Assembly (NCBI RefSeq): GCF_019711415.1
Contig: NZ_JAIGNJ010000001.1
Location: forward strand, 303,001 to 367,000
Direction: 5' to 3'
DNA length: 64,000 bases
DNA from: Qipengyuania vesicularis
Lineage (GTDB): Bacteria > Pseudomonadota > Alphaproteobacteria > Sphingomonadales > Sphingomonadaceae
In this document: positions 1-64,000 of the stretch, in pieces
Numbering within the stretch: position 1 is the first letter of the stretch
Layout of the letters: each line of letters starts with the position of its first letter
The notes under the pieces: generated by a model
The model's input: only the letters and a program-made list of their open reading frames with translations
Database searches by the model: none
What the model was told of the DNA's origin: nothing
Program-made: the position numbers and the translations under genes

Positions 1-916
1 GCACGACACCGACATGTTCCCAATTGGTGCCGGTGATCGGGTTGATCGCACGCCCCGTGGGAATGAAGGCCACGAAGCCGTGACCCAGTGAAACCGGCCC
101 GCCCGGATTGGCACCGCCACCGGTGGTTTCGCCGATGAGCACCGCACGCTCCTGCGTCTGCAGATCGTAGGCGAATTCCTCGCCGCCCGAGAATGTGTAG
201 TCCGAGGTCAGGACGTAGACCGGGCCGGTGAAGCGGGTATTCACCGAGCGAACCGTCCAGAAGTCCCGCGTTTCATCCTCGGGGCGGAAGTAGAGACTGT
301 TGAGATGGCGTTCGTCGCCTACGGCAAAGAAATGGCTGGCAAGCTGGGCCACGCTCGATGGATCGCCGCCGCCGTTCGAGCGCAGGTCGATGATGATCGC
401 GCGGCTGCCCGCGAGCAAGTGGATCGCCGATTCGAATGCCGGGCCCACAAATTCGGTCGGACCGAAGAAGCGCACGTCGAGATAGCCGATGTTGCCGGGC
501 AGCTGGGCCGTCCGGTAGATGCCATAGCCATTGGCGGCCATGTCCTTGCGCATCTGCTGGATTTCCTCGGCGCTAGGCGTGCCGTCCCCATTCTCCATCT
601 CGCGGAACGACGGATTGTAACGCACCTGCAAATGCCGGTCGTTGCCCGCTTCGCGCAGGTCCAGGCGCAGCGCATCGGCAAAGGCCTGCGAGCTATCGTG
701 TTCACGATAGGCACCCGCCTTGGCGCGGCGATCAAGTTCCTGCGCCGTTTCTTCGGCGACATCGGGGAAAACGTAATTCGAGCGCATCTTGGCGCCGAGC
801 GTCTCGACAACTTCCATCTTGGCCGCGTCCGAAATCGGCGCGTCCGGCCTCTCCTGCCCCGCTGCACCAACCGCAGCGAATACTCCGAGCGCTATTGGCC
901 CAAGAAACTTCAGCAT
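1..916 (-). CDS. S41 family peptidase, partial (C-terminus beyond window)
   Basis: The product is a secreted serine protease of the S41 (C-terminal processing/IRBP-like) family. About 305 codons are visible from an ATG, and the frame runs off the left edge. The N-terminus (MLKFLGPIALG...) looks like a signal peptide, and a helical N-terminal region follows. The core carries a TFSGGEEFAY segment, which fits the S41 catalytic serine, followed by IGETTGGGANP, a typical S41 motif. An upstream VRFFGPTEF...IIDLRSNGGG stretch fits the substrate-binding core; this DLRxNxGG pattern is typical of S41. The family call is firm. The substrate is unknown. The gene stands alone and points out of the window. 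Confidence 0.85.
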   Translation of the reverse strand, partial: MLKFLGPIALGVFAAVGAAGQERPDAPISDAAKMEVVETLGAKMRSNYVFPDVAEETAQELDRRAKAGAYREHDSSQAFADALRLDLREAGNDRHLQVRYNPSFREMENGDGTPSAEEIQQMRKDMAANGYGIYRTAQLPGNIGYLDVRFFGPTEFVGPAFESAIHLLAGSRAIIIDLRSNGGGDPSSVAQLASHFFAVGDERHLNSLYFRPEDETRDFWTVRSVNTRFTGPVYVLTSDYTFSGGEEFAYDLQTQERAVLIGETTGGGANPGGPVSLGHGFVAFIPTGRAINPITGTNWEHVGVV

Positions 917-995
917 CCCATCCTCCCGAGGTTCAAACAGAATCGAGCGGAGGAATATCGACGATGACAGCTGTAGTTAAAGAGCAATCGACGAA

Positions 996-1718
996 CTACA
1001 ATTGCAGCCAGTCGGGCGCCAAATCGGGGTCCAGATCACCGATGCGCACATGATCGACGGCAAGGCCGAGATCCTCATAGGCCACCTTGCGCCGCTTCTC
1101 GTTCGACCGGTCGAGCGGGACAACGAGCAGCCGGCGATTGACCTTGCTGCGCCAGTTCATCCGCGCGGTATTTTCCTGTCCGATATAGCAGCCCTTGTCG
1201 AATGCCACGCCGTGGAGCTCGACAGCATTGGTCTCGAGCCACAATATGTCGCCCAGTTCTGCCCGTCCCTCGGGCACGCCCAGCGAAAGGCGATACGCGC
1301 GATAGTCGTCGTCGGCAGCTTCCTCCCCGTCCTGGGCAGGGGCAAGCCAGCGCTGGCCCAGTGCGGCGAGCCGCGGATCGGATGCTCCGCCATCGCCTTG
1401 ATGCTTCTCCCAATGCACGGCTACGCTGTCGTCGACATCGATCGCGATCTTGCGGCGCAGGCGGTAGAGTGAGAGACGTTTCGCGAGATCTGCGGCGAAT
1501 TCCGCTTCGCAGTCGAGCAACATCTCCCCATCACCAGCCGGCCAGACGATCATGTCGAACAGTGCCTTGCCCTGCGGTGTCAGCAGCCCGGCATAAACCG
1601 GCAACTGGCCCTTCACGTCGTTCGTAAGCAGGCCTTGCAGGAAATCGGCGACGCTTTCGCCCTCTTCCAGCGGAGAGAGGCGGATCACGGCGCGGCTCGT
1701 CAGGCGGGTGGCTGTCAT
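996..1718 (-). CDS. ygfZ: YgfZ/GcvT-like folate-binding protein
   Basis: This 240-residue protein belongs to the YgfZ family, tetrahydrofolate-binding proteins that help assemble or repair certain iron-sulfur enzymes. The family signature K-G-C-Y-I-G-Q-E is at residues 175-182. The N-terminal half has the GcvT-type fold features, such as GLLTPQGKALFDMIVW at about residues 44-59. The length is somewhat below that of E. coli YgfZ, as is usual for alphaproteobacterial forms. It is divergent from the patatin-like gene, and the two start codons are only 2 bp apart. Each promoter must therefore lie inside or across the other gene. Confidence 0.85.
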   Translation of the reverse strand: MTATRLTSRAVIRLSPLEEGESVADFLQGLLTNDVKGQLPVYAGLLTPQGKALFDMIVWPAGDGEMLLDCEAEFAADLAKRLSLYRLRRKIAIDVDDSVAVHWEKHQGDGGASDPRLAALGQRWLAPAQDGEEAADDDYRAYRLSLGVPEGRAELGDILWLETNAVELHGVAFDKGCYIGQENTARMNWRSKVNRRLLVVPLDRSNEKRRKVAYEDLGLAVDHVRIGDLDPDLAPDWLQL

Positions 1719-1720
1719 GC

Positions 1721-2581
1721 GTGACAGATAGGCCGCCTGTAGCCATAGGCAACGGCGTGGACACGCAATTCGACCAGATTGTCTTCTCGGGCGGCGGTAT
1801 TCGCTGCTTCTGGCATGGCGGCTTTCTCGCCGTTGCCGGCAGCAAGCTGGGGCTGGACATCAAGCGGGTCAGCGGCGTTTCGGGCGGGGCACTGAGTGCG
1901 GCGGCATGGATCGGAGGACGCGAGCAGGACCTGCGCATGCTGATGGCCGAGGCATTCCGGATCAACGATGCCAACTACGACCGCAGCTATCCGCGCTACA
2001 CGCCGCACCAGGAGATCTACCGAGCCGTTGTGGAAACCACGCTCGACAGCGAGGCGATCGCGAGGATTTGCGACGGGCCGGAGTACCAGGTGCATCTTTC
2101 CTCCCCGCCGCGTCACTTGCCGGCAGGTCTGGCGGCGGTCATTTACGGGGTCCTGTACAAGTTCGACCAGACGGTTCGTCAGACACCGCATCTCGTCCTC
2201 CCGAAGCGAGCCGGACTGCGCACCATCTGCGTGGACGCTCGCCATGCCGCGCGTGAGGGGAGGCTGGTGGACTTGATCTGTGCAGCAGCGACTATCCCGC
2301 CGGTTTTCGAAGTGCCGCACTGGAACGGGAAACGCGTTCTCGATGGCGGCATGCTCGACAAGGCACCGCTGCCGCGACCCGATGAGGGCCGCACGCTGAT
2401 CCTCCTGAGCAGCCGCTATGCACGGCTGCCGCAGGACGAGCGGCATCTCTATGTGCAGCCAAGCCGCGAGGTTGCCGCCGACAAGATCGACTTCTCCGAT
2501 GCAGACAAGGTCCGCCGGACGTGGGAACAGGGCGAAGAGGACGGCAGAAGCTGGCTGGCGGATCAAGGATTCGAAGGCTAG
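1721..2581 (+). CDS. patatin-like phospholipase
   Basis: This 286-residue protein is a patatin-like acyl hydrolase, expected to cleave acyl chains from lipids with a Ser-Asp dyad. The oxyanion motif GGGIRC is at residues 24-29, the nucleophile motif G-V-S-G-G places the serine at residue 54, and the D-G-G motif gives the catalytic Asp at residue 208. There is no signal peptide. The start is GTG, 2 bp from the divergent ygfZ start. pyrC begins 10 bp after its stop, so the two are probably co-transcribed. The natural lipid substrate cannot be read from the sequence. Confidence 0.8.
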
Positions 2582-2591
2582 AGCGCGCCTT

Positions 2592-3629
2592 ATGACCACC
2601 ACGCTGACGATCCGCCGCCCCGACGACTGGCATCTCCACTTCCGCGATGGCGAAACCATGCGCGCGGTCGTCCCGCATACGGCGCGTCAGTTTGCGCGGG
2701 CGATCGTGATGCCCAATCTCTCGCCGCCAGTAACTACCGGCGCGCTTGCCGCAGCCTATCGCGAGCGGATAGTGGATGCGGTTCCCGATGGCGTCGAGTT
2801 CACGCCGCTCATGACCGCCTACCTCACCGACCAGACCGATCCGGACGATCTCGCTGCGGGCTTTGCCGACGGCGTGCTGACCGCGGCCAAGCTCTATCCG
2901 GCCGGCGCGACGACAAATTCAGCGCATGGCGTGACCGATATCGCCAATATCGAGCGCGTACTAGAGCGAATGGCAGAGATCGGCATGCCGCTATGCGTCC
3001 ACGGAGAGGTGACGCATGCCGACATCGATATCTTCGACCGCGAGGCTGTCTTCATCGACCGCATCCTCGCCCCGCTGGTCGAACGGTTGCCGCAGCTGAA
3101 AGTGATCTTCGAGCACATCACCACGAAGCAGGCGGTCAAATTCGTCGACAGCGCGGGCCCGCAGGTCGGCGCAACGATCACCCCGCAGCACCTCCATATC
3201 AACCGCAATGCCATCCTCGTCGGCGGTATCCGCCCGCACATGTTTTGCCTGCCGGTCGCGAAGCGCGAAGAGCATCGCATTGCCCTGCGCAAGGCGGCGA
3301 CCGGCGGCTCGACCAAGTACTTCCTCGGCACAGACAGCGCCCCGCATCACCGGCACGACAAGGAAAGTGCCTGCGGCTGCGCGGGTATTTTCAACGCGCC
3401 CTTCGCGCTTGAAAGCTATGTGACCGTCTTTGATGAAGAGGGGGCGCTGGACCGTTTCGAGGCCTTCGCCAGCCTCAATGGCCCGGCCTTCTATGGCCTA
3501 CCCGTCAATGAGGACACGATTACGCTGGAGAAGGCGCCGGTGGAGGTCCCGGCCGAAGTGGACGGGGGAGCGGCGCAGATCGTCCCCTTCCATGCAGGCG
3601 AGACGCTCAACTGGCGGCTGGTTTCCTAG
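2592..3629 (+). CDS. pyrC: dihydroorotase
   Basis: This cytosolic zinc enzyme interconverts N-carbamoyl-L-aspartate and dihydroorotate in pyrimidine synthesis. The 345-residue length matches the compact PyrC (class II) type; E. coli PyrC has 348. The metal-binding H-L-H is at residues 14-16, and the lysine that is carbamylated in the family is K100 in AAKLYPAG. The segment GTDSAPHH fits the metal-binding Asp region. The ATG at 2592 gives the family N-terminus [17 protein letters not shown]; the frame is open upstream but that part is the patatin gene region. The 3' end overlaps the convergent rarD gene by 23 bp. Confidence 0.95.
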
Positions 3630-4509
3630 AACGCGACCACAGGTCCCAGACGAAAATACCCGCTGCCGCCCAGATGCAGGCGAAGCAGGCGGCCTGGACC
3701 GGTTTCAGTTCCTCGCCGAAAACCGTCAGCCCCAGCACGAAGACGATGCTCGGCGCGAGGAACTGGATAAACCCCAGCGTCGAATAAGGAAGGCGCCGCG
3801 CCGCGATAGCGAACAGCAGGAGCGGGATTGCGGTCAGTGCGCCGCCCAGCATGATCGCCAGGCTGAGATCGGTCGATTGCGTGAAGGAAGAGCCGGTTGG
3901 TAGTCCGGCATAATACCATGCCACGCCCGCAGCGGGCACAAGCAACAACATCGACTCAATGGTCAGGCCTGGGAGCGCGCCGACATCAACCTGCTTGCGG
4001 ATCAGGCCGTACGTTCCGAAGCTGAGCGCCAGCGTCAGGCTGATCCACAAGGTCGTCAGCGCACCGCCGAGCAATAGCGACACACCTACGGCGGCAAGCG
4101 CAACCGCACTCCATTGCGCGCGAGACAGGCGTTCCTTGAGCAGGAGCGTGCCCAGCAGGACATTGACCAGCGGATTGATGTAATATCCGAGGCTGGCAGC
4201 GTAGACGTATCCCGACTGGATCGCCCAGACGTAGACCACCCAGTTCACCGCGATCAGCGTTGCCGAAAGAAGCAGCCAGCCCATGGCCCTGCGGCTGGCG
4301 AGCACAGCTCGAAGCTGGGGGATCTGCTTCCTCAATGCGACGATCAGCAAGCACAGCGGCAGCGTCCAGATAATCCGCCAGCCGACAAATTCGAAGGCTG
4401 GAACCTCGCGCACCAGAATCAGGTAGAGCGGCAGGAAGCCCCAGATCAGATAGGCTGCAAACGCTGCCCAGAGCCCCGTTTTCGGGTGTTCGGTTGCTGT
4501 CGCGTCCAT
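3607..4509 (-). CDS. rarD: RarD-type EamA transporter
   Basis: This is a 300-residue inner-membrane permease of the drug/metabolite superfamily with about ten hydrophobic segments. The start ([17 protein letters not shown]) and the [15 protein letters not shown] segment are typical of RarD. An in-frame ATG lies 39 bp further upstream, but the chosen ATG at 4509 gives the usual short cytoplasmic N-terminus. RarD proteins were named for chloramphenicol sensitivity, but the physiological substrate is not settled. The 3' end overlaps pyrC, which is convergent, and no separate terminator is visible between them. Confidence 0.85.
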
Positions 4510-4691
4510 GAATGCCTGCCGCCTAGGCGCAGCGAAAACGCGCGGCAAGCCTCATCTCGTCGCTGCCACATATTCGGTTCGTCGATTAACGCAATTCTGA
4601 CGCTGCGGTTGCAATCCGTTCAGGAAACGATCGCTAACTATGAACGGCATCGACCCCCTAACGAGTCGAATACGACCAAAGGAACCTAGCT

Positions 4692-5171
4692 ATGCCGAAG
4701 CTGACCAAGACACTATCCCTCGCCATTGCCGCAACCGGCATGACCCTCGCCATGCCCGCTGCCGCTGCTGTCCCCGCACATGCCGCGCCGCAAGCCCACG
4801 CCGCTGTCGCTGGCGACATGGTTTTCGAACACGGCAAGAAGCACAAGCGCCACAAGCATCGCCATCACCACCGCGGTCATCACGGCGATCGCTATTACGG
4901 CGAACGTCGCCCCTATTACATGGGTTACGACCGCCACTATGGCGAGCCGGTCTACCGCGACACCCGCATCTGGCGCGGTCGTGACAACCGCTACTACTGC
5001 CGCAAGGAAGACGGCACCACCGGCCTGCTGGTCGGGGCAGGTGTCGGCGCGCTGATCGGTCACGAACTGGCGGGCCGCAACGGCGACCGTACGCTCGGCG
5101 CCATCCTCGGCGGTGCGGCAGGTGCGCTGCTCGGCCGGACGATCGACCGCTCCAGCACGCGCTGCGGCTAA
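4692..5171 (+). CDS. glycine-zipper 2TM envelope protein
   Basis: This 159-residue exported protein has a signal peptide ending near AMPAAAA (about residues 1-26). A His/Lys/Arg-rich stretch follows (about residues 50-65), then a Tyr/Arg-rich part. The C-terminal glycine-zipper region has GAGVGALIGHELAG and AILGGAAGALLG, as in the Rickettsia 17-kDa antigen/2TM family. Such domains insert into or span membranes. The His-rich stretch could bind metal, which is a guess from composition. An AGGAAC ribosome site precedes the ATG. It is a single-gene unit. Confidence 0.75.
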   Translation: MPKLTKTLSLAIAATGMTLAMPAAAAVPAHAAPQAHAAVAGDMVFEHGKKHKRHKHRHHHRGHHGDRYYGERRPYYMGYDRHYGEPVYRDTRIWRGRDNRYYCRKEDGTTGLLVGAGVGALIGHELAGRNGDRTLGAILGGAAGALLGRTIDRSSTRCG

Positions 5172-5263
5172 ACCAGACCAACGAGCTTCAGGTTGCGCCC
5201 ACCCGCAGCCTGGAGGCGGCCTCCGGGTCGCAGCGGGCGTCGTCCGGATCCCATAACGGGAGC

Positions 5264-5278
5264 GGGCGGCGCCCTTTT
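5264..5278 (+). terminator. possible intrinsic terminator after glycine-zipper gene
   Basis: A short GGGC-GGC-GCCC hairpin is followed by TTTT. It lies about 90 bp after the glycine-zipper stop and touches the end of the convergent astD gene. The stem is only 4 bp, so the call is weak. Confidence 0.4.
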
Positions 5279-6743
5279 ATGTGTGCTTGTCCTTGGTCTT
5301 GCGGGTCTGCTTTGACGGTTCCGCAAGCCCCACACCGATGGTTGCACGGGGTTGGTCTACCTCCGTACTGGCGACCGGGTAGGCGCAATAATCGGCGGCG
5401 TAATAGGCGGCCGGGCGGTGATTGCCCGACAGGCCGATGCCGCCGAAGGGCGCGGCCGAGGACGCGCCATTGGTCGGACGGTTCCAGTTGACGATTCCGG
5501 CGCGGATTTCAGTCCAGAACCGCTCGAAATCTTCCGGCTTGCCGCCGATGAGCGATGCCGACAGGCCATAACGCGTGTTGTTCGCCTCGGCGATCGCTGC
5601 GTCGTAATCCTTGACCCGGATGATCTGGAGTAGCGGGCCGAACAGCTCTACGTCCGGGCGGTCCTTGATCTTGGTCGTGTCGATGATGCCGGGACTAAGG
5701 AACGGGAGATCGTCCTTCAGCCGCTTCATGGCGAGCACGTCCTGGCCCCCGTTTTCGAGCAACGCCTCGCGGCTTTCGACCAGCTGGTCTGCCGCGACAT
5801 TGTCGATCACTGTGCCCATGAAGGGCTGCGGATCGGCGAAAGGTTCATCGACGATCAGGCGCTTGGTCAGGCCCACCAGCACCGGCACGATCTCGTGGTA
5901 CATCTCGTCGAGCACGATCAGGCGGCGCGCAGCGGTGCAACGCTGCCCGGCAGTCGTGAAGGCCGACTGGATGATGGTTGTCGCCGCATCTTCGAGCTTG
6001 GGCGTATCGAGCAGGACGATCGGGTTGTTGCCGCCCATTTCCAGCGCGACGATCTTGCCGGGATCGGTGGCGAGCTTCTTGTTGATCGCGATGCCGGCTT
6101 GCGCCGAACCGGTGAACAGGAGGCCGTTAATGTCGGGATGGCCGACCAGTGCCTTGCCGACATTCGCCCCGCCGTGGACGCACTGGATCACGTCTTCGGG
6201 GATTTCGGCTTCGTGGAACAGCTTGGTCAGGAATTCGCCGACCGCCGGGGTCTTCTCGCTCGGCTTGAAAACCACCGTATTGCCAGCGATGAGCGCGGGC
6301 ACGATGTGGCCGTTCGGCAGGTGGGCGGGGAAATTGTACGGGCCCAGCACCGCCATCACGCCATGCGGCTTGTGCCGTAGCCCGGCGGTTCCCTGCAATG
6401 CGCTGTCGAGCTTCTTCTGGCCCGTCCGCTCGAGATAGGCCGAGATCGAGATTTCGACCTTGTTCTTGACCGCGTCGACTTCGGTGCGCGCCTCCCAAAG
6501 GGGCTTGCCAGTCTCGCGCGCGATCAGTTCGGCAAAGGGTTCCGCGTGCTTGAGCACCTGGTTGGCGAAACGGCGCATGAATTCCATGCGGCGCGCGGGT
6601 GACTCGTTCGCCCAGCCGGCCTTTGCAGCCTGCGCGCGCTCGATGGCTTCATCGACATTGCCCACCTTGCCACGCCAGATCTCATTGCCGGTCGCGGGTT
6701 CCGTGGAAATCATCTTGTCCGCCACGTAAATTCCGATCCTCAA
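5277..6743 (-). CDS. astD: N-succinylglutamate 5-semialdehyde dehydrogenase
   Basis: This is an aldehyde dehydrogenase of about 488 residues that best fits AstD, the fourth step of arginine catabolism by the succinyltransferase pathway. The catalytic Cys is C269 in TTAGQRCTAARR, and the general-base Glu is E235 in VALEMGGNNP. The NAD site has VLGPYNFPAHLPNGH. The annotated start is TTG; a GTG at 6725, preceded by GAGG, would give a slightly shorter protein starting ADKMISTEP. No astA, astB, astC or astE lies nearby, so its pathway partners must be elsewhere. A related semialdehyde substrate is possible. Confidence 0.85.
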   Translation of the reverse strand: MRIGIYVADKMISTEPATGNEIWRGKVGNVDEAIERAQAAKAGWANESPARRMEFMRRFANQVLKHAEPFAELIARETGKPLWEARTEVDAVKNKVEISISAYLERTGQKKLDSALQGTAGLRHKPHGVMAVLGPYNFPAHLPNGHIVPALIAGNTVVFKPSEKTPAVGEFLTKLFHEAEIPEDVIQCVHGGANVGKALVGHPDINGLLFTGSAQAGIAINKKLATDPGKIVALEMGGNNPIVLLDTPKLEDAATTIIQSAFTTAGQRCTAARRLIVLDEMYHEIVPVLVGLTKRLIVDEPFADPQPFMGTVIDNVAADQLVESREALLENGGQDVLAMKRLKDDLPFLSPGIIDTTKIKDRPDVELFGPLLQIIRVKDYDAAIAEANNTRYGLSASLIGGKPEDFERFWTEIRAGIVNWNRPTNGASSAAPFGGIGLSGNHRPAAYYAADYCAYPVASTEVDQPRATIGVGLAEPSKQTRKTKDKHT

Positions 6744-6803
6744 TCAGGAAACACTCTTGGATGCGCCTATGTAAGTTCCGCGGTGGCGCGTCAAATAGGA
6801 GTT

Positions 6804-8201
6804 TCACCTGTGCCCTGCAGGCCTTGGAGCGGGGCCATGCGCATCGCCCATCCGCCGCAGGCGCTCGACCTTATTACTGAGCGGCTGCCAGTCGTCCCGC
6901 TCGTCGATTGCCGACCAGATTGCCTCGACCTCTTCGATCAGCATGCTTTCGGGTTCGCCTTCTGACCAATATTCGTGGCTGTCTTCGACCGGTGTGTAGT
7001 CCGACAGGATCGGCGTTAGGCTCTCCTCAGCGTTCCGACCCCCGCGCAGCCGGTAGAAGAATGCGTCCGGCTGATCGCCACTCTCTGCCATCGCAGCCTC
7101 GCAGGCTCCCACTAGCCTGGCGTCCTCTTCGAAACCACGGCTTTGGACGCCCAGCCGCCAGCACCAGCGCCGCCCGACTGCTGCCATATATAGCGGACCG
7201 AAACGCTCCATCGCGGCGATCAGCGGCGGCGCATCGGCAATCAGGCGCAGGGCTATGGCGAACTGCCCGCAATTCCAGTGCAATGCCTCGGGCTGGCGAC
7301 CGAAGGCATAGAGCCCTGCGTGGTCGAAATAGGCGGCGGTGAAGCCCGGTTGCCATTGGGGCAGGAAGCGCCAGGGACCGTAGTCGAAGCTTTCGCCAGA
7401 GATATTCATGTTGTCCGTGTTGAGCACCCCGTGGACGAAGCCCGCGACCATCCAGCTTGCGGCGAGATCGGCGAGCCGTTCGACGACGAGATGCATGAGC
7501 TGGACTGCCGGTTCATCGCGTCCGGGCGCGTCCTCGGGTGGGGGAGGGCCCGGGAACTGTTCGAAGCAATAGGCGACTAGCTGCTCCATATGCGCTTTCT
7601 CCTCCAGCGCGAGCAGGCGCTGGAAGGTCCCGATCCTTATGTGGCCGTGGCTCAGCCGGGTCATCACGGCGGATCGTGTGGGCGAAGGTTCGTCGCTGCG
7701 CATCAGTTCTTCGCCGGTCTCGGTAATCGAGAAGGTCTTCGACGTATTCACGCCAAGCGCTTCGAGCATTTCGGTTGCGAGGATCTCGCGCACTCCGCCT
7801 TTCAGTGTCAGCCGCCCGTCGCCATCGCGGCTCCACGGAGTCTGTCCCGAACCTTTGGTGCCGAGATCGAGCAGCCGTCCGTCGCCATCGCGTAGCTGGG
7901 CGAAGAGAAAGCCGCGCCCGTCACCGATCTCGGGATTGTACACGCGGAACTGGTGCCCGTGATAGCGGAGCGCGAGGGGGCGAGGGAGGTTTCCCTCCAG
8001 AGGCGCGAACCTGCCGAAGTGTTTTGTCCATTGCTCGTCGGTCAGGTCGCCGAGCCCGATGGCGGTCGCCCAGCGATCGTTGCGAAACCGGGTTTGTGTG
8101 CGCGGGAAGGGAGCTGCATCAACCGGATCGCCCAGCCAATCGGCGAGATCGAGGATCGGTGTATCGGGGCGATATTCGGCGGGTTCTGGTGCGCTTGGCA
8201 T
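6804..8201 (-). CDS. selO: protein adenylyltransferase SelO (YdiU)
   Basis: This 465-residue protein is a SelO-family pseudokinase, which transfers AMP from ATP to protein hydroxyl groups. Hallmarks are YHGHQFRVYNPEIGDGRG in the N-terminal part, the LGTKGSGQTPWSRDGDGR nucleotide loop, and HGVLNTDNMNISGESFDYGPW in the catalytic region. The length is close to E. coli SelO (478). The ATG at 8201 begins the conserved region, and longer in-frame extensions only run into the divergent hydrolase promoter. Family members respond to oxidative stress in bacteria; targets in this organism are unknown. Confidence 0.92.
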   Translation of the reverse strand: MPSAPEPAEYRPDTPILDLADWLGDPVDAAPFPRTQTRFRNDRWATAIGLGDLTDEQWTKHFGRFAPLEGNLPRPLALRYHGHQFRVYNPEIGDGRGFLFAQLRDGDGRLLDLGTKGSGQTPWSRDGDGRLTLKGGVREILATEMLEALGVNTSKTFSITETGEELMRSDEPSPTRSAVMTRLSHGHIRIGTFQRLLALEEKAHMEQLVAYCFEQFPGPPPPEDAPGRDEPAVQLMHLVVERLADLAASWMVAGFVHGVLNTDNMNISGESFDYGPWRFLPQWQPGFTAAYFDHAGLYAFGRQPEALHWNCGQFAIALRLIADAPPLIAAMERFGPLYMAAVGRRWCWRLGVQSRGFEEDARLVGACEAAMAESGDQPDAFFYRLRGGRNAEESLTPILSDYTPVEDSHEYWSEGEPESMLIEEVEAIWSAIDERDDWQPLSNKVERLRRMGDAHGPAPRPAGHR

Positions 8202-8280
8202 GGGTCGGGGATGGCGATGCGTGACGTGCCATGCAAGTCGTCTCTCGAAATTTGCGCGCGAGGGCGCTACCGGAGCAATC

Positions 8281-9150
8281 ATGGAAAGCGAATTCAGCGA
8301 ACGCAGCTGGCAAAGCCCCGACGGGTTGGAGCTGTATTTCCGCGAGTATGGCGCGGAGAATGGCGACAAGACACCGGTCGTGTGCCTCCACGGCCTGACC
8401 CGCAACAGCCGCGATTTCGAAGGGCTGGCCCCGCATATCGCGAAGCAGGGACACCGCGTGATCGTGCCCGACATGCGCGGCCGCGGAAAAAGCGCCTATT
8501 CCGATGACAGCGCAAGCTATGCTGTCCCGACCTACATCGGAGATGTCATGGCGCTGCTCGAACAGGAGGGGATCGAGCGGTATGTTTCCATCGGCACCTC
8601 GATGGGCGGGCTGATGACCATGCTGATCGCGCAATTCGCACCGCATCGGATCGCGGGGGCAGTGATCAACGATATCGGTCCTGCAGTCGACCCGACGGGG
8701 ATCGAGAAGATCAGGACCTATCTCGGCAAGGGCGGCAGCTATCCCACATGGATGCACGCGGCCCGCAGCCTCGAGGAGGTACATGGCGATTCGCATCCCT
8801 CCTTCGACACGAACGACTGGATCACCATGGCGAAGCGTTCGATGACGCTATGCACCAATGGCCGGATCGCCTTCGATTACGACATGAAGATCGCCGAGCC
8901 TTTCAACGACGCGGACGAGAACGCGGTGCCGCCAGACCTGTGGCCCGGTTTCGAGGCACTGGCGGCGAAGCCGCTGCTGGTAGTGCGGGGCGGAATCTCC
9001 GCGATCCTGAGCGCCGATACGCTGGTGGAAATGCAGAAGCGTGCGCCCAATGCGGACACGGTGGTCGTGCCTGACGCTGGCCATGCCCCCACGCTCGACG
9101 AGCCCGAGGTGCGTAGCGCCATCGATGCCCTGCTCGCCAGCGTCGGATGA
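8281..9150 (+). CDS. alpha/beta hydrolase
   Basis: This 289-residue alpha/beta-fold hydrolase has the oxyanion motif CLHGLTRNS (residues 35-43) and a nucleophile elbow G-T-S-M-G-G with the serine at residue 107. The C-terminal VPDAGHAPTLDEPE supplies the catalytic His. The ATG at 8281 starts just after the divergent selO region. Its stop overlaps the next gene's start as ATGA, so it is translationally coupled to the glycosyltransferase. The substrate cannot be inferred; esterase or C-C hydrolase roles are both open. Confidence 0.85.
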   Translation: MESEFSERSWQSPDGLELYFREYGAENGDKTPVVCLHGLTRNSRDFEGLAPHIAKQGHRVIVPDMRGRGKSAYSDDSASYAVPTYIGDVMALLEQEGIERYVSIGTSMGGLMTMLIAQFAPHRIAGAVINDIGPAVDPTGIEKIRTYLGKGGSYPTWMHAARSLEEVHGDSHPSFDTNDWITMAKRSMTLCTNGRIAFDYDMKIAEPFNDADENAVPPDLWPGFEALAAKPLLVVRGGISAILSADTLVEMQKRAPNADTVVVPDAGHAPTLDEPEVRSAIDALLASVG

Positions 9151-10250
9151 GCGGTTCCGATAACGGCCTTGCGCCGCATATCCTTCACGTCCTTCCGCAA
9201 GGGGCCTCGACCGGTCTCATCGGTGCCTTCGGAACCAAGCTGCGCCACACGCTGGTGATGGCGGACGGAGCCATGCCCGCCGGTCTCCAGCCGAGTGCCT
9301 ATCTCCGGCTGGCCAGCAATTTCCCGCCGATCGAGGGCCTGCCGACGCCGGGGCGCATGCAGAAGCTCGCCCGCGCAATGACACCCTTCGACCTCGTGCT
9401 CACCCATGGGCCCGAAGCGCTCGATGTCGCCATGGCGCATACGCTGTTCAAGGACGCGATGAGCCTGCCTGCTCTGGTCCATCACGAGTACGAGCCGGAC
9501 GAGAAGTCTGTCCTCAAGCGCAAGTGGTACCGGCGTCTTGCGCTGGGCAAGTCGGCAGGCGTGGTCGTGCCGGGCGAGACATTAGAGGCCGCGGCACTGG
9601 TGGACTGGCAGCAGCCGCTCGGTCGGGTGAAAAGGATTGCGCCGGGGATCGACACCAAGGCCTTCGCCAAGCGGCCCAAGAAGGATGGCTTCCGCCTTAT
9701 CAAGCGCGATGGTGAGCGCTGGATCGGCATGCACCGCGAATGCAGCAGCGACGCCGGGTTGGCGCGGGTGCTCGAAGCCTTTGCTCCGCTGGGCGAGGAT
9801 TTCCATCTCGTCATCCTGGGCCAGACCGAGGAGCAGTCGGATATCGAGGCCGTGGTCGACCGGCTGGAAATCAACCACCGCGTCCACCATGCGGGCGAAG
9901 TCACGGACATGCCCAAGGTCATGGGGCTGTTCGATATCTACGTACAGCCGGACTCGCCTGTTTCCTTTCCGGTCCACATCGTGGAGGCCATGGCCGCGGC
10001 GGTGCCGGTAATCGCACCTGGTGGCGGAGAGATCGAGGAACTCCTGTCCAAGGAGAACCGCAACTGGTTGCCCAATGCGGGCGATGCGGATGCCCTTGCC
10101 TCATTCCTGCGCGATCTGTCGGCAGATGCCACGCTCCGCAAGGCCGTGGGTGAGGCCAATCGCGCCCGCGCGGTGAAGGAATTCGATCGTGACAAGACGA
10201 TCGCCACTTATCGCCGCCTTTATTCGAGCGCGATGAAGCGCGAATTCTAG
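9147..10250 (+). CDS. glycosyltransferase, family 4-like
   Basis: This 367-residue protein has GT-B organisation. The N-terminal half has PHILHVLPQGASTGLIGAFG, and the C-terminal donor-binding part has HVVHAGEV-type and PVSFPVHIVEAMAAAVPVIA patterns followed by a GGGEIEELL loop. The E-x7-E type spacing near PVHIVEAMAA fits GT4 retaining glycosyltransferases. It overlaps the upstream hydrolase by 4 bp. It probably acts on a cell-surface glycan or glycolipid, but no other polysaccharide gene is nearby, so the acceptor is unknown. Confidence 0.75.
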   Translation: MSGSDNGLAPHILHVLPQGASTGLIGAFGTKLRHTLVMADGAMPAGLQPSAYLRLASNFPPIEGLPTPGRMQKLARAMTPFDLVLTHGPEALDVAMAHTLFKDAMSLPALVHHEYEPDEKSVLKRKWYRRLALGKSAGVVVPGETLEAAALVDWQQPLGRVKRIAPGIDTKAFAKRPKKDGFRLIKRDGERWIGMHRECSSDAGLARVLEAFAPLGEDFHLVILGQTEEQSDIEAVVDRLEINHRVHHAGEVTDMPKVMGLFDIYVQPDSPVSFPVHIVEAMAAAVPVIAPGGGEIEELLSKENRNWLPNAGDADALASFLRDLSADATLRKAVGEANRARAVKEFDRDKTIATYRRLYSSAMKREF

Positions 10251-10378
10251 CCTTTCATTTCCCATTCACGCAGGCGGGGACAGGCTCTGCCGGCCGGGTC
10301 CGAAAGCATTGCCCTCGCGCGATGCGATGCTTAAAGACCCGCGAACCCGAATTTTGATGGACCGGAGACCGCGCCGCA

Positions 10379-11158
10379 GTGGCACGCACACCCAAGACAG
10401 AACTGAGCCGCGAGGAAGAACGCGCCAAGCGCGACGCCGCCGAACAGGAGGCATTGCTGCGCGAGGTCGACGATGCCGTGCGGCAGGGCGATTTCGAAAG
10501 CTTCATGGGCAGTTATGGCAAGCCGCTGCTGGCAGTCATCGCGCTCGGCCTCGCCGGTTTCGGCGGGTACCTGTTCTGGGACAACCAGCGCGAGAACGCG
10601 ATGGAGAGCTCGAGCGAGGAACTGGTGACGGTGCTCGACCAGCTCGATGCAGGCAACATGGACACGGTTGCCACGCGCCTGGAGGCATTCGAGGGCGAAG
10701 GCGCTCCTGCCGTCAGCGCAAAGATGCTGCGCGCAGGCATGGCAGCCGAGAATGGCGAACGGGCTGAGGCTGCCACCCTGTTCGGCGAAGTCGCGGCTGA
10801 CGAAACCGCTCCGCAGGCGATGCGCGACGTTGCGCTGATCCGCCAGACCGCGCTCAATTTCGATGAGATGGAGCCTGCCGAGATCGTTGCCGCGATGAAA
10901 CCTTTGGCGGTGCCCGGCGAACCCTTTTTTACCAGCGCGGGCGAGCTTCTCGGCCATGCCTATCTGGCGCAGGACAAGCGCGATGAGGCGGGCGCGCTGT
11001 TCGCGCAGATCGCCCGTGACGAGAGCACACCGGAAACGGCGCGCGCGCGCTTGTTGAACTTGGCGGGAATTCTCGGCGTCGATGCTATCGACGATGTGCA
11101 GGATGTCCTCGAAGCCCAGCGCTCCCAGCCGGGGCAGGGCGCCAGCCTCGTCGAATAA
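10379..11158 (+). CDS. YfgM-like TPR membrane protein
   Basis: This 259-residue protein has a basic/acidic cytoplasmic N-terminus, one transmembrane segment at about residues 49-67, and a periplasmic helical-repeat domain (tetratricopeptide-like). This is the architecture of YfgM, a chaperone-network protein associated with the SecYEG translocon. Being directly before bamB is the conserved yfgM-bamB arrangement seen in E. coli. The start is GTG at 10379, with CGGAGA upstream. The third gene of the usual cluster, der, does not follow here; a convergent gene sits after bamB instead. Confidence 0.8.
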   Translation: MARTPKTELSREEERAKRDAAEQEALLREVDDAVRQGDFESFMGSYGKPLLAVIALGLAGFGGYLFWDNQRENAMESSSEELVTVLDQLDAGNMDTVATRLEAFEGEGAPAVSAKMLRAGMAAENGERAEAATLFGEVAADETAPQAMRDVALIRQTALNFDEMEPAEIVAAMKPLAVPGEPFFTSAGELLGHAYLAQDKRDEAGALFAQIARDESTPETARARLLNLAGILGVDAIDDVQDVLEAQRSQPGQGASLVE

Positions 11159-11178
11159 TGATACGAAACGGAAATTCC

Positions 11179-12528
11179 ATGAGCCAGACTATCGCACCTT
11201 CTTTCCTGCGTACTTCGCTGCTGGTTACCTGCGCGCTCGCGATGACCGCCTGCAGCGGCGGCCTGTTTGGCGGCGGTGACAAGAAGGATACGCCGACTGT
11301 CGGCAATCGTACGCCGATCCTTTCGCGGATCGAAAGCGGGGCGAAGGTCGACCCGGCACTCGCAGGAACGCAGGTCGTGCTTCCAGCCGAGCGGTCGAAC
11401 GACACTTGGGGCCAGGCCGGCGGCACGGCGAGCAAGAGCTACGGCCACCTCGCGCTCGGCGCTGCTCCCACGCAGGCTTTCTCGGTACAGATCGCCGGGG
11501 CCAGCAACAAGCGGCGCCTCGGCGCGGCTCCGGTGATCGGCGGCGGCAAGCTCTTTGCGGTCGGCACGGATGGCGAGGTAACGGCATTCGACGCGCAAAC
11601 CGGCTCACGCAACTGGACCTACCAGAGCGAACTGACCGACGATACGCGCCCCTCGGCCTTCGGCGGCGGCGTGAGCTTCGACAATGGCAGGCTCTACGGC
11701 ACCGATGGTGCGGGCAATGTCTACGCCCTCGATGCGAATACGGGAGCGGAGCTGTGGAAGGTCAAGCCGGGCGGTCCGCTGCGCGGGTCTCCGACCGTGG
11801 CGTTCGGCAATGTCTTCGTGATGTCGCAGGACAATCAGCTCTTCGCGATCCGCTCCACCGACGGCACGCCCGTGTGGCAGGAATCGGGATCGACAACCAT
11901 GGCCGGCGTGTTCGGCGTAGCGGCTCCTGCTGCTGGGAATGGCACGCTTGTCGCCGGGTATACCTCGGGCGAACTCGTCGCCTATCGCTACGAGAACGGC
12001 CGCAGCCTGTGGGCCGATGCCCTCGCGCGGACCTCGATCTCGACGCAGGTCGGCGCGCTGAGCGACATCGACGCCGATCCGATCATCGACAGCGGACAGG
12101 TCTTCGCACTCGGCCAGGGCGGGCGCATGGCGGCCTATGAACTGGTCACCGGCCAGCGCCTGTGGGAACTCAACGTGGCAGGGATCAGCACGCCCGCGAT
12201 TGCCGGCGACTGGATTTTCGCTCTCACCGATGATGCGCGGATGATGGCCATCGCCCGAACCACCGGCAAGGTTCGCTGGCTGACGCAGATGCCGCGTTTC
12301 CGTGACGAGGAAGACCGCAAGGGCCCGATCTTCTGGCAGGGTCCGGTCCTCGCCGGGAACCGGCTGTGGGCAGTCAACTCCGAAGGCGAGATCTATGCGG
12401 TGAGCACGGGCGAAGGCTCTGCATCGCTGTTCCGCGAGCTCAAGGAATCGATCAGCCTCCCGCCGGTCGTCGCGAACAACACGCTCTACGTCCTGGACGA
12501 CAGCGGCACGATTACCGCTTTCCGCTAA
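11179..12528 (+). CDS. bamB: outer membrane assembly lipoprotein BamB
   Basis: This 449-residue lipoprotein of the BAM complex helps insert beta-barrel proteins into the outer membrane. The signal peptide ends in an A-M-T-A-C lipobox with Cys at residue 25; the -3 residue is Met rather than the more common Leu. The rest has repeated PQQ-type beta-propeller blades, for example GKLFAVGTDGEVTAFDAQTG and GRLYGTDGAGNVYALDANTG. The ATG at 11179 is preceded by GAAACGGAAA and comes 20 bp after the yfgM stop, so the pair forms one operon. Confidence 0.9.
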   Translation: MSQTIAPSFLRTSLLVTCALAMTACSGGLFGGGDKKDTPTVGNRTPILSRIESGAKVDPALAGTQVVLPAERSNDTWGQAGGTASKSYGHLALGAAPTQAFSVQIAGASNKRRLGAAPVIGGGKLFAVGTDGEVTAFDAQTGSRNWTYQSELTDDTRPSAFGGGVSFDNGRLYGTDGAGNVYALDANTGAELWKVKPGGPLRGSPTVAFGNVFVMSQDNQLFAIRSTDGTPVWQESGSTTMAGVFGVAAPAAGNGTLVAGYTSGELVAYRYENGRSLWADALARTSISTQVGALSDIDADPIIDSGQVFALGQGGRMAAYELVTGQRLWELNVAGISTPAIAGDWIFALTDDARMMAIARTTGKVRWLTQMPRFRDEEDRKGPIFWQGPVLAGNRLWAVNSEGEIYAVSTGEGSASLFRELKESISLPPVVANNTLYVLDDSGTITAFR

Positions 12529-12531
12529 GCG

Positions 12532-12834
12532 TCAGCCGAGCGGCTGACCGTCGTCGGTCTCGTAGATCCGGATTTCGCGCGAAGCGGGCGGATTGGCCGC
12601 CATGACCTTCTGGAATTCGGCCATATGCGCCGACCGTCCATGCGCCTCGAGCGCTGCGCGGTCGCGCCAGCGTTCGAACAGGACCAGCGTATCCGGATCG
12701 GCCATGTCGCGCGCGAAGGTGTAATCGAGACAGCCATCCTCGGCGCGGCTGGCGCGGACCATCTCGACCATTGCCTTCTGCGTGGCTGCATCGATCGTGC
12801 GCCCCAGTTTGATGGTGCCATTGATCTGGATCAT
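12532..12834 (-). CDS. antibiotic biosynthesis monooxygenase (ABM) domain protein
   Basis: This is a 100-residue single-domain protein of the dimeric alpha+beta barrel ABM family (YgiN/quinol-monooxygenase-like). Typical features are the MIQINGTIKL first strand, EDGCLDYTFARDMADPDTLVLFERW, and the HGRSAHMAEFQKVMA helix. The start at 12834 lies 14 bp from the gshA stop on the same strand, so it is the last gene of an rsmE-gshA-ABM operon. Small quinone or reactive-carbonyl substrates are plausible given the glutathione context, but that is inference. Confidence 0.75.
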   Translation of the reverse strand: MIQINGTIKLGRTIDAATQKAMVEMVRASRAEDGCLDYTFARDMADPDTLVLFERWRDRAALEAHGRSAHMAEFQKVMAANPPASREIRIYETDDGQPLG

Positions 12835-12848
12835 GCTGTCTCTCCCGC

Positions 12849-14219
12849 TCAGAAACTGTATTTGTAGACGCGCGAAATATCGCCCTGCCATTCTCCGTGA
12901 TAGCGATCGAGCAGGACCTGCGCCGGGACCTTGCCGCTGGCGACGATCTCGTCGAGTGTCTCTAGGAAGCCGGTCTCGTTGTCGCCCGAGGAATTGAGCC
13001 GTCCGCGCGAGGCAAGGCCGCTGCGGGCGATCGCGAGGACTTCCTTTGCTAGGTCATGCAGCTTGCCGCCGCCAGGGATCGGTGCATCGAGCGCCAGCCT
13101 GGGAACCGCATTGCGCAGTTCCTCGCGCTCTTCCATCGTCCAGTGCTTGACGAGATCCCATGCAGCATCGAGCGCATCCTGCTCGTAAAGCAGGCCGACC
13201 CAGAAGGCAGGCAGCGCACAGATGCGGCTCCACGGTCCACCATCGGCACCGCGCATCTCAAGGAAGCTCTTCAACCGCACTTCGGGGAAGGCGGTCGAGA
13301 GGTGGTCCCACCAGTCGCTCTCGGTCGGTTTCTCGCCGGGGAGCACCGAAAGCTTGCCCTCGAGAAAGTCCCGGAAACTGAGGCCTGCGGCGTCGATGTA
13401 TTTCCCTTCGCGGAAGACGAAATACATCGGCACGTCGAGCATGTAGTCGACGTAGCGTTCGTAGCCGAAACCATCCTCGAACACGAAAGGCAGCATCCCG
13501 GTGCGATGCGGGTCCGTATCGCTCCAGATATGGCTGCGGTAGGACAGGTAGCCGTTGGGCTTGCCCTCGGTGAAGGGCGAATTGGCAAACAGCGCGGTCG
13601 CCAGAGGCTGGAGCGCGAGGCCGGTGCGGAATTTCTGCGCCATGTCGGCTTCGCTCGAATAGTCGAGGTTCACCTGGATTGTGCAGGTGCGCAGCATCAT
13701 GTCGAGGCCGAGATTGCCCACGCGCGGCATGTGCCGCATCATGATCTCGTAGCGACCCTTTGGCATGATCGGCAGTTCTTCGCGGGTCTTGTCGGGCCAC
13801 ATGCCGAGGCCGAGGAAGCCGACATTGTTGCGCGATCCGATTTCCTTCACCTGCTGCAGGTGCCGCCCGGTCTCGGCGCAGGTCTGGTGCAGGTTTTCGA
13901 GCGGAGCGCCCGACAGTTCGAGTTGTCCGGCCGGTTCGAGGCTGACCGTGCCGTCATCGCCGCGCATGGCGATGACCTTGCCGTTCTCCTCCACCGGCTC
14001 CCAGCCATACTCGCGCAGCGAGAGCAGGATGTCCCGTATGCCGCCCTCTTCCTCATAGGAAAGCGCGCGGTGTTCCTTGCAGCAATAGACGAGTTTCTCG
14101 TGCTCAGTCCCGATCCGCCAATCTGACTTGGGCTTCTCGCCCTTCTGCATCGGCGCGACCAGCTGGTCGCGGCTTTCGATGATGGGATCAGCGTCCCCCG
14201 AGGCCTCTCTCGTGCTCAT
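12849..14219 (-). CDS. gshA: glutamate-cysteine ligase (plant/alphaproteobacterial type)
   Basis: This 456-residue enzyme performs the first step of glutathione synthesis, ATP-dependent joining of glutamate and cysteine. It belongs to the plant-like GCS2 lineage of alphaproteobacteria, not the E. coli type. Recognisable segments are WRIGTEHEKLVY near residue 34, LEPAGQLELSGAPL near residue 95, MMRTCTIQVNLDYSSEADM-type substrate-binding sequence, and LEMRGADGGPWSRICALPAFWVGLLY. It lies 40 bp after rsmE on the same strand. Confidence 0.95.
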   Translation of the reverse strand: MSTREASGDADPIIESRDQLVAPMQKGEKPKSDWRIGTEHEKLVYCCKEHRALSYEEEGGIRDILLSLREYGWEPVEENGKVIAMRGDDGTVSLEPAGQLELSGAPLENLHQTCAETGRHLQQVKEIGSRNNVGFLGLGMWPDKTREELPIMPKGRYEIMMRHMPRVGNLGLDMMLRTCTIQVNLDYSSEADMAQKFRTGLALQPLATALFANSPFTEGKPNGYLSYRSHIWSDTDPHRTGMLPFVFEDGFGYERYVDYMLDVPMYFVFREGKYIDAAGLSFRDFLEGKLSVLPGEKPTESDWWDHLSTAFPEVRLKSFLEMRGADGGPWSRICALPAFWVGLLYEQDALDAAWDLVKHWTMEEREELRNAVPRLALDAPIPGGGKLHDLAKEVLAIARSGLASRGRLNSSGDNETGFLETLDEIVASGKVPAQVLLDRYHGEWQGDISRVYKYSF

Positions 14220-14259
14220 TCAGTGGCGATAGGCAACCGAACCTTGCGTGGAAAGGAAA

Positions 14260-15018
14260 TTATTCTTCGTCACCGATCCAGTCGCCCGCTTCGGCCATCC
14301 AGACTGCAATCCCGGCGAGGGCCGCCGTTTCTCCGCGCAGGATGCGGGGGCCGAGGCTGACCGGCCGAGCACTGGGGTGGGCGCGAATGGCGGAACGCTC
14401 GACATCGTCGAAACCGCCTTCCGGCCCGATGAGAAGGGCGGCAGGTTCTGCGGCGTAGCAGAATGCGTCTGCTGCCGCTTCGCCGCCTTCCTCGTCGGCG
14501 AAGAACAGGATGCGGTCCTCCGGCCAGTCCTTCAGAAGGGCCGCAAGCTTCAGCGGTTCCTCGACTTCGGGCAAAGCGGTGCGCGCGCATTGCTCTGCCG
14601 CCTCGGTCACGATGGTCCGGGCGCGTTCGGGGTTGAGCTTGTCCGCAACGCAGCGGCTGGTGACTACCGGCTGGATACGGGCGACGCCGAGTTCGGTCGC
14701 CTTCTCCAGCACCATGTCGAAGCGGTCTTTCTTCAGCAGTGCTGCACAGAGCCAGAAATCGGGCACTTCCTCGCGCGGGCGCAAATGCTGTTTCGGCTCG
14801 AGCGTGACGTGGCGCTTCGCTGCTTCCACTACCTCGGTGGCCCATTCTCCGGTCTCATCGTCGCACAGTATCACTGTGTCGCCCGGCGAAACGCGCATCA
14901 CCTTGGCGAGGTAATGCGCCTGATTGCCTTCGACGCGGACGGGTGCGCCCTCCGCCAACGGGTTGTCGACGAACAGGCGCGGGGCGCTCTTGGGCGGCCA
15001 GGCGGGTGTTGCAGGCAT
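14260..15018 (-). CDS. rsmE: 16S rRNA (uracil-1498-N3)-methyltransferase
   Basis: This 252-residue SPOUT-class methyltransferase methylates U1498 of 16S rRNA using S-adenosylmethionine. A PUA-like N-terminal part (RLFVDNPLAEGAPVRVEGNQAHYLAKVMR) is followed by the trefoil-knot catalytic part. The latter has LLIGPEGGFDDVE and VSLGPRILRGETAA, the classic RsmE knot motifs. The ATG at 15018 starts the family N-terminus. It is divergent, by 39 bp, from the small membrane-protein gene that leads into ubiA. Confidence 0.93.
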   Translation of the reverse strand: MPATPAWPPKSAPRLFVDNPLAEGAPVRVEGNQAHYLAKVMRVSPGDTVILCDDETGEWATEVVEAAKRHVTLEPKQHLRPREEVPDFWLCAALLKKDRFDMVLEKATELGVARIQPVVTSRCVADKLNPERARTIVTEAAEQCARTALPEVEEPLKLAALLKDWPEDRILFFADEEGGEAAADAFCYAAEPAALLIGPEGGFDDVERSAIRAHPSARPVSLGPRILRGETAALAGIAVWMAEAGDWIGDEE

Positions 15019-15057
15019 GGCTTTGCAGGTGGCACGCTCGCTTGTAGGGAGCAAGCC

Positions 15058-15441
15058 ATGACAGCGCGTGTCGCACAACTCTACATAAGCGCAGTGTTCC
15101 TCATCCTTGGGGGCTGGGCACTCTTCTTCCCGGGCCACGTCATCGACCTGGGCTTTACCGACGCCTATCGCGAAAACAGTTTTGAGACCCGGTTCATCAT
15201 GGCGTGTTTCGGTGCCCAGGCAGTCCTGTTTGGCATCGTCTCTCTCGCCGTCCGGTGGAGCGCGCGCACCTTTCTGGTGTTCGCGGTGCTCCTGTTGCCG
15301 TTCTTCTGGTTCAACTACCATTTCCACTATGTCGTGCCCGTTCTGACGACCTATGGCATGATCGACTTCGCGGGGAATCTGACCATGTTCATCGCAAGCC
15401 TGATCGGCTGGAATGCAACCCGTCCGAGACCGCAATCATGA
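15058..15441 (+). CDS. small four-helix membrane protein
   Basis: This 127-residue protein is mostly hydrophobic with about four membrane segments (starting near residues 7, 45, 70 and 100). The second half has NYHFHYVVPVLTTYGMIDFAGN. I do not recognise a named family. The ATG at 15058 follows an AGGGAGC-type ribosome site. Its TGA overlaps the ubiA ATG (ATGA), so it is translationally coupled to ubiA. That suggests a membrane role near quinone synthesis, without direct evidence. Confidence 0.7.
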   Translation: MTARVAQLYISAVFLILGGWALFFPGHVIDLGFTDAYRENSFETRFIMACFGAQAVLFGIVSLAVRWSARTFLVFAVLLLPFFWFNYHFHYVVPVLTTYGMIDFAGNLTMFIASLIGWNATRPRPQS

Positions 15442-16352
15442 GCGAAAGTGGTTCGGTCGAAGTCGTCCCCGACAGCGAGCACCGCGGGATCGTTGCGCGC
15501 CTGCCGCAGCTACCGCGTGATCTCGCGCAACTCGCCCGGTTCGACCGGCCGATCGGCTGGTGGCTGTTGTTCTGGCCCTGCGTCTGGGGTGTGTGGCTGA
15601 CGGGAGCAGGTTGGCAATGGGCGCTGCTTGGATGGCTTCTGCTGGGCAGCATCGCCATGCGCGGGGCAGGGTGCGTCTACAACGATATCGTTGATGCCAA
15701 GCTCGATCGGCAGGTGGCGCGCACGGCCAGCCGTCCGGTCGCGAGCGGGCGCGTTTCGAAGAAGCTGGCTTGGGGCTGGCTGCTGGCGTTGTGCCTCGTA
15801 GGGCTGGTGGTGCTGCTGCAACTGAGGACCGAGGCGCAGCTTGTCGCCTTGGCAAGCCTTGCGCTGGTTGCCGCCTATCCTTTCATGAAGCGCATCACAT
15901 GGTGGCCGCAGGCTTGGCTCGGCATGGTTTTCACCTGGGGGCTGCTGGTCGGCTGGGCGCAGCTTCGCTTGGACAATCTGGATGCCCTTGCCGCCATGTA
16001 CGCGGGCGCGGCGCTGTGGGTGATCGGCTACGATACGATCTACGCCATGCAGGACCGTGAGGACGATGCGCTCGTCGGCATTCGTTCCTCGGCGCTTCGG
16101 CTAGGCGGACGAGTAAAGGGCGGGGTGGCGCTGTTCTATGCCGGAGCGGTGTCGCTGTGGGCGCTCGCCTTCTCGCTATACCGCGCAGACTGGGTGGCAC
16201 TGTTGGCGCTGCTGCCCGCGGCAGGCCACTTGTGGTGGCAAGTCGCAACGCTCGACGGTGAGGGCGCAGGCAATCCACTCGAACGTTTCCGCTCCAACCG
16301 CTGGACCGGTGGGTTGGTGGCAGCTGCTTGTTTTGTCGTGGGAAATGCCTGA
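15438..16352 (+). CDS. ubiA: 4-hydroxybenzoate polyprenyltransferase
   Basis: This 304-residue integral membrane prenyltransferase attaches the isoprenoid tail to 4-hydroxybenzoate in ubiquinone synthesis. The first Asp-rich motif, N-D-I-V-D-x3-D, is at residues 82-90, and the second is in GYDTIYAMQDREDD near residues 195-208. Both bind the diphosphate through magnesium. About eight membrane helices are visible. The ATG at 15438 overlaps the preceding gene's stop by 4 bp. Confidence 0.93.
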   Translation: MSESGSVEVVPDSEHRGIVARLPQLPRDLAQLARFDRPIGWWLLFWPCVWGVWLTGAGWQWALLGWLLLGSIAMRGAGCVYNDIVDAKLDRQVARTASRPVASGRVSKKLAWGWLLALCLVGLVVLLQLRTEAQLVALASLALVAAYPFMKRITWWPQAWLGMVFTWGLLVGWAQLRLDNLDALAAMYAGAALWVIGYDTIYAMQDREDDALVGIRSSALRLGGRVKGGVALFYAGAVSLWALAFSLYRADWVALLALLPAAGHLWWQVATLDGEGAGNPLERFRSNRWTGGLVAAACFVVGNA

Positions 16353-16364
16353 TGGTTATCCCGG

Positions 16365-16393
16365 TTGACACGGCTCGGCGGTGCGCCTTCACT
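16365..16393 (+). promoter_or_regulatory. predicted sigma-70-type promoter for the 16416 gene
   Basis: A perfect TTGACA lies at 16365-16370, followed by a 17-bp spacer and TTCACT at 16388-16393. Initiation would fall near 16400. An AGGGAG ribosome site lies at 16403-16408 and an ATG at 16416. This order supports a real gene on the plus strand. Confidence 0.55.
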
Positions 16394-16415
16394 GCGTAGC
16401 GAAGGGAGACTGGAC

Positions 16416-16760
16416 ATGGGCCTGATCCGAATTGATCTTCGCACAGATATCCGCCCGGACGAGATCGATCACGTCGACATTCACCTCATCGACGAGCGCG
16501 ACGAGCGGGAGAACCGATTTCACCTGATCGACACGCTGGGGGGCGATCTCGTGCGCGGCGAACGCATCCATATCTTCGAAGGGCTTCGCAACGAAACTGT
16601 CTATGGAGTCCACCTCCGACTTTTCCTTCGGCAGGGTGAGCCGTCCTTTCGGCATGAATATCTGCGGATCAGCCTGGGCGAGCGCACCTGTACGGGGCGG
16701 CTGTGGTGGAGGCGCTGCACCGACCCGCGCGCCAATGCGAATTTCGTAATCGCTCGCTGA
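16416..16760 (+). CDS. hypothetical protein, unknown function
   Basis: This is a 114-residue cytoplasmic protein that I do not recognise. Alternating hydrophobic/charged segments (VDIHLIDE, RIHIFEG, YGVHLRLFL) suggest a beta-rich fold, and there are two cysteines near the C-terminus (TCTGRLWWRRC). Support for reality comes from a promoter-like TTGACA-N17-TTCACT, an AGGGAG site 7 bp before the ATG, and GC-rich third codon positions like its neighbours. An overlapping reading frame exists on the minus strand but lacks these signals. It ends 15 bp before the SRAP gene, so co-transcription is likely. Confidence 0.55.
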   Translation: MGLIRIDLRTDIRPDEIDHVDIHLIDERDERENRFHLIDTLGGDLVRGERIHIFEGLRNETVYGVHLRLFLRQGEPSFRHEYLRISLGERTCTGRLWWRRCTDPRANANFVIAR

Positions 16761-16775
16761 CTGTCGCTCTCCGCC

Positions 16776-17396
16776 ATGTGCAATCTCTACCGCATGACCA
16801 AGAACAAGGACGAAGTCGCCGCGTGGTTCGATGCGGTGAACGAGCTTAGCGGGGCGAATTTCGGTGAGGAAGTTTACCCGGGCTATCCCGGCGCGGTTGT
16901 AGCGGGTGGAAAGCTGAAGCAGATGAGCTGGGGCTTCCCGCTGGTGATGAAGGGCAAGAGTGGCCAGCCATTGAAGCCCAAGCCGGTCAACAATGCCCGC
17001 ACCGACAAGCTCGACAGCTTCTTCTGGCGCTACAGCTTCGAGGAACGCCGCTGCCTGATCCCCGTCACCGCATGGGCAGAGGCGGAAGGGCCGAAGGGCG
17101 GAAAGACCCGCAGCTGGCTCTCGCGGCCCGATGCGGAGCTGTTCGCCGTTGCCGGCGTATGGCGCGACAGCGAGGAATGGGGCGCGTGCTATTCCATGGT
17201 CATGACCGATGCGGGAGGCCTCGCGAAGGAAGTGCACACGCGGATGCCCGTGCTGCTTGCAAAGGAAAGCTGGGATCAATGGACCGGCGGCACGCCGGAA
17301 GAGGCGTTTGCGCTCTGCCGGCCATGGGAGGGCGAGCTTGCGCTCGATCGGACGAAGGTTCCGTGGTCGGGCAAGGGGCAGGTGGGGCTGCTGTAG
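16776..17396 (+). CDS. SRAP family protein (YedK/HMCES-like)
   Basis: This 206-residue SOS-response-associated peptidase domain protein belongs to a family that crosslinks to abasic sites in single-stranded DNA through its N-terminal Cys and protects them. The family hallmarks are visible: Cys at position 2 (MCNLYRM), NNARTDKL for DNA contact, LIPVTAWAEAEG with a catalytic Glu, and VHTRMPVLL with the conserved His. The length is close to that of YedK. trmL starts 5 bp after its stop, so they are probably co-transcribed. No LexA box was seen upstream. Confidence 0.9.
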   Translation: MCNLYRMTKNKDEVAAWFDAVNELSGANFGEEVYPGYPGAVVAGGKLKQMSWGFPLVMKGKSGQPLKPKPVNNARTDKLDSFFWRYSFEERRCLIPVTAWAEAEGPKGGKTRSWLSRPDAELFAVAGVWRDSEEWGACYSMVMTDAGGLAKEVHTRMPVLLAKESWDQWTGGTPEEAFALCRPWEGELALDRTKVPWSGKGQVGLL

Positions 17397-17401
17397 ACGC
17401 C

Positions 17402-17854
17402 ATGCGTATCGCCCTTTTCGAACCAGAAATCGCCGGGAACGTCGGCAATGTCATGCGCCTTGGCGCCTGCATGGGCGCGGGCGTGGATCTTATCGAGCCG
17501 CTCGGTTTCGAGTGGGACGATCGCCGCGTGCGCCGTGCGGCGATGGACTATATCGAATATGTCGACGTGGTTCGGCACGCGGATTTCGATGCCTTCTTGC
17601 AGACTAGGGCAGGGCGCAGGCTGGTGCTGTTCACCACCCGCGCGACGCAATCGTCCTACGAATTCGATTACCGGCACGACGACATCCTCCTCTTCGGAAA
17701 GGAAAGCGCGGGTGTGACCGACGCGGTGCGCGCTGCCGTCGATGCAAGTGTGCGCCTGCCGATGCGCGCAGGTGTGCGGTCGCTCAACCTCGCCACGAGT
17801 GCAGGGATCGCGCTCGGTGAAGCGCTCCGCCAGACGGGATCGCTCCCGGACTAG
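17402..17854 (+). CDS. trmL: tRNA (cytidine/uridine-34-2'-O)-methyltransferase
   Basis: This 150-residue SPOUT methyltransferase modifies the wobble base 34 of tRNA-Leu in known members. MRIALFEPEIAGNVGNVMRL opens the protein, and the knot motifs FGKESAGV and RLPMRAGVRSLNLATSAGIAL follow. The length matches E. coli TrmL. The start is the ATG at 17402; the frame is open upstream only as a shadow of the SRAP gene. Its TAG stop overlaps the stop of the convergent amidohydrolase in a shared CTAG. Confidence 0.93.
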   Translation: MRIALFEPEIAGNVGNVMRLGACMGAGVDLIEPLGFEWDDRRVRRAAMDYIEYVDVVRHADFDAFLQTRAGRRLVLFTTRATQSSYEFDYRHDDILLFGKESAGVTDAVRAAVDASVRLPMRAGVRSLNLATSAGIALGEALRQTGSLPD

Positions 17855-19110
17855 TCGACCAGCTTGCCGCCCTTGATCACGGCATCGACATCGGCAAGCT
17901 CGCCGACATCGGCCAGCGGATCGCCATCGACCGCAATGAGATCGCCCCATGAACCCGGCTTCACTACGCCGACCTGCCCTTCTTGGCCCAGCGCATCGGC
18001 AGCATTGACCGTCGCCGCGCGGATCGCCTCGATCGGGGTCATGCCGTATTCGACCATCACGCGGAATTGCCCGCCGACATCTTCATGCGGCATTACGCCC
18101 GCATCGCTGGCGAAGATCATCTTCACCCCGGCCTCATGCGCGCGGCGGAAATTGTCGCGCTGCGCCTGGCTCAAGGCGCGCTCCTTGGCGATGTTCTCTT
18201 CGAGCACGCCATTCGCCGCGCCCTGACTGAGCGTGTATTCGGTGTTGAAGATATCCATCGAGAAATAGGTGCCGCGCTGTTTGGCGAGCTTGATCGCCTC
18301 GTCATCGGCATAGCTTGCGTGCTCGATCGTATCGAAGCCGGCGCGGATCGCGGCCTTGATCCCTTCAGCCCCATGCGCGTGGGCAGCGGTCTTGAGACCC
18401 CAGAAATGCGCTTCGTCGACGATCGCTTCGAGCTCTTCGGGATGCAGTTGCTGGATGCCGGGCGCGGTGTTGCGGCTGAAGACGCCGCCCGTTGCACAGG
18501 CCTTGATGACTTCCGCGCCATATTTGCGCTGTTCGCGAACAGCTGCGCGCAAAGCCTCGGGACCGTCGGCTGCGGCCGGGCTGCGTGTTTCGAAGCTCGG
18601 CGGGAGGAAGGTTTCGTCGCAGTGCCCGCCGGTCGCACCGAGCGAGTGATTGGCGGTGACAATGCGCGGACCTTCGATCCAACCCTCTGCAATTGCCTGA
18701 TCAACACCGATCACCCGATACTCGCTGTCACCAAGGTTGCGCACGGTGGTGAATCCCGCTTCCAGCATCGCACGGGCGTTCGACACGGCGATCGCGCTCC
18801 AGAACTGGTCGGTGAATTGCAGGCTCGAATAGCCGCCATATTCGGGCCGACCATCGAGATGGACATGCATGTCGATAAGCCCGGGAAGGAGCGTGTGTCC
18901 GGCAAGATCGATATGTTCGGCGCCCTCCGGAACCGCGCTTCCTGACGAGACGCTCGTTACCTTGCCGTCGACGATGACCACCACCGGCGCATCGATATAG
19001 CGCCCGCTTTCGACATCGAGCAGCCGATCGGCGGTGACCGCCACGGTTTCGGCAGATGCTGGAACGGCTGCAAAGACGGCGGCAGCAGCGGCAAGAGCGA
19101 CAGGCTTCAT
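17851..19110 (-). CDS. exported metal-dependent amidohydrolase
   Basis: This is a 419-residue amidohydrolase-superfamily protein with a signal peptide (residues 1-20, ending PASAE), so it acts in the periplasm. Metal-binding features are H-V-H in GLIDMHVHLDG, a candidate carbamylated Lys in VIKACATGG, HAHG, IEHAS, and FASDAG with the final Asp. This matches Xaa-Pro dipeptidase/imidazolonepropionase-related secreted members that hydrolyse dipeptides or cyclic amides. The ATG at 19110 gives a clean signal peptide. The substrate is undetermined. Confidence 0.85.
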   Translation of the reverse strand: MKPVALAAAAAVFAAVPASAETVAVTADRLLDVESGRYIDAPVVVIVDGKVTSVSSGSAVPEGAEHIDLAGHTLLPGLIDMHVHLDGRPEYGGYSSLQFTDQFWSAIAVSNARAMLEAGFTTVRNLGDSEYRVIGVDQAIAEGWIEGPRIVTANHSLGATGGHCDETFLPPSFETRSPAAADGPEALRAAVREQRKYGAEVIKACATGGVFSRNTAPGIQQLHPEELEAIVDEAHFWGLKTAAHAHGAEGIKAAIRAGFDTIEHASYADDEAIKLAKQRGTYFSMDIFNTEYTLSQGAANGVLEENIAKERALSQAQRDNFRRAHEAGVKMIFASDAGVMPHEDVGGQFRVMVEYGMTPIEAIRAATVNAADALGQEGQVGVVKPGSWGDLIAVDGDPLADVGELADVDAVIKGGKLVD

Positions 19111-19275
19111 GATAATCTCCCCCGGAATTGGGCCACACGGGGCCATCCGGGGGAAACTCATACACGAAGCGGCCTTTCGGGAAAGCCGGGTCGTGACGCT
19201 CGCGCCTTGTCTGCTGCTTGCGCTCGCAAGGGCCTGTCTTTGGGACGCACGAAGAGCGGTCGGCGCAGGATTATC

Positions 19276-19659
19276 TCATTCATAGCTGACCACCTCGAAT
19301 TCGATCCCGTCCCAGTCGAAGAAGTAGAACCGTCGACCCGGCTCGTAGTCGCCGTGGCTGAAGGTCTTCAGGCCATGCCGAAGAACCACCTCTTCCGCCG
19401 CGTCCAGATCGTCGACCGTGAAGGCGATGTGGTTGAGCGGCAGGCCCTTGCTGAATTCGCCCGTCACATGGTCGCCCGTGTAGAGCGCGAGATAATCATG
19501 ATCCGCGCCGACGTGGATGGTCTTGCCGCCGAGCATAGAGGGGCCGCGCCAGCGCTCTTCCCAGCCGAGCAGGTCGATAAGGAACCTCGCGCTGCGATCC
19601 GGGTCGGTGACCGAGAGATTGGCGTGTTCGAGGCGTCCCGGGGACTTTGGCTTTGACAT
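19276..19659 (-). CDS. VOC family protein, SoxR-linked
   Basis: This 127-residue vicinal-oxygen-chelate (glyoxalase/dioxygenase fold) protein has two beta-alpha-beta-beta-beta modules. LEHANLSVTDPDRSARFLIDLLG opens the first and LNHIAFTVDDLDAAEEVV the second; FYFFDWDGIEFEVVSYE ends it. Potential metal ligands are H13, H76 and the final Glu of IEFEVV. The ATG at 19659 starts the domain directly. The gene is transcribed divergently from soxR, and a promoter with a SoxR operator in its spacer points at it. Its role is therefore probably in redox-cycling or electrophile stress. Confidence 0.82.
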   Translation of the reverse strand: MSKPKSPGRLEHANLSVTDPDRSARFLIDLLGWEERWRGPSMLGGKTIHVGADHDYLALYTGDHVTGEFSKGLPLNHIAFTVDDLDAAEEVVLRHGLKTFSHGDYEPGRRFYFFDWDGIEFEVVSYE

Positions 19660-19713
19660 GTTGCATCTCCTGTTGCGGCCGGCGCGAGACGCGTCGGCCA
19701 AGTGATGCACAGA

Positions 19714-19744
19714 CATATGCAACCTCAAGCTAAGTTGAGGTCAA
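19714..19744 (-). promoter_or_regulatory. SoxR-type promoter for the VOC gene
   Basis: On the minus strand, TTGACC (19744-19739) is followed by exactly 19 bp and then CATATG (19719-19714). MerR-family activators work on promoters with such long 19-bp spacers. The SoxR operator lies inside the spacer and overlaps the -35. Transcription would start about 50 bp before the VOC ATG. Confidence 0.65.
19723..19740. promoter_or_regulatory. SoxR operator (SoxR box)
   Basis: CCTCAAGCTAAGTTGAGG is an 18-bp near-perfect palindrome with perfect CCTCAA/TTGAGG arms. It differs from the classical SoxR box CCTCAAGTTAACTTGAGG only at the centre. It lies between the VOC gene and soxR, so it can serve both activation of the VOC gene and autoregulation of soxR. 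Confidence 0.85.
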
Positions 19745-19771
19745 GTTTCAAATCCGCTATCTCTGTGATCG

Positions 19772-20209
19772 ATGAAAGCAAACGACCTCCTGTCCATCGG
19801 CGATCTCGCCCGCCGCACCGGTCTTTCGGTCTCGGCGATCCGCTTCTACGAGGAGAAGGGGCTGGTCGAGGCGCACCGCACAGCAGGCAACCAGCGGCGC
19901 TTCCCGCGCAGTGACATCCGGCGGCTGAGTTTCGTTCTGATCGCGCAAAGGCTCGGCTTGACCCTGGCCGAGATCGAAGAGGCGCTGTCCGGCCTGCCGC
20001 AAGGCCGCACGCCAAATTCCGCCGACTGGAAACGCATCAGCGGCGAGGTGCGCACCCGGATCGACGCCCAGATCGCGGCGCTGGAGAAGGTGCGCAACAA
20101 TCTCGACGGCTGCATCGGCTGCGGCTGCCTGAGCCTGAAGAAATGCGCGCTCTATAATGCGGACGATGAGGCAGGCGCGGACGGGGCAGGACCGCGGGTG
20201 TTGCGGTAA
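19772..20209 (+). CDS. soxR: redox-sensitive transcriptional activator SoxR
   Basis: This 145-residue MerR-family regulator has a helix-turn-helix at about residues 7-28 (LSIGDLARRTGLSVSAIRFYEEKGL), a dimerisation helix, and a C-terminal [2Fe-2S] site C-I-G-C-G-C-L-S-L-K-K-C (C-x2-C-x-C-x5-C). In known members, oxidation or nitrosylation of the cluster by redox-cycling compounds switches on target promoters. It lies divergently from the VOC gene with a SoxR box between. No soxS is present; outside enterics SoxR normally acts directly on targets, which fits this layout. Confidence 0.95.
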   Translation: MKANDLLSIGDLARRTGLSVSAIRFYEEKGLVEAHRTAGNQRRFPRSDIRRLSFVLIAQRLGLTLAEIEEALSGLPQGRTPNSADWKRISGEVRTRIDAQIAALEKVRNNLDGCIGCGCLSLKKCALYNADDEAGADGAGPRVLR

Positions 20210-20264
20210 GAGATCGTATGGCTGCTTTCGACCCGGATTGCGTACGCGCGCCGTCTGACCAATG

Positions 20265-20642
20265 CTAACCAGAAGCGGACGCTGTCCGATCAAGCTCACC
20301 GAAAAAGCCGATCACCTTCAGTATCTTGCCCGCATCGCTCACTTCCGTGACATCGAAACCGGTCATGACTTCTTCGTCGTCGCTGTGGATGGACCAGTGG
20401 TAGCGACAGAAATTGTTTTGCATCTGCGGCTCGCAAGAAGGCCCGTACCGCAAACCGGGATGCTCTTGCTGGGTCTTGCGAACCATACTTAAGAACGCAT
20501 CTCGCCCCATGATGTTATGTCTCGGATCCACGAAATGAACGTTGTGCTCCAGCGCCTCAGTGGCGAGCTTCTCCTGTTCGCTCGAATCAAGCGTATTCCA
20601 AACTGCGAACATGTGGTCGAGACTCGTGAGATAATCAGACAA
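20265..20642 (-). CDS. SnoaL-like/NTF2-fold protein
   Basis: This 125-residue single-domain protein has the cone-shaped NTF2/SnoaL-like pattern: an N-terminal helix (SLDHMFAVWNTLD), NVHFVDPRHNIMGRDAFLSMV, then beta strands ending KILKVIGFFGELD. The start is chosen as the TTG at 20642 because GGAGGAG stands 9 bp before it. An ATG 42 bp upstream is in frame but has no ribosome site. It is divergent from a TetR gene with a palindrome between them, so it is the likely TetR target. Function is unknown; such folds include isomerases, dehydratases and binding proteins. Confidence 0.65.
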   Translation of the reverse strand: MSDYLTSLDHMFAVWNTLDSSEQEKLATEALEHNVHFVDPRHNIMGRDAFLSMVRKTQQEHPGLRYGPSCEPQMQNNFCRYHWSIHSDDEEVMTGFDVTEVSDAGKILKVIGFFGELDRTASASG

Positions 20643-20659
20643 GACGAACACTCCTCCAG

Positions 20660-20676
20660 AAACCGACTGGCGGTTT
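20660..20676. promoter_or_regulatory. candidate TetR operator
   Basis: AAACCGACTGGCGGTTT has perfect 6-bp arms (AAACCG/CGGTTT) separated by 5 bp. It lies in the 71-bp gap between the SnoaL-like gene and the divergent tetR gene, the standard place for a TetR operator. The position and symmetry are seen; the binding is inferred. Confidence 0.5.
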
Positions 20677-20713
20677 GTTTGCACTTGGCGCAGTTGTTTG
20701 TAAAGAGCAGCGG

Positions 20714-21298
20714 ATGGTCAAACAGGAAGAACGTTCGGCTTCGACGCGTGCCAAATTACTGGAGGCGTTCCGCAGATTGCTGCTGTCGCGCGGCCTGCAA
20801 GCGACCACGACACAACTCGTTCTTGAGGACACCGGGCTGAGCAAAGGCGCGCTGTATCATCATTTCCGAAGCAAGGATGAGATCATCGAAGCGCTGTACG
20901 CGCAAGAGTCCGAGGCAACACTCGAACGGGCCTTCGGGCCTCGCAACGTCACTGGCCCGCCATTGGAACGAGTGAAGGGCGGATGTATCGCTTGGTTGGA
21001 TGAGGTGAAGGACACCGATGTTGCGGCGATCCTATTTCGGATTGGGCCGTCCGCGCTTGGCCAAGAACGGGCGAGCGCCATCGAAGATCAACAGGGCATC
21101 GCCCGAATACGCGCCTTACTTGAGGAAGCGGCTGAAGACGGAATTGCGCTCGGTAACGTCGAACTGCTCGCATCGTTCATCAACTCGCTAGTTGCTCAGG
21201 CGGTTCTTCATCGTCTGAAGTCGGGAAATGAAGTCGGTGACGACCTCGAGAGGGCAATCGATGCAATGATCGATCGCTTCGCTGGGGTCACTAGGTAG
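20714..21298 (+). CDS. TetR family transcriptional regulator
   Basis: This 194-residue protein has an N-terminal helix-turn-helix at about residues 10-56. ASTRAKLLEAFRRLLLSRG is helix 1, TTTQLVLEDTGLSKGALYHHF is the HTH with the recognition helix, and RSKDEIIEALY follows. The C-terminal ligand-binding domain is divergent and gives no ligand clue. The ATG at 20714 follows AAAGAGCAGCGG. The divergent SnoaL-like gene and the intergenic palindrome suggest local repression relieved by an unknown small molecule. Confidence 0.85.
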   Translation: MVKQEERSASTRAKLLEAFRRLLLSRGLQATTTQLVLEDTGLSKGALYHHFRSKDEIIEALYAQESEATLERAFGPRNVTGPPLERVKGGCIAWLDEVKDTDVAAILFRIGPSALGQERASAIEDQQGIARIRALLEEAAEDGIALGNVELLASFINSLVAQAVLHRLKSGNEVGDDLERAIDAMIDRFAGVTR

Positions 21299-21429
21299 GC
21301 TGAGCGGTAGACCGACGAAACAACGCGTATCGACGGGCGATGGTATGCCCGCTTATCTGTCCAGGTTTTCTAAAGTGGTCGTTCTGCTTCCCACCCCAAT
21401 AGCCGACAGTGCGGCGATCTACCGAATTT

Positions 21430-21957
21430 CTATTGCTCCGGCCCCAATGCGGGATCCAGGTCCCGCGGCCTTGCAAAGTGCACCAGCCTGCCGCAGCCTT
21501 CCTTTAGGTCGGCCCAGTCCTCGATGTCCAGCTCGAACACGGCGAAGGCGGCGGTGGGGAATTTGACTTTCGCCTCGTCGAACAAGTCGTTCTCGTTTTT
21601 TGGGGCGACGAGTTCGAACACCATGTCGCCGAGGCCGGGATTATGGCCTGCGAGCAGCAGCGCATCGACGTCGCCGCCTTCTTCGGCGATGACATCGAAG
21701 ATCGTCTCGGTGCTGGCAAGGTAGAGGCGTTGGTCCCACTGCGGGTCGATGCCGAGTTCGGCTTCCTCGAGCGTAACCTTGACCCGTTCGGCCGGGCTGG
21801 CAACGAGCTTGTCCCACTTTACCCCGTGATCGCGGATGTGCCGGCCGATCAGTGCCGCGCCCTTGCAGCCGCGCTTGTTGAGGCCCCGGTCGAAATCGCG
21901 CTTGTCGCTCTGTCCCCAATCGGACTTTGCATGGCGCAGGAGACCAAGGATTTTCAC
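21430..21957 (-). CDS. SixA-like histidine phosphatase
   Basis: This 175-residue member of the histidine phosphatase (phosphoglycerate-mutase-like) superfamily carries the R-H phosphohistidine motif in LLRHAKSDW near residues 6-14 and a second catalytic His in LLLAGHNPGLGDMV. This layout is that of SixA, which dephosphorylates phosphohistidines on HPt/phosphotransfer proteins. The length is close to E. coli SixA (161). The true substrate here is not shown. Confidence 0.85.
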   Translation of the reverse strand: MKILGLLRHAKSDWGQSDKRDFDRGLNKRGCKGAALIGRHIRDHGVKWDKLVASPAERVKVTLEEAELGIDPQWDQRLYLASTETIFDVIAEEGGDVDALLLAGHNPGLGDMVFELVAPKNENDLFDEAKVKFPTAAFAVFELDIEDWADLKEGCGRLVHFARPRDLDPALGPEQ

Positions 21958-22060
21958 GGGGCATCATTCTCCGGGTGAGTGCGGAGCCTCCAGCATAGCG
22001 AGGCCCCGTACCCTTACAACTCCCGTTGAACCCGTGTCGCGAAATTCTCGCGCGGCTGCC

Positions 22061-22897
22061 TCAGGGCGCGCTGGCGGAACCGGCCGGAACAGGCTCCCCG
22101 CGCTGCCAGATCGGCTTGGCGACGGCGCGGAAACGTTCCTTGTACTGCGGGTGCTCCGTACCCATCCAGCGGTCCCACCAGGTGAAGTAGAAACCGAAAT
22201 TGTGGTTGCCGCCCGAATGGTGGAGATCGTGGTGCGTCGTGGTGCTGATCCAGTCGAGCCACTTGGTGTCGACCCAACCCGCCGGATGGATCTCCACCCC
22301 CGCATGCTGCATCACGTTGCGGCTGATCTGCACCCAGATGAAGATCAGGATCGCAAGTCCGGTATAGGCAAAGCCCATGAGGCTGGTCGCGAGCAGGAAC
22401 AGCGGGACATAGGCCGCCTCGATGATCGCCTCCCAGATGGAGAAGCTGTAGGCGGTGAAGGGCGTCGGCACGCGCGACTTGTGATGATGCAGGTGCGTCG
22501 CGCGGAACAGCCGCTTGGAATGCATCGCGCGGTGCGACCAGTAGAAATAGGTGTCGTGCACCAGGATCATGATCGCCGCCTGGAAGATGGCGAGCCAGAG
22601 CGGGAATTCGTTGAGCTCGAAGCGGATGATCCCGGCCTCGCGCAGGCCGAGTGTGGCGAGCGTCGTGATCCCGAAGAAGAACACCGTCCTGAAGGAGGAG
22701 AATATCTCGCGGGCGTAATCCTTGCGCTGGGCACGCCGTTCTTGGATGCGGCGATTCTCCGCCCAGGCGCGGAAAATGACGAGCACGCCGAACATCGTGC
22801 CCGCCGCGATGGCATAGCGCGAGAAGTCGAAATACATCACGTTCAGAATATGATCGGACACGACCGTGAAAAGCGATGTCAGTGTATCCTGCGTCAT
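22061..22897 (-). CDS. sterol desaturase/fatty acid hydroxylase family protein
   Basis: This 278-residue integral membrane di-iron enzyme has the three histidine clusters of the family: HDTYFYWSHRAMH, HLHHHKS, and THHDLHHSGGNH. Four or more hydrophobic segments surround them. Members introduce hydroxyl groups or double bonds into lipids or carotenoids using oxygen. The ATG at 22897 was chosen because the domain and first helix begin right after it. The substrate is unknown; hopanoid, carotenoid or ornithine-lipid hydroxylation are all possible in such bacteria. The upstream AraC regulator reads on the same strand. Confidence 0.85.
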   Translation of the reverse strand: MTQDTLTSLFTVVSDHILNVMYFDFSRYAIAAGTMFGVLVIFRAWAENRRIQERRAQRKDYAREIFSSFRTVFFFGITTLATLGLREAGIIRFELNEFPLWLAIFQAAIMILVHDTYFYWSHRAMHSKRLFRATHLHHHKSRVPTPFTAYSFSIWEAIIEAAYVPLFLLATSLMGFAYTGLAILIFIWVQISRNVMQHAGVEIHPAGWVDTKWLDWISTTTHHDLHHSGGNHNFGFYFTWWDRWMGTEHPQYKERFRAVAKPIWQRGEPVPAGSASAP

Positions 22898-23008
22898 TCG
22901 TTCGGGCTCCTGTTTCCCGGTGTTGCAGGTCGGTAATGGCATGCGCCTCGCCGGATGGCTCCGCAAGTCCGAAGAATGCCGGTCGATTTCAAAAACGTTC
23001 GGCGTTTT

Positions 23009-24067
23009 TCAGTTTTGATCGATGGCCGAGCGGCGGAAATCCGTAGGAGTTGTGCCGGATTCCACGCGAAATGCGCGGTTGAAGGTCGGCAGTGAATTAT
23101 AGCCAAGATCCATCGCGATCGTCAGCACGGGCAGGTCCACCCGCGCCGGATCGGCCAGCACCTCGCGCGCTTCGGCGATACGATGGCGGTTGAGGAAGGC
23201 CGAGAAATTGCGATAGCCGAGCCGCTGGTTGATCAATGCGCGCAGCCGGTGCTCGGGCGTGTCGAGATGGTCGGCAAGTCCCGTAATGGTAAGGCCGGGG
23301 GTGCGATAGAAGCCGTCCGCCATGGCTTGCTCGAGCTTGTCTTTCAGGACCTTCTCGCTGGGCGAAAGCGACTCACCAGAATGTTCTGGCGCGCCATCGT
23401 CGACTGTCTCGACCAGCAACACCGAATCGGTCTCGAGCAGGGCGTGGCCGGCGAACAGCGTCAGCGCAAAAATCAGCACCGCGTTGACCAGTTGCACGGC
23501 GGGGTGGGCGATCGCCTGTCCCATGACCAATTCGTAGGTCAGGATGCCTCCCGCCTGCGCGGCGACCAGCAGAGGCAACCAGAGACGGATCAGGCGGCGC
23601 TTTTCGATCAGGTCGTCTGCCCGGTCCGACAGTGCGACCCGGACGAGGTCGACGATCAGGACCAGCGAGAGAATGTGGATCAGATAGAAGCCGAAGGGAT
23701 GACCGATCCAGCTGCCCACTGCGCTTTCCGTGGGGATGAAATTGCCAGAGAACCAGCTGAAGACGAGCAGCGCGGCGCTCCCGCCGATGACCCATGGTGG
23801 CGGGGTGCGCTCGAACAGATTGCGCGCGAACACCCAGATCCAGAACGGGGTGAAGACCGAAAAGAGGTCGAGAAGCCGTTTCAGCCCCCGCTGCCCATCG
23901 GCGATCAGCTCGGAAGAATTGAACAGGTAAGCGACCGCGCCAAGCAACAGGCCGGAAAGGCTGAGCTTGATTGCCGGCCTAGCGCGCCCTGCGACCAGCA
24001 ATAGCAAAAGGAGCATGGCTGCGCCGGCGGTCGCGATACGCAGGGTCGTGTCGAGCTGCTCGATCAT
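23009..24067 (-). CDS. membrane-anchored AraC family regulator
   Basis: This 352-residue protein has about six or seven transmembrane helices over residues 1-215. After a short acidic linker comes a C-terminal AraC helix-turn-helix domain (about residues 245-347) with LTITGLADHLDTPEHRLRALIN and IAMDLGYNSLPTFNRAFRVESGTTPTDFR. The membrane part presumably senses a lipid-soluble or membrane signal. It overlaps the helicase stop as ATGA, so the two are translationally coupled. The sterol-desaturase-like gene 110 bp downstream on the same strand is a natural candidate target. Confidence 0.85.
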   Translation of the reverse strand: MIEQLDTTLRIATAGAAMLLLLLLVAGRARPAIKLSLSGLLLGAVAYLFNSSELIADGQRGLKRLLDLFSVFTPFWIWVFARNLFERTPPPWVIGGSAALLVFSWFSGNFIPTESAVGSWIGHPFGFYLIHILSLVLIVDLVRVALSDRADDLIEKRRLIRLWLPLLVAAQAGGILTYELVMGQAIAHPAVQLVNAVLIFALTLFAGHALLETDSVLLVETVDDGAPEHSGESLSPSEKVLKDKLEQAMADGFYRTPGLTITGLADHLDTPEHRLRALINQRLGYRNFSAFLNRHRIAEAREVLADPARVDLPVLTIAMDLGYNSLPTFNRAFRVESGTTPTDFRRSAIDQN

Positions 24068-26823
24068 ATGTCGCTGTCTGCCGCTTCCTCGTGCGTTGCG
24101 CCAGCCCCGGTTTCGCCTGCGCCAATCCCCCGCTCGACCCGTCTCAGCGCTTCGTCGAGCGTTACGCGGTGGACGGGCGTGCCTTCGGGGAAGGCGGAGA
24201 GCAGGCGGCTGGGGAAGGCGGGCGAGAGGACGACGAAATGGCCTGCGTCGTCCTTGCTGCGGATCAGGCGGCCGAATGCCTGTGCCAGCCGCGCGCGGAT
24301 GATGCGGTCGTCATAGCGTTGGGCACCGCCCGGTTCTTCGGCAGCAGCGGCGCGGCGGGCGCGGTGGAGGATGGTCGGGCGCGGCCAGGGCACGCTTTCC
24401 ATGACGACACAACGCAACGAGCGACCCGGCACGTCCACCCCGTCGCGCAGCGCGTCGGTGCCGAGCAAGCTGGCGCGCGCATCGTCGCGGAAGATATCGG
24501 TTAGCGTGCCGGTGTCGATCGGGTCGACGTGCTGCGCGAAGAGCGGCAGGCCCGCCCGCGCGAGCCGGTCGGCGATCCGGCCATAGACTGCGCGCATGCG
24601 GCGGATGGCAGTGAAAAGGCCGAGCACGCCGCCATCGCTCGCCTCGATCAGCCGCGCATAGGCCCCCGCGAGCGCCGGGATATCGCCGCGCTTGATATCG
24701 GTGACGATCAGCACCTCGGCGCGGCCCGCATAATCGAAGGGGCTGTCGGCCTGCGTGGTCTTCGGCAGCAGTTCGAGATGCGGCGTGCCGCTCTTCGCAA
24801 TGGCGTGGTCCCAGTCGGCTCCGCCCTCGTCGCGGTCGGTCAATGTCGCGCTGGTCAGCATGACGCCATGCGCCGGCTCAAGCACGACCTTGGCAAAGGG
24901 CTTCATCGGGTCGAGCCAATGGCGGTAGAGCCCGACATCGAATTCGCGCGCATCGTTGCGGTCGACCGCAAGCCAGTCGACGAATTCCGGGTCGGCCGGT
25001 CCGCCGAGGCGCGAGAGCAGCGCTTCCCATGCCGCGATCAGGTCGATCCGCCAGGCGAGCGAGTGGCGCGCACCTTCGATCCGCGCGCGGCCCTGTCCGT
25101 CGAGCCAGTCGGGCGCGTCCTCGATGACTGCCTCCAGCCGGCCTGCGAGCTTCAGCAGTGGCGTGCGGATCTGGGCGAGCGCCTGTGCCGCAGTCCCCGC
25201 CGCCTCGACCAGTTCGCCGGGAAGCTGGGAGGTCTCGGTCTCGATGCCGTAGCCCGCTTCCTGCCCGTTCTCGTCGCGCGCATAGGTGACAGCGCGGACC
25301 TGCGCGAGCAGCGCTTCGAGCGGTCCCGATGGCGCGCCCTCCGCCAGCCGTCCCAGCCAGCCATCGGAGGGAAGGGCATCGGCCGCTTCGATGGCCGCCT
25401 CGACCGCATCGCCGCCAGCCTCGTCATAGCTCGCCACATCCGCCAACCGCGCTGCCAGCCCGCGCCGCCTTCCGCGCGAATTGCGCTCAGGCCCGATGAT
25501 CCAGCGGCGGAGTTCGATCGCTTCCTGCCCGGTCAGCGCCGCGGAAAACGTGCTGTCGGCCGCGTCGAAGACATGGTGGCCCTCGTCGAACACGATGCGG
25601 GTCGGGCGGCTGGCGAGATCGCGCCCGCGCGCGGCGTTGACCATCACCAGTGCATGGTTGGCGATGACGAGGTCGGCCTGCGCGGCATTGCGCGCGCTGC
25701 GCTCGATGAAACACTTCCGGTAATGCGGACAGCCTGCATAGACGCACTCGCCGCGCTGGTCGGTCAGCGCTGCGATCCCCCGCTTGCGAAAGAGCGTGCC
25801 GAGCCAGCCGGGCAGATCGCCGCCGATCATGTCCCCATCCTGCGTATAGGCAGCCCAACGCGCGACGAGATGCGCGAGGATCGCCGGACGACCCGCGAAC
25901 CCGCCTTGCAGCGCATCTTCGAGGTTGAGCAGGCAGAGATAGTTCTCGCGCCCCTTGCGCACCACCACGGGCGGCGACCCGTCGGGCCGCTTCTCGGGCC
26001 ATGCGCGCCTGCTTTCGCCGCGCAGCTGGCGCTGGAGGTTCTTGGTATAGGTGGAAACCCAGACCGTGCCGCCCGATTGTTCGGCCCAGAGCGAGGCAGG
26101 CGCGAGATAGCCCAGCGTCTTGCCGATCCCCGTGCCCGCCTGCGCAAGCAACACATGCGGCCGTTTCTGCCGGTCGCGCGGGCCGAAGACATGGCCAGCG
26201 CCGCGCGCGAACATCCGCTGCCCCTCGCGCCGCTCCGCCCCTTCGCCGGTCAGGCTTTCGAGATGGGCCTCGATCTCGGGCTCGTCGATCAGTACCTGCG
26301 CAGGTTGCGGGCGCTCGGGCGTATCTTCCCATTCCGGCAGGCGAGTGAATAGCCATTTCTCGGCCTTCTCGGGCTTCCTTACATGGGGGCTGAGGACATT
26401 GGCCCAGGGCCACCGCAGCCGCGCGAGCGATTGCAGACTCGACCACGCGCCCTCGCGCTCCGCCCAGTCCTCGCTCTCGCAAGTCGCCACCAGAGCACCC
26501 GCCGCCTTTTGCAACAGGAGAGGAACCTCCGCATCGTCCTCCGGCTCGGCCAGATCGAGCGCATCGGCAAGCCCCTTGGGCGTTGGCACGCAGAACTTGG
26601 CGGGATGGACAAAGGCGAACAGTTCCAGCAGGTCGAGCCCCGACAAGTCCGGATAGCCCAGCCTGCTCGCCACAAGCGGCGCGTTCATCATCAGCAGCGG
26701 CGTATCCGCCGCCGCCATCACCGCCTCGCCCTTCGAACACCCCCGCGTCGACCCATTGGCATCGCGCAGCCATGTGCCAGCGTGGCTTGCGTGCAGGGAG
26801 GGAAGAGGGAGAGGCTGGCTCAC
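24064..26823 (-). CDS. DinG/Rad3-type ATP-dependent DNA helicase
   Basis: This 919-residue superfamily 2 iron-sulfur helicase has Walker A G-T-G-I-G-K-T near residue 230, a DEGHH box in VFDEGHHVFD, and an intervening Cys region (ECVYAGCPHYRKC) fitting the [4Fe-4S] cluster of XPD/DinG proteins. C-terminal motif VI appears as AQAFGRLIR. The N-terminal 200 residues are extra compared with E. coli DinG and look family-specific to alphaproteobacteria. The start could be any of several Met codons; MSQPLP is the longest. A likely role is resolving unusual DNA structures during repair. Confidence 0.88.
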   Translation of the reverse strand: MSQPLPLPSLHASHAGTWLRDANGSTRGCSKGEAVMAAADTPLLMMNAPLVASRLGYPDLSGLDLLELFAFVHPAKFCVPTPKGLADALDLAEPEDDAEVPLLLQKAAGALVATCESEDWAEREGAWSSLQSLARLRWPWANVLSPHVRKPEKAEKWLFTRLPEWEDTPERPQPAQVLIDEPEIEAHLESLTGEGAERREGQRMFARGAGHVFGPRDRQKRPHVLLAQAGTGIGKTLGYLAPASLWAEQSGGTVWVSTYTKNLQRQLRGESRRAWPEKRPDGSPPVVVRKGRENYLCLLNLEDALQGGFAGRPAILAHLVARWAAYTQDGDMIGGDLPGWLGTLFRKRGIAALTDQRGECVYAGCPHYRKCFIERSARNAAQADLVIANHALVMVNAARGRDLASRPTRIVFDEGHHVFDAADSTFSAALTGQEAIELRRWIIGPERNSRGRRRGLAARLADVASYDEAGGDAVEAAIEAADALPSDGWLGRLAEGAPSGPLEALLAQVRAVTYARDENGQEAGYGIETETSQLPGELVEAAGTAAQALAQIRTPLLKLAGRLEAVIEDAPDWLDGQGRARIEGARHSLAWRIDLIAAWEALLSRLGGPADPEFVDWLAVDRNDAREFDVGLYRHWLDPMKPFAKVVLEPAHGVMLTSATLTDRDEGGADWDHAIAKSGTPHLELLPKTTQADSPFDYAGRAEVLIVTDIKRGDIPALAGAYARLIEASDGGVLGLFTAIRRMRAVYGRIADRLARAGLPLFAQHVDPIDTGTLTDIFRDDARASLLGTDALRDGVDVPGRSLRCVVMESVPWPRPTILHRARRAAAAEEPGGAQRYDDRIIRARLAQAFGRLIRSKDDAGHFVVLSPAFPSRLLSAFPEGTPVHRVTLDEALRRVERGIGAGETGAGATHEEAADSDI

Positions 26824-26934
26824 CCCGCAGCGTTAGAACACAAACGGAACGCGGGGCAAGCGACGAGGGTCGGTTTTCCTCGCGGCTATTTCGGCTTTCG
26901 AGAACAAGTTCGTCAGCCTAATTTGTCCGACTTT

Positions 26935-26964
26935 GGGTGGAAAGCTGCCACTTGCGATACTAGG
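26935..26964 (+). promoter_or_regulatory. shared leader element copy 1
   Basis: GGGTGGAAAGC (26935-26945), 13 bp, then ACTAGG (26959-26964), ending 8 bp before the ATG at 26973. Read as a promoter it is GGGTGG-N17-TACTAG, which would start transcription at or next to the ATG. An identical arrangement precedes the next small gene. Confidence 0.5.
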
Positions 26965-26972
26965 CTAGGATT

Positions 26973-27257
26973 ATGTCGCTCGGTTCGTTCGCTCATAAAA
27001 TGGCTCGCTTCAACCGAGGCTATGGTCGAATTTTCATACCGATTTGGCTCGCATTCGTTGGGTTCTTCACGATTGCTGCTGTCGCTGACTCAATCTTGGA
27101 GTTTGGATGGGGTTACGACTGGAGCGATGTAAAAATCGGCCTGATAATGTTCGGCTGTGGGATCGCTTTTTGGTTCGTCTGGCAAGGCGGGCTCAGACTG
27201 AGCGAGTGGTTCAACGAGACCATGTTTGGACCTGACCCGACAAAGAACGACGATTGA
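26973..27257 (+). CDS. orphan small membrane protein A
   Basis: This 94-residue protein has two clear membrane segments (about residues 20-42 and 54-72) and a charged tail ending PDPTKNDD. I recognise no family. Its third codon positions are less GC-rich than the neighbours, and the surrounding stretch is AT-richer. No ribosome site is visible; instead a promoter-like element ends 8 bp before the ATG, suggesting leaderless translation. It sits in an island of about 1.1 kb between the helicase and lysS with a second, similar small gene. Confidence 0.55.
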   Translation: MSLGSFAHKMARFNRGYGRIFIPIWLAFVGFFTIAAVADSILEFGWGYDWSDVKIGLIMFGCGIAFWFVWQGGLRLSEWFNETMFGPDPTKNDD

Positions 27258-27328
27258 GTTCGAGGTAAGGTCGCTAGCCGCCCTTCTGTTTCTGGCACAT
27301 CGCTAGCTCGGTGAAAGCGACTTCAGAG

Positions 27329-27358
27329 GGGTGGAAAGCGGACGCCGCCAAAACTAGG
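27329..27358 (+). promoter_or_regulatory. shared leader element copy 2
   Basis: GGGTGGAAAGC (27329-27339), 13 bp, then ACTAGG (27353-27358), followed 8 bp later by the ATG at 27367. The distance from the first G to the ATG is 38 bp, exactly as in copy 1, although the 13-bp spacer is different in sequence. Confidence 0.5.
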
Positions 27359-27366
27359 TTTGCTGC

Positions 27367-27645
27367 ATGATTCCGCCCCATCGTAACGAAGAAGCGCTGA
27401 GGAGCTGGCGCTGGATAGCCCAAGTCTACGTTTGGCTGAGCGTAGCGATATGTATCCTTGCGGCGTTTTCGCTAGGACTCTTCTCGCAAGCCGAGAATGC
27501 GAAACTAGTGGGAGCGGGTCTCTTGGTTTTTGCCGGTATTGGAGCCGCCTTCGCCCGAGCACTTCCTAATATCCAGAACGCCCGCTGGTGGCATTGGGCG
27601 TTGGGAGCTCTGCTGATTTCTCCTGCTGTGCTCTTGGTTTTTTAG
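27367..27645 (+). CDS. orphan small membrane protein B
   Basis: This 92-residue protein has three hydrophobic segments (about residues 16-38, 46-64 and 74-92), and the last reaches the C-terminus (ISPAVLLVF). No family is recognised, and it is not obviously similar in sequence to small membrane protein A. As with protein A, there is no Shine-Dalgarno sequence, and the matching leader element lies 38 bp upstream. Base composition is again lower in GC. It could be recently acquired or species-specific. Confidence 0.5.
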   Translation: MIPPHRNEEALRSWRWIAQVYVWLSVAICILAAFSLGLFSQAENAKLVGAGLLVFAGIGAAFARALPNIQNARWWHWALGALLISPAVLLVF

Positions 27646-27963
27646 TCCGCAATCGGGTCGTTAGCTGAACAGCTGCTTTCGGGTGCCGTCCCATCCCAAC
27701 CTCCTGACACGCCCCTGTCCTACTTCGGCTGCGCACAGTATCTGCTGCCGTATGGCAATCCCCGCTTCCCTGTTCATGCCCGCTCTCCATCGGAGGAAAG
27801 GTGACACATTTCGCACCAAGGGTGACACTATTGCCGCTACAGCGACAGGTGACGGCTTTTCCGCCGAGACCGTGTTCCATGTGTTCCATCCTGTCGGGCT
27901 TGCCTGCGCGCGCTCCAACACTTCGCACTTGCAACACGCCCGGCAAGCGGCAAGAGGGTTCGC
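27646..27963. other. 318-bp gap before lysS with short repeats
   Basis: No convincing gene lies in this stretch. It holds two copies of GGTGACAC (27800-27807 and 27821-27828), a related GGTGACGG (27848), and a tandem 9-bp repeat GTGTTCCAT (27872-27880 and 27881-27889). These precede lysS by about 75-165 bp and may belong to its leader. Short frames through this region lack a ribosome site and protein-like composition. Confidence 0.5.
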
Positions 27964-29604
27964 ATGAGCATGACCGACCTGATCGAAGCCGCACGAGTGT
28001 CCAAGGCCTGGCCCTTCCAGGAGGCGCAGCGGCTGCTCAAGCGCTACCCCGATGGGGTGAAGACCGCCAAAGACGGAAGCACCTCGCCGGTCCTGTTCGA
28101 AACGGGCTACGGCCCCAGCGGCCTGCCGCATATCGGCACCTTCCAGGAAGTACTGCGCACCACGCTCGTGCGCCGCGCGTTCGAGGCGATGATCGGGGCG
28201 AAGCCGGAGGACGGCAAGACGCGCCTCGTCGCCTTCTCCGACGACATGGATGGTCTGCGCAAGGTGCCCGACAACGTGCCCAACCAGGCGCTGCTCGAGG
28301 CGAATTTACACCTCCCGCTCAGCCGTGTGCCCGACCCGTTCGAGAAGGGCCACGAGAGCTTCGCCGCGCACAACAACGCCATGCTGCGCGCCTTCCTCGA
28401 CCGCTTCGGTTTCCAGTACGAGTTCATCGCGGCAAGCGACATGTACAATTCGGGCCGTTTCGACGACGCGCTGCGCCAGGTCCTGCGCAAGAACCAGGCG
28501 ATCCTCGACATCATGCTGCCCACGCTGCGCGAGGAGCGGCGCAAGACCTACTCGCCGGTCCTGCCGGTCAGCCCGCAGACGGGCCGCGTCCTGCAGGTGC
28601 CGGTAGAGGTGGTGGATGCCGAAGCCGGCACGATCCGCTTCACCGACGAGGACGGCACGGTGATCGAGCAGTCGGCGCTGGGCGGAATGTCCAAGCTGCA
28701 GTGGAAGGTCGACTGGGCGATGCGCTGGTATGCGCTGGGCGTCGATTACGAGATGTATGGCAAGGATCTGACCGACAGCGGCGTGCAGTCGGGCCGGATC
28801 GTCAAGGCACTCGGCGGACGCAAGCCTGAAGGCCTGATCTACGAGATGTTCCTCGACGAGAAGGGCGAGAAGATTTCCAAGTCGAAGGGCAATGGCCTCT
28901 CGATCGAGGAATGGCTGCAATATGGCAGCGAAGAGAGCCTCGGCTTCTACATCTTCCCCAATCCCAAGAGCGCCAAGCAGCTTCACGTGGGTGTGATCCC
29001 GCGCGCGGTCGACGATTACTGGCAGTTCCGCGAGCGGCTGGCTGAGCAGGAGCTCGACAAGCAGCTTGGCAACCCAGTGTGGCATCTTGCGCGCGCCAAT
29101 GGCGGTTTTGAGGGCAGCGAGGCTCCGGGTGCGGGCGACAGCCTGCCGGTGACTTATGGTCTGCTGCTGAACCTCGCCAGCGTGCTGGGAGCTGAAGCGA
29201 GCGAGGAGAGCCTGCGCGATTACCTCGCCAGCTATATCGGCGCGGACAGGATCGGGCCGGAGCTGGACGTTCTGATCGGTACGGCGGTTGCCTACACGCG
29301 CGACTATATCGTGCCGACTCTGTCCAAGCGTGCGCCTGCGGCGAACGAGGCCGAGGCATTGAAAGCTCTCGATGCCTATCTCGCCACTGCCGATGCGGAG
29401 ACCACCGCCGAGGACTTGCAGACCGAAGTCTACGAGATCGGCAAGCGCGAGGAGTATGGTTTCGAATCACTGCGAGACTGGTTCAAGGCGCTCTACCAGA
29501 CGCTGCTTGGGAGCGATCAGGGCCCCCGAATGGGCAGCTTTATTGCGCTTTACGGAATTGAAAATAGCCGCAAGCTGATCGCCGAAGCTTTAGCGCGTGC
29601 GTGA
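27964..29604 (+). CDS. lysS: lysyl-tRNA synthetase, class I
   Basis: This 546-residue enzyme charges tRNA-Lys. It is the class I (archaeal-type, LysK-like) form with a Rossmann catalytic domain, not the class II enzyme of E. coli. The HIGH-type motif is G-P-S-G-L-P-H-I-G at residues 50-58, and the KMSKS-type motif is K-I-S-K-S-K-G-N. Class I LysRS is normal for alphaproteobacteria. The start is ATG AGC ATG; either Met is possible. Confidence 0.95.
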   Translation: MSMTDLIEAARVSKAWPFQEAQRLLKRYPDGVKTAKDGSTSPVLFETGYGPSGLPHIGTFQEVLRTTLVRRAFEAMIGAKPEDGKTRLVAFSDDMDGLRKVPDNVPNQALLEANLHLPLSRVPDPFEKGHESFAAHNNAMLRAFLDRFGFQYEFIAASDMYNSGRFDDALRQVLRKNQAILDIMLPTLREERRKTYSPVLPVSPQTGRVLQVPVEVVDAEAGTIRFTDEDGTVIEQSALGGMSKLQWKVDWAMRWYALGVDYEMYGKDLTDSGVQSGRIVKALGGRKPEGLIYEMFLDEKGEKISKSKGNGLSIEEWLQYGSEESLGFYIFPNPKSAKQLHVGVIPRAVDDYWQFRERLAEQELDKQLGNPVWHLARANGGFEGSEAPGAGDSLPVTYGLLLNLASVLGAEASEESLRDYLASYIGADRIGPELDVLIGTAVAYTRDYIVPTLSKRAPAANEAEALKALDAYLATADAETTAEDLQTEVYEIGKREEYGFESLRDWFKALYQTLLGSDQGPRMGSFIALYGIENSRKLIAEALARA

Positions 29605-29638
29605 TCGTTAACAAAGTTTACAATCCAATCAGCCTCTT

Positions 29639-29655
29639 GGCCGAATAATGGCCGA
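29639..29655. repeat. short direct repeat before LOV kinase
   Basis: GGCCGA occurs twice, at 29639-29644 and 29650-29655, 11 bp apart, so both copies face the same side of the helix. They lie about 100 bp before the LOV kinase start. This could be a regulator site, but the motif is short. Confidence 0.3.
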
Positions 29656-29751
29656 AAAACGGCAGAATACCGCGCTTTTCTTCTTGCAATCCAAAGATCT
29701 GGAGGCACTCTCGCAACTGGATCGTTAGGGTAGCAAAAGGGAGTCGTTGGC

Positions 29752-30873
29752 ATGGGTCGCGCCAATGGTGGTGGCGGTGGATCGCGTCCGCCGTCCGGGG
29801 ATAGCCGGACATTCATGAAATTCGCCGCACGCAATGCGCGGCAAGCCGGGAGGCTGGCAGATCTGAAGATCGGCTCGGCAGAGCTCTTCCTGCAGACGAC
29901 CGAGCAGACGCGTATGGCGCTGTGCATTTCGGACCCGAACCAGCCCGACTGCCCGATCGTCTATTGCAACCAGGCCTTCGTCAACCTCACCGGCTATCCT
30001 CGGGACGAGATCATTGGCCGCAACTGCCGTTTTCTTCAGGGTCGGGGCACACGGCCTGATGCGGTGGCGAAGCTGCGCAGGGCCATTGAAACCGAAGAAT
30101 ATACGGTCGTGGACATCCTCAATTACCGCAGGGATGGAAGCGCCTTCTGGAACGCGGTGCACGTCGGGCCGATCTATCATGAAGACGGCACTTTGGCGTA
30201 TTGTTTCGGTTCGCAATGGGACATCACCGAACTGCTTGCCGCTCGGGAAACCATCGTCGAGAACGAACGCGTGGCGGCGGAACTGCGTCACCGGACGGAC
30301 AATCTTTTCGCCGTGCTGACGGCCATCGTCCGCCTGTCGGCCAAGGGCTCGACGGATGTCGACCAGATGTCACAGAAGATCGAACGGCGCATCGAGGCGC
30401 TGGCCGGCGCGCACAGGGCCAGCCTTTCGGGCGAGGGGATCGAGAAGGACCGGACCAACCTGCGCAATCTGGTCGAGGCGGTTCTGCAACCTTATCGCAA
30501 CGCGCATCTCGATCGGATCGAGATCGAGGGCGGCATCATCGACCTTTCGCGCAGGAATGTGACCCCGGTGGGCCTGACGCTTCACGAGCTGGCAACGAAT
30601 GCGCTCAAATACGGGGCATTGTCGACCGAAGATGGGAAGGTCCATGTCGATTGGGTCGTCGAGGACGAACGTGTCGAGATCCATTGGGTCGAGCGACTGG
30701 GCGCGGGTGCGCGGCCGCTCGAGGCGAGGTCAGAACCGCAGGGATCGGGATCGGGCACGAGGCTGATCGACGGCATGATCCGCGGCATTCGCGGGTCCAT
30801 CTCGACCGACTACAGGCCCGATGGCTTCCGGGCCACGATCCGCGTGCCACTGAGCAGCAAGGTGATGCGCTAA
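29752..30873 (+). CDS. LOV-domain HWE-family histidine kinase (blue-light sensor)
   Basis: This 373-residue soluble kinase has an N-terminal LOV (PAS) domain at about residues 50-160 with the flavin-adduct motif G-R-N-C-R-F-L-Q; the photoactive Cys is C92. Phosphoacceptor H180 lies in ELRHRTDNLF, and the HWE-type ATPase domain carries LHELATNALKYGAL and the diagnostic EIHWVERLG. In known members, blue light forms an FMN-Cys adduct that changes autophosphorylation and signals to general-stress or single-domain regulators. No response regulator, PhyR or anti-sigma gene is adjacent, so the partner is elsewhere. Confidence 0.92.
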   Translation: MGRANGGGGGSRPPSGDSRTFMKFAARNARQAGRLADLKIGSAELFLQTTEQTRMALCISDPNQPDCPIVYCNQAFVNLTGYPRDEIIGRNCRFLQGRGTRPDAVAKLRRAIETEEYTVVDILNYRRDGSAFWNAVHVGPIYHEDGTLAYCFGSQWDITELLAARETIVENERVAAELRHRTDNLFAVLTAIVRLSAKGSTDVDQMSQKIERRIEALAGAHRASLSGEGIEKDRTNLRNLVEAVLQPYRNAHLDRIEIEGGIIDLSRRNVTPVGLTLHELATNALKYGALSTEDGKVHVDWVVEDERVEIHWVERLGAGARPLEARSEPQGSGSGTRLIDGMIRGIRGSISTDYRPDGFRATIRVPLSSKVMR

Positions 30874-30877
30874 CCGG

Positions 30878-31546
30878 TCAGCTGTGCTTGCGCGTGCGAT
30901 ACCATTTGGTGAGCACGTATTTGGAGCCCTCGATGACCGGGGTTCCAGCATGCATCGTGTCTTCGTTCGGCGTGCCGTCAGGCATGGCGTTGTTCCAGAT
31001 CAGCAGCACGCCGGGCTTGGGTTCGATCGAGGCACCGACATGGGTGAAGTGCGTGTGCCCGCCCTCGGGGACTTTGTTGAGAAATGCCATGGCGGTCCAG
31101 CACCGCTGACCGCCCCGCTTGCGCTCGAGCTTCCAGTATTCCTGGTCGGTATAGAACCAGTCGTTATGCGGCTTGAATTCCTGGCCTGGCAGGTAGCGCT
31201 GGCCCTGGATCGGTTCGCCGGTGATGGGACTGAGGCCAAGCAGGTCGTCGATCCGCCGCGACACGCCTTTCACGAAGGGATCGTGCGGGTTGAAGTTGCC
31301 CGAATAGGAGGTGCGGAACTTCGCAACGTAAGCCGTCTCGTGCAACTCGCTCGGCCGGGCAACGACATCGATCATGGTGATGAAACGACGGCATTCCTCG
31401 GGGGTGAGGAAGTTGGGCACGGCAAAAATCTCGGCCTTGTCGGTCGGGACCTTGTAGATGTCTGGATCGGCCTCGAGCCGCTTGCGCACCTGGGCTCCGA
31501 GGCGCTTGAGGGCATCCTGATCGGGAATCGCGGCGGTCTTCGTCAT
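30878..31546 (-). CDS. prolyl 4-hydroxylase-like 2OG-Fe(II) dioxygenase
   Basis: This 222-residue non-heme iron dioxygenase has the facial triad H-x-D in FKPHNDWF and the distal His in DTMHAGTPV, followed by the 2-oxoglutarate-binding region GSKYVLTKWYR. The region GGHTHFTHVG and the final KWYR are typical of the P4Hc subfamily. It couples oxidation of 2-oxoglutarate to hydroxylation of a protein or small molecule; the target is not known. It converges on the LOV kinase with a 4-bp gap. The ATG at 31546 was chosen because longer in-frame starts add only low-quality sequence. Confidence 0.88.
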   Translation of the reverse strand: MTKTAAIPDQDALKRLGAQVRKRLEADPDIYKVPTDKAEIFAVPNFLTPEECRRFITMIDVVARPSELHETAYVAKFRTSYSGNFNPHDPFVKGVSRRIDDLLGLSPITGEPIQGQRYLPGQEFKPHNDWFYTDQEYWKLERKRGGQRCWTAMAFLNKVPEGGHTHFTHVGASIEPKPGVLLIWNNAMPDGTPNEDTMHAGTPVIEGSKYVLTKWYRTRKHS

Positions 31547-31650
31547 GCGTGAATTTTTAGCAAGCCGGCAGCGCGCCGCAAGCCAACATCTTGTGCGCAA
31601 AGCCAATCACGCTAGTCTGCCGGAGAAAAGAGGGACGGGAGCCTGCAACC

Positions 31651-32211
31651 ATGACCGATACTGCCAATGCACGCCGCTATTCGATCGGTGCGATGATCTT
31701 TCACTGGGTGATCGCTATCGCGGTCATCGTGAACTGGCGGATCGCCGAAGCCGGCGAGCATGCCGCGGCGGTGGAAGACAAGATTGCCATCTTCGCCAAC
31801 CACAAGGCACTGGGCTTTCTCATCCTGTTGTTGACGCTTGGTCGCCTTGCCTGGCGCTGGACCCACCCGGTGCCCGCGCTGCCATCCGACCTTGTCAAGT
31901 GGGAGGCGACTTTGGCGCGAACCGTGCATATCATCTTCTACGTCCTGCTGATCGGGCTGCCGCTTGGCGGCTGGTTCGCAAATTCGCTTGCCGGGCGCGA
32001 GATCGATATGTTCGGTTTCTTCACAATCCCTCCGCTTCCGGTGGGTGAGAATGCAGAGGCAGCCAAGGCGATCTTCGGCTTCCATGCCACCGGCGGATCG
32101 ATCTTCATTTACCTGATCGCGCTCCACATCCTTGGCGCGCTCAAGCACACTTTCTTCGACAAGAAAGGCGGCATCTTCCGCATGCTGCCCTTCGGCAAGG
32201 TTCCAGGCTGA
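31651..32211 (+). CDS. cytochrome b561
   Basis: This 186-residue, four-helix diheme membrane cytochrome has candidate heme ligands in IFHWVIAI (H18), ANHKALGF (H50), ARTVHIIFY and ALHILGALKH. The pattern matches bacterial CybB-type proteins that can oxidise ubiquinol and pass electrons to superoxide or other acceptors. The ATG at 31651 gives a short cytoplasmic lead. A strong hairpin follows its stop. Confidence 0.9.
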   Translation: MTDTANARRYSIGAMIFHWVIAIAVIVNWRIAEAGEHAAAVEDKIAIFANHKALGFLILLLTLGRLAWRWTHPVPALPSDLVKWEATLARTVHIIFYVLLIGLPLGGWFANSLAGREIDMFGFFTIPPLPVGENAEAAKAIFGFHATGGSIFIYLIALHILGALKHTFFDKKGGIFRMLPFGKVPG

Positions 32212-32221
32212 CGACAACGAA

Positions 32222-32251
32222 AAACCCCCGCCGATCTCTCGGCGGGGGTTT
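32222..32251 (-). terminator. intrinsic terminator, bidirectional
   Basis: A 13-bp perfect stem (AAACCCCCGCCGA/TCGGCGGGGGTTT) with a TCTC loop lies between the convergent cytochrome b561 and RcnB-like genes. On the minus strand it is followed by a run of five T, so it best terminates the RcnB-like gene; it can also serve the plus strand. Confidence 0.85.
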
Positions 32252-32306
32252 CCCGAGCGCTCCTCCGGTCCACTCTCACTCCGGAGAAGCGAAGGAGGCC
32301 TGAGGC

Positions 32307-33338
32307 TTACCAGAAGAAGTCGTAGATCACGTCGACCACTTCGCCGCTGTAGATATCGACCAGCAGCACGTCGTCGTAATAGCGGACCCAGCGATAGGGG
32401 CCGTAGACTTCGGGCAGGCGGTAATACCAGGGATCGTTGATCCAGTAGCGGCTGCCGAAGAACAGGCTGCCGAGGCGGAAGCCAATTTCCAGACGGCGAT
32501 AGCGATAATCGCGATAGGGCGCATAGTAACGACCGATCCGGTAGATATGCCTGTGCGAATGGCGGTAGTCGCGCCAATTGTAGCGACGGTCGCCGCGCCA
32601 GCGACGATGGTCCCACCGGTTGTATTCGCGCCACCGGCGTCCGTCGTGATAGCGCGCGCGGCGATCGCTACGGCGGGCATCGCGATAACCATCACGATAG
32701 GCATCGCGGCGGATGCGGCGGTCCTCGCGATAGTCGTGACGCCGTTCGTCACGCCGGCCGGCCCGATAGGCGTCGCGATAGCTGCGGTCACGGTTGCCGC
32801 GATAGCTCCGGTCGCGGTCGCCGCGGTAGGTTCGGTTGCGGTCCCAGTCGCGATTGCCGCGACGGTCCGAACGCCGATCCTGCCTGCGGTCTTCGCGTCG
32901 CTCGCTACGGCGGTCCGACCGACGTTCTTCGCGGCGCTCGCTTCGACGATCGCCGCGGCGTTCCCAGCGGTCATCCGAACGTTCTGCGGCCCTGCGGATT
33001 GCCCGATCGCCGAAATCACCTCGATTGCCCCGGGATTCCTGCCGACGTTCCTGGCGCCGCTCCTGCCTGCGTTCACCGCGATATTCGGAACGTCGCTCCT
33101 CACGACGTTCGCTGCGGCGTTCCTGGCGCCTCTCGCTGCGTCGCTCCTGGCGACGCTCACCGCGACGTTCCTGCCGACGCTCGCCACGTCGTTCGGACCG
33201 ATCGCGGCGATCATCGCGCTGGCTGCGTTGTTCGGAGGCTGTTTCTGCGGCTTGGGTCGGGGCGGGCAGGGCCGTGAACGCGGTGGCGATTGCCAAAGCA
33301 CTCAACGCGCTGCCCTTCATCAGCTGGGTAAGTGTCAT
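32307..33338 (-). CDS. RcnB-like periplasmic protein with Arg-rich repeats
   Basis: This 343-residue exported protein has a signal peptide (residues 1-31, LPAPTQAAE). Next comes a very charged region (residues 45-240) of repeats built from RRQER, RRSER and RRGER units, then Tyr/Arg/Asp repeats. The C-terminal RcnB domain has RWVRYYDDVLLVDIYSGEVVDVIYDFFW-type sequence (last 30 residues). E. coli RcnB influences nickel/cobalt efflux. In sphingomonads such proteins are common and their roles are unclear. The Arg/Glu/Asp repeats may form an extended, polyampholytic envelope segment. Confidence 0.75.
   Translation of the reverse strand: MTLTQLMKGSALSALAIATAFTALPAPTQAAETASEQRSQRDDRRDRSERRGERRQERRGERRQERRSERRQERRSERREERRSEYRGERRQERRQERRQESRGNRGDFGDRAIRRAAERSDDRWERRGDRRSERREERRSDRRSERREDRRQDRRSDRRGNRDWDRNRTYRGDRDRSYRGNRDRSYRDAYRAGRRDERRHDYREDRRIRRDAYRDGYRDARRSDRRARYHDGRRWREYNRWDHRRWRGDRRYNWRDYRHSHRHIYRIGRYYAPYRDYRYRRLEIGFRLGSLFFGSRYWINDPWYYRLPEVYGPYRWVRYYDDVLLVDIYSGEVVDVIYDFFW
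33033..33206 (-). repeat. in-frame repeats coding (R-R-x-E-R)n
   Basis: About 174 bp inside the RcnB-like gene, residues 45-102, consist of imperfect short repeats coding RRQER/RRSER/RRGER/RREER units. Copies differ at silent positions. Such arrays can expand or contract by slippage. This is not a CRISPR array: there are no unique spacers of constant length. Confidence 0.7.
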
Positions 33339-33454
33339 GGAGCGTGTCCTCTTCGAGTCGAAAGCCGCTCCACACCTGCGGCCAATGGTTTCGATGTTGC
33401 TCCTTGTATCAGCTCGGCCTGTCCCGAAACTGAACCGCTCCAACCGGTCGCCAT

Positions 33455-33472
33455 TCAGGAAAGTACTCCTGA
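33455..33472. promoter_or_regulatory. palindrome before FMN split-barrel gene
   Basis: TCAGGAAAGTACTCCTGA has perfect 6-bp arms (TCAGGA/TCCTGA) around a 6-bp core. It ends 2 bp before the ATG at 33475 and contains the AGGAAAG ribosome site. It lies between divergent genes, so it could be an operator, or an RNA hairpin hiding the ribosome site. Confidence 0.4.
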
Positions 33473-33474
33473 CA

Positions 33475-34083
33475 ATGAACGCAACCCCTCGCGTCTTCGC
33501 GCGTTCGTGTGAAATGGAATTCACACTCGCCAACGTTCGCGCCGATATCGTCGAGAGGCTGTCACATGCCGCCTCAGACCGCCATTCGGCAATGCACACA
33601 CCGGTTGTCGCAACCGCCGATGCAGACGCGCGGGTGATGGTCTTGCGGGAGTTCGATGCGGAGAACTGGCGCCTGCGATTCCACACCGATGCGCGTGCAC
33701 CCAAGAGCGAGGTCATCGCAGATGGATCGCCGGTCGGCGTGCTGTTCTACGACAGGGAGGCGAAGATCCAGATTCGCTGTCGCGGAACTGGCAGGATCGA
33801 AGGCGCGGGTCCAATTGCCGACAGGGCCTGGGAGGAGAGCACGCCCTTTGCTCGCCGGTGCTACCTCGGCGCGGCCCCTGGCGAGACGCGACAGGAGCCC
33901 TCAAGCGGCCTACCCGACTGGATCGCGGGCAAGCAACCCGAAGAAGAACAGCTCGCTCCGGCGCGGCAAAACTTCGCGGTCTTGATCATCGAGATCCAGA
34001 GTGCCGATTGGTACTTCCTGTCCAACGAAGGACATCGCCGGGCGGAATTCGAGAACGGCGAGGGGCGCTGGCTAACGCCCTGA
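33475..34083 (+). CDS. pyridoxamine 5'-phosphate oxidase-like FMN split-barrel protein
   Basis: This protein of about 202 residues has the FMN-binding split-barrel fold (PNPOx-like). HTPVVATADADARVMVLREFD opens the barrel, and LRFHTDARAPKSEVIADGSPVGVLFYDREAKIQIRCRG follows, with the Arg/Lys pattern used to bind flavin phosphate. The C-terminal part (FAVLIIEIQSADWYFLSNEGHRRAEFE) is typical of this subfamily. ATG 33475 has AGGAAAG 11 bp before it; ATG 33514 would match the shorter start often seen. True PdxH activity is doubtful; flavin or general reductase roles are possible. Confidence 0.8.
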   Translation: MNATPRVFARSCEMEFTLANVRADIVERLSHAASDRHSAMHTPVVATADADARVMVLREFDAENWRLRFHTDARAPKSEVIADGSPVGVLFYDREAKIQIRCRGTGRIEGAGPIADRAWEESTPFARRCYLGAAPGETRQEPSSGLPDWIAGKQPEEEQLAPARQNFAVLIIEIQSADWYFLSNEGHRRAEFENGEGRWLTP

Positions 34084-34118
34084 AGTCTGGAAACCGGGTT
34101 TTCTCTGGCAAGCAGCGA

Positions 34119-35927
34119 TCACGCTGCGTGGACGGCGTGGCGGTCGCGGCCAGCGTGCTTGGCGGCATAGAGCGCCTCGTCTGCCGCGCGTAGCAGGTCG
34201 CGGTCGTCCCAGCCGGGCTGCAGCTCGGCCAGACCGATGCTCAAGGTAACCTGCAGCGGCTGGCCCCAGTCTTGCTGTGACAGGCGATGCCGGATCGCCT
34301 CGCAGCGGACCGCAAGGTCTGCGGCGCGGCGGCCCGGGAAGACGAAGAGGAATTCTTCCCCGCCGATCCGGCCAACAGTATCTGCGTCGATCGCCGCTTC
34401 GGACAGGATATCGGCAATCTGCTTGATGACCCGGTCGCCGACCCCGTGACCAAAGCGGTCATTGACCGACTTGAAGTAGTCGATGTCGACCATGGCAACG
34501 GTCAGCGGATCGCCGGCGAGGTCCGATCGGTCCATCGCTTCCGCCAGATTGGCGAGGATGCAGCGACGGTTTGGCATTCCGGTCAACGGATCGGTGGCAG
34601 CCAGCATGCGCACTTCGGCAGCCTCGCGTTCCGCCTTGGCGCGGGCGATTTCGAGATGCTGCATGGTTTCGGCACGCTCGGTCACGTCGAGGATCGTACC
34701 GAACAGCTCGACCACGCGGCCGTCCTCGTCGGCTTCGGCTTCGCCGCGGCAATCGAGATGGACGATTTCGCCCGTGGGCGTCTCGATGCGCGATTCGAAA
34801 GCGAAGGGCAGGGCATGGGTCGATGCTTCGAGGATGAAAGCGCGGACGCGACCGCGGTCTTCGCTGACATGCAATGCCAGCCAGTCCTCGAAGCGAGGCT
34901 CGGCGTCCTCGTCGAAGCCGCAGATGCGCAGTGCCTCACGCGACCAGCGTGCCGAGCTGTCCTGCGGGCAGAAGCGGAAGTGACCAACCTTTGCGGCGTG
35001 TTCCGCAATCTCGAGAAGGCGGGCAGTCTCGGCGACCTCGGCGAGTCCTTTCTCCCGCTGGGCCAGTAGAATGGCAAGCGGCATCGAGGATGCGATCAGC
35101 GCCACCAGATAGACCTGGAAGAAGAGGACCTGCTGTTCGGTCGATGGGAAGAACAGCGTGACGGGACCGGCGTTGAATGCGGTGAGCACCGAACCGATGA
35201 TCGCGATGACCGTGAGGGCCACCGCAGCGCCGCTCAGCCCCATGGTCGTTGTGGCCAGCGCCATCGCCATGACCGGAAGGAACAGCAGCGGAATGTCAGC
35301 CTGGCCGAACGCAGCAATGGAAAGGATCGCCACCACAGTCACAGTCCAGGCGGACCGGAACGAGAGCAGGTTGCGCCGATCTTGCGGGTCGTTGGCGACG
35401 AACAGGATGACCGGCGTTACGATAAGCATGCCGAGCGAGACCGTGCTGGCCCAGGACGAAAGGAATGCATAACTGAGGTTGAGTGAAAGCAGGCCGGCCA
35501 TCAGTGCGCTGGCGCACCCGCCGACGATGGCAGCCGCAGCGAAGCGTAGCGTCGACAGTGGACGCTCAAGCGTTACCGAATTGCCGGTCTTGCCACCCAT
35601 CAGCGCGAAGACGAGATAGCCTTCGAGCAAGTTCGCCACTGTGTAACCCGTCGTGGCAAGGAAGCTCGAACCCGACCACATGTTGGAAATCATGCTGGCA
35701 ACCGCCACCCATGCGGCGGTCACGACACGGTCACGGGGCCCCATCAGCAACAGGGCGGCAACGAAAATCCCGCTGGAGGGCCAGACCGCGGCGATGCCGT
35801 CTGCACCTTGCGTGAGGTCCAGTGCGATCACGGCGCATGCCAGCCATGCGATGCCCACCAGCATCGGCCAGCCAAAATAGCCTGCACGTGAAACGCGATC
35901 GGTCAAAGCTAGCTCCCCCTTCGACAT
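34119..35927 (-). CDS. MASE1-PAS-GGDEF diguanylate cyclase
   Basis: This 602-residue membrane sensor has an N-terminal MASE1-type domain with about eight helices (residues 15-290), a PAS domain (about residues 305-420, ending FGTILDVTERAE), a coiled linker, and a GGDEF domain with an active G-G-E-E-F site. It should make cyclic di-GMP from GTP in response to a membrane or PAS signal. The Arg of the inhibitory RxxD site is missing (the site reads I-D-A-D before TVGRI), so product inhibition may be weak. A TTG at 35906 with GGGGGAG 6 bp before it is an alternative start. Confidence 0.9.
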   Translation of the reverse strand: MSKGELALTDRVSRAGYFGWPMLVGIAWLACAVIALDLTQGADGIAAVWPSSGIFVAALLLMGPRDRVVTAAWVAVASMISNMWSGSSFLATTGYTVANLLEGYLVFALMGGKTGNSVTLERPLSTLRFAAAAIVGGCASALMAGLLSLNLSYAFLSSWASTVSLGMLIVTPVILFVANDPQDRRNLLSFRSAWTVTVVAILSIAAFGQADIPLLFLPVMAMALATTTMGLSGAAVALTVIAIIGSVLTAFNAGPVTLFFPSTEQQVLFFQVYLVALIASSMPLAILLAQREKGLAEVAETARLLEIAEHAAKVGHFRFCPQDSSARWSREALRICGFDEDAEPRFEDWLALHVSEDRGRVRAFILEASTHALPFAFESRIETPTGEIVHLDCRGEAEADEDGRVVELFGTILDVTERAETMQHLEIARAKAEREAAEVRMLAATDPLTGMPNRRCILANLAEAMDRSDLAGDPLTVAMVDIDYFKSVNDRFGHGVGDRVIKQIADILSEAAIDADTVGRIGGEEFLFVFPGRRAADLAVRCEAIRHRLSQQDWGQPLQVTLSIGLAELQPGWDDRDLLRAADEALYAAKHAGRDRHAVHAA

Positions 35928-36061
35928 TCGATCCTAGCCAGCGATTCTGGCTGCCGGATGAATGTCGCGACTCGGTATAGTCGATTCCCCCTATCCACGA
36001 TTGGAAGGAATCGACCGCAAGCGACCCATCGCCCGATTTGCACAAAGGGGTGTCGAAATGG

Positions 36062-37342
36062 TTACAGGGCGGCAATCGCCCTGATCGTTCGCTCGACATC
36101 TGCCTCATCGGTCATCAGGCTCGGGGCGACGCGCATGTGCAGCGGGCGATAGAAACCCGGCACGACGCTGGCGATGATGCCCATCGTATCAAGCTTGTCG
36201 ACCGCCTCATAAGGGTCCCATCCGGCCACATCGAAAGCAATGATGCCGGCGGAAAGTGCCTCATCATCGGGAGTCGCCAGTGTCACCTTTGGCAGCTTGG
36301 CCAATCCCTGCTTGGTCATGGTCGCAAGCGATGCGATGCGTTCGGCGATTCGCCTGCGTCCGATGGCGCTGCAAAAGCGGAAGGCATCTTCGACTGCCCA
36401 GCTATGCTCGAAGGCGTGGAAGCCACCGGGCGTGTGCCATGCTGCCAAAGGCATCTCCCGAGGCGGCATTTTGCGCCAGCTCGGGTCGAAGGTGGGGATC
36501 GTCGCCTGCACGAAAGCCTGCGCTTCTGGCCGCGCCCAAACGAGGCCGGTGCCGCGGGGTCCGTAAATCCACTTGTGCGTCCCGGCGATGAAGAAGTCTG
36601 CTCCCATGTCGGGAATGTCGATGTCCTGGTTTCCAAAACCGTGAACCCCATCGACGGCAAACAGCGTGCGTGCCTCGTCGGATTTGCCGCGATTGTGCTC
36701 GGCTACGACCTCGCCGATTTCTTCGACCGGCATCTTTACCCCGGTACCCGAATGCACCCAGGTCATTGCGAAGAGCCGCGTCTCGTCGCGAAGCGCGGCG
36801 CGGACATTGGATATGATCTCGTCCTTCGTCGCGTGCCGGGAGGCGGCATAGAGGGGTTCGCGGCGCAGGTCGGCGCCCGAGCGCTGGGCCGCGTACATCG
36901 TCGAGATATGGGTCACGATGTGGTCGCGCGTGTCCGTGAGGACTTCGCGGCCTTGCTCTATCGGGATGTTCGACAGGGTGAGGCCGAGACCCGCCGTGGT
37001 CGAACCGACTTGGGCGAGGTGGTCGGGATCGGCGCCCATGAACTCGGCTGCTGCATCGCGCAAACCACGCTCGCACGGCTCCATCATTGCGAGGATGTAT
37101 CCATGGCTCTCGCGGTCGAGGCCGAGCTGATGCCTCGCAATGGCCTCGCGTACCGGCTTGGGGTGCGAGGCGAGGTAGAACGCACTCATCTGGGTGATGC
37201 CGGGCGCAGGATCGAACTGCGCTTTCACCTCCGCCCAATCCATCTCGCCAAGCGCCTTGGCCGTGCTGGCGGTGCTGCCGGCACCCGTTGCTACCGCTCC
37301 GGCACCAATGCTCGATGCAACGAGAAATTCCCTGCGCTTCAT
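36062..37342 (-). CDS. Tat-exported class V aminotransferase-fold PLP protein
   Basis: This 426-residue fold-type I PLP enzyme related to isopenicillin-N epimerase/cysteine desulfurase-like proteins has a twin-arginine signal (MKRREFLVASSIGAGAV, residues 1-17). The PLP-binding Lys is in FIAGTHKWIYGPRGTG, and the Asp that holds the pyridine nitrogen is in FAVDGVHGFG. Export of a PLP enzyme already loaded with cofactor would explain the Tat signal. The reaction (epimerase, lyase or desulfurase) cannot be told. The ATG at 37342 places the RR motif correctly. Confidence 0.85.
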   Translation of the reverse strand: MKRREFLVASSIGAGAVATGAGSTASTAKALGEMDWAEVKAQFDPAPGITQMSAFYLASHPKPVREAIARHQLGLDRESHGYILAMMEPCERGLRDAAAEFMGADPDHLAQVGSTTAGLGLTLSNIPIEQGREVLTDTRDHIVTHISTMYAAQRSGADLRREPLYAASRHATKDEIISNVRAALRDETRLFAMTWVHSGTGVKMPVEEIGEVVAEHNRGKSDEARTLFAVDGVHGFGNQDIDIPDMGADFFIAGTHKWIYGPRGTGLVWARPEAQAFVQATIPTFDPSWRKMPPREMPLAAWHTPGGFHAFEHSWAVEDAFRFCSAIGRRRIAERIASLATMTKQGLAKLPKVTLATPDDEALSAGIIAFDVAGWDPYEAVDKLDTMGIIASVVPGFYRPLHMRVAPSLMTDEADVERTIRAIAAL

Positions 37343-37497
37343 GATCCAGTCCTCCTCGAGTCGGCAAGGTACGCCTGTTTCGCATCCGCTCCAAATGGAG
37401 GGCGCAAGCGCCTCGACTTCCAGAAATGTCCCGTCGCTGCTATTCCGGAGCCAGAAAGCAAACAGATGGGGTCGCGGTTTCTGGAGGGGAGAATCCA

Positions 37498-38232
37498 ATG
37501 CCTGCCTTGCGCTTCGGCTATGCCGTCATCGTATACCTGCTGTTTTTCGCGACATTCCTGTACCTTATCGCCTTCACGGCCGACATGTTCGTACCAAAGA
37601 GCGTCGATAGCGGCGCCGCGCCCGGCCTTGGCACGGCGCTGATTGTCGACCTCGGCCTGATCGCCCTGTTCGGTATCCAGCACTCGGTCATGGCGCGTCC
37701 CGCGTTCAAAAAGAAGCTGACCAGGACATTGCATCCGGCAATCGAACGGGCGACCTACGTCCTTGCTACGCTTGTGGTTCTGTGGGCGATCTTCGCCTTC
37801 TGGCAGCCGATCCCGCAGGTCCTCTGGTCGGCGCAGGCCGATTGGGCGGTGATGGCGCTCTGGGCGCTTTTCCTGATCGGCTGGACGATTGCTTTCATCA
37901 GCACCTGGCTGCTCAACCATTTCGAGCTGTTCGGCCTCCAGCAGGTCTGGCTCGACATGACCGGTCGCGAGGCGCAGCCGCAGCAATTCCGCGATCCGCT
38001 GTTCTACAAGCTTTCGCGCCACCCGCTCTATCTCGGAATGCTCATCGGCCTGTGGGCGATCCCCGAGATGACTGTGGGCCATGCGGTCTTTGCGGGCGGC
38101 CTGACGGTCTACGTCCTCATCGCCATTCGCTATGAAGAGCGCGACCTCACCGAGTTCCTAGGTGAGCGCTATACGGAGTATCGTCGGCGCGTGGGGATGC
38201 TGGTTCCGGGCATTGGGAAAGCAAGGAATTAA
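37498..38232 (+). CDS. methanethiol S-methyltransferase-like (MddA/NnrU family)
   Basis: This 244-residue membrane protein of the NnrU/isoprenylcysteine-methyltransferase-like group matches the MddA type, which makes dimethyl sulfide from methanethiol and SAM. Features are IVDLGLIALFGIQHSVMARPAFK, LYKLSRHPLYLGMLIG with the catalytic/SAM-binding RHP, and ALRYEERDLTEFLGERYTEYRRRVGMLVP-like ending. About five membrane helices are visible. The ATG at 37498 follows GGAGGGGAG. The substrate is inferred from family only. It is divergent from the Tat-exported PLP gene, which might release a thiol. Confidence 0.8.
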   Translation: MPALRFGYAVIVYLLFFATFLYLIAFTADMFVPKSVDSGAAPGLGTALIVDLGLIALFGIQHSVMARPAFKKKLTRTLHPAIERATYVLATLVVLWAIFAFWQPIPQVLWSAQADWAVMALWALFLIGWTIAFISTWLLNHFELFGLQQVWLDMTGREAQPQQFRDPLFYKLSRHPLYLGMLIGLWAIPEMTVGHAVFAGGLTVYVLIAIRYEERDLTEFLGERYTEYRRRVGMLVPGIGKARN

Positions 38233-38309
38233 CTGCGGTCACTGTCGTGTCCTTACAATTTGTTAGTTCCCGTTTACCCCATAATCTCGGGCGGGAGGGT
38301 CCAGTCCCC

Positions 38310-39152
38310 ATGCATGTGCGCTATTTCCGGCCTCGCGAAGATATCGCGGAGTTCGTCAGCAGTTATTACAGCGTGCGCTTCGACACGCCGGTAGCTGACG
38401 TCATGCGGGCAGAGATCGCCAGCGTCCGGTTCCTGGTCAAAGGCTCGCTGACGATCGACATCGGGCAGGGGCCGGTTGAGCTGGCTGCCAAGTGCAGCCT
38501 GCTGTGCGGGGCCACCCACCAGGCCAGCCCGGTCGAATTTTCGCAAGGCTTCCACGTCTTCGGCGCTGCGGTCACGCCGCTCGGCTGGGCGCGCATGTTT
38601 AGCGTCGACGCCAGCGACCTCGCCGATTCCGTTGCGCCACTCGAGGAATATGTCGCCAAGGAGCAGGCTGCGCTGGCAAAGCGGATCGTCAACGCAACCG
38701 ACGACGAAACCCGGGTGACCATTTGCGATCACCTGTTCGCCTCGATGGCCGACCACGAAAAGCCTATCAATCGAACCTTCATCGATGTGGTGACCGCCTG
38801 GATTACCTCGCCCGACGATCACGAGCTTGCGGACCTGCTCGAGAGGCTGGACCTTTCGCCCCGCCAGGTGGAGCGCCTTTGCAAGAAGTATTTCGGCAGC
38901 CCGCCCCAGATGCTCCACCGCAAGTTTCGCGCATTGAATTGCGCAAACCAGCTAAGCTGGCACGACCTTACCGACTGGCGGGAAGTGGCGCTCGAACAAT
39001 ATTGCGACCAGCCCCACTTCATCCGCGAGTTCAAGCACTTCAACGGCCACACGCCGAAAGAGTTTATCGAGGGCCCGCACATCCTCCTGCGCACGACGCT
39101 ACAGGAGCGCCTGCAGATCGAGCATGAATCGCCGTTGAGTTTGATTGGGTGA
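38310..39152 (+). CDS. AraC family transcriptional regulator
   Basis: This 280-residue protein has an N-terminal sensor domain (residues 1-165, AraC-like DUF6597-type pattern: MHVRYFRPREDIAEFVSSYYSV) and a C-terminal AraC helix-turn-helix domain (about residues 180-265). The DNA-binding part has LADLLERLDLSPRQVERLCKKYFG and QPHFIREFKHFNGHTPKEF. It starts 77 bp after the MddA-like gene on the same strand, with GGGAGGG before the ATG. Its targets are unknown. Confidence 0.82.
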   Translation: MHVRYFRPREDIAEFVSSYYSVRFDTPVADVMRAEIASVRFLVKGSLTIDIGQGPVELAAKCSLLCGATHQASPVEFSQGFHVFGAAVTPLGWARMFSVDASDLADSVAPLEEYVAKEQAALAKRIVNATDDETRVTICDHLFASMADHEKPINRTFIDVVTAWITSPDDHELADLLERLDLSPRQVERLCKKYFGSPPQMLHRKFRALNCANQLSWHDLTDWREVALEQYCDQPHFIREFKHFNGHTPKEFIEGPHILLRTTLQERLQIEHESPLSLIG

Positions 39153-39176
39153 GGGCGACCACATCAGGCCGCCCTC
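39151..39176. terminator. possible bidirectional terminator
   Basis: GAGGGCG (39151-39157) pairs with CGCCCTC (39170-39176) across a 12-nt loop, between the convergent AraC and FKBP genes. There is only a weak T-run, so confidence is modest. Confidence 0.45.
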
Positions 39177-39185
39177 GCGATTTGT

Positions 39186-39623
39186 TCAGGCGGCTTTCTG
39201 GATATCGCGCAAGGTCAGTTCGAAACTGACGTCCTCGCCCGCAAGAGGGTGATTGCCGTCGGCCTTCACGCTCTTTTCGTTCACCTCAAGGATGAAGAGC
39301 ACCATTGGCTGGCCGTTTGGAGCTTGCGCGTTGAGCTGCATACCGGGCTGCGGAGCTGGCTCGGGAGGCAAGTTGGCGCGGGGGATGTCGATCACCAGTT
39401 CCTCGCGGCGAGGGCCGAAGGCGTTGTCGCTGGCGATCTCGACAGTCTGGCTTTCACCGACCTGCATACCAGAGAGCACCTGCTCGACCTGCGGGAAGAT
39501 CGGCCCGCTGCCGAGCTGGACCTGCTGCGGCCCTACCTGCTCGGTATTGCCGATAATTTCGCCATCGCCCCGGCGAAGGACGTAGTCGATGGTCACGGTG
39601 TCACCGGTGTTGGGAGTGGTCAT
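39186..39623 (-). CDS. FKBP-type peptidyl-prolyl isomerase (SlyD-like)
   Basis: This 145-residue cytosolic cis-trans prolyl isomerase/chaperone starts with the FKBP strand TVTIDYVLRRGDGEIIGNT. FPQVEQVLSGMQVGES and NAFGPRREEL follow, the usual SlyD/FkpB pattern with an insert-in-flap region. The His-rich metal tail of E. coli SlyD is absent. The ATG at 39623 gives the family N-terminus. Likely role: general folding of proline-containing proteins. Confidence 0.88.
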   Translation of the reverse strand: MTTPNTGDTVTIDYVLRRGDGEIIGNTEQVGPQQVQLGSGPIFPQVEQVLSGMQVGESQTVEIASDNAFGPRREELVIDIPRANLPPEPAPQPGMQLNAQAPNGQPMVLFILEVNEKSVKADGNHPLAGEDVSFELTLRDIQKAA

Positions 39624-39758
39624 GGATATCCTTTGGAAGTTCGTGTTCGCGGCGCGGGTAGGGGTGCGCCGTCTGGAACCGCACTCGCGTTTCGAGCGCA
39701 TCGTGCACGATTGTGTCAAAGGTGGGTAGGGGGAGTCAAATGAAGTTCGAAGCCTGCC

Positions 39759-40772
39759 CTACTGCGAGAGCACGTCACTCCGGATCAGGTCTTCGAGCCC
39801 TTCGACAACGAGGGCAAGGCGAGCATAGTCGAGCGTATCCGCAGTATCTGTGGTGCGGTGGTAATTCGGATTTCTGAAGATGGCGGTATCCGTTATCATG
39901 AAGGCGTCGATTCCCCGTTCGGAATAGGCCCAGTGATCTGACCAGTCGATCCCGCGAACAAAGGACGGTGCGGTGCCGCCGATTGAAGGGATGCGGGCGG
40001 ATTCGCGAAATTGGCCGATCGCTTTCCTAAGGAAATCTCGCGCGGACGTGTCACCAACGAATGCAATGAAGTTGCCGGTCCCCGGATAGCGTAGCGAGAG
40101 CGGAAACGGGTAATCCTGACTCCCAGGCTCATCGGAATAATACCCCATCGTTTCCAGCGAAATCATTCCAACAATTTCCTGCGTTGCCGGTATGGCTTGG
40201 GCATGAACAAAGCTGCCCATCGCGGGAGTCTTGAAGTGTGGCGGTTCCTCATTCGCGAAGAAGACGAGTTCGAGCGCTAGTTGGCGGTTTGCAGGCACTG
40301 ACTTCAGGGACCTCGCAAGTTCGAGCAAGGCTGCGATGCCGCTGGCATTGTCGTCGGCGCCAGGCGAGGCACCAGCCGTGTCATAGTGAGCCCCGATGAT
40401 CAAAACAGGCGCATCGGCAATCGGGGCGGGAAGCCTGACGATCACATTATCGGCGGGTGACACCACCGTTTGGCGATGCGGCTCGTAGCCATAGCTCCTG
40501 AGCTCGCCTTCCAGATAGGCGACCGTTCGCATGATCGACGCCTGACGCTCAAGATTACGCGAACCGGTGGAGAGCGCGATCACATGCTCTTCGAGCCTGT
40601 CAGCAAGCTCTGTATCGAGTGGTTTGGCTGAAGATCCGGAGTAAGAACTGCCCGGAGTGCTGGTCGCCCAGAAAAATCCTGCAACCAACAAGAGCAGGAG
40701 GCCCAAGCCCAAGAACAGAGAAACGCGGCGAGCAATGTCGCTGCGCTTCTCTGCTTGTTCGAAGAAGCTCAC
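39759..40772 (-). CDS. M28 family metallopeptidase
   Basis: This 337-residue membrane-anchored (N-terminal helix at about residues 17-35) zinc aminopeptidase has the family ligands in G-A-H-Y-D-T, G-A-D-D-N-A-S-G and FFANEEPPHF. A C-terminal HWAYSERG and a late His segment complete the site. It probably trims N-terminal residues from peptides in the periplasm. The start is GTG at 40772, 3 bp after the ettA stop on the same strand, so it is co-transcribed with ettA. Confidence 0.85.
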   Translation of the reverse strand: MSFFEQAEKRSDIARRVSLFLGLGLLLLLVAGFFWATSTPGSSYSGSSAKPLDTELADRLEEHVIALSTGSRNLERQASIMRTVAYLEGELRSYGYEPHRQTVVSPADNVIVRLPAPIADAPVLIIGAHYDTAGASPGADDNASGIAALLELARSLKSVPANRQLALELVFFANEEPPHFKTPAMGSFVHAQAIPATQEIVGMISLETMGYYSDEPGSQDYPFPLSLRYPGTGNFIAFVGDTSARDFLRKAIGQFRESARIPSIGGTAPSFVRGIDWSDHWAYSERGIDAFMITDTAIFRNPNYHRTTDTADTLDYARLALVVEGLEDLIRSDVLSQ

Positions 40773-40775
40773 TGA

Positions 40776-42449
<1,674 letters not shown>

Positions 42450-42787
42450 CGGGCGAATCCTTGGATATCTTCAAAGAGAATGGGAAAGTTGGTGGGGCAG
42501 ATAGTCGCGCGAGGCCGTCGGGGCAAGGCGCGAAGCGGGGAGACGCGTTGCAATTCTCCTCCCCAGGCATGGGCGGAAGTCAGTGAGCTTCAATTCGGGA
42601 GAGTAGCCACAAGTCAAAACACGCCGGGATCGTGTGAATTGTTAAACTAGTATTTGGAAATCATACGAATTTTCTCTCGAAAACTTGCAGGTTTGCCTCC
42701 GCCATCCCTTGTAAGAACGCGCCAAATCTATACGGCGCGTTAAGGCTTTCTCTCTAGGGAAGACGGCGAGGGTCGAAGGGCAGTCGC
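42450..42787. other. 338-bp gap between ettA and the second GGDEF gene
   Basis: No gene is supported here. The first 150 bp are the divergent ettA promoter region. The AT-richer middle (42635-42700) probably carries promoters. The last part holds an inverted repeat in the leader of the GGDEF gene. No terminator or small RNA was recognised. Confidence 0.5.
42716..42741 (+). promoter_or_regulatory. hairpin in leader of GGDEF gene
   Basis: AACGCGCC and GGCGCGTT form a perfect 8-bp stem with a 10-nt loop, 46 bp before the ATG at 42788. No T-run follows, so it is more likely an operator or RNA leader structure than a terminator. Confidence 0.4.
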
Positions 42788-43993
42788 ATGCGCGAGCAAA
42801 TACTCGGATTCATAACGCCGACCATGGCGATCGTATTCTTCTTCGTTTTCCTGGTGATGTGGCACCGGGGGAAGATGGGGAGCTACGTCCTCGCTTTTGC
42901 GGCGTCGTACATCTTGTTCGCGATCGGATTCATGATCACCCATGTCGCCGATACGGCCGCTTCATGGACCTGGCACGCGACCCAGTTCTTCTACACGCTG
43001 AGCCTTGTGGTCGGCACTTGGGGCCTCGCGAGGCGCGTCGACCAGCCCGCACACCTTGGCATTTTCCTGACGATCTACCTCCTTGCGGCTTTCACGCTGG
43101 GCTTTGCGATCGTCATGTCGGCGGAAATCGGCACGCGCCTGATCATCGTCAATATTGCGTATGGCGCGATCAAGCTGGTGTGCATGATGATCCTCCTCGG
43201 CGCACCCCGGCGAGAGGCGATCGACAAGCTGATCATCGCCTTCCAGGCGGTGATGGCCGCGCAGTTTTTCGTCCGCCCCTCGATGACCCTGATGGTCGAG
43301 AACAGCATCCTGGCCAATGCCTATCGCGATTCTATCTACTACTCGGTGCTCAATTTCTCGCTCACCCTGTTGTCGCTGCTGGGGGCGGTCATCCTTATCG
43401 GGGCCTGCATTTACGACCAGATCCGAGCCGTGCGCGAAAAGGCGGAACTCGACCTCCTCACCGGCCTGCGCACCCGGCGCGGTTTCGAGCAGGACGTGCT
43501 TGCGCGGATCGAACAGGCCAAGGTCGAAGGTGTTCCGGTTTCGCTCGTTGTTGCCGATATCGACCACTTCAAGGCGGTCAACGATGTCTGGGGCCACCAG
43601 GTCGGCGACCGCGCCATCGCGGCATTCGGTAAGGTGATCGAGAACACTGTCCGGGACAACGACATCGCCGGCCGTATCGGAGGCGAGGAATTCTGTGTCC
43701 TGGCCTGGAATTGCGGGGGCGATGCCGCCGTTGCCATGGCGGAACGGATCCGCATGGGCTTTGCCGAAGTCAAGGTCGACGGCATGCCGGGCGATCACCG
43801 TCTGACCGCTTCCTTCGGCGTTGCCGGACGCCGCGAAGGCGAGGGATACGGCAAGGTCTTCGCGAGGGCGGATGCGGCGCTTTACACAGCGAAACAGGAA
43901 GGCCGCAATCGCACCGTTCGCGGCAGCCGGGATGAAAGCACGATCGCGCAGCTCCTCACGGACAAGGAAAAGACAGAGGCGGCGTCCGCCTAG
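42788..43993 (+). CDS. membrane GGDEF diguanylate cyclase
   Basis: This 401-residue protein has six hydrophobic segments at residues 10-215 and a C-terminal GGDEF domain at about residues 225-380. The active site is G-G-E-E-F, and an intact inhibitory site R-D-N-D precedes it by five residues (IAGRI). It should make cyclic di-GMP and be product-inhibited. The membrane part is not a recognised MASE1; it looks like an uncharacterised seven-helix-type sensor. It is divergent from ettA and convergent with the DUF1501 gene (stop codons overlap by 4 bp). Confidence 0.9.
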   Translation: MREQILGFITPTMAIVFFFVFLVMWHRGKMGSYVLAFAASYILFAIGFMITHVADTAASWTWHATQFFYTLSLVVGTWGLARRVDQPAHLGIFLTIYLLAAFTLGFAIVMSAEIGTRLIIVNIAYGAIKLVCMMILLGAPRREAIDKLIIAFQAVMAAQFFVRPSMTLMVENSILANAYRDSIYYSVLNFSLTLLSLLGAVILIGACIYDQIRAVREKAELDLLTGLRTRRGFEQDVLARIEQAKVEGVPVSLVVADIDHFKAVNDVWGHQVGDRAIAAFGKVIENTVRDNDIAGRIGGEEFCVLAWNCGGDAAVAMAERIRMGFAEVKVDGMPGDHRLTASFGVAGRREGEGYGKVFARADAALYTAKQEGRNRTVRGSRDESTIAQLLTDKEKTEAASA

Positions 43994-45138
43994 CCGATCA
44001 AACCGCCGACCGGTTGCGCGGCCCGCCCGGGGAACAATTCACGCAGCGTCCGCTCGGCATCGAGTGCGAAATGATCCGACAAAGCGCCTGCGAGAACGGC
44101 TTCGAGCGCCATCGTCGGCATCAGGTCGCGGCCCTCGTAAAGCTGCGATGGCGCAAGTCCGGGCCAGTCCGACACCACTCTGCCTCCCCTGACTGCGCCG
44201 CCCAGTAGGAGCGCTGCCCCACCCGTTCCGTGGTCGGTGCCGTTCGTCCCGTTGATGGCGACCGTCCGTCCGAACTCGGTGACGACGACGACCAGCGTGT
44301 CATCCCAGACCTCGCCGATTTCGCTGCGGAATGCGGAGACCAGCGTGTCGAGTCCCTTGTACCGGTTGCCAAGCATCCGCACCTGGCCGGCGTGGCTGTC
44401 CCAGCCGGGCAGGTCGAGCATAACTACGCGCGCGCCAGCCGGATCGGCCAGCATACGTCCGGCCAGTTGCCCAGCCTCCCTGGCCTGGCCGAGATTGCGA
44501 ATATCCGATGCATCGCGCAGGGCGTTGGCTTCCTGGGCCTGCTCCCACATCCGCGCCAGTTGCGGATCACCGGCGTAAAGACCCGGTATCCGTTCGAGCA
44601 GCGCCTCGCTGGCTTCGGGAAGATTACCGGGCGCGTAGGTAGATGCGGGCTGGTCACCGCGCAGCGCTAGCGGCATCGCCGAAGCGAGCGCAATGGCGGG
44701 TGGAGCGCTCGAACCCACCAGCCCGAGCAGCCGATTGAGGAATCCGTCTTTTCGCTCGAATGGCTTTCTGCCGCCGCTTTCCAGAAGATTCTGGGCATCG
44801 AAATGCGACCGTTCGCGATAGCTCGTCGCCACGGCGTGGACGACCAGCGCGTCTCCATCGGCATAGAGGCGACCCGTATCCGCCAAGGCGGGGTGGAGCG
44901 CGAACATGCTGTCGAGGCGCGGTGCCGCGTCGTAGTCGTCGATCCACTGTGCCCGGTGGGTAGCAAGACCGGGATCGCCCAGCGGGGCAGCCAGGGAGAG
45001 CCCGTCGGCCGCGCCGCGCTGGACCAGGAGCAGCAGGCGCTTGTCGCTCTCTGCCTGCGCCCAGGCCAGCCGCGGACCCGTCGCGGCCATCGCAAGTCCC
45101 ATCGCCCCGCCTGCAAGGATTTTCCGGCGTGTCGGCAT
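43990..45138 (-). CDS. DUF1501 family protein, Tat-exported
   Basis: This 382-residue protein has a twin-arginine-like signal (MPTRRKILAGGAMGLAMAA). It belongs to the DUF1501 family, distant sulfatase/alkaline-phosphatase-fold proteins. Typical sequences are LLLVQRGAADGLSLAAPLGDP, RSHFDAQNLLESG, LPGWDSHAGQ and VVVVTEFGRTVAINGTNGTDHGTGG. The last group is consistent with metal ligands. The biochemical role is not established. It lies 2 bp after the DUF1800 gene on the same strand, the usual genomic pairing. Confidence 0.85.
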   Translation of the reverse strand: MPTRRKILAGGAMGLAMAATGPRLAWAQAESDKRLLLLVQRGAADGLSLAAPLGDPGLATHRAQWIDDYDAAPRLDSMFALHPALADTGRLYADGDALVVHAVATSYRERSHFDAQNLLESGGRKPFERKDGFLNRLLGLVGSSAPPAIALASAMPLALRGDQPASTYAPGNLPEASEALLERIPGLYAGDPQLARMWEQAQEANALRDASDIRNLGQAREAGQLAGRMLADPAGARVVMLDLPGWDSHAGQVRMLGNRYKGLDTLVSAFRSEIGEVWDDTLVVVVTEFGRTVAINGTNGTDHGTGGAALLLGGAVRGGRVVSDWPGLAPSQLYEGRDLMPTMALEAVLAGALSDHFALDAERTLRELFPGRAAQPVGGLIG

Positions 45139-45140
45139 CC

Positions 45141-46526
45141 CTATCTCCTCAGCATTTCGGGTGAGACCATCAGCAAGGCGAAAGCCATTTCATTGCTTTC
45201 GGCCCAGTCGATGGTCTGACGGGTGGTCCGCGAGAGCGATCCGGGGAACAACGCCTCGGCAAGCGCGCGCGTGTCATCGAGCTTTGCGCTCGCGGCGATC
45301 CGCTCGGCCGCCTCCACTCGGCGCAAGAGCGCTGTCGACCCGGTCCAGCTGGCATCGCGATCGTCCCATCCGGCCGGCGAGCCGGGGGCCCATACTTGCT
45401 GGCCAAGGTCGCGCATCATCATAGCGAACCTGCGCTCGGGAAGCTGCGACTGCTCGCTGGCGCGCAACACGGCCACCGCCCATTCCCAGGGCTGGCGATA
45501 ACGCACAGGCCCGGATTGCCAGGCTTCCGGTGCGTCGATCAGCGCTTCGTAGACGGTGGGCAGATGCCCTCCACTGCCGAGAAAAGCGTCTGCAAGACGA
45601 TCGACGAGTGTCGAGGGTGGGGCATCGCCGGCAAAGTGGCGCGCCAACTTCGTAGCGATGAAGCGGGCGGTCGATGGATGGGCGGCAAGATCGTCGAGGA
45701 TAGCGAGTGCCTGTCGGGCGCCCGTATCGGGATAGTTGCGGCCCATCACACGGCGGACACCGGGTTGGTGGATGAAGGCGTAGAAATTCGCCCCGTTGGG
45801 CTGCGGTTCGGACGGATCGGTGAAGGGCATGCCCGGCACAGTCCAGCCGGTGAGCGCCTTGGCCAGTTCGATCACGTCCTCCTGCGCATAGCCGCCATCG
45901 ACTCCCAATGTGTGAAGCTCGAGAATCTCGCGGCCCAGGTTTTCGTTGAGTCCCCGTTCGGGACGACCGCGCCTCCGCCGGTTTCTTGCCGCCTTGCTAT
46001 CGGGGCCCTGCGAGCGCGACTGGTCGAGATAGGCAAGCATTGCCGGGTGTAGAGCGGCCGCACGCAGCAGGTCGGCGAAGAACCCGCCAACATGCAGGCG
46101 GATGGCGGCAAATTCGAAGGGACCGGCGAGCAGGGGGAGATGGGTCTTGTCGGTCGAAACCGCGAAGTGGTTTGCCCAGAAATGGACCATCCGCTCCATG
46201 AAGGGCGTGTTGCTTTCGATCGCGACGCGCGCACGCCGCGCCACGTCGCCTGCGTAGGTTTCCCGGTTGGATCGAGCGCGCAAGCGCTGCATTTCCTCGC
46301 GCTCCTCGGTGTCGGACGTGCTGCGCCGCATGTCACGATAGGCAAAGATATCCTCGACCGTTCGCCTAAGCTCTTCGCCATCAAGTGCCCGGTTACCGAG
46401 TTCAGGGGGAGCGGGGTCGAATGCCGCTACTTGCGCCTTGAGGTCTGCACGCGGGTCAAGCGGCAGGTCATCACCCCGGCGATAGCCGAGCCCGAACCTG
46501 TTCAGGGCGATGGCTGTTGGCGTCAT
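45141..46526 (-). CDS. DUF1800 family protein
   Basis: This 461-residue helical protein of the DUF1800 family starts ALNRFGLGYRRGDD. It carries the family signatures MVHFWANHFAVSTDK, LGREILELHTLGVDGGYAQEDVIELAKALTGWTV, and RFIATKLARHFAGDAPP. Its function is not known; it almost always pairs with DUF1501. The ATG at 46526 gives the family N-terminus. No signal peptide is obvious from this start, so the pair may split between cytoplasm and periplasm, or a longer start may be used. Confidence 0.85.
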   Translation of the reverse strand: MTPTAIALNRFGLGYRRGDDLPLDPRADLKAQVAAFDPAPPELGNRALDGEELRRTVEDIFAYRDMRRSTSDTEEREEMQRLRARSNRETYAGDVARRARVAIESNTPFMERMVHFWANHFAVSTDKTHLPLLAGPFEFAAIRLHVGGFFADLLRAAALHPAMLAYLDQSRSQGPDSKAARNRRRRGRPERGLNENLGREILELHTLGVDGGYAQEDVIELAKALTGWTVPGMPFTDPSEPQPNGANFYAFIHQPGVRRVMGRNYPDTGARQALAILDDLAAHPSTARFIATKLARHFAGDAPPSTLVDRLADAFLGSGGHLPTVYEALIDAPEAWQSGPVRYRQPWEWAVAVLRASEQSQLPERRFAMMMRDLGQQVWAPGSPAGWDDRDASWTGSTALLRRVEAAERIAASAKLDDTRALAEALFPGSLSRTTRQTIDWAESNEMAFALLMVSPEMLRR

Positions 46527-46584
46527 ATCTGCACGTTCGACCCTTGTTGGGCGCGGCGCAAGTATCGGATTGTCGCGCTTTTTC

Positions 46585-47925
46585 TCAGGTGGCGAAGTCA
46601 CGCCTTAGCAGCCCGGGCATGAACGCGACCTGCAGGATCGCGCGCACCACGAGGAAGAGGCAGAAGGACAGCCACAGGCCGTGGCTGCCGAGAGGCCAGG
46701 TGAGATAGAGTGCGATCGCGTAGACCAGCGCCGCCCCCATCATCGTCCACAGCAACCTCCCGGTCCAGCTTGCGCCGACATAGACGCCGTCGAGCACGAA
46801 CCCTGCGAGACCGGCAAAGGGGATCGCCACCAGCCAGGGGGCTAGTTCCTGCGCTGCGACACGGACCTCATCGGTGGCTGCAAAGCTGGCAAGGATGGGA
46901 TCGGCAAAAAGCGCGAAAGCAACGGCGACAATTACTGCTGCGGCCATGCCTCGCCACAGGATTGCGCGGACATAGGCCGTGAAGCCTGGGCGGTCCTTTG
47001 CCCCCTTGCGCTCGCCATTGAGCACCTGGGCAGCATTCTCGAAACCGTCGAGAAGCAAGGCGGTGAATACGAAGAGCTGGTAGATAATCCCGTTTGCGGC
47101 CAGCACCACGGCGCCGCGTTCGGCAGACAAGCGGGTAAGGGCGGCCAGTGCGACCATCAGGACCACCGTGCGAAGGAAGAGGTCACGGTTGACTGAAAGG
47201 AAGGGCTTGAGGTCGCGGATACGCGCGATACCGCCGGTTCTGGTGCGCTCGAGCAGTGCCCTCCCGCCGGCTCCGGCCAGCAGGATGACCGAAAGTGCCG
47301 TGAGCTTTGCGAATTCCGCGATGAAGCTCGACCAGCCGATGCCCGCAATGCCCCAGTCGAGGCCGAGGACGAACCAAAGGCCCAGCCCGACGTTGAGCAA
47401 GTTATAGGCCACTTCGACCAGCAGCACGGTCTTCATCCTGCGCTGGCCGACAAGGAAACCGATGGCCGCGAAATTGGCCATCACTGCAGGCGCGCTCCAG
47501 TAGCGGATATCGGCATAAATGCGCGCCGCTTCGCGAACCTCCCCGCTGGCGCCCAGAGCATCGAGAAATAGCGGCAAGAGGACCGGCTTTGCGAGCAGTA
47601 ACAGCGCAGCAATGGCGAGACCGACCAGCAGGCCGCGCAGGAGGACCGCGGCCTGTTCGGGCAGACCCGAGCGCGTACCCGCCTGAGCCACGAGCCCGGT
47701 CGTGCCGGTCTTGAGGAAGTTCATGACAGTGAACAGTACGGCGAAGAGGCGGGCGCCGATATCGACTGCGCCCTGCGTTGGTGCATCCCCGAGTTGCCCG
47801 ACAATCCACATGTCGCCGATCCCGATCAGCGCTGTGGCGACATTGGTCACCATAGCGGGCAGGGCAATCACCCAGATCGCGCGCGTGTCGAGTGGTCCCG
47901 CGGGATTGGAGGACGTAACAGTCAG
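46585..47925 (-). CDS. MATE family efflux transporter
   Basis: This is a 446-residue, twelve-helix cation-coupled multidrug/metabolite exporter of the MATE (DinF-like) class. ALPAMVTNVATALIGIGDMWIVGQLG opens the first half, and FLSVNRDLFLRTVVLMVA opens the second, the usual DinF spacing. No ATG lies near the domain start. A CTG at 47925, with AGGGAG 9 bp before it, is the best start, and longer in-frame ATG starts add unrelated sequence. DUF1800 and DUF1501 follow on the same strand, 58 bp away. Confidence 0.82.
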   Translation of the reverse strand: MTVTSSNPAGPLDTRAIWVIALPAMVTNVATALIGIGDMWIVGQLGDAPTQGAVDIGARLFAVLFTVMNFLKTGTTGLVAQAGTRSGLPEQAAVLLRGLLVGLAIAALLLLAKPVLLPLFLDALGASGEVREAARIYADIRYWSAPAVMANFAAIGFLVGQRRMKTVLLVEVAYNLLNVGLGLWFVLGLDWGIAGIGWSSFIAEFAKLTALSVILLAGAGGRALLERTRTGGIARIRDLKPFLSVNRDLFLRTVVLMVALAALTRLSAERGAVVLAANGIIYQLFVFTALLLDGFENAAQVLNGERKGAKDRPGFTAYVRAILWRGMAAAVIVAVAFALFADPILASFAATDEVRVAAQELAPWLVAIPFAGLAGFVLDGVYVGASWTGRLLWTMMGAALVYAIALYLTWPLGSHGLWLSFCLFLVVRAILQVAFMPGLLRRDFAT

Positions 47926-48085
47926 TTGGTATTTCTCCCTGGGATGTTGCCTTCGATCGATCGCGATTCCCCCGCCTAGCGGGAATCCTTGGCAGGTCAC
48001 AGCATTTCGGCCAGACAGCTTTGCGGAACCGGCGAAGGCTTCATATCGAACGTCCGCCTGGAACCGGCACGTGGAGATGATTGGG

Positions 48086-49309
48086 ATGCGGGGCCTTCTT
48101 CTTGGTTCGATTGTCGCAGCTTTGCTGCTCGGGAGTTGCGCTGCACCCAGAGCTGGAATCGAGGCAACCGCGATACCGGCGAGCGTTGCGGACAAGGCAC
48201 GCTGCGCCAGCAGCGATATCGCGGTCGATACGGATTTTGCTGCGGGCGCGCTCCAATCCTGCGTGATCGGAGAGGGAGGAGCCATAGCCATAACCCTCGC
48301 GCCCGAGGACGAACCACCCATCAACTGCAGTCCCTGGTATGCCTTCCGGGTGACCCCCGCCGCTCCGGTCGAAGTCGACATATCGCTGTCCTATACGGCA
48401 TGTGGTCACCGGTACTGGCCCAAGATCAGTCACGACGGTGTTGTCTGGACATATCTCGAACCCGACCAGGTGGTTGTCGCGGAGGTGGGCGAGAGCCGGA
48501 TGGCTCGATTGAACCTCGACAGCGACGGGCGCCCCTTCTTCATCGCGGCGCAGGAGATCGTGGTTTCCTCGACCTACGAGGCCTGGCTGGACAGCGTTGA
48601 GCCGCATCCGGACGTGAAACGAAGCCTCCTCGGAAAATCCGCAGAAGGGCGCGAGATTCCGATGCTGAACATCGGGAACACTTTGGCGCCCGCGCGCGAA
48701 ACGGTTGTCCTCGTGGGGCGACAGCATCCGCCAGAGGTCACCGGGGCCTTGGCCATGTTCCCGTTCGTCGAGGCGCTGTTGGCGGATGACGAGCTCGCGC
48801 GGGCCTATCGCGCGCGGTTCCAGACGGTCGTGGTGCCACTATTGAACCCCGATGGCGTCGAGCGCGGTTACTGGCGGCATGCGACTGGCGGCGTCGACCT
48901 AAACCGCGACTGGGGTAGGTTCACGCAGCCGGAAACGCGCCTCATGGGCGACCTGATCGCGGGGATACACGCCGACCCTGCGCGCAAGTTCATGCTGTTC
49001 CTCGACTTCCACTCGACCCAGAACGATGTGGTCTACACGCTCTCGAAAGACCTCGAAACCGATCCGGTCGGCTTTACCGATGCCTGGCTGGCCGAATACC
49101 AGGCCATGCTTCCGGGCTACGAAGTGGCCGAGAGACCCGGCTACAGCGCAGGACGCGGGGTAGCGAAGAACTGGATCTACGAAGAGTACGGAGTGCCCAC
49201 GGCGACCTTCGAACTGGGCGACGAGACCGACCGGGCGCTTGTCCGACGACTGGGCACAGCGGCGGCAAGGGCGATGATGAAGACGCTCCTGGAAACTCCC
49301 GCAAGCTGA
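48086..49309 (+). CDS. M14 family zinc carboxypeptidase, lipoprotein
   Basis: This 407-residue lipoprotein has a lipobox L-L-G-S-C with Cys 18. An N-terminal jelly-roll-like domain (residues 25-160) is followed by an M14 catalytic domain (residues 165-400). Zinc ligands are in GRQHPPEVTGA (H-x2-E) and FLDFHSTQND, substrate Arg/Asn in LNRDWGRF, and the catalytic Glu in ATFELGDET. This layout resembles cytosolic-carboxypeptidase-like (M14B) enzymes with an N-terminal beta domain. It starts at the second ATG, 9 bp after GGAG. It probably trims peptides or envelope peptides outside the inner membrane. Confidence 0.87.
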   Translation: MRGLLLGSIVAALLLGSCAAPRAGIEATAIPASVADKARCASSDIAVDTDFAAGALQSCVIGEGGAIAITLAPEDEPPINCSPWYAFRVTPAAPVEVDISLSYTACGHRYWPKISHDGVVWTYLEPDQVVVAEVGESRMARLNLDSDGRPFFIAAQEIVVSSTYEAWLDSVEPHPDVKRSLLGKSAEGREIPMLNIGNTLAPARETVVLVGRQHPPEVTGALAMFPFVEALLADDELARAYRARFQTVVVPLLNPDGVERGYWRHATGGVDLNRDWGRFTQPETRLMGDLIAGIHADPARKFMLFLDFHSTQNDVVYTLSKDLETDPVGFTDAWLAEYQAMLPGYEVAERPGYSAGRGVAKNWIYEEYGVPTATFELGDETDRALVRRLGTAAARAMMKTLLETPAS

Positions 49310-49348
49310 AGCAACCACTCCCCTTTCGGTGGGGACTGCATCGCAAAA

Positions 49349-49376
49349 GCCCCCGGCGAGGGAGATCGCCGGGGGC
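49349..49376 (-). terminator. intrinsic terminator after ompW
   Basis: An 11-bp stem (GCCCCCGGCGA/TCGCCGGGGGC) with a 6-nt loop. On the minus strand it is followed by TTTT, so it ends the ompW transcript; it may also act on the convergent M14 gene. Confidence 0.8.
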
Positions 49377-49421
49377 CTCCGGATTGCGCACCGATATGGG
49401 AGGTTCGGTGCGACCAGCCGA

Positions 49422-50090
49422 TCAGAAACGGAAAGCCACGCCCGCGCTGATGACCCATGGATCGAGCTTGTGCTCGGTTTCGATCGCTAGGGTTTCCCCT
49501 GCGTACCAACGCGCGGTCGTGTCGACGAAATAGCGCTTGGCATCGAGGGTCAGTCCGAAACCGTTCTCGCCGAGGCTGATGTCGGTGCCTGCCTGTAATA
49601 CGAAGCCGAATTCGTCCGACAACGTCGTGCGGGTGACGCCGAGCGGGATGGTGTCCGCGCCCGGTTCGACATCGACCCACCAGAAATAGGTCGCACCTGC
49701 GCCGATATAGGGTTTCACCGCGCCCGCATCGAAATGATACTTGGCGGTAAAGGTCGCGGGAATGACCTTGCCGTCAGACACCAGTTCCGCGCCGGTCAGG
49801 CCCGATACTGCATCGACATCATGTTGCGTCAGGCAGCAGATCGTTTCGATCGAGAAATTGGGGCTGACGAAGTATTCGATCGCCAGCGTGGGCACGACAT
49901 TGTCGTTCGCTTCTGTTTGCGTGCCGGCAGGCAGGCCGACATTGTCGGTCGTGAATTCGGTGATCTTGCCGTCCGGAGCGACATAGGTTCCGAGCACCTT
50001 GATCTGCAGCTTGCCCTCGTCGTCCTGCGCCTGGGCAGGCGCGGCAAGCATTGCCAGACCGCCGAGTGAAGCCACGAGCAGATTTTTCAT
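49422..50090 (-). CDS. ompW: OmpW family outer membrane protein
   Basis: This 222-residue beta-barrel protein has a signal peptide (residues 1-21, LAAPAQAQ). The OmpW pattern is VVPTLAIEYFVSPNFSIETICC, PYIGAGATYFWW, FGFVLQAGTDISLGENGFGLTLDAKRYFVDT, and a C-terminal Phe (VAFRF). OmpW forms an eight-stranded barrel with a hydrophobic channel. In E. coli ompW is FNR-controlled; here an FNR-type box lies in the divergent promoter region shared with an Fnr-like gene. Confidence 0.9.
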   Translation of the reverse strand: MKNLLVASLGGLAMLAAPAQAQDDEGKLQIKVLGTYVAPDGKITEFTTDNVGLPAGTQTEANDNVVPTLAIEYFVSPNFSIETICCLTQHDVDAVSGLTGAELVSDGKVIPATFTAKYHFDAGAVKPYIGAGATYFWWVDVEPGADTIPLGVTRTTLSDEFGFVLQAGTDISLGENGFGLTLDAKRYFVDTTARWYAGETLAIETEHKLDPWVISAGVAFRF

Positions 50091-50184
50091 TTCCTTGTCC
50101 TCTGGCGCTGCAGTGGCCGCACCTCGCGGCCCAGGGTTCTTGCTGCGCATGGCGGTGAGGTAGGGGCCCGCAAATTTCCGCGCA

Positions 50185-50198
50185 TTGATCTGGATCAA
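50185..50198. promoter_or_regulatory. FNR/FixK box, ompW-regulator intergenic
   Basis: TTGATCTGGATCAA is a perfect TTGAT-N4-ATCAA site. If it activates at -41.5, the plus-strand transcript would start exactly at the A of the regulator ATG (50233), and the minus-strand transcript at about 50150, 60 bp before the ompW ATG. No good -10 is seen for the plus strand. Confidence 0.85.
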
Positions 50199-50232
50199 GG
50201 AACTGGCAGGCCGATTGTCGGACAGGGATTGC

Positions 50233-50934
50233 ATGATGAAATGCGTCCCCGCCTTCGAACTGTTTGCCAGCCGGGTCCTGCCGCCGAGGCTTCCCGCCTG
50301 TGAATTGGCAGAGTTCCAGTCGCTCGCGCGCTCCAGCCAGCTGACGAAAGAGCAATCGCTCGATTTCCAGCACGGCGGATCGCAATTCGTATTCCTGGCG
50401 CGCGGAGCAACGAAGCTGGTCGCGCATGCCTCTGAATCGCGCGACCAGATCGTGGCATTCCATTTCGCGGGAGACGTGTTCGCTGTCCCCGAAGCCGATA
50501 ACTACTCCTACTCGGTCAGCGCCCTGAAGGACTGCGATGTCCTGTCATTTCCGAGCGAGGAATTCCTGTCCCTGGCATCGAACGACACAAAGGTGCTGCG
50601 CCACTTGCTTGACAATACCACACTCTCGCTACGCCGCTGCCGGGAGAAGACGGTTGCGCTGGGCCGCAAGACCGCTGGCGAGCGGATCGCCGTCTTCCTG
50701 CTCGGCATGGCGGAGCGGATCGGTGTCGAACAGGACGGCCGGATATCGCTCGACCTGCCCATGTCTCGCCGTGACATATCGGAGAGCCTCGGCCTCACGA
50801 TCGAAACGGTCAGCAGGCAATTCACCAAGCTGAAGGACGACGGAGTGATCGCGACGACGGGCAGGTCGGGCGTGGTTCTTCGCAAACCGGCACATCTTCG
50901 CGATCGAGCCGGCTTCATGCGCGATGCCGCATGA
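50233..50934 (+). CDS. Crp/Fnr family regulator (FNR/FixK type)
   Basis: This 233-residue regulator has an N-terminal region with CVPAFELF...LPACELAEF (cysteines at residues 4 and 26, with more cysteines later), a cyclic-nucleotide-fold sensor, and a C-terminal HTH. The recognition helix [19 protein letters not shown] is FNR-like (E-x2-S-R). ATG 50233 or 50236 could be used. It sits directly before ccoN with matching boxes at its own promoter and at ccoN and hemN, so it is the likely activator. Whether it holds an oxygen-sensing [4Fe-4S] cluster is uncertain from the Cys spacing. Confidence 0.85.
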
Positions 50935-50948
50935 TTTCTTTTTCGAAT

Positions 50949-50962
50949 TTGATCTGGATCAA
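50949..50962 (+). promoter_or_regulatory. FNR/FixK box before ccoN
   Basis: TTGATCTGGATCAA, identical to the box before the regulator. At -41.5 it would set the start of transcription at 50997, leaving a 17-bp leader with a GGACGGAG-type ribosome site before the ccoN ATG at 51014. Confidence 0.9.
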
Positions 50963-51013
50963 TGCCCTTCGCGGGCCAGCCGCCTAGTCACCGGCAAAAG
51001 GACGGAGAATTCT

Positions 51014-52687
51014 ATGCACGCGGAAGCAGCGCTGGGCCGGGTGGGCCTGTGGTTCCTTGTCATGCTTGCGGCCGTTGCGGCGGCGCTGGGCGCAGCCGAT
51101 AGCGGCTTTGCGGCGCACGCATGGCTGATCGCGATCCTGGGCTTCGTGATGATCTGGTTGAGCGCCTCGCGCTTCGATCCCGTCGGTCGGGCTCAAGGCT
51201 TCTTCAAGATGCCGGATACACCCTCGCGTTACGACGACGATGTCATTCGCTGGGGCGTTATCGCGACCATGTTCTGGGGCCTGGCGGGGCTTCTGGCCGG
51301 TGTCTTCATCGCTGCCCAGCTCGCCTTTCCGCAGCTGAATATCGAGCCTTACCTCAACTTCGGGCGAGTGCGTCCGCTGCATACCAGTGCGGTGATTTTC
51401 GCCTTCGGCGGCAACGCACTGCTCGCCACCAGCTTCTATGTCGTGCAACGCACGTGCCGCACGCAATTGGCCTTCCCCGGCCTCGCGCGCTTCGTGTTCT
51501 GGGGCTACCAGCTCTTCATCGTGCTGGCGGCGACCGGCTATCTCCTGGGTGTTACCCAGTCGAAGGAATATGCCGAGCCCGAATGGTATGTCGACCTGTG
51601 GCTGACGATCGTCTGGGTCGCCTATTTCATCGTCTTCGTCGGCACGCTGGCGAAGCGCCGCGAGCCGCACATTTACGTGGCGAACTGGTTCTATCTCGCT
51701 TTCATCGTGACCGTCGCGATGCTGCACATCGTCAACAATCTGGCGATGCCGGTGAGCCTGCTGGGCGCCAAGAGCTATTCGGCCTTCGCGGGCGTGCAGG
51801 ATGCGCTGACGCAGTGGTGGTACGGCCATAACGCGGTGGGCTTCTTCCTGACCGCCGGCTTCCTCGCGATGATGTATTACTTCGTCCCGAAGCAGGCCGA
51901 ACGTCCGGTCTATTCCTACCGCCTGTCGATCATCCACTTCTGGTCGCTGATCTTCCTCTACATCTGGGCAGGTCCGCACCACCTTCATTATACCGCGCTG
52001 CCCGACTGGGCGCAGACGCTCGGCATGGTCTTCTCGATCATGCTGTGGATGCCGAGCTGGGGCGGGATGATCAACGGCTTGATGACGCTCAACGGCGCCT
52101 GGGACAAGGTCCGCACCGACCCGATTATCCGCATGATGGTAATGGCTCTCGCCTTCTACGGCATGAGCACTTTCGAAGGGCCAATGCTGTCTATCAAGAG
52201 CGTCAATTCGCTCTCGCACTATACCGACTGGACCATCGGGCATGTGCATTCCGGCGCGCTCGGCTGGAACGGGCTGATCACCTTCGCCTGCGTCTATTTC
52301 CTCGTGCCGCGCCTTTGGAAGCGCGAGCGGATGTATTCGCTGCGCATGATCAACTGGCACTTCTGGCTCGCGACGATCGGCATCGTTTTCTACGCCGCCA
52401 GCATGTGGGTTGCCGGCATCATGCAGGGCCTAATGTGGCGCGAATACGGTCCCGACGGGTACCTCGTCTGGTCTTTCGCCGACAGCGTTTCCGCGATGTT
52501 CCCGATGTATGTCCTGCGCGCCGTGGGCGGACTGATGTACCTCGGAGGGGCGATCATCATGTCCTACAACATCTGGATGACGCTGGCGGGCAAGCAACGC
52601 GAGGAAACGCCGATGCGCGATGCTGCCTACGATCCCGAGGCGGACCGTCCGATCGTCAACCAACCCACCGCCATTCCGGCCGAATAG
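51014..52687 (+). CDS. ccoN: cbb3-type cytochrome c oxidase subunit I
   Basis: This 557-residue catalytic subunit of the high-affinity terminal oxidase reduces oxygen to water and pumps protons. About twelve to fourteen helices are visible. Heme ligands lie in [51 protein letters not shown] and [15 protein letters not shown]. The ATG at 51014 begins [11 protein letters not shown]; a longer in-frame start would include the FNR box and is rejected. It is the first gene of ccoNOQP. Confidence 0.95.
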
Positions 52688-52699
52688 GATCCCGCGACC

Positions 52700-53464
52700 A
52701 TGACCGATCCCGTCGTCGACGAAACCGTCAAGGGCCACAAGCGGCTCGAACGCAACATCACGCTGCTTGCCATCGCCACGTTCGTGACCGTGGCCATCGG
52801 TGGCCTCGTCCAGATCACGCCGCTGTTCTATCTCGAGAACACGATCGAGAAGGTCGAGGGGGTGCGCCCCTACACCCCGCTGGAACAGGCCGGGCGCGAC
52901 ATCTACATTCGTGAAGGCTGCTACGTCTGTCACAGCCAGATGGTACGCCCCTTCCGCGACGAGGTGGAACGCTACGGCCACTACAGCCTCGCAGCCGAGA
53001 GCATGTACGACCATCCTTTCCAGTGGGGCTCCAAGCGCACCGGACCGGACCTTGCTCGCGTGGGCGGGCGCTATTCGGACGAATGGCACGTCCAGCATCT
53101 CGAAGACCCGCAGAGCGTCGTCCCCGAGAGCGTGATGCCGCAATATGGCTTCCTCAAAAACACCGATCTCCACATTGGTGATCCCAAAGCCACGATGACT
53201 GCGCTGATGCGGGTCGGCGTGCCCTATACGGAAGAGGATCTTGAGAAGGCTGAGGCCGACATGCTCGCGCAGGCCGATCCCGACCTCGATCCGGGCAATC
53301 TGGCCGAGCGCTATCCCAAGGCGCAAATTCGCGATTTCGACGGCAACCCCGACCGGTTGACCGAGATGGACGCCCTGATCGCCTATCTCCAGATGCTCGG
53401 CACGCTGGTCGATTTCGAAAGCGCCGCCCCGCTCGAGGAACTGGCAGAGGAGAAGGGTCGATGA
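52700..53464 (+). CDS. ccoO: cbb3 oxidase subunit II (monoheme cytochrome c)
   Basis: This 254-residue membrane-anchored cytochrome has one N-terminal helix (residues 20-40) and a single heme c site C-Y-V-C-H at residues 74-78, followed by the conserved SQMVRPF. It passes electrons from CcoP to CcoN. It starts 12 bp after ccoN and overlaps ccoQ by 4 bp. Confidence 0.95.
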
Positions 53465-53625
53465 GCCTTTACGAGACCCTTCGCCACTTCGCCGACAGCT
53501 ATGCGCTGATCGTGATGCTGGTGCTGTTCGTGGGCCTGTGCGCCTGGCCGTTCCGCCCGGGTGCGAAGAAGCGCAACGAGGAAGCTGCAAATCTGATCTT
53601 CGAAGGACAAGACGATGGCGAATGA
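53461..53625 (+). CDS. ccoQ: cbb3 oxidase subunit IV (CcoQ)
   Basis: This 54-residue protein has one membrane helix (about residues 13-30, [17 protein letters not shown]) and a charged tail. Its place between ccoO and ccoP, the ATGA overlap with ccoO, and the 11-bp overlap with ccoP identify it. CcoQ stabilises the oxidase complex. The family varies in sequence, so position is the main evidence. Confidence 0.85.
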
Positions 53626-54538
53626 GGGCCCTGGCAAACGGATCGACCAGCCGACCGGCACCGAAACCGTCGGCCACGAGTGGGACGGGATCGAGGAACT
53701 GGACACGCCGCTGCCGCGCTGGTGGCTGTGGACGTTCTATCTCACGATCATTTTCTCGATTGGATATGTAATCGCCTATCCCGCCTGGCCGATGATCGAC
53801 CGTGCAACCGCGGGCATGCTCGGCTGGTCGAGCCGAGGACAGCTGTCCGAAGAGATGAGCGCAGCCGACCAGGCCCGTGCCACGGTGCGCGAACAGCTGG
53901 CCCGCATCCCGCTCGAGCGACTGCCCGAGAACAGCGACCTGATGCAGCAGGCCGTTGCCGGCGGCGCTGCCGCCTTCCGCGTCAACTGCGTGCAGTGTCA
54001 CGGCTCGGGCGCGGCGGGCAGTCAGGAACTGGGCTATCCCAACCTCAATGACGACGACTGGCTTTGGGGAGGCGACCTAAAGGCAATCGAGTACACGCTG
54101 GTCCATGGCATTCGCGAAGCAGGCGACGACGAGACGCGCAGCAGCGTCATGCCGCCCTTCGCAGGGGCCTTCGACAGCGCGCAGCTCGACGCACTGACCG
54201 ATCACGTCCTCTCCTTGAGCGGCAAGGCCGACGCGAATGCAGTGGGCGCCCAGATCTATGCCGACAACTGCGCCGCCTGCCACGGTGTGCGTGGCGAAGG
54301 CGACCGCGCGCAGGGTGCGCCGACTCTCAATGACGCGATCTGGCTGCGCGGGAGCAGCCGTGACCAGATCAAGCAGCAAATCCTCAATCCGCGCATGGGC
54401 ATGATGCCCAAGTGGGAGGGTCGTCTCGATCCGGTGACGATCAAGATGCTGGCTGCCTATGTCCATTCGCTCGGGGGAGGGGAGAACTTCGTGGAAGTTG
54501 CCGAGGATCCCGAGGTAGAGGTCGATGAGCAACCCTGA
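53615..54538 (+). CDS. ccoP: cbb3 oxidase subunit III (diheme cytochrome c)
   Basis: This 307-residue electron-entry subunit has an N-terminal membrane helix (about residues 36-58) and two periplasmic cytochrome c domains. The heme sites are C-V-Q-C-H at residues 125-129 and C-A-A-C-H at residues 219-223, with Met ligands in SSVMPPFAG and MGMMPKW. It overlaps ccoQ by 11 bp and ccoG by 14 bp, so translation is tightly coupled. Confidence 0.95.
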   Translation: MANEGPGKRIDQPTGTETVGHEWDGIEELDTPLPRWWLWTFYLTIIFSIGYVIAYPAWPMIDRATAGMLGWSSRGQLSEEMSAADQARATVREQLARIPLERLPENSDLMQQAVAGGAAAFRVNCVQCHGSGAAGSQELGYPNLNDDDWLWGGDLKAIEYTLVHGIREAGDDETRSSVMPPFAGAFDSAQLDALTDHVLSLSGKADANAVGAQIYADNCAACHGVRGEGDRAQGAPTLNDAIWLRGSSRDQIKQQILNPRMGMMPKWEGRLDPVTIKMLAAYVHSLGGGENFVEVAEDPEVEVDEQP

Positions 54539-56108
54539 CGATCCAAGAAAAGACGGCGAGCGCGACTGGTCGGTCGTCGTCGAGGACGGAATAGCCAAGT
54601 CCAACGAACCCGTGTCGAGCGCGGTCGCCGATGCCGAGGCGGCGACCCGCCGACACGAACCGCACGAGCCGCCGCGCCAGTCTTTGCCGGAAAAGCTCTA
54701 CGAACCGCGCAAGGCAGTTCACAACAAGCGCATCGATGGGCCCTTCCGGCGCTTCAAGTGGCTGGTGATGGTTGTCACGCTCGGCATCTACTACATCACC
54801 CCCTGGCTGCGCTGGGATCGCGGTCCCTACTCGCCCGACCAGGCAGTGCTCGTGGATCTGGCCAATCGGCGCTTCTACATGTTCAGCATCGAGATCTGGC
54901 CGCACGAGTTCTATTTCGTTGCCGGACTGCTGATCATGGCCGGCATCGGCCTGTTCCTCGTCACCAGCGCGGTTGGCCGCGCCTGGTGTGGCTATGCCTG
55001 TCCGCAGACTGTCTGGACGGACCTATTCCAGCACGTCGATCGCTTCGTGGATGGGGACCGGAACGCGCGCATGCGCCTTGATGCAGCGCCCTGGACATGG
55101 GGCAAGGTGACCCGGCGCGGCCTCAAATGGTCGATCTACGCGGTCATCGGTTTTGTCACGGGCGGTGCGTGGATCCTCTATTTTGCGGATGCTCCGTCCC
55201 TGTTCCGCGATTTCTTCGCCGGCGAGGCCGCGCCCGTCGCCTATATCACCGTCGCGATCCTCACGCTTACCACGGTGACGCTGGGCGGCTTCATGCGCGA
55301 GCAGGTATGCATCTACATGTGCCCCTGGCCGCGCATCCAGACCGCGCTGATGGACGAGAAGTCCCTCCTGGTGACCTACAAGGACTGGCGCGGCGAACCT
55401 CGTGGAAGCCTCAAGAAGTCCAAGAAGGACCCCGACCAATTCGGTGACTGCATCGATTGCATGCAGTGCGTTCAGGTCTGCCCGACAGGGATAGACATTC
55501 GCGAAGGGCCGCAGATCGGGTGCATCACCTGTGCATTGTGCATCGATGCCTGCGACCGCGTGATGGCGGATATCGGCCGCCCGCGCGGGCTGATCGACTA
55601 CGCCACGCTGGAGGATTGCGAGCGGGAGGCTGCGGGTGGCGAACCCAAGGCTCCCTGGCGCACGCTCCTGCATCCGCGCACAATCGCCTATTTCATGATT
55701 TGGGCCGGTATCGGTGGGGCTTTGCTCTTCGCCCTCGGTACGCGCAGCCATACGGAGCTGACCGTGGCGCCCGATCGCAATCCACCCTTCATGCTCCTGT
55801 CGGATGGCTCTGTGCGCAATTCCTACACTCTCAAGCTGCGCAACATGGAAAGCCGGCCGCGCGAAATGGAAATCGCGGTGGAGGGCCTGCCCGGCGCCAT
55901 CATGTGGACCGATACGATCGGCCGGGACAATGCGGCGGCGGCCCAGACCGTGACCGTTCCGGCAGACCTCGTGCGGCAGGTGCGCGCCTATGTCGCGGTC
56001 CCGGCCGGCGGTACCTCGCAGCAATTCACTTTCCGCGTCACTTCGCTCGATGAGCAGCGCGAGACCGACGTCGTGGAAACCCGCTTCGATGCACCGGAGG
56101 ACGAATGA
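54525..56108 (+). CDS. ccoG: cbb3 oxidase accessory protein CcoG (FixG/RdxA)
   Basis: This 527-residue membrane ferredoxin-like protein reduces Cu(II) to Cu(I) for oxidase assembly. It has about four or five helices and two 4Fe-4S motifs, C-I-D-C-M-Q-C-V-Q-V-C-P and C-I-T-C-A-L-C-I-D-A-C. A conserved GYACPQTVW lies upstream, and a C-terminal beta domain (about residues 410-527) completes it. It overlaps ccoP and, by 4 bp, ccoH. Confidence 0.93.
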   Translation: MSNPDDPRKDGERDWSVVVEDGIAKSNEPVSSAVADAEAATRRHEPHEPPRQSLPEKLYEPRKAVHNKRIDGPFRRFKWLVMVVTLGIYYITPWLRWDRGPYSPDQAVLVDLANRRFYMFSIEIWPHEFYFVAGLLIMAGIGLFLVTSAVGRAWCGYACPQTVWTDLFQHVDRFVDGDRNARMRLDAAPWTWGKVTRRGLKWSIYAVIGFVTGGAWILYFADAPSLFRDFFAGEAAPVAYITVAILTLTTVTLGGFMREQVCIYMCPWPRIQTALMDEKSLLVTYKDWRGEPRGSLKKSKKDPDQFGDCIDCMQCVQVCPTGIDIREGPQIGCITCALCIDACDRVMADIGRPRGLIDYATLEDCEREAAGGEPKAPWRTLLHPRTIAYFMIWAGIGGALLFALGTRSHTELTVAPDRNPPFMLLSDGSVRNSYTLKLRNMESRPREMEIAVEGLPGAIMWTDTIGRDNAAAAQTVTVPADLVRQVRAYVAVPAGGTSQQFTFRVTSLDEQRETDVVETRFDAPEDE

Positions 56109-56554
56109 TGCAGCGTGAATTCACCGGCAAGCACATGACCATGATCCTCGTCGCCGGATTCGGCATCGTGATCGCGGTCAATTTCTACATGGCTTCGGTT
56201 GCCATTGGCGGTTTCGGGGGCGTGGTGGTCGAGAACTCCTATGTCGCCAGCCAGAAATTCAACGGCTGGCTCGCCGAAGCGCGCGAGACCGAGAAGCTCG
56301 GCTATTCGGCGGACCTTACAAGGGACGCAGACGGCAGGCTGGTTGTAGAGACACGAGGCGTGCCCGACACGGCCATGCTTTCTGCAGAACTGCGCAGACC
56401 GCTTGGCAAACCCGAGGACCGCTCGGCCCTGTTCGAGCAGGTTGCAGAAGGCCGCTATGTTTCGACAGAACCGCTTCCTTCCGGACGGTGGATCGCCCGG
56501 CTCACGGTCGAAACGGGCGGGCGTCGCTGGGTGGACGAAGCCGAAGTCCGTTGA
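56105..56554 (+). CDS. ccoH: cbb3 oxidase accessory protein CcoH (FixH)
   Basis: This 149-residue protein has one N-terminal membrane helix (about residues 10-30, TMILVAGFGIVIAVNFYMA) and a periplasmic FixH-type beta domain. ASQKFNGWLAEARE and RWIARLTVETGGRRWVDEAEVR are typical. It helps assemble or stabilise the oxidase. The start overlaps the ccoG stop (ATGATG), and the stop overlaps the ccoI TTG. Confidence 0.9.
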   Translation: MMQREFTGKHMTMILVAGFGIVIAVNFYMASVAIGGFGGVVVENSYVASQKFNGWLAEARETEKLGYSADLTRDADGRLVVETRGVPDTAMLSAELRRPLGKPEDRSALFEQVAEGRYVSTEPLPSGRWIARLTVETGGRRWVDEAEVR

Positions 56555-58674
56555 ACGCTCCGCTCTCTCACGATGCCCTTGATGGCGCGAGGATGCAGGA
56601 CAGCCGTTTCACGGTTCCGGGCATGCGTTGTGCCGGATGCATCGCGAAGATCGAGCGCGGCCTAGAGCAGGTCGACGGAGTCGAGGCGGCACGGGTCAAT
56701 TTCTCGGCCAAGCGCGTCGCTGTACGTCACGGCGAGACGCTGGGGGAACAGGACCTGATCGACGCCATCGCGCAGATCGGTTTCGAGGCGCAGCCGGTCG
56801 CCGACAATCCACTTGCGACCGATGACCGCGAGCAGAAAGCACTCCTGCGCGCCTTGGCCGTAGCGGGCTTCGGCATGATGAACATCATGCTGCTTTCGGT
56901 CAGCGTCTGGTCGGGTGCGGGCGGGGTAACGCGCGAGCTGTTTCACTGGCTTTCGGCGCTGATCGCACTACCGGTGATCGCCTATAGCGGGCGTCCCTTC
57001 TTCTCCAGCGCAGCGATGGCGCTTCGGCACAGGCGCACGAATATGGATGTACCGATCTCGATCGGTGTCCTGCTGGCGACTGCGCTCAGCGTCCACGAAA
57101 CCATCATCGGCGGCCCGCACGCCTATTTCGACAGCGCCGTGATGCTGCTGTTCTTCCTGCTGGCCGGACGCGCACTCGACGCGACCATGCGCAACAAGAC
57201 GCGCGAGGGTATCGGGGCGCTGCTGTCGCGCATGGGCAAGAGCGCGAGGGTGCTTGATGAATGCGGGGGTAGCCGGACTGTCGCTGCAGAAGATCTCGAA
57301 CCAGGCATGCTCATGCTGGTGGCGGCGGGCGATGCGCTCGCCGCGGACGGGACGATAGAGGAGGGCGACACCGCGCTCGACAACTCCATGCTCACCGGCG
57401 AAAGCGCCCCGCAACCTGTCGCTACGGGTGATCTGGTCCATGCAGGAGCGGTGAATCTCGGCAACCCCGTTCGCGTGCGGGTGACGGCAGCGAGTTCGGA
57501 TACTGCGCTGGCCCGGATTGCCCGGATGATGGACGAGGCGGGGCAATCGCGCAGCCAGTATGTCCGGATCGCCGATCGCGCATCGCGCCTCTATGCCCCC
57601 GCCGTGCACACGCTGGCATTGCTGGCCTTCGCAGGCTGGATGATCGCGGGAGCAGGCTGGCACCAGTCGCTGATCATCGCGATCGCCGTGCTGATTATCA
57701 CTTGCCCCTGCGCCATGGGCCTTGCGGTCCCTGCTGCGCAGGTCGTCGCCTCCGGCGCGCTGGCAAAGCGCGGGCTCTTAGTGAAGGACGGTAGTGCGCT
57801 GGAACGGCTGGCAGAAGTAGACGTGGCGCTGTTCGACAAGACCGGCACGCTGACGCTGGGCGAGCCGGTGCCGGATCTCGATCACCTTACCGCCCGGCAG
57901 GCTTCGATTGCCCTCGCGCTGGCGCGCACCAGCCGTCATCCGCTGAGCAAGGGGATTGCAAAACATCTCGAAACGCAGGGTGTCCGGCCGACAGACGTTT
58001 CCGAGATGCGCGAGGAGAGCGGCAAAGGGCTTACTGCCAGTTTTGGAGGTGTGCCCGTCGCATTCGTCCGCCCCGAAGGCACCGTGGCTGGTATCGCTAC
58101 ACGGCTGACAATCGGCGAAGAGCAGGTCGACATTACATTTCACGATGCCATCCGGGCCGATGCAGGCGACGCGATCCGCGCGCTTGCCGAACTGGGTGTA
58201 CAAGCTTCGGTACTCTCGGGAGATCGCGCGGCGCCGGTCGAAGAAGTTGCCAATTCGCTCGGCCTCGAATGGAGGGCTGGGCTGCTTCCGGGCGAGAAGC
58301 TTTCCCTGCTGGAAGATATCAAGGCCGCTGGTCACCGTCCGCTGATGGTCGGCGACGGAATCAACGACGGCCCGGCCCTCGCTGCCGCCCATGCCTCGAT
58401 TGCACCGGGAACCGCGAGCGACGTCAGCCAGCAGGCCGCCGATGCGGTCTTCCTCGGGAAGGCACTGATGCCTGTAGCACTCGCGGTCCGTGTGGCCCGT
58501 AAGACGATGCAGATCGTGCGCCAGAATTTCGCATTGGCGGTGATCTACAACGTGCTTGCAGTACCGCTCGCACTGGCTGGCTTGGCTACGCCGCTCATCG
58601 CAGCAGTAGCAATGTCGCTGAGCTCGCTGATCGTGGTGGGCAACTCGCTTCGCCTGGCTAGGGCAGCCGGATGA
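56551..58674 (+). CDS. ccoI: copper-translocating P-type ATPase CcoI (FixI)
   Basis: This 707-residue P1B-type ATPase exports copper needed for cbb3 assembly. It has an N-terminal heavy-metal domain with C-A-G-C at residues 27-30, a transmembrane C-P-C (ITCPCAMG), the phosphorylated D-K-T-G-T, the HP motif in TSRHPLSKG, and GDGINDGPAL. The TTG at 56551 overlaps the ccoH stop (TTGA), which argues for coupling; an ATG at 56593 would also keep the whole metal domain. Confidence 0.93.
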   Translation: MNAPLSHDALDGARMQDSRFTVPGMRCAGCIAKIERGLEQVDGVEAARVNFSAKRVAVRHGETLGEQDLIDAIAQIGFEAQPVADNPLATDDREQKALLRALAVAGFGMMNIMLLSVSVWSGAGGVTRELFHWLSALIALPVIAYSGRPFFSSAAMALRHRRTNMDVPISIGVLLATALSVHETIIGGPHAYFDSAVMLLFFLLAGRALDATMRNKTREGIGALLSRMGKSARVLDECGGSRTVAAEDLEPGMLMLVAAGDALAADGTIEEGDTALDNSMLTGESAPQPVATGDLVHAGAVNLGNPVRVRVTAASSDTALARIARMMDEAGQSRSQYVRIADRASRLYAPAVHTLALLAFAGWMIAGAGWHQSLIIAIAVLIITCPCAMGLAVPAAQVVASGALAKRGLLVKDGSALERLAEVDVALFDKTGTLTLGEPVPDLDHLTARQASIALALARTSRHPLSKGIAKHLETQGVRPTDVSEMREESGKGLTASFGGVPVAFVRPEGTVAGIATRLTIGEEQVDITFHDAIRADAGDAIRALAELGVQASVLSGDRAAPVEEVANSLGLEWRAGLLPGEKLSLLEDIKAAGHRPLMVGDGINDGPALAAAHASIAPGTASDVSQQAADAVFLGKALMPVALAVRVARKTMQIVRQNFALAVIYNVLAVPLALAGLATPLIAAVAMSLSSLIVVGNSLRLARAAG

Positions 58675-58823
58675 CCGGTCTCGCTTTCCTGATCCCCATT
58701 GCGCTCGGTCTCGGGCTGCTGGGCCTTGCCGCCTTCTTCTGGGCGATGCGCAAGGGGCAGTTCGAGGACCTGGACGGGGCAGCGCAGCGTATCCTGATCG
58801 ACGATGAGGAGGATGGCGAGTGA
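58671..58823 (+). CDS. ccoS: cbb3 oxidase maturation protein CcoS
   Basis: This 50-residue protein has one membrane helix (about residues 4-24) and an acidic tail RILIDDEEDGE. Position after ccoI and the FWAMRKGQFEDLDGAA segment are typical of CcoS, which is needed for cofactor insertion into the oxidase. It overlaps ccoI by ATGA and the next gene by GTGA. Confidence 0.9.
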   Translation: MTGLAFLIPIALGLGLLGLAAFFWAMRKGQFEDLDGAAQRILIDDEEDGE

Positions 58824-59029
58824 GTGCCTCGATGCTTTCCGGCCTGCTTGTGGCGGTCAGCCTTGTGCTCGGCCCGCTAGAGGCAGCGCCCGAGACGATC
58901 AGCGCAAGGCTCTGCAATGGAGGCTTGATCGAGATACCGATCGAGCGTGAGCCGCAACCGGACGAGCCCTGCGCCCTTAAGGCCTGTCATTCCGCCTCGT
59001 GCCGCAAGAGATTTGATCTGGCTCAATGA
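58820..59029 (+). CDS. small secreted protein ending the cco operon
   Basis: This 69-residue protein has a signal-peptide-like N-terminus (residues 1-22, LLVAVSLVLGPLEAAP) and four cysteines in the mature part (C32, C50, C55, C60). I do not recognise it. It starts with GTG overlapping the ccoS stop (GTGA), and its last codons, coding RFDLAQ, are themselves the FNR box of hemN. Overlap with the operon argues for a role in oxidase or metal handling; the CALKACHSASC segment could bind copper or form disulfides. Confidence 0.6.
   Translation: MSASMLSGLLVAVSLVLGPLEAAPETISARLCNGGLIEIPIEREPQPDEPCALKACHSASCRKRFDLAQ
59013..59026 (+). promoter_or_regulatory. FNR/FixK box before hemN
   Basis: TTGATCTGGCTCAA matches the other two boxes except for one base in the second half-site. 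It lies inside the last codons of the small secreted protein gene. At -41.5 it would start transcription at 59061, one base before the ATG at 59062. Confidence 0.8.
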
Positions 59030-59061
59030 CCCCGCGCGCCCGCAAGCGCATCACCGCGCGC

Positions 59062-60375
59062 ATGTGGACATACTACCCAGAACTGCTCGCCAAGCCCGTG
59101 CCGCGTTACACGAGCTATCCGACTGCTGCCGAATTCGGTGATCTCGATCCGGATCGGTACCGACAGGCGCTGCGCAACGCAGAAGGCGACATCTCGCTCT
59201 ACATCCACATCCCCTTCTGCGAGAAGATCTGCTTCTATTGCGGTTGCAACACGGCCCATGCCGGGCGCAAGCAGCGGCTGGAATCCTATCTTGATGCCCT
59301 GCATGCCGAAATCGAACTGGTCGCTTCTCTCTTGCCTCCTACCGCGCTGGTCCGCAGGATTGCGTTCGGCGGTGGAAGCCCCAACGCCATCGAGCCCGAT
59401 CAATTCCGGCTGCTCGTCGACAAGCTGTTCTTCTCTTTCGCGACAGCTGATCCGGTGCTTTCGATCGAGCTCGATCCCCGGACCATGACGAGCGATTGGG
59501 CAGAGGCCATCGGACATGTCGGGATCCAGCGCGCAAGCCTGGGCGTGCAAACTTTCGCCCCGCATTGCCAGCAGGCGATCGGGCGCGTGCAGGACGAGGA
59601 TTGCATCGTGCGTACCGTCGACTGGCTGCGCGAAGCGGGCGTGACCTCGCTCAATTTCGACCTGATGTACGGTCTTCCCGGCCAGACGATGGCCGATCTC
59701 GAGGATAGCCTGCAGCGTACCCGCGTGCTGGGCGCGGATCGCGTGGCGCTGTTCGGCTATGCACATGTCCCGCACATCGTCCCGCGCCAGCGCGTGATCG
59801 ACGCAAGCGAGCTACCTGACCAGGAACAGCGCTTCGCCATGGCGGAGCTGGGCTACGCCTATTTCGCCACCCATGGCTACACACCCATCGGCTTCGACCA
59901 TTTTGCTCGGCCCGGCGGGGACCCGCTGGCACGCGCTGCCTTCGACGGCACGCTGCGGCGCAATTTCCAGGGATTCACAGACGACACGAGCGACGTGCTC
60001 GTAGGATTGGGCGCCTCGGCGATCAGCAGCTTTCCGCATTTGCTCGCGCAGAACGAGAAGAACAGCGGCCGTTATCGCATGCTGTCATCGCAGGATCACC
60101 TCGCGGCCAACCGCGGCATCCTGCGCACGGCCGACGATCGCTATCGCGGCGCCGTGATCGAGCAGTTGCTGTGCCAGGGACGGGCACAGCTCGGCGCCTG
60201 CCTGATGCGCGAGGTGAGGCCCTCGCTCCAGCCCTTCCTCGATCGCGGATTGGTGGACATCGATCGCCAGTGGCTAGACATACTGCCCGAGGGGTTGCCC
60301 TATGCGCGCACCATTGCCGCGTTGTTCGACGCCCATCGCGCGGCCACGATGCAGCAATTCAGTTCGGCTGTCTGA
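59062..60375 (+). CDS. hemN: oxygen-independent coproporphyrinogen III oxidase
   Basis: This radical-SAM enzyme converts coproporphyrinogen III to protoporphyrinogen IX without oxygen in heme synthesis. The radical-SAM cluster motif C-E-K-I-C-F-Y-C-G-C and the SAM/substrate regions FGGGSPN and LYGLPGQT are clear. Length from this ATG is 437 residues, starting MWTYYPELLAKPVPRYTSYPT, the family N-terminus. An ATG at 59026 overlaps the previous stop and adds 12 basic residues (MTPRARKRITAR), but it also lies on the FNR box. Two starts for two transcripts are possible. Confidence 0.93.
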   Translation: MWTYYPELLAKPVPRYTSYPTAAEFGDLDPDRYRQALRNAEGDISLYIHIPFCEKICFYCGCNTAHAGRKQRLESYLDALHAEIELVASLLPPTALVRRIAFGGGSPNAIEPDQFRLLVDKLFFSFATADPVLSIELDPRTMTSDWAEAIGHVGIQRASLGVQTFAPHCQQAIGRVQDEDCIVRTVDWLREAGVTSLNFDLMYGLPGQTMADLEDSLQRTRVLGADRVALFGYAHVPHIVPRQRVIDASELPDQEQRFAMAELGYAYFATHGYTPIGFDHFARPGGDPLARAAFDGTLRRNFQGFTDDTSDVLVGLGASAISSFPHLLAQNEKNSGRYRMLSSQDHLAANRGILRTADDRYRGAVIEQLLCQGRAQLGACLMREVRPSLQPFLDRGLVDIDRQWLDILPEGLPYARTIAALFDAHRAATMQQFSSAV

Positions 60376-60411
60376 GGTCTCTCGCAAGGCAGAGCGGGAT
60401 TGATCGACGTG

Positions 60412-60488
60412 TGGTCGGGGAGACTGGATTCGAACCAGCGACCCCTTGTACCCAAAACAAGTGCGCTACCAGGCTGCGCCACTCCCCG
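60412..60488 (-). tRNA. tRNA-Pro (anticodon TGG)
   Basis: A 77-nt cloverleaf with encoded CCA lies on the minus strand. The acceptor pairs CGGGGAG with CTCCCCG. The anticodon loop TTTGGGT gives TGG, and the T-arm loop has GGTTCGAATCC. The sequence resembles other bacterial tRNA-Pro genes. Confidence 0.93.
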
Positions 60489-60521
60489 ACGTACGTCGAT
60501 CTTCATGCCGGACGGTAAGGT

Positions 60522-60598
60522 TGGTAGGCCCGGCAGGACTCGAACCCGCGACCTAGCCGTTATGAGCGGCCAGCTCTAACCAACTGAGCTACGGGCCC
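60522..60598 (-). tRNA. tRNA with CAT anticodon, probably tRNA-Ile2
   Basis: A 77-nt cloverleaf with encoded CCA lies on the minus strand. The anticodon loop CTCATAA gives CAT, and the T-arm is GGGTTCGAGTCCTG. The anticodon arm and following bases (CTAGGTCGCGGG) resemble tRNA-Ile2, whose C34 is changed to lysidine by TilS, more than elongator tRNA-Met. The acceptor has a G-U closing pair. Met cannot be ruled out by eye. Confidence 0.85.
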
Positions 60599-60677
60599 CC
60601 GCCAACCGTCCGTGAAGGCGAGATCGCCGCCTAGCGCCGCCCATCGGCAATCGCAAGCGGCGATACGCGGGTTTTGC

Positions 60678-62447
60678 CTATCCGGCGGCACTTTCCGGGC
60701 TGGGTATGGCATCGGCGCCCGCGAGAAGCGGGAGCGATAGCACCAGCCGGTCGCCATCACGCATCAGTTCGCCGCCTGCGACACGGGCCTCCGCCCGCGC
60801 AAGACGAAGCGAGAATCCCGCGCCGAATATCCCCGCGCTGAGCGAGCCGGCGGTGGGCCGCGTCTCTACCGAGAAGATGTCCTCCGCCTCTCGTAGCGTT
60901 GCGGGAAGGGTAGCGGCGAACTCGATCTGGTCGCCCTCGGTATCGAGCTGGAGCGCGATGGCCTCGCCCGCGCCCGTCGCTCCCGCAAGCGTTGCGAGCA
61001 GTCGCCAGGCGAGGATCTCGGCCTCGGACTGGGCAATCCCGATTGGTGCCCGCGCATCGCCAAGCTTCGCGTCGAAGCGCGCCACGCGGGGGCTGAGCAC
61101 TGTTTGCAGCTGCATTACCTGCCGCCGGGCGATCGCAGCGAAATCGGCCTGCCCTGCCTCGAGGTCGAGCGCGCCCGCCTCGAGCCTTGCCAGACGGTCG
61201 AGCTCGTCGAAGCCGGCGAGGATATGCGCGGCATCGCCTGCGATGGTCGCCGCGATGGCACGGTATTCATGCGGCACTGGCCCGATGACCTGTTGCTGGA
61301 TGATCTCGGCATAGCCCTGCATCGCATTGACTGGCGTGCGCAGTTCGTGGAGCAACTGGCGGAGGCGATCGGCCTCGGCCTCGCGGCGGCCCGTGCCCTC
61401 TTCGGAGACGCGGCGGAAGCGGCCGACATAGCCGAAGAAACGCCCGTCGCCGCGAGTGAAGCGCGGCGTTGCATCGATGATCCACTCACCCTCAATCCGC
61501 TTCGCACCGTGCAGGGCGATCCTCGTGTTGTGGAGCGGCTGGCGGCGGTCGATCGCCTCCGCAATCGCGGCCGAGCCGAGAGCCTTGAGATCGATCCCGA
61601 TCACCATGGGCGCGATCCGGTCCTCCGCCCAGTCGATCTTCCCGGCGGAATCGGCCCCGAACAGGAAGTGATCGAGCTCGGCAGGTTCCGGCACATCCTC
61701 CATTGGCATGGGCAGGGGCGGTGCTTCGGGTGGTTCGTGTTCCGTGGTTTCCGCTTCCGGCTCCGCATCAGGCTCTGGGGCAGGCGCGGGGGTGTCTCCT
61801 GACCTGGCTGCACGCTCGCGGCGGAAGGCCTCAATCCGTTCGACAAGTGCGCGCACGTCGTCCTTGCCCGGAACCGCGGGGGCAGGCTCGGGTGCCTCGT
61901 CTTCCTCAGCAGGTTCTGGAGGCGAGGGATTGTCCTCGGAAATCTCCGGTTCTTCGGACGGCGCTTCTGGCGGAGGACCCAGCTCCTCCATCAGTTCGAG
62001 CACTTCGGGCTCGGGCAATGCCCGGTCCGACACACCCAGCCGGTCGAGCACGCGTTCCGCCTCCACCGGCAGGTCCCGGCGATGGCGCAGGAAGCCGCGT
62101 GCACGGATCGGTAGCTTCGGGATCAGGTCTACCCATTCCTGCCCGGTCAGTTGCGCACGGTAGAGTGCGGCGGCGGCGACATGCGGGTGCGCCTCGCCGA
62201 ACCACTTCACCAGTTCGGGATTGCGGAACCGCCAGCCATGTTCTCCCACGATCGAAGCGCGGGTCTTTGGCGGGATCATCTCTCCTAGCGCGATCAGCCG
62301 CAGGTAGGCTGCCGCCTTCAGCGCGGGATCGCCTGCCTGTGGGCGCTCGCCGAGCAGGTCGATCAGCTGGCGGAACTGCGTCTTCGCCGCACGCTCGCCA
62401 GTTGCGCGGATGCGCAGCACAGTGGCAAGGCGGTCGTCGAAATGCAT
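60678..62447 (-). CDS. soluble histidine kinase-like protein with degenerate ATPase domain
   Basis: This 589-residue protein has a helical N-terminal domain (residues 1-150), a long Pro/Glu/Ala-rich acidic linker (about 155-258), and a PAS-like domain (272-347). The H-box LLHELRTPVNAMQGY follows, with candidate phospho-His 367. The C-terminal region fits the HATPase fold but lacks a clear N-box Asn and D-x-G-x-G; only a G2-like GAGFSLRLAR is visible. There is no membrane segment or receiver domain. It may be a pseudokinase/phosphatase or use another ATP site. It is divergent from the Lrp gene. Confidence 0.75.
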   Translation of the reverse strand: MHFDDRLATVLRIRATGERAAKTQFRQLIDLLGERPQAGDPALKAAAYLRLIALGEMIPPKTRASIVGEHGWRFRNPELVKWFGEAHPHVAAAALYRAQLTGQEWVDLIPKLPIRARGFLRHRRDLPVEAERVLDRLGVSDRALPEPEVLELMEELGPPPEAPSEEPEISEDNPSPPEPAEEDEAPEPAPAVPGKDDVRALVERIEAFRRERAARSGDTPAPAPEPDAEPEAETTEHEPPEAPPLPMPMEDVPEPAELDHFLFGADSAGKIDWAEDRIAPMVIGIDLKALGSAAIAEAIDRRQPLHNTRIALHGAKRIEGEWIIDATPRFTRGDGRFFGYVGRFRRVSEEGTGRREAEADRLRQLLHELRTPVNAMQGYAEIIQQQVIGPVPHEYRAIAATIAGDAAHILAGFDELDRLARLEAGALDLEAGQADFAAIARRQVMQLQTVLSPRVARFDAKLGDARAPIGIAQSEAEILAWRLLATLAGATGAGEAIALQLDTEGDQIEFAATLPATLREAEDIFSVETRPTAGSLSAGIFGAGFSLRLARAEARVAGGELMRDGDRLVLSLPLLAGADAIPSPESAAG

Positions 62448-62600
62448 TCAGTCTCCGGCAAATAGGCGCAAGATCGGAGGCTCAGCCATCGCACAACCGC
62501 CCTCAGGGACGGACAACAGATATGGTTAGCCCCGCGTTTACCACTCGCATGCTTTGCGCCGTTGCAAAGCGGGACAATTGCTGGCAAAGATAATAATGTT

Positions 62601-62616
62601 AGCCAATCGCGTGGCT
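62601..62616. promoter_or_regulatory. short inverted repeat before Lrp gene
   Basis: AGCCA and TGGCT flank 6 bp, 72 bp before the Lrp ATG, within the 240-bp region shared with the divergent kinase. Lrp genes are commonly autoregulated, so an operator is possible; the site is short. Confidence 0.3.
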
Positions 62617-62687
62617 GTGCGTTTTCAACATTTCATATACGCAAAGCGATGCTGGGGGCTTGTGGCTCAACCGGGGAACGAAGTGTG

Positions 62688-63149
62688 ATGGCCAATCTCG
62701 ACGATATCGATCGCCGCTTGTTGTCCGAATTGCAGGACGAAGGCCGCATCACCAATGTCGAGCTGGCGCACCGCGTCGGACTGACCGCGCCGCCGTGCCT
62801 GCGCCGTGTCCGTGCGCTGGAGGAAGAGGGTGTAATTCGCGGCTACCACGCCGAACTCGATCCCTCGAAATTGGGCTTCTCCATCACCGTTTTCGCCATG
62901 GTCAGCCTGAAGAGCCAGGCGGAAGACGCGCTGCGCGAATTCGAAACGGCGATGAAGGATCTGCCCGAGGTGCGCGAGGTGCACATGCTCAATGGCGAGA
63001 TCGACTTCATCATCAAGATCGTTGCGCGCGATTTGCAGGCATTCCAAGAATTCCTCACCAGCAAGCTCACGCCCGCACCAAATGTGGCGAGCGTGAAAAC
63101 CTCGCTGACGATCCGCACCAGCAAGAACGAGCCGGGCGTTCCGCTGTGA
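62688..63149 (+). CDS. Lrp/AsnC family transcriptional regulator
   Basis: This 153-residue regulator has an N-terminal HTH at about residues 5-48 (DIDRRLLSELQDEGRITNVELAHRVGLTAPPCLRRVRALEEEG) and a RAM (amino-acid-binding) domain at about residues 65-145 with VREVHMLNGEIDFIIKIVARD. It probably senses an amino acid. The ATG at 62688 follows GGGGAACG. Its TGA overlaps the GTG of the next gene, so both are one translational unit. Confidence 0.9.
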   Translation: MANLDDIDRRLLSELQDEGRITNVELAHRVGLTAPPCLRRVRALEEEGVIRGYHAELDPSKLGFSITVFAMVSLKSQAEDALREFETAMKDLPEVREVHMLNGEIDFIIKIVARDLQAFQEFLTSKLTPAPNVASVKTSLTIRTSKNEPGVPL

Positions 63150-63574
63150 GCGAGAGCATGCACGGACATTGCCTGTGCGGCGCGGTGCAGATCGAACTGG
63201 TCGCGCCCAAGGACGAAATCGAAATCTGCCAGTGCGCCATGTGCCGCCGATGGGGCGGGGCATTCTACCCGGCATTGGCTGGCGAGAGCTTTTCCATCAC
63301 CGGCGAAGAGTCGATCACGGCCTATGCATCGAGCGACTGGGGCGAGCGCGCCTTCTGCTCGACTTGCGGCACGAATATCTGGTGGCGTTTCAAGCCGACC
63401 GGCAATCGGAGCTTCTCTGCGGGATTGTTCGATGACGCGACCGGTCTCGCCATCGAGAAAGAGATATTCGTCGATGAAGGCGCCGAATGGTGCAGTCTCG
63501 AGGGGGAGCACCCGCGTCAGACGGGGGCGGAGGTGATCGCCGAGGCAAAGGCAGCGGGTTTCAGCTTCGACTGA
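63146..63574 (+). CDS. GFA family glutathione-dependent enzyme
   Basis: This protein of about 142 residues has the glutathione-dependent formaldehyde-activating (Gfa-like) fold with two zinc sites. The ligands are C-x-C in HCLCGAV, CQCAMCRRW, and FCSTCGTN. The start is GTG at 63146 overlapping the Lrp stop; an ATG at 63158 would remove four residues. Members bind glutathione and zinc; many have unknown substrates. With gshA elsewhere in the window, glutathione is expected in the cell. Confidence 0.87.
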   Translation: MSESMHGHCLCGAVQIELVAPKDEIEICQCAMCRRWGGAFYPALAGESFSITGEESITAYASSDWGERAFCSTCGTNIWWRFKPTGNRSFSAGLFDDATGLAIEKEIFVDEGAEWCSLEGEHPRQTGAEVIAEAKAAGFSFD

Positions 63575-63583
63575 CCGCCGACG

Positions 63584-64000
63584 CTAGGGCTCGGACCCTG
63601 CGTGGATGGTCCTGCGCAAGGTTTTCCTGAACAAATACGGCTCCAGAAATCGTCCGACGAGATAGATCAGCGCGAACAATGCGGCGAGGCCGTAGGCATC
63701 GCGCGGGGAGTAGTCGTCGTCCTCCTCGTCCTCTTCTTCGTCCTCGCCCGGATCCTCCGGGGCCGGAGCGCCGAGCATCTGGTCGAACCAGTGCAATTCG
63801 CCCGGCTCCTCGTCTTCCTCGTCCTCTTCCTCGGCTTGCGAGGCTTCCTTGCTCTCCTCCCACTGGCCAAGCATCACGAATCCTTGCGCAAGCGCGAGGA
63901 ACAGGAGCGGGGCGAGGAAGGTCAGCAGCAAGGCCGGGCTTCCGACATCGTAGCGCAGAAGCTGACCTTGGTTGTCTCCGGCCAGTTCAAGCGAGCCATT
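63584..64000 (-). CDS. acidic membrane protein, partial (N-terminus beyond window)
   Basis: This is the C-terminal 138 residues of a protein whose reading frame stays open to the window edge (NGSLELAGDNQGQLL...). It has a membrane segment (PALLLTFLAPLLFLALAQGFVML), a very acidic stretch of Glu/Asp runs, and a second hydrophobic segment (GLAALFALIYLVGRFLEPYLF). A TTG within the frame could be taken as a start, but protein-like sequence continues before it. I recognise no family. Its stop lies 10 bp from the convergent GFA gene. Confidence 0.6.
   Translation of the reverse strand, partial: NGSLELAGDNQGQLLRYDVGSPALLLTFLAPLLFLALAQGFVMLGQWEESKEASQAEEEDEEDEEPGELHWFDQMLGAPAPEDPGEDEEEDEEDDDYSPRDAYGLAALFALIYLVGRFLEPYLFRKTLRRTIHAGSEP

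Follow-up and report, generated by a model that had tools for sequence, protein, structure and literature searches.

Two small genes of Qipengyuania vesicularis as probable cassettes of an integron-like gene-capture system

The two small genes that lie between a helicase gene and lysS in Qipengyuania vesicularis are most plausibly a two-cassette mini-array of an integron-like gene-capture system, a reading to which we assign, from sequence comparison, a probability of about 0.77. We consider that this system captures gene cassettes much as integrons do and yet stands outside them, judging by its IntI scores, the missing extra domain of its integrase, and the lack of folding and of R boxes in its sites. 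It is probably a so far unrecognised integron-like system, with a short recombinase of its own and with sites that appear to double as promoters. The features in the window, i.e. the whole stretch of 64,000 nucleotides that was analysed, are as follows.

24064..26823, minus strand: helicase gene (ORF), left neighbour outside the element
26920..26953, plus strand: attI-like core at the left end of the insertion, read from the sequence as AATTTGTCCGACTT, spacer TGGGTGG and AAAGCTGCCACTT
26938..26943, plus strand: putative -35 box TGGAAA of gene 1, within the recombination core (-35 to -30 from the ATG)
26961..26966, plus strand: putative -10 box TAGGCT of gene 1, for a leaderless start at the ATG (-12 to -7)
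26973..27257, plus strand: cassette gene 1, ORF of a 94-aa protein
27258..27346, plus strand: ~90-bp cassette site between both cassettes (covariance model E 4.9e-21; nhmmer match of 27269-27340 to model positions 11-82)
27332..27337, plus strand: putative -35 box TGGAAA of gene 2, as far from the ATG as its counterpart in gene 1
27355..27360, plus strand: putative -10 box TAGGTT of gene 2, again at the ATG-relative position seen in gene 1
27367..27645, plus strand: cassette gene 2, ORF of a 92-aa protein
27646..27682, plus strand: terminal half-site after the last cassette, TCCGCAATCGGGTCGTTAGC with a short hairpin and a T-run (nhmmer, model positions 1-37)
27964..29604, plus strand: lysS (ORF; 40 of 41 genomes have a homologue at E<=1e-100), neighbour on the right and outside the element
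21386..21396, minus strand: possible decayed core (TGTCGGCTATTGGGGTGGGAAGC) beside the tetR gene, found by motif search; membership uncertain

Both cassette proteins are membrane proteins by the call of the first-pass annotation and by inspection, and a Pfam scan gave no hit to either, barring one match at E 0.37. An Rfam scan of 26800-28000 returned three matches, all far below their gathering scores. The site between the two cassettes has a degenerate left arm and, in the alignment, the right core GGGGTGGAAAGCGGAC; half-sites like the one after gene 2 end several arrays. The neighbours are a gene which we take to be a DinG-like helicase and, presumably, the class I lysyl-tRNA synthetase gene. 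A helicase gene lies within ~1.5 kb upstream of lysS in 7 of 25 loci of the genus, host included. In four relatives that have no cassettes here, the gap between them measures 72, 128, 248 and 332 bp; it comprises 790 bp of other sequence in G018 and 1140 bp in the host. In G002 it measures 1048 bp and is occupied by another cassette, which likewise begins TTTGGGTGGAAAGC and whose 207-aa ORF runs in the opposite direction to lysS. Terminal half-sites upstream of lysS were also seen by eye in G006 and G007 and, more diverged, in G019. The gap seems to be a repeated target of different cassettes.

The element had first drawn attention through a shared leader, GGGTGGAAAGC-N13-ACTAGG, reported ahead of both genes with 38 bp from its first G to the ATG. 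Both copies are present, at 26935 and 27329, and the distance is exactly the same for the two start codons, at 26973 and 27367. The leader GGGTGGAAAGC is the right end of the ~90-bp recombination site. The motif GGGTGGRAAGC has four copies in the window, where shuffled sequence would lead one to expect 0.06. One of these is the inverted GGGTGGGAAGC at 21386-21396, which had also been reported and is real; its left side is core-like (TGTCGGCTATT), and nhmmer detected no site there. An additional plus-strand copy, absent from the first-pass annotation, starts at 16904 inside a 206-aa ORF (16776-17396), and nhmmer found no recombination site around it. Across the host genome, GGGTGGAAAGC with at most one mismatch occurs 114 times, compared to 47 for the reversed control, and 11 copies are exact. 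The ACTAGG part of the motif fared differently from the rest: the 30-mer with up to three mismatches was found 25 times genome-wide, below the 51 of the control, and a wider meaning of ACTAGG was rejected on this count.

A consensus from 105 copies of the site reads about AATGTCCGCAATCGGGTCGTTAGCTGCCCGTCCGCTCCTGGCACATCGCTAGCTCGGTGAAACCGTCACGAGATGGGTGGAAAGCGGACATT, and conservation falls to background level right outside the ~90-bp block. We collected 185 full copies in loci fetched from 20 genomes of the genus, by which we mean Qipengyuania and relatives. A search of 60 genus genomes, one per species, with a sequence-only covariance model found at least one site at E<=1e-4 in 46 of them, with 0 to 44 sites per genome. 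In the order, sites were found at E<=1e-8 in 23 of 297 genomes and 9 of 77 genera, all in one family (f1). A pattern scan of GTDB gave 38 stretches, from Qipengyuania, Erythrobacter, Aurantiacibacter, Croceicoccus, Pontixanthobacter and Blastomonas as well as from uncultured Sphingomonadaceae and one MAG labelled Salinicola. The search of a phage collection yielded no site and that of a plasmid collection two records, an 83% match in pWH01K from an Erythrobacteraceae strain and a 42% match in Methylobacterium. In the stretch 1782-4747 of L321, the pWH01K site lies between two GNAT acetyltransferase genes and has a gene annotated as aminoglycoside phosphotransferase family and a zeta toxin family gene as neighbours. 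As a separate observation, locus L055 contains inter-cassette segments of ~400 bp (7343-7760 and 11387-11800) that start site-like and end in a GGGGTG core; the two are alike by eye and a third of this kind starts at 13092. Such segments may represent a longer version of the 90-bp site.

Sites form arrays with a pronounced common direction. Among adjacent sites 100-2500 bp apart, partial sites included, 147 pairs point the same way and 5 opposite ways. The 147 small cassettes enclosed by adjacent sites have a median length of 504 bp, of which the longest ORF spans a median of 85%. There are 32 runs of at least three sites, in 16 genomes, and the longest comprises 19 sites in 11.4 kb (L098, G028); since loci were picked for site richness, these counts describe arrays and not genomes. 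Cassette genes lie in both orientations relative to the site, 93 antisense and 48 sense, with 6 cassettes lacking an ORF of 50 aa. A scan of 109 cassette proteins matched 58 Pfam families at E<=1e-4, and the 25 of these 58 that were listed include PF00144 (3), amidohydrolases (3), TIR domains (2) and single transporters; PADLOC reported 11 families on cassettes, several of them TIR-type.

A block of this size with inverted ends (AATGTCCGC / GCGGACATT) and background conservation outside, in copies scattered through genomes, could also be a MITE- or REP-like dispersed repeat, with the genes between copies swapped by ordinary homologous recombination. The strong orientation bias and the tight packing of single genes speak against such a repeat, which we consider unlikely, as do the limits of shared cassettes and the placement of the core beside a recombinase gene, both described below.

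Homologues of the two window genes were searched for in 99 genomes, host included. Nine were positive for gene 1, with 96% identity in G044, 94% in G005 and more distant relatives in six others; six were positive for gene 2, with 98% in G044, 97% in G034 and three weak matches. These homologues lie at unrelated loci, in G044 on two different contigs. Each is followed 3' by a block of ~80-90 bp, and in G044 and G034 such blocks stand in rows with small genes between them. The first-pass annotation had read the leader as a dispersed promoter that gives birth to species-specific small genes. Proteins 94-98% identical at other places in other species contradict this as a full account, as do the extent of the conserved block, which is 90 bp long and two-ended, and the fact that some cassettes encode known families. 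The lower GC content invoked in its favour is real, at 53.7% for 26935-27645 against 63.0% for the window, and cassettes in general have a median of 53.0% (n=147), compared to 56-59% in six host loci with cassettes included and 63% in the window. Even together with the start-codon spacing and the lack of Shine-Dalgarno sequences reported below, which also fit a promoter origin, this leaves the birth of new genes from a leader extremely improbable.

Shared cassettes are moreover closer to each other than the genomes that carry them. Ten cassette pairs between genomes had at least 70% mutual coverage and 80-99.7% identity. With the xerC region as background, identities were 78.8% for G000-G044, 78.6% for G000-G034, 80.2% for G034-G038 and 94.4% for G034-G044, whereas the best cassettes of the same genome pairs reached 96.1%, 95.7%, 98.8% and 99.7%, respectively. 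Those shared by the host with G044 and G034 correspond to the DNA of the gene 2 cassette, and two further G034-G038 cassettes were 88% and 80% identical. Since cassette identity is above that of the xerC region, single cassettes have moved recently.

The limits of these cassettes tend to fall at the cores. For gene 1, DNA identity of the host with both G044 and G005 begins at 26935, the first G of GGGTGG, and that between G044 and G005 begins 12 bp upstream of GGGTGG. We compared the limits of eight pairs at >=88% identity side by side. Four of them had a sharp left limit at TGGGTGG; in two others the limit was blurred because the upstream sites resemble each other, and a one-base shift left the remaining two unscored. 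At the right-hand side, six of the seven scored pairs lost identity no more than ~20 bp into the site, and in the seventh (G034-G044) the whole site was carried along with the cassette. That single genes are bounded at cores with unrelated flanks is not what homologous exchange between dispersed repeats would lead one to expect. Our reading of this pattern is that a site contains two cores, which form its left and right ends. Joining of the cassette ends would then give AATGTCCGCAA-TNGGGTSG-AAAGCGGACATT, a symmetrical core like that beside the integrase gene.

A candidate for the enzyme is a short tyrosine recombinase near arrays, which came to light when 12 genomes were searched with PF00589 and which a regular-expression search for tyrosine recombinases near arrays had missed. 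Counted from a well-placed Shine-Dalgarno sequence it has 210 residues. It is without the usual N-terminal domain, and its catalytic residues R61, K89, H158, R161, H184 and Y193 align with those of XerD. Two integrases scored 70 and 69.5 bits with PF00589 (cut-off 27.1); the best sequence match in the PDB was XerD (1a0p, E 2.7e-6), and the FimB/FimE-type family NF007371 of NCBIfam gave a weak match (E 3.5e-4) to one of the two proteins. With the IntI model TIGR02249 they reached only 22 and 19 bits against a cut-off of 265. Across genomes, IntI above the cut-off was found in none of 60, in a search that lacks a positive control since none of the 14 control genomes exceeded the cut-off either; below it, matches occurred in all 60 genomes and all 14 controls. 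Nine integrase homologues showed no insertion next to HxxR relative to XerD.

The layout of integrase, attachment site and one-directional array of small, mostly unknown genes is that of an integron, and one might suspect a true integron or CALIN whose IntI and attC sites have both diverged. Besides the low IntI scores and the missing insertion, the sites themselves argue against this. Their fold z-score was -0.45 (sd 1.02; 40 of the 105 sites), a value that addresses folding and not recombination, and the RNAalifold consensus energy of 18 sites was -1.22 kcal/mol, giving no support to an attC-like hairpin. Such a hairpin had looked attractive in single-sequence folds of two copies and was dropped when it was lost across copies. 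The R boxes of integrons are RYYYAAC and GTTRRRY; by eye, neither is present in the 105-site consensus. Furthermore, IntegronFinder is reported to have detected no integron in Erythrobacter litoralis HTCC 2594 (PMC5770381). A true integron is therefore, in our estimate, a highly improbable description of these loci.

The intact integrase gene of the host (G000:C4:297922-298551) is followed by the core AATGTCTGACTATGGGTGGAAAGCGGCCATT. At the sequence level, an integrase gene with a core at a fixed distance is found in about half of the integrase loci. GGGTGG follows the gene in 14 of 25, fragments included, compared to 3.9% of random 150-mers, at 74-75 bp (7 loci), 78-80 bp (6) or 47 bp (1) from the last sense codon; within 150 bp it is absent from the other 11. 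This fixed distance speaks against a dispersed repeat. Among 13 such cores, the one after the host integrase is the best match to the attI-like core of the window, with a modest 30/48. In G028 a truncated integrase gene and a core stand directly ahead of the 19-site array, and sites within ~4 kb of the integrase also occur in G031, G027, G033 and G034. No full site was found near the clade B integrase loci of G030, G041 and G020, near four loci at 75-77% identity, or near most clade A loci, where clade A denotes ~88% or more identity to the G028 integrase and the clades, assigned in part of the genomes, reflect identity and not a tree. Several clade B-like integrases are truncated or broken in genomes that still have sites (G028, G034, G033, G036, G052). 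Two integrase copies in another alphaproteobacterial genome (L268 and L278, G418) share ~60 bp downstream and then diverge, as expected for one attachment site with different cassettes.

Contigs end within ~210 bp of the integrase gene in G000, G045 and G052. In the host, three of the 11 exact copies of GGGTGGAAAGC (C1:67, C3:135, C4:298626) are no more than ~150 bp away from a contig end, which points to an assembly interrupted by a region rich in repeats; the ends concerned fall at the integrase core or at sites (G000:C4:298552-298702, G000:C1:1-150, G000:C3:1-150). C4 stops ~150 bp downstream of the integrase gene, where it reaches the first cassette, and C1 and C3 start with a site or next to one. 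The main array of the host is probably missing from the assembly.

In the mechanism we propose, the 210-aa Xer-like tyrosine recombinase would recombine palindromic cores with the arms AATGTCCGC / GCGGACATT and the spacer TNGGGTSG. One core, just 3' of the integrase gene, would be attI-like, and each cassette would terminate in a ~90-bp site with cores of this kind, which would let cassettes insert serially in the same direction. The helicase-lysS gap would be one of the secondary places on the chromosome into which cassettes can also go. Outward -35 boxes (TGGAAA, TTGCGG) would sit at both outer ends of a site, so that genes 37-39 or 41-43 bp from the anchor are expressed leaderless in either orientation. 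Recombination by this integrase, like the position of the crossover, is what we infer.

We lean towards the 210-aa integrase as the recombinase of the cassette system, and hold this estimate down for lack of genome-level co-occurrence. The integrase or fragments of it were present at E<=1e-20 in 36 of 60 genomes: in 29 of the 46 with sites and in 7 of the 14 without (p 0.54), and in 16 of 22 genomes with at least five sites and 20 of 38 with fewer (p 0.17), with clades A and B pooled and fragments counted. At this threshold it is absent from G038 (44 sites), G017 (20) and G044 (16). The absence of significant co-occurrence would also suit a MITE- or REP-like repeat. In such array-rich genomes, either the arrays have outlived the integrase, as in CALINs on the integron side, or other sites are the targets of clade A, or a different enzyme is at work. 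That enzyme could be XerC/XerD working on dif-like modules, as on the pdif modules of Acinetobacter plasmids, and array-rich genomes without the short integrase, e.g. G038, indeed keep two XerC/XerD-like proteins. The pdif sites alternate in orientation around modules, unlike the sites here with their 147 to 5 ratio, no dif-like 28-bp sequence was noticed in the site by eye, and a dedicated integrase with its own core exists. Taken with these differences, we regard the action of XerC/XerD as very unlikely.

Turning to expression, we measured the distance from the site to the start codon in 132 distinct cassettes of the genus, taking first ATGs as starts, some of which may be misplaced. In sense genes the distance from GGGTGG peaks at 38 bp (7 of 49, with 11 at 37-39), so that the spacing noticed in the window goes beyond chance, and in antisense genes the distance from GACCCG peaks at 42 bp (13 of 83, with 21 at 41-43). 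Genes within 46 bp of a site are a minority (45 of 132). None of these 45 has an SD-like 4-mer, compared to 20 of the 87 others (Fisher p 0.00016), and TANNNT occurs at -12..-7 in 13 of the 45 compared to 7 of the 87 (p 0.0037). In a set of 27 genes, T, T and G stand at -35, -34 and -33 in 63, 63 and 70%, and A at -11 in 70%. Because of the ATG peaks and the lack of Shine-Dalgarno sequences near the site, it is likely that near-site genes are leaderless and have their -35 box inside the site, and transcription would start at the ATG. Both ends of the site appear to bring an outward -35 box, TGGAAA on the right and TTGCGG on the left, the -10 box lying in the cassette. For the window genes, the promoter proposed at first, GGGTGG-N17-TACTAG/AACTAG, is better replaced by TGGAAA with TAGGCT or TAGGTT. 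What is supported of the earlier idea is that the genes are leaderless, that the promoter comes partly from the leader and that the unit is dispersed and mobile; that it is a promoter only finds no support.

Compared with integrons and CALINs, the system has in common a tyrosine recombinase gene with an adjacent attachment site (the attI-like core at 47-80 bp in 14 of 25 loci), one-directional arrays of single-gene cassettes with sites, and stray cassettes elsewhere. It differs in its 210-aa Xer-like integrase, which has no N-terminal domain of the usual kind and scores far under the cut-off for IntI, in sites that show no fold signal and seem to hold promoter boxes, and in cassette genes of both orientations, 93 antisense to 48 sense. 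With XerC/XerD-dif and pdif it shares an Xer-like catalytic domain and a short palindromic core with a probable 7-8-bp spacer, whereas its dedicated integrase, other arms, single site orientation and arrays of up to 19 sites set it apart. FimB/FimE-type invertases are likewise about 200 aa long and consist of the catalytic domain only, but act on a single inverted switch instead of directly repeated sites with gene arrays.

A published survey describes integrons as entirely absent from Alphaproteobacteria; in it, the mark of IntI is an additional domain around patch III, and that of attC is its folding (PMC9668308). A review of their natural history lists the phyla with integrons and gives possible origins of attC clusters without IntI (PMC8618304), and in a classification of tyrosine recombinases the sections concerned mention no cassette group of this kind beyond integrons (PMC8138268). 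No description of this cassette system was found in the portion of the literature covered, with most subscription journals and all preprints outside its scope.

Integrons are the textbook platform for gene capture. A working equivalent on another recombinase would mean that cassette capture evolved at least twice; it would explain why marine Sphingomonadales have a pool of small unknown genes, and its 210-aa recombinase would be a compact one that uses short sites. We give even odds to the stronger proposal of a second, independently evolved integron class, with a short Xer-like integrase, double-stranded palindromic cores, a downstream attachment site and outward-promoter ends. If it is right, a captured gene would be expressed whichever way it lies, and one simple answer to the problem of expressing captured genes is suggested, namely that the recombination site carries the -35 box.

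Relatives of the integrase extend beyond the genus. They were found at E<=1e-30 in 17 of 387 genomes of Alphaproteobacteria, host included, and on 410 of 72,556 plasmid records, of which 317 show less than 60% identity, with Sinorhizobium, Pantoea, Escherichia, Vibrio and Klebsiella among the carriers. In loci of other Alphaproteobacteria and in seven plasmid loci inspected by eye, a GGGTGG core 3' of the integrase was clear only in Sphingopyxis and Croceicoccus; with this and the search of the order, arrays are documented for one family only. If the second-class proposal is right, relatives on hundreds of proteobacterial plasmids (E. coli, Klebsiella, Vibrio) would make the system widespread. 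The E. coli plasmid NZ_CP025845.1 (L324, 2900-3660) encodes a 49% identical integrase, with AATGTCTGC before and AGCGGACATT after the gene. The arms that flank it are those found in Qipengyuania, AATGTCYGC / GCGGACATT being kept even on this plasmid, and plasmids of Klebsiella and Shigella likewise give hits at this identity. Many proteobacterial genomes contain repeats of the type AATGTCCGCTTT..AAAGCGGACATT, annotated there as small proteins starting MSAFDP, and these may be cores of related systems.
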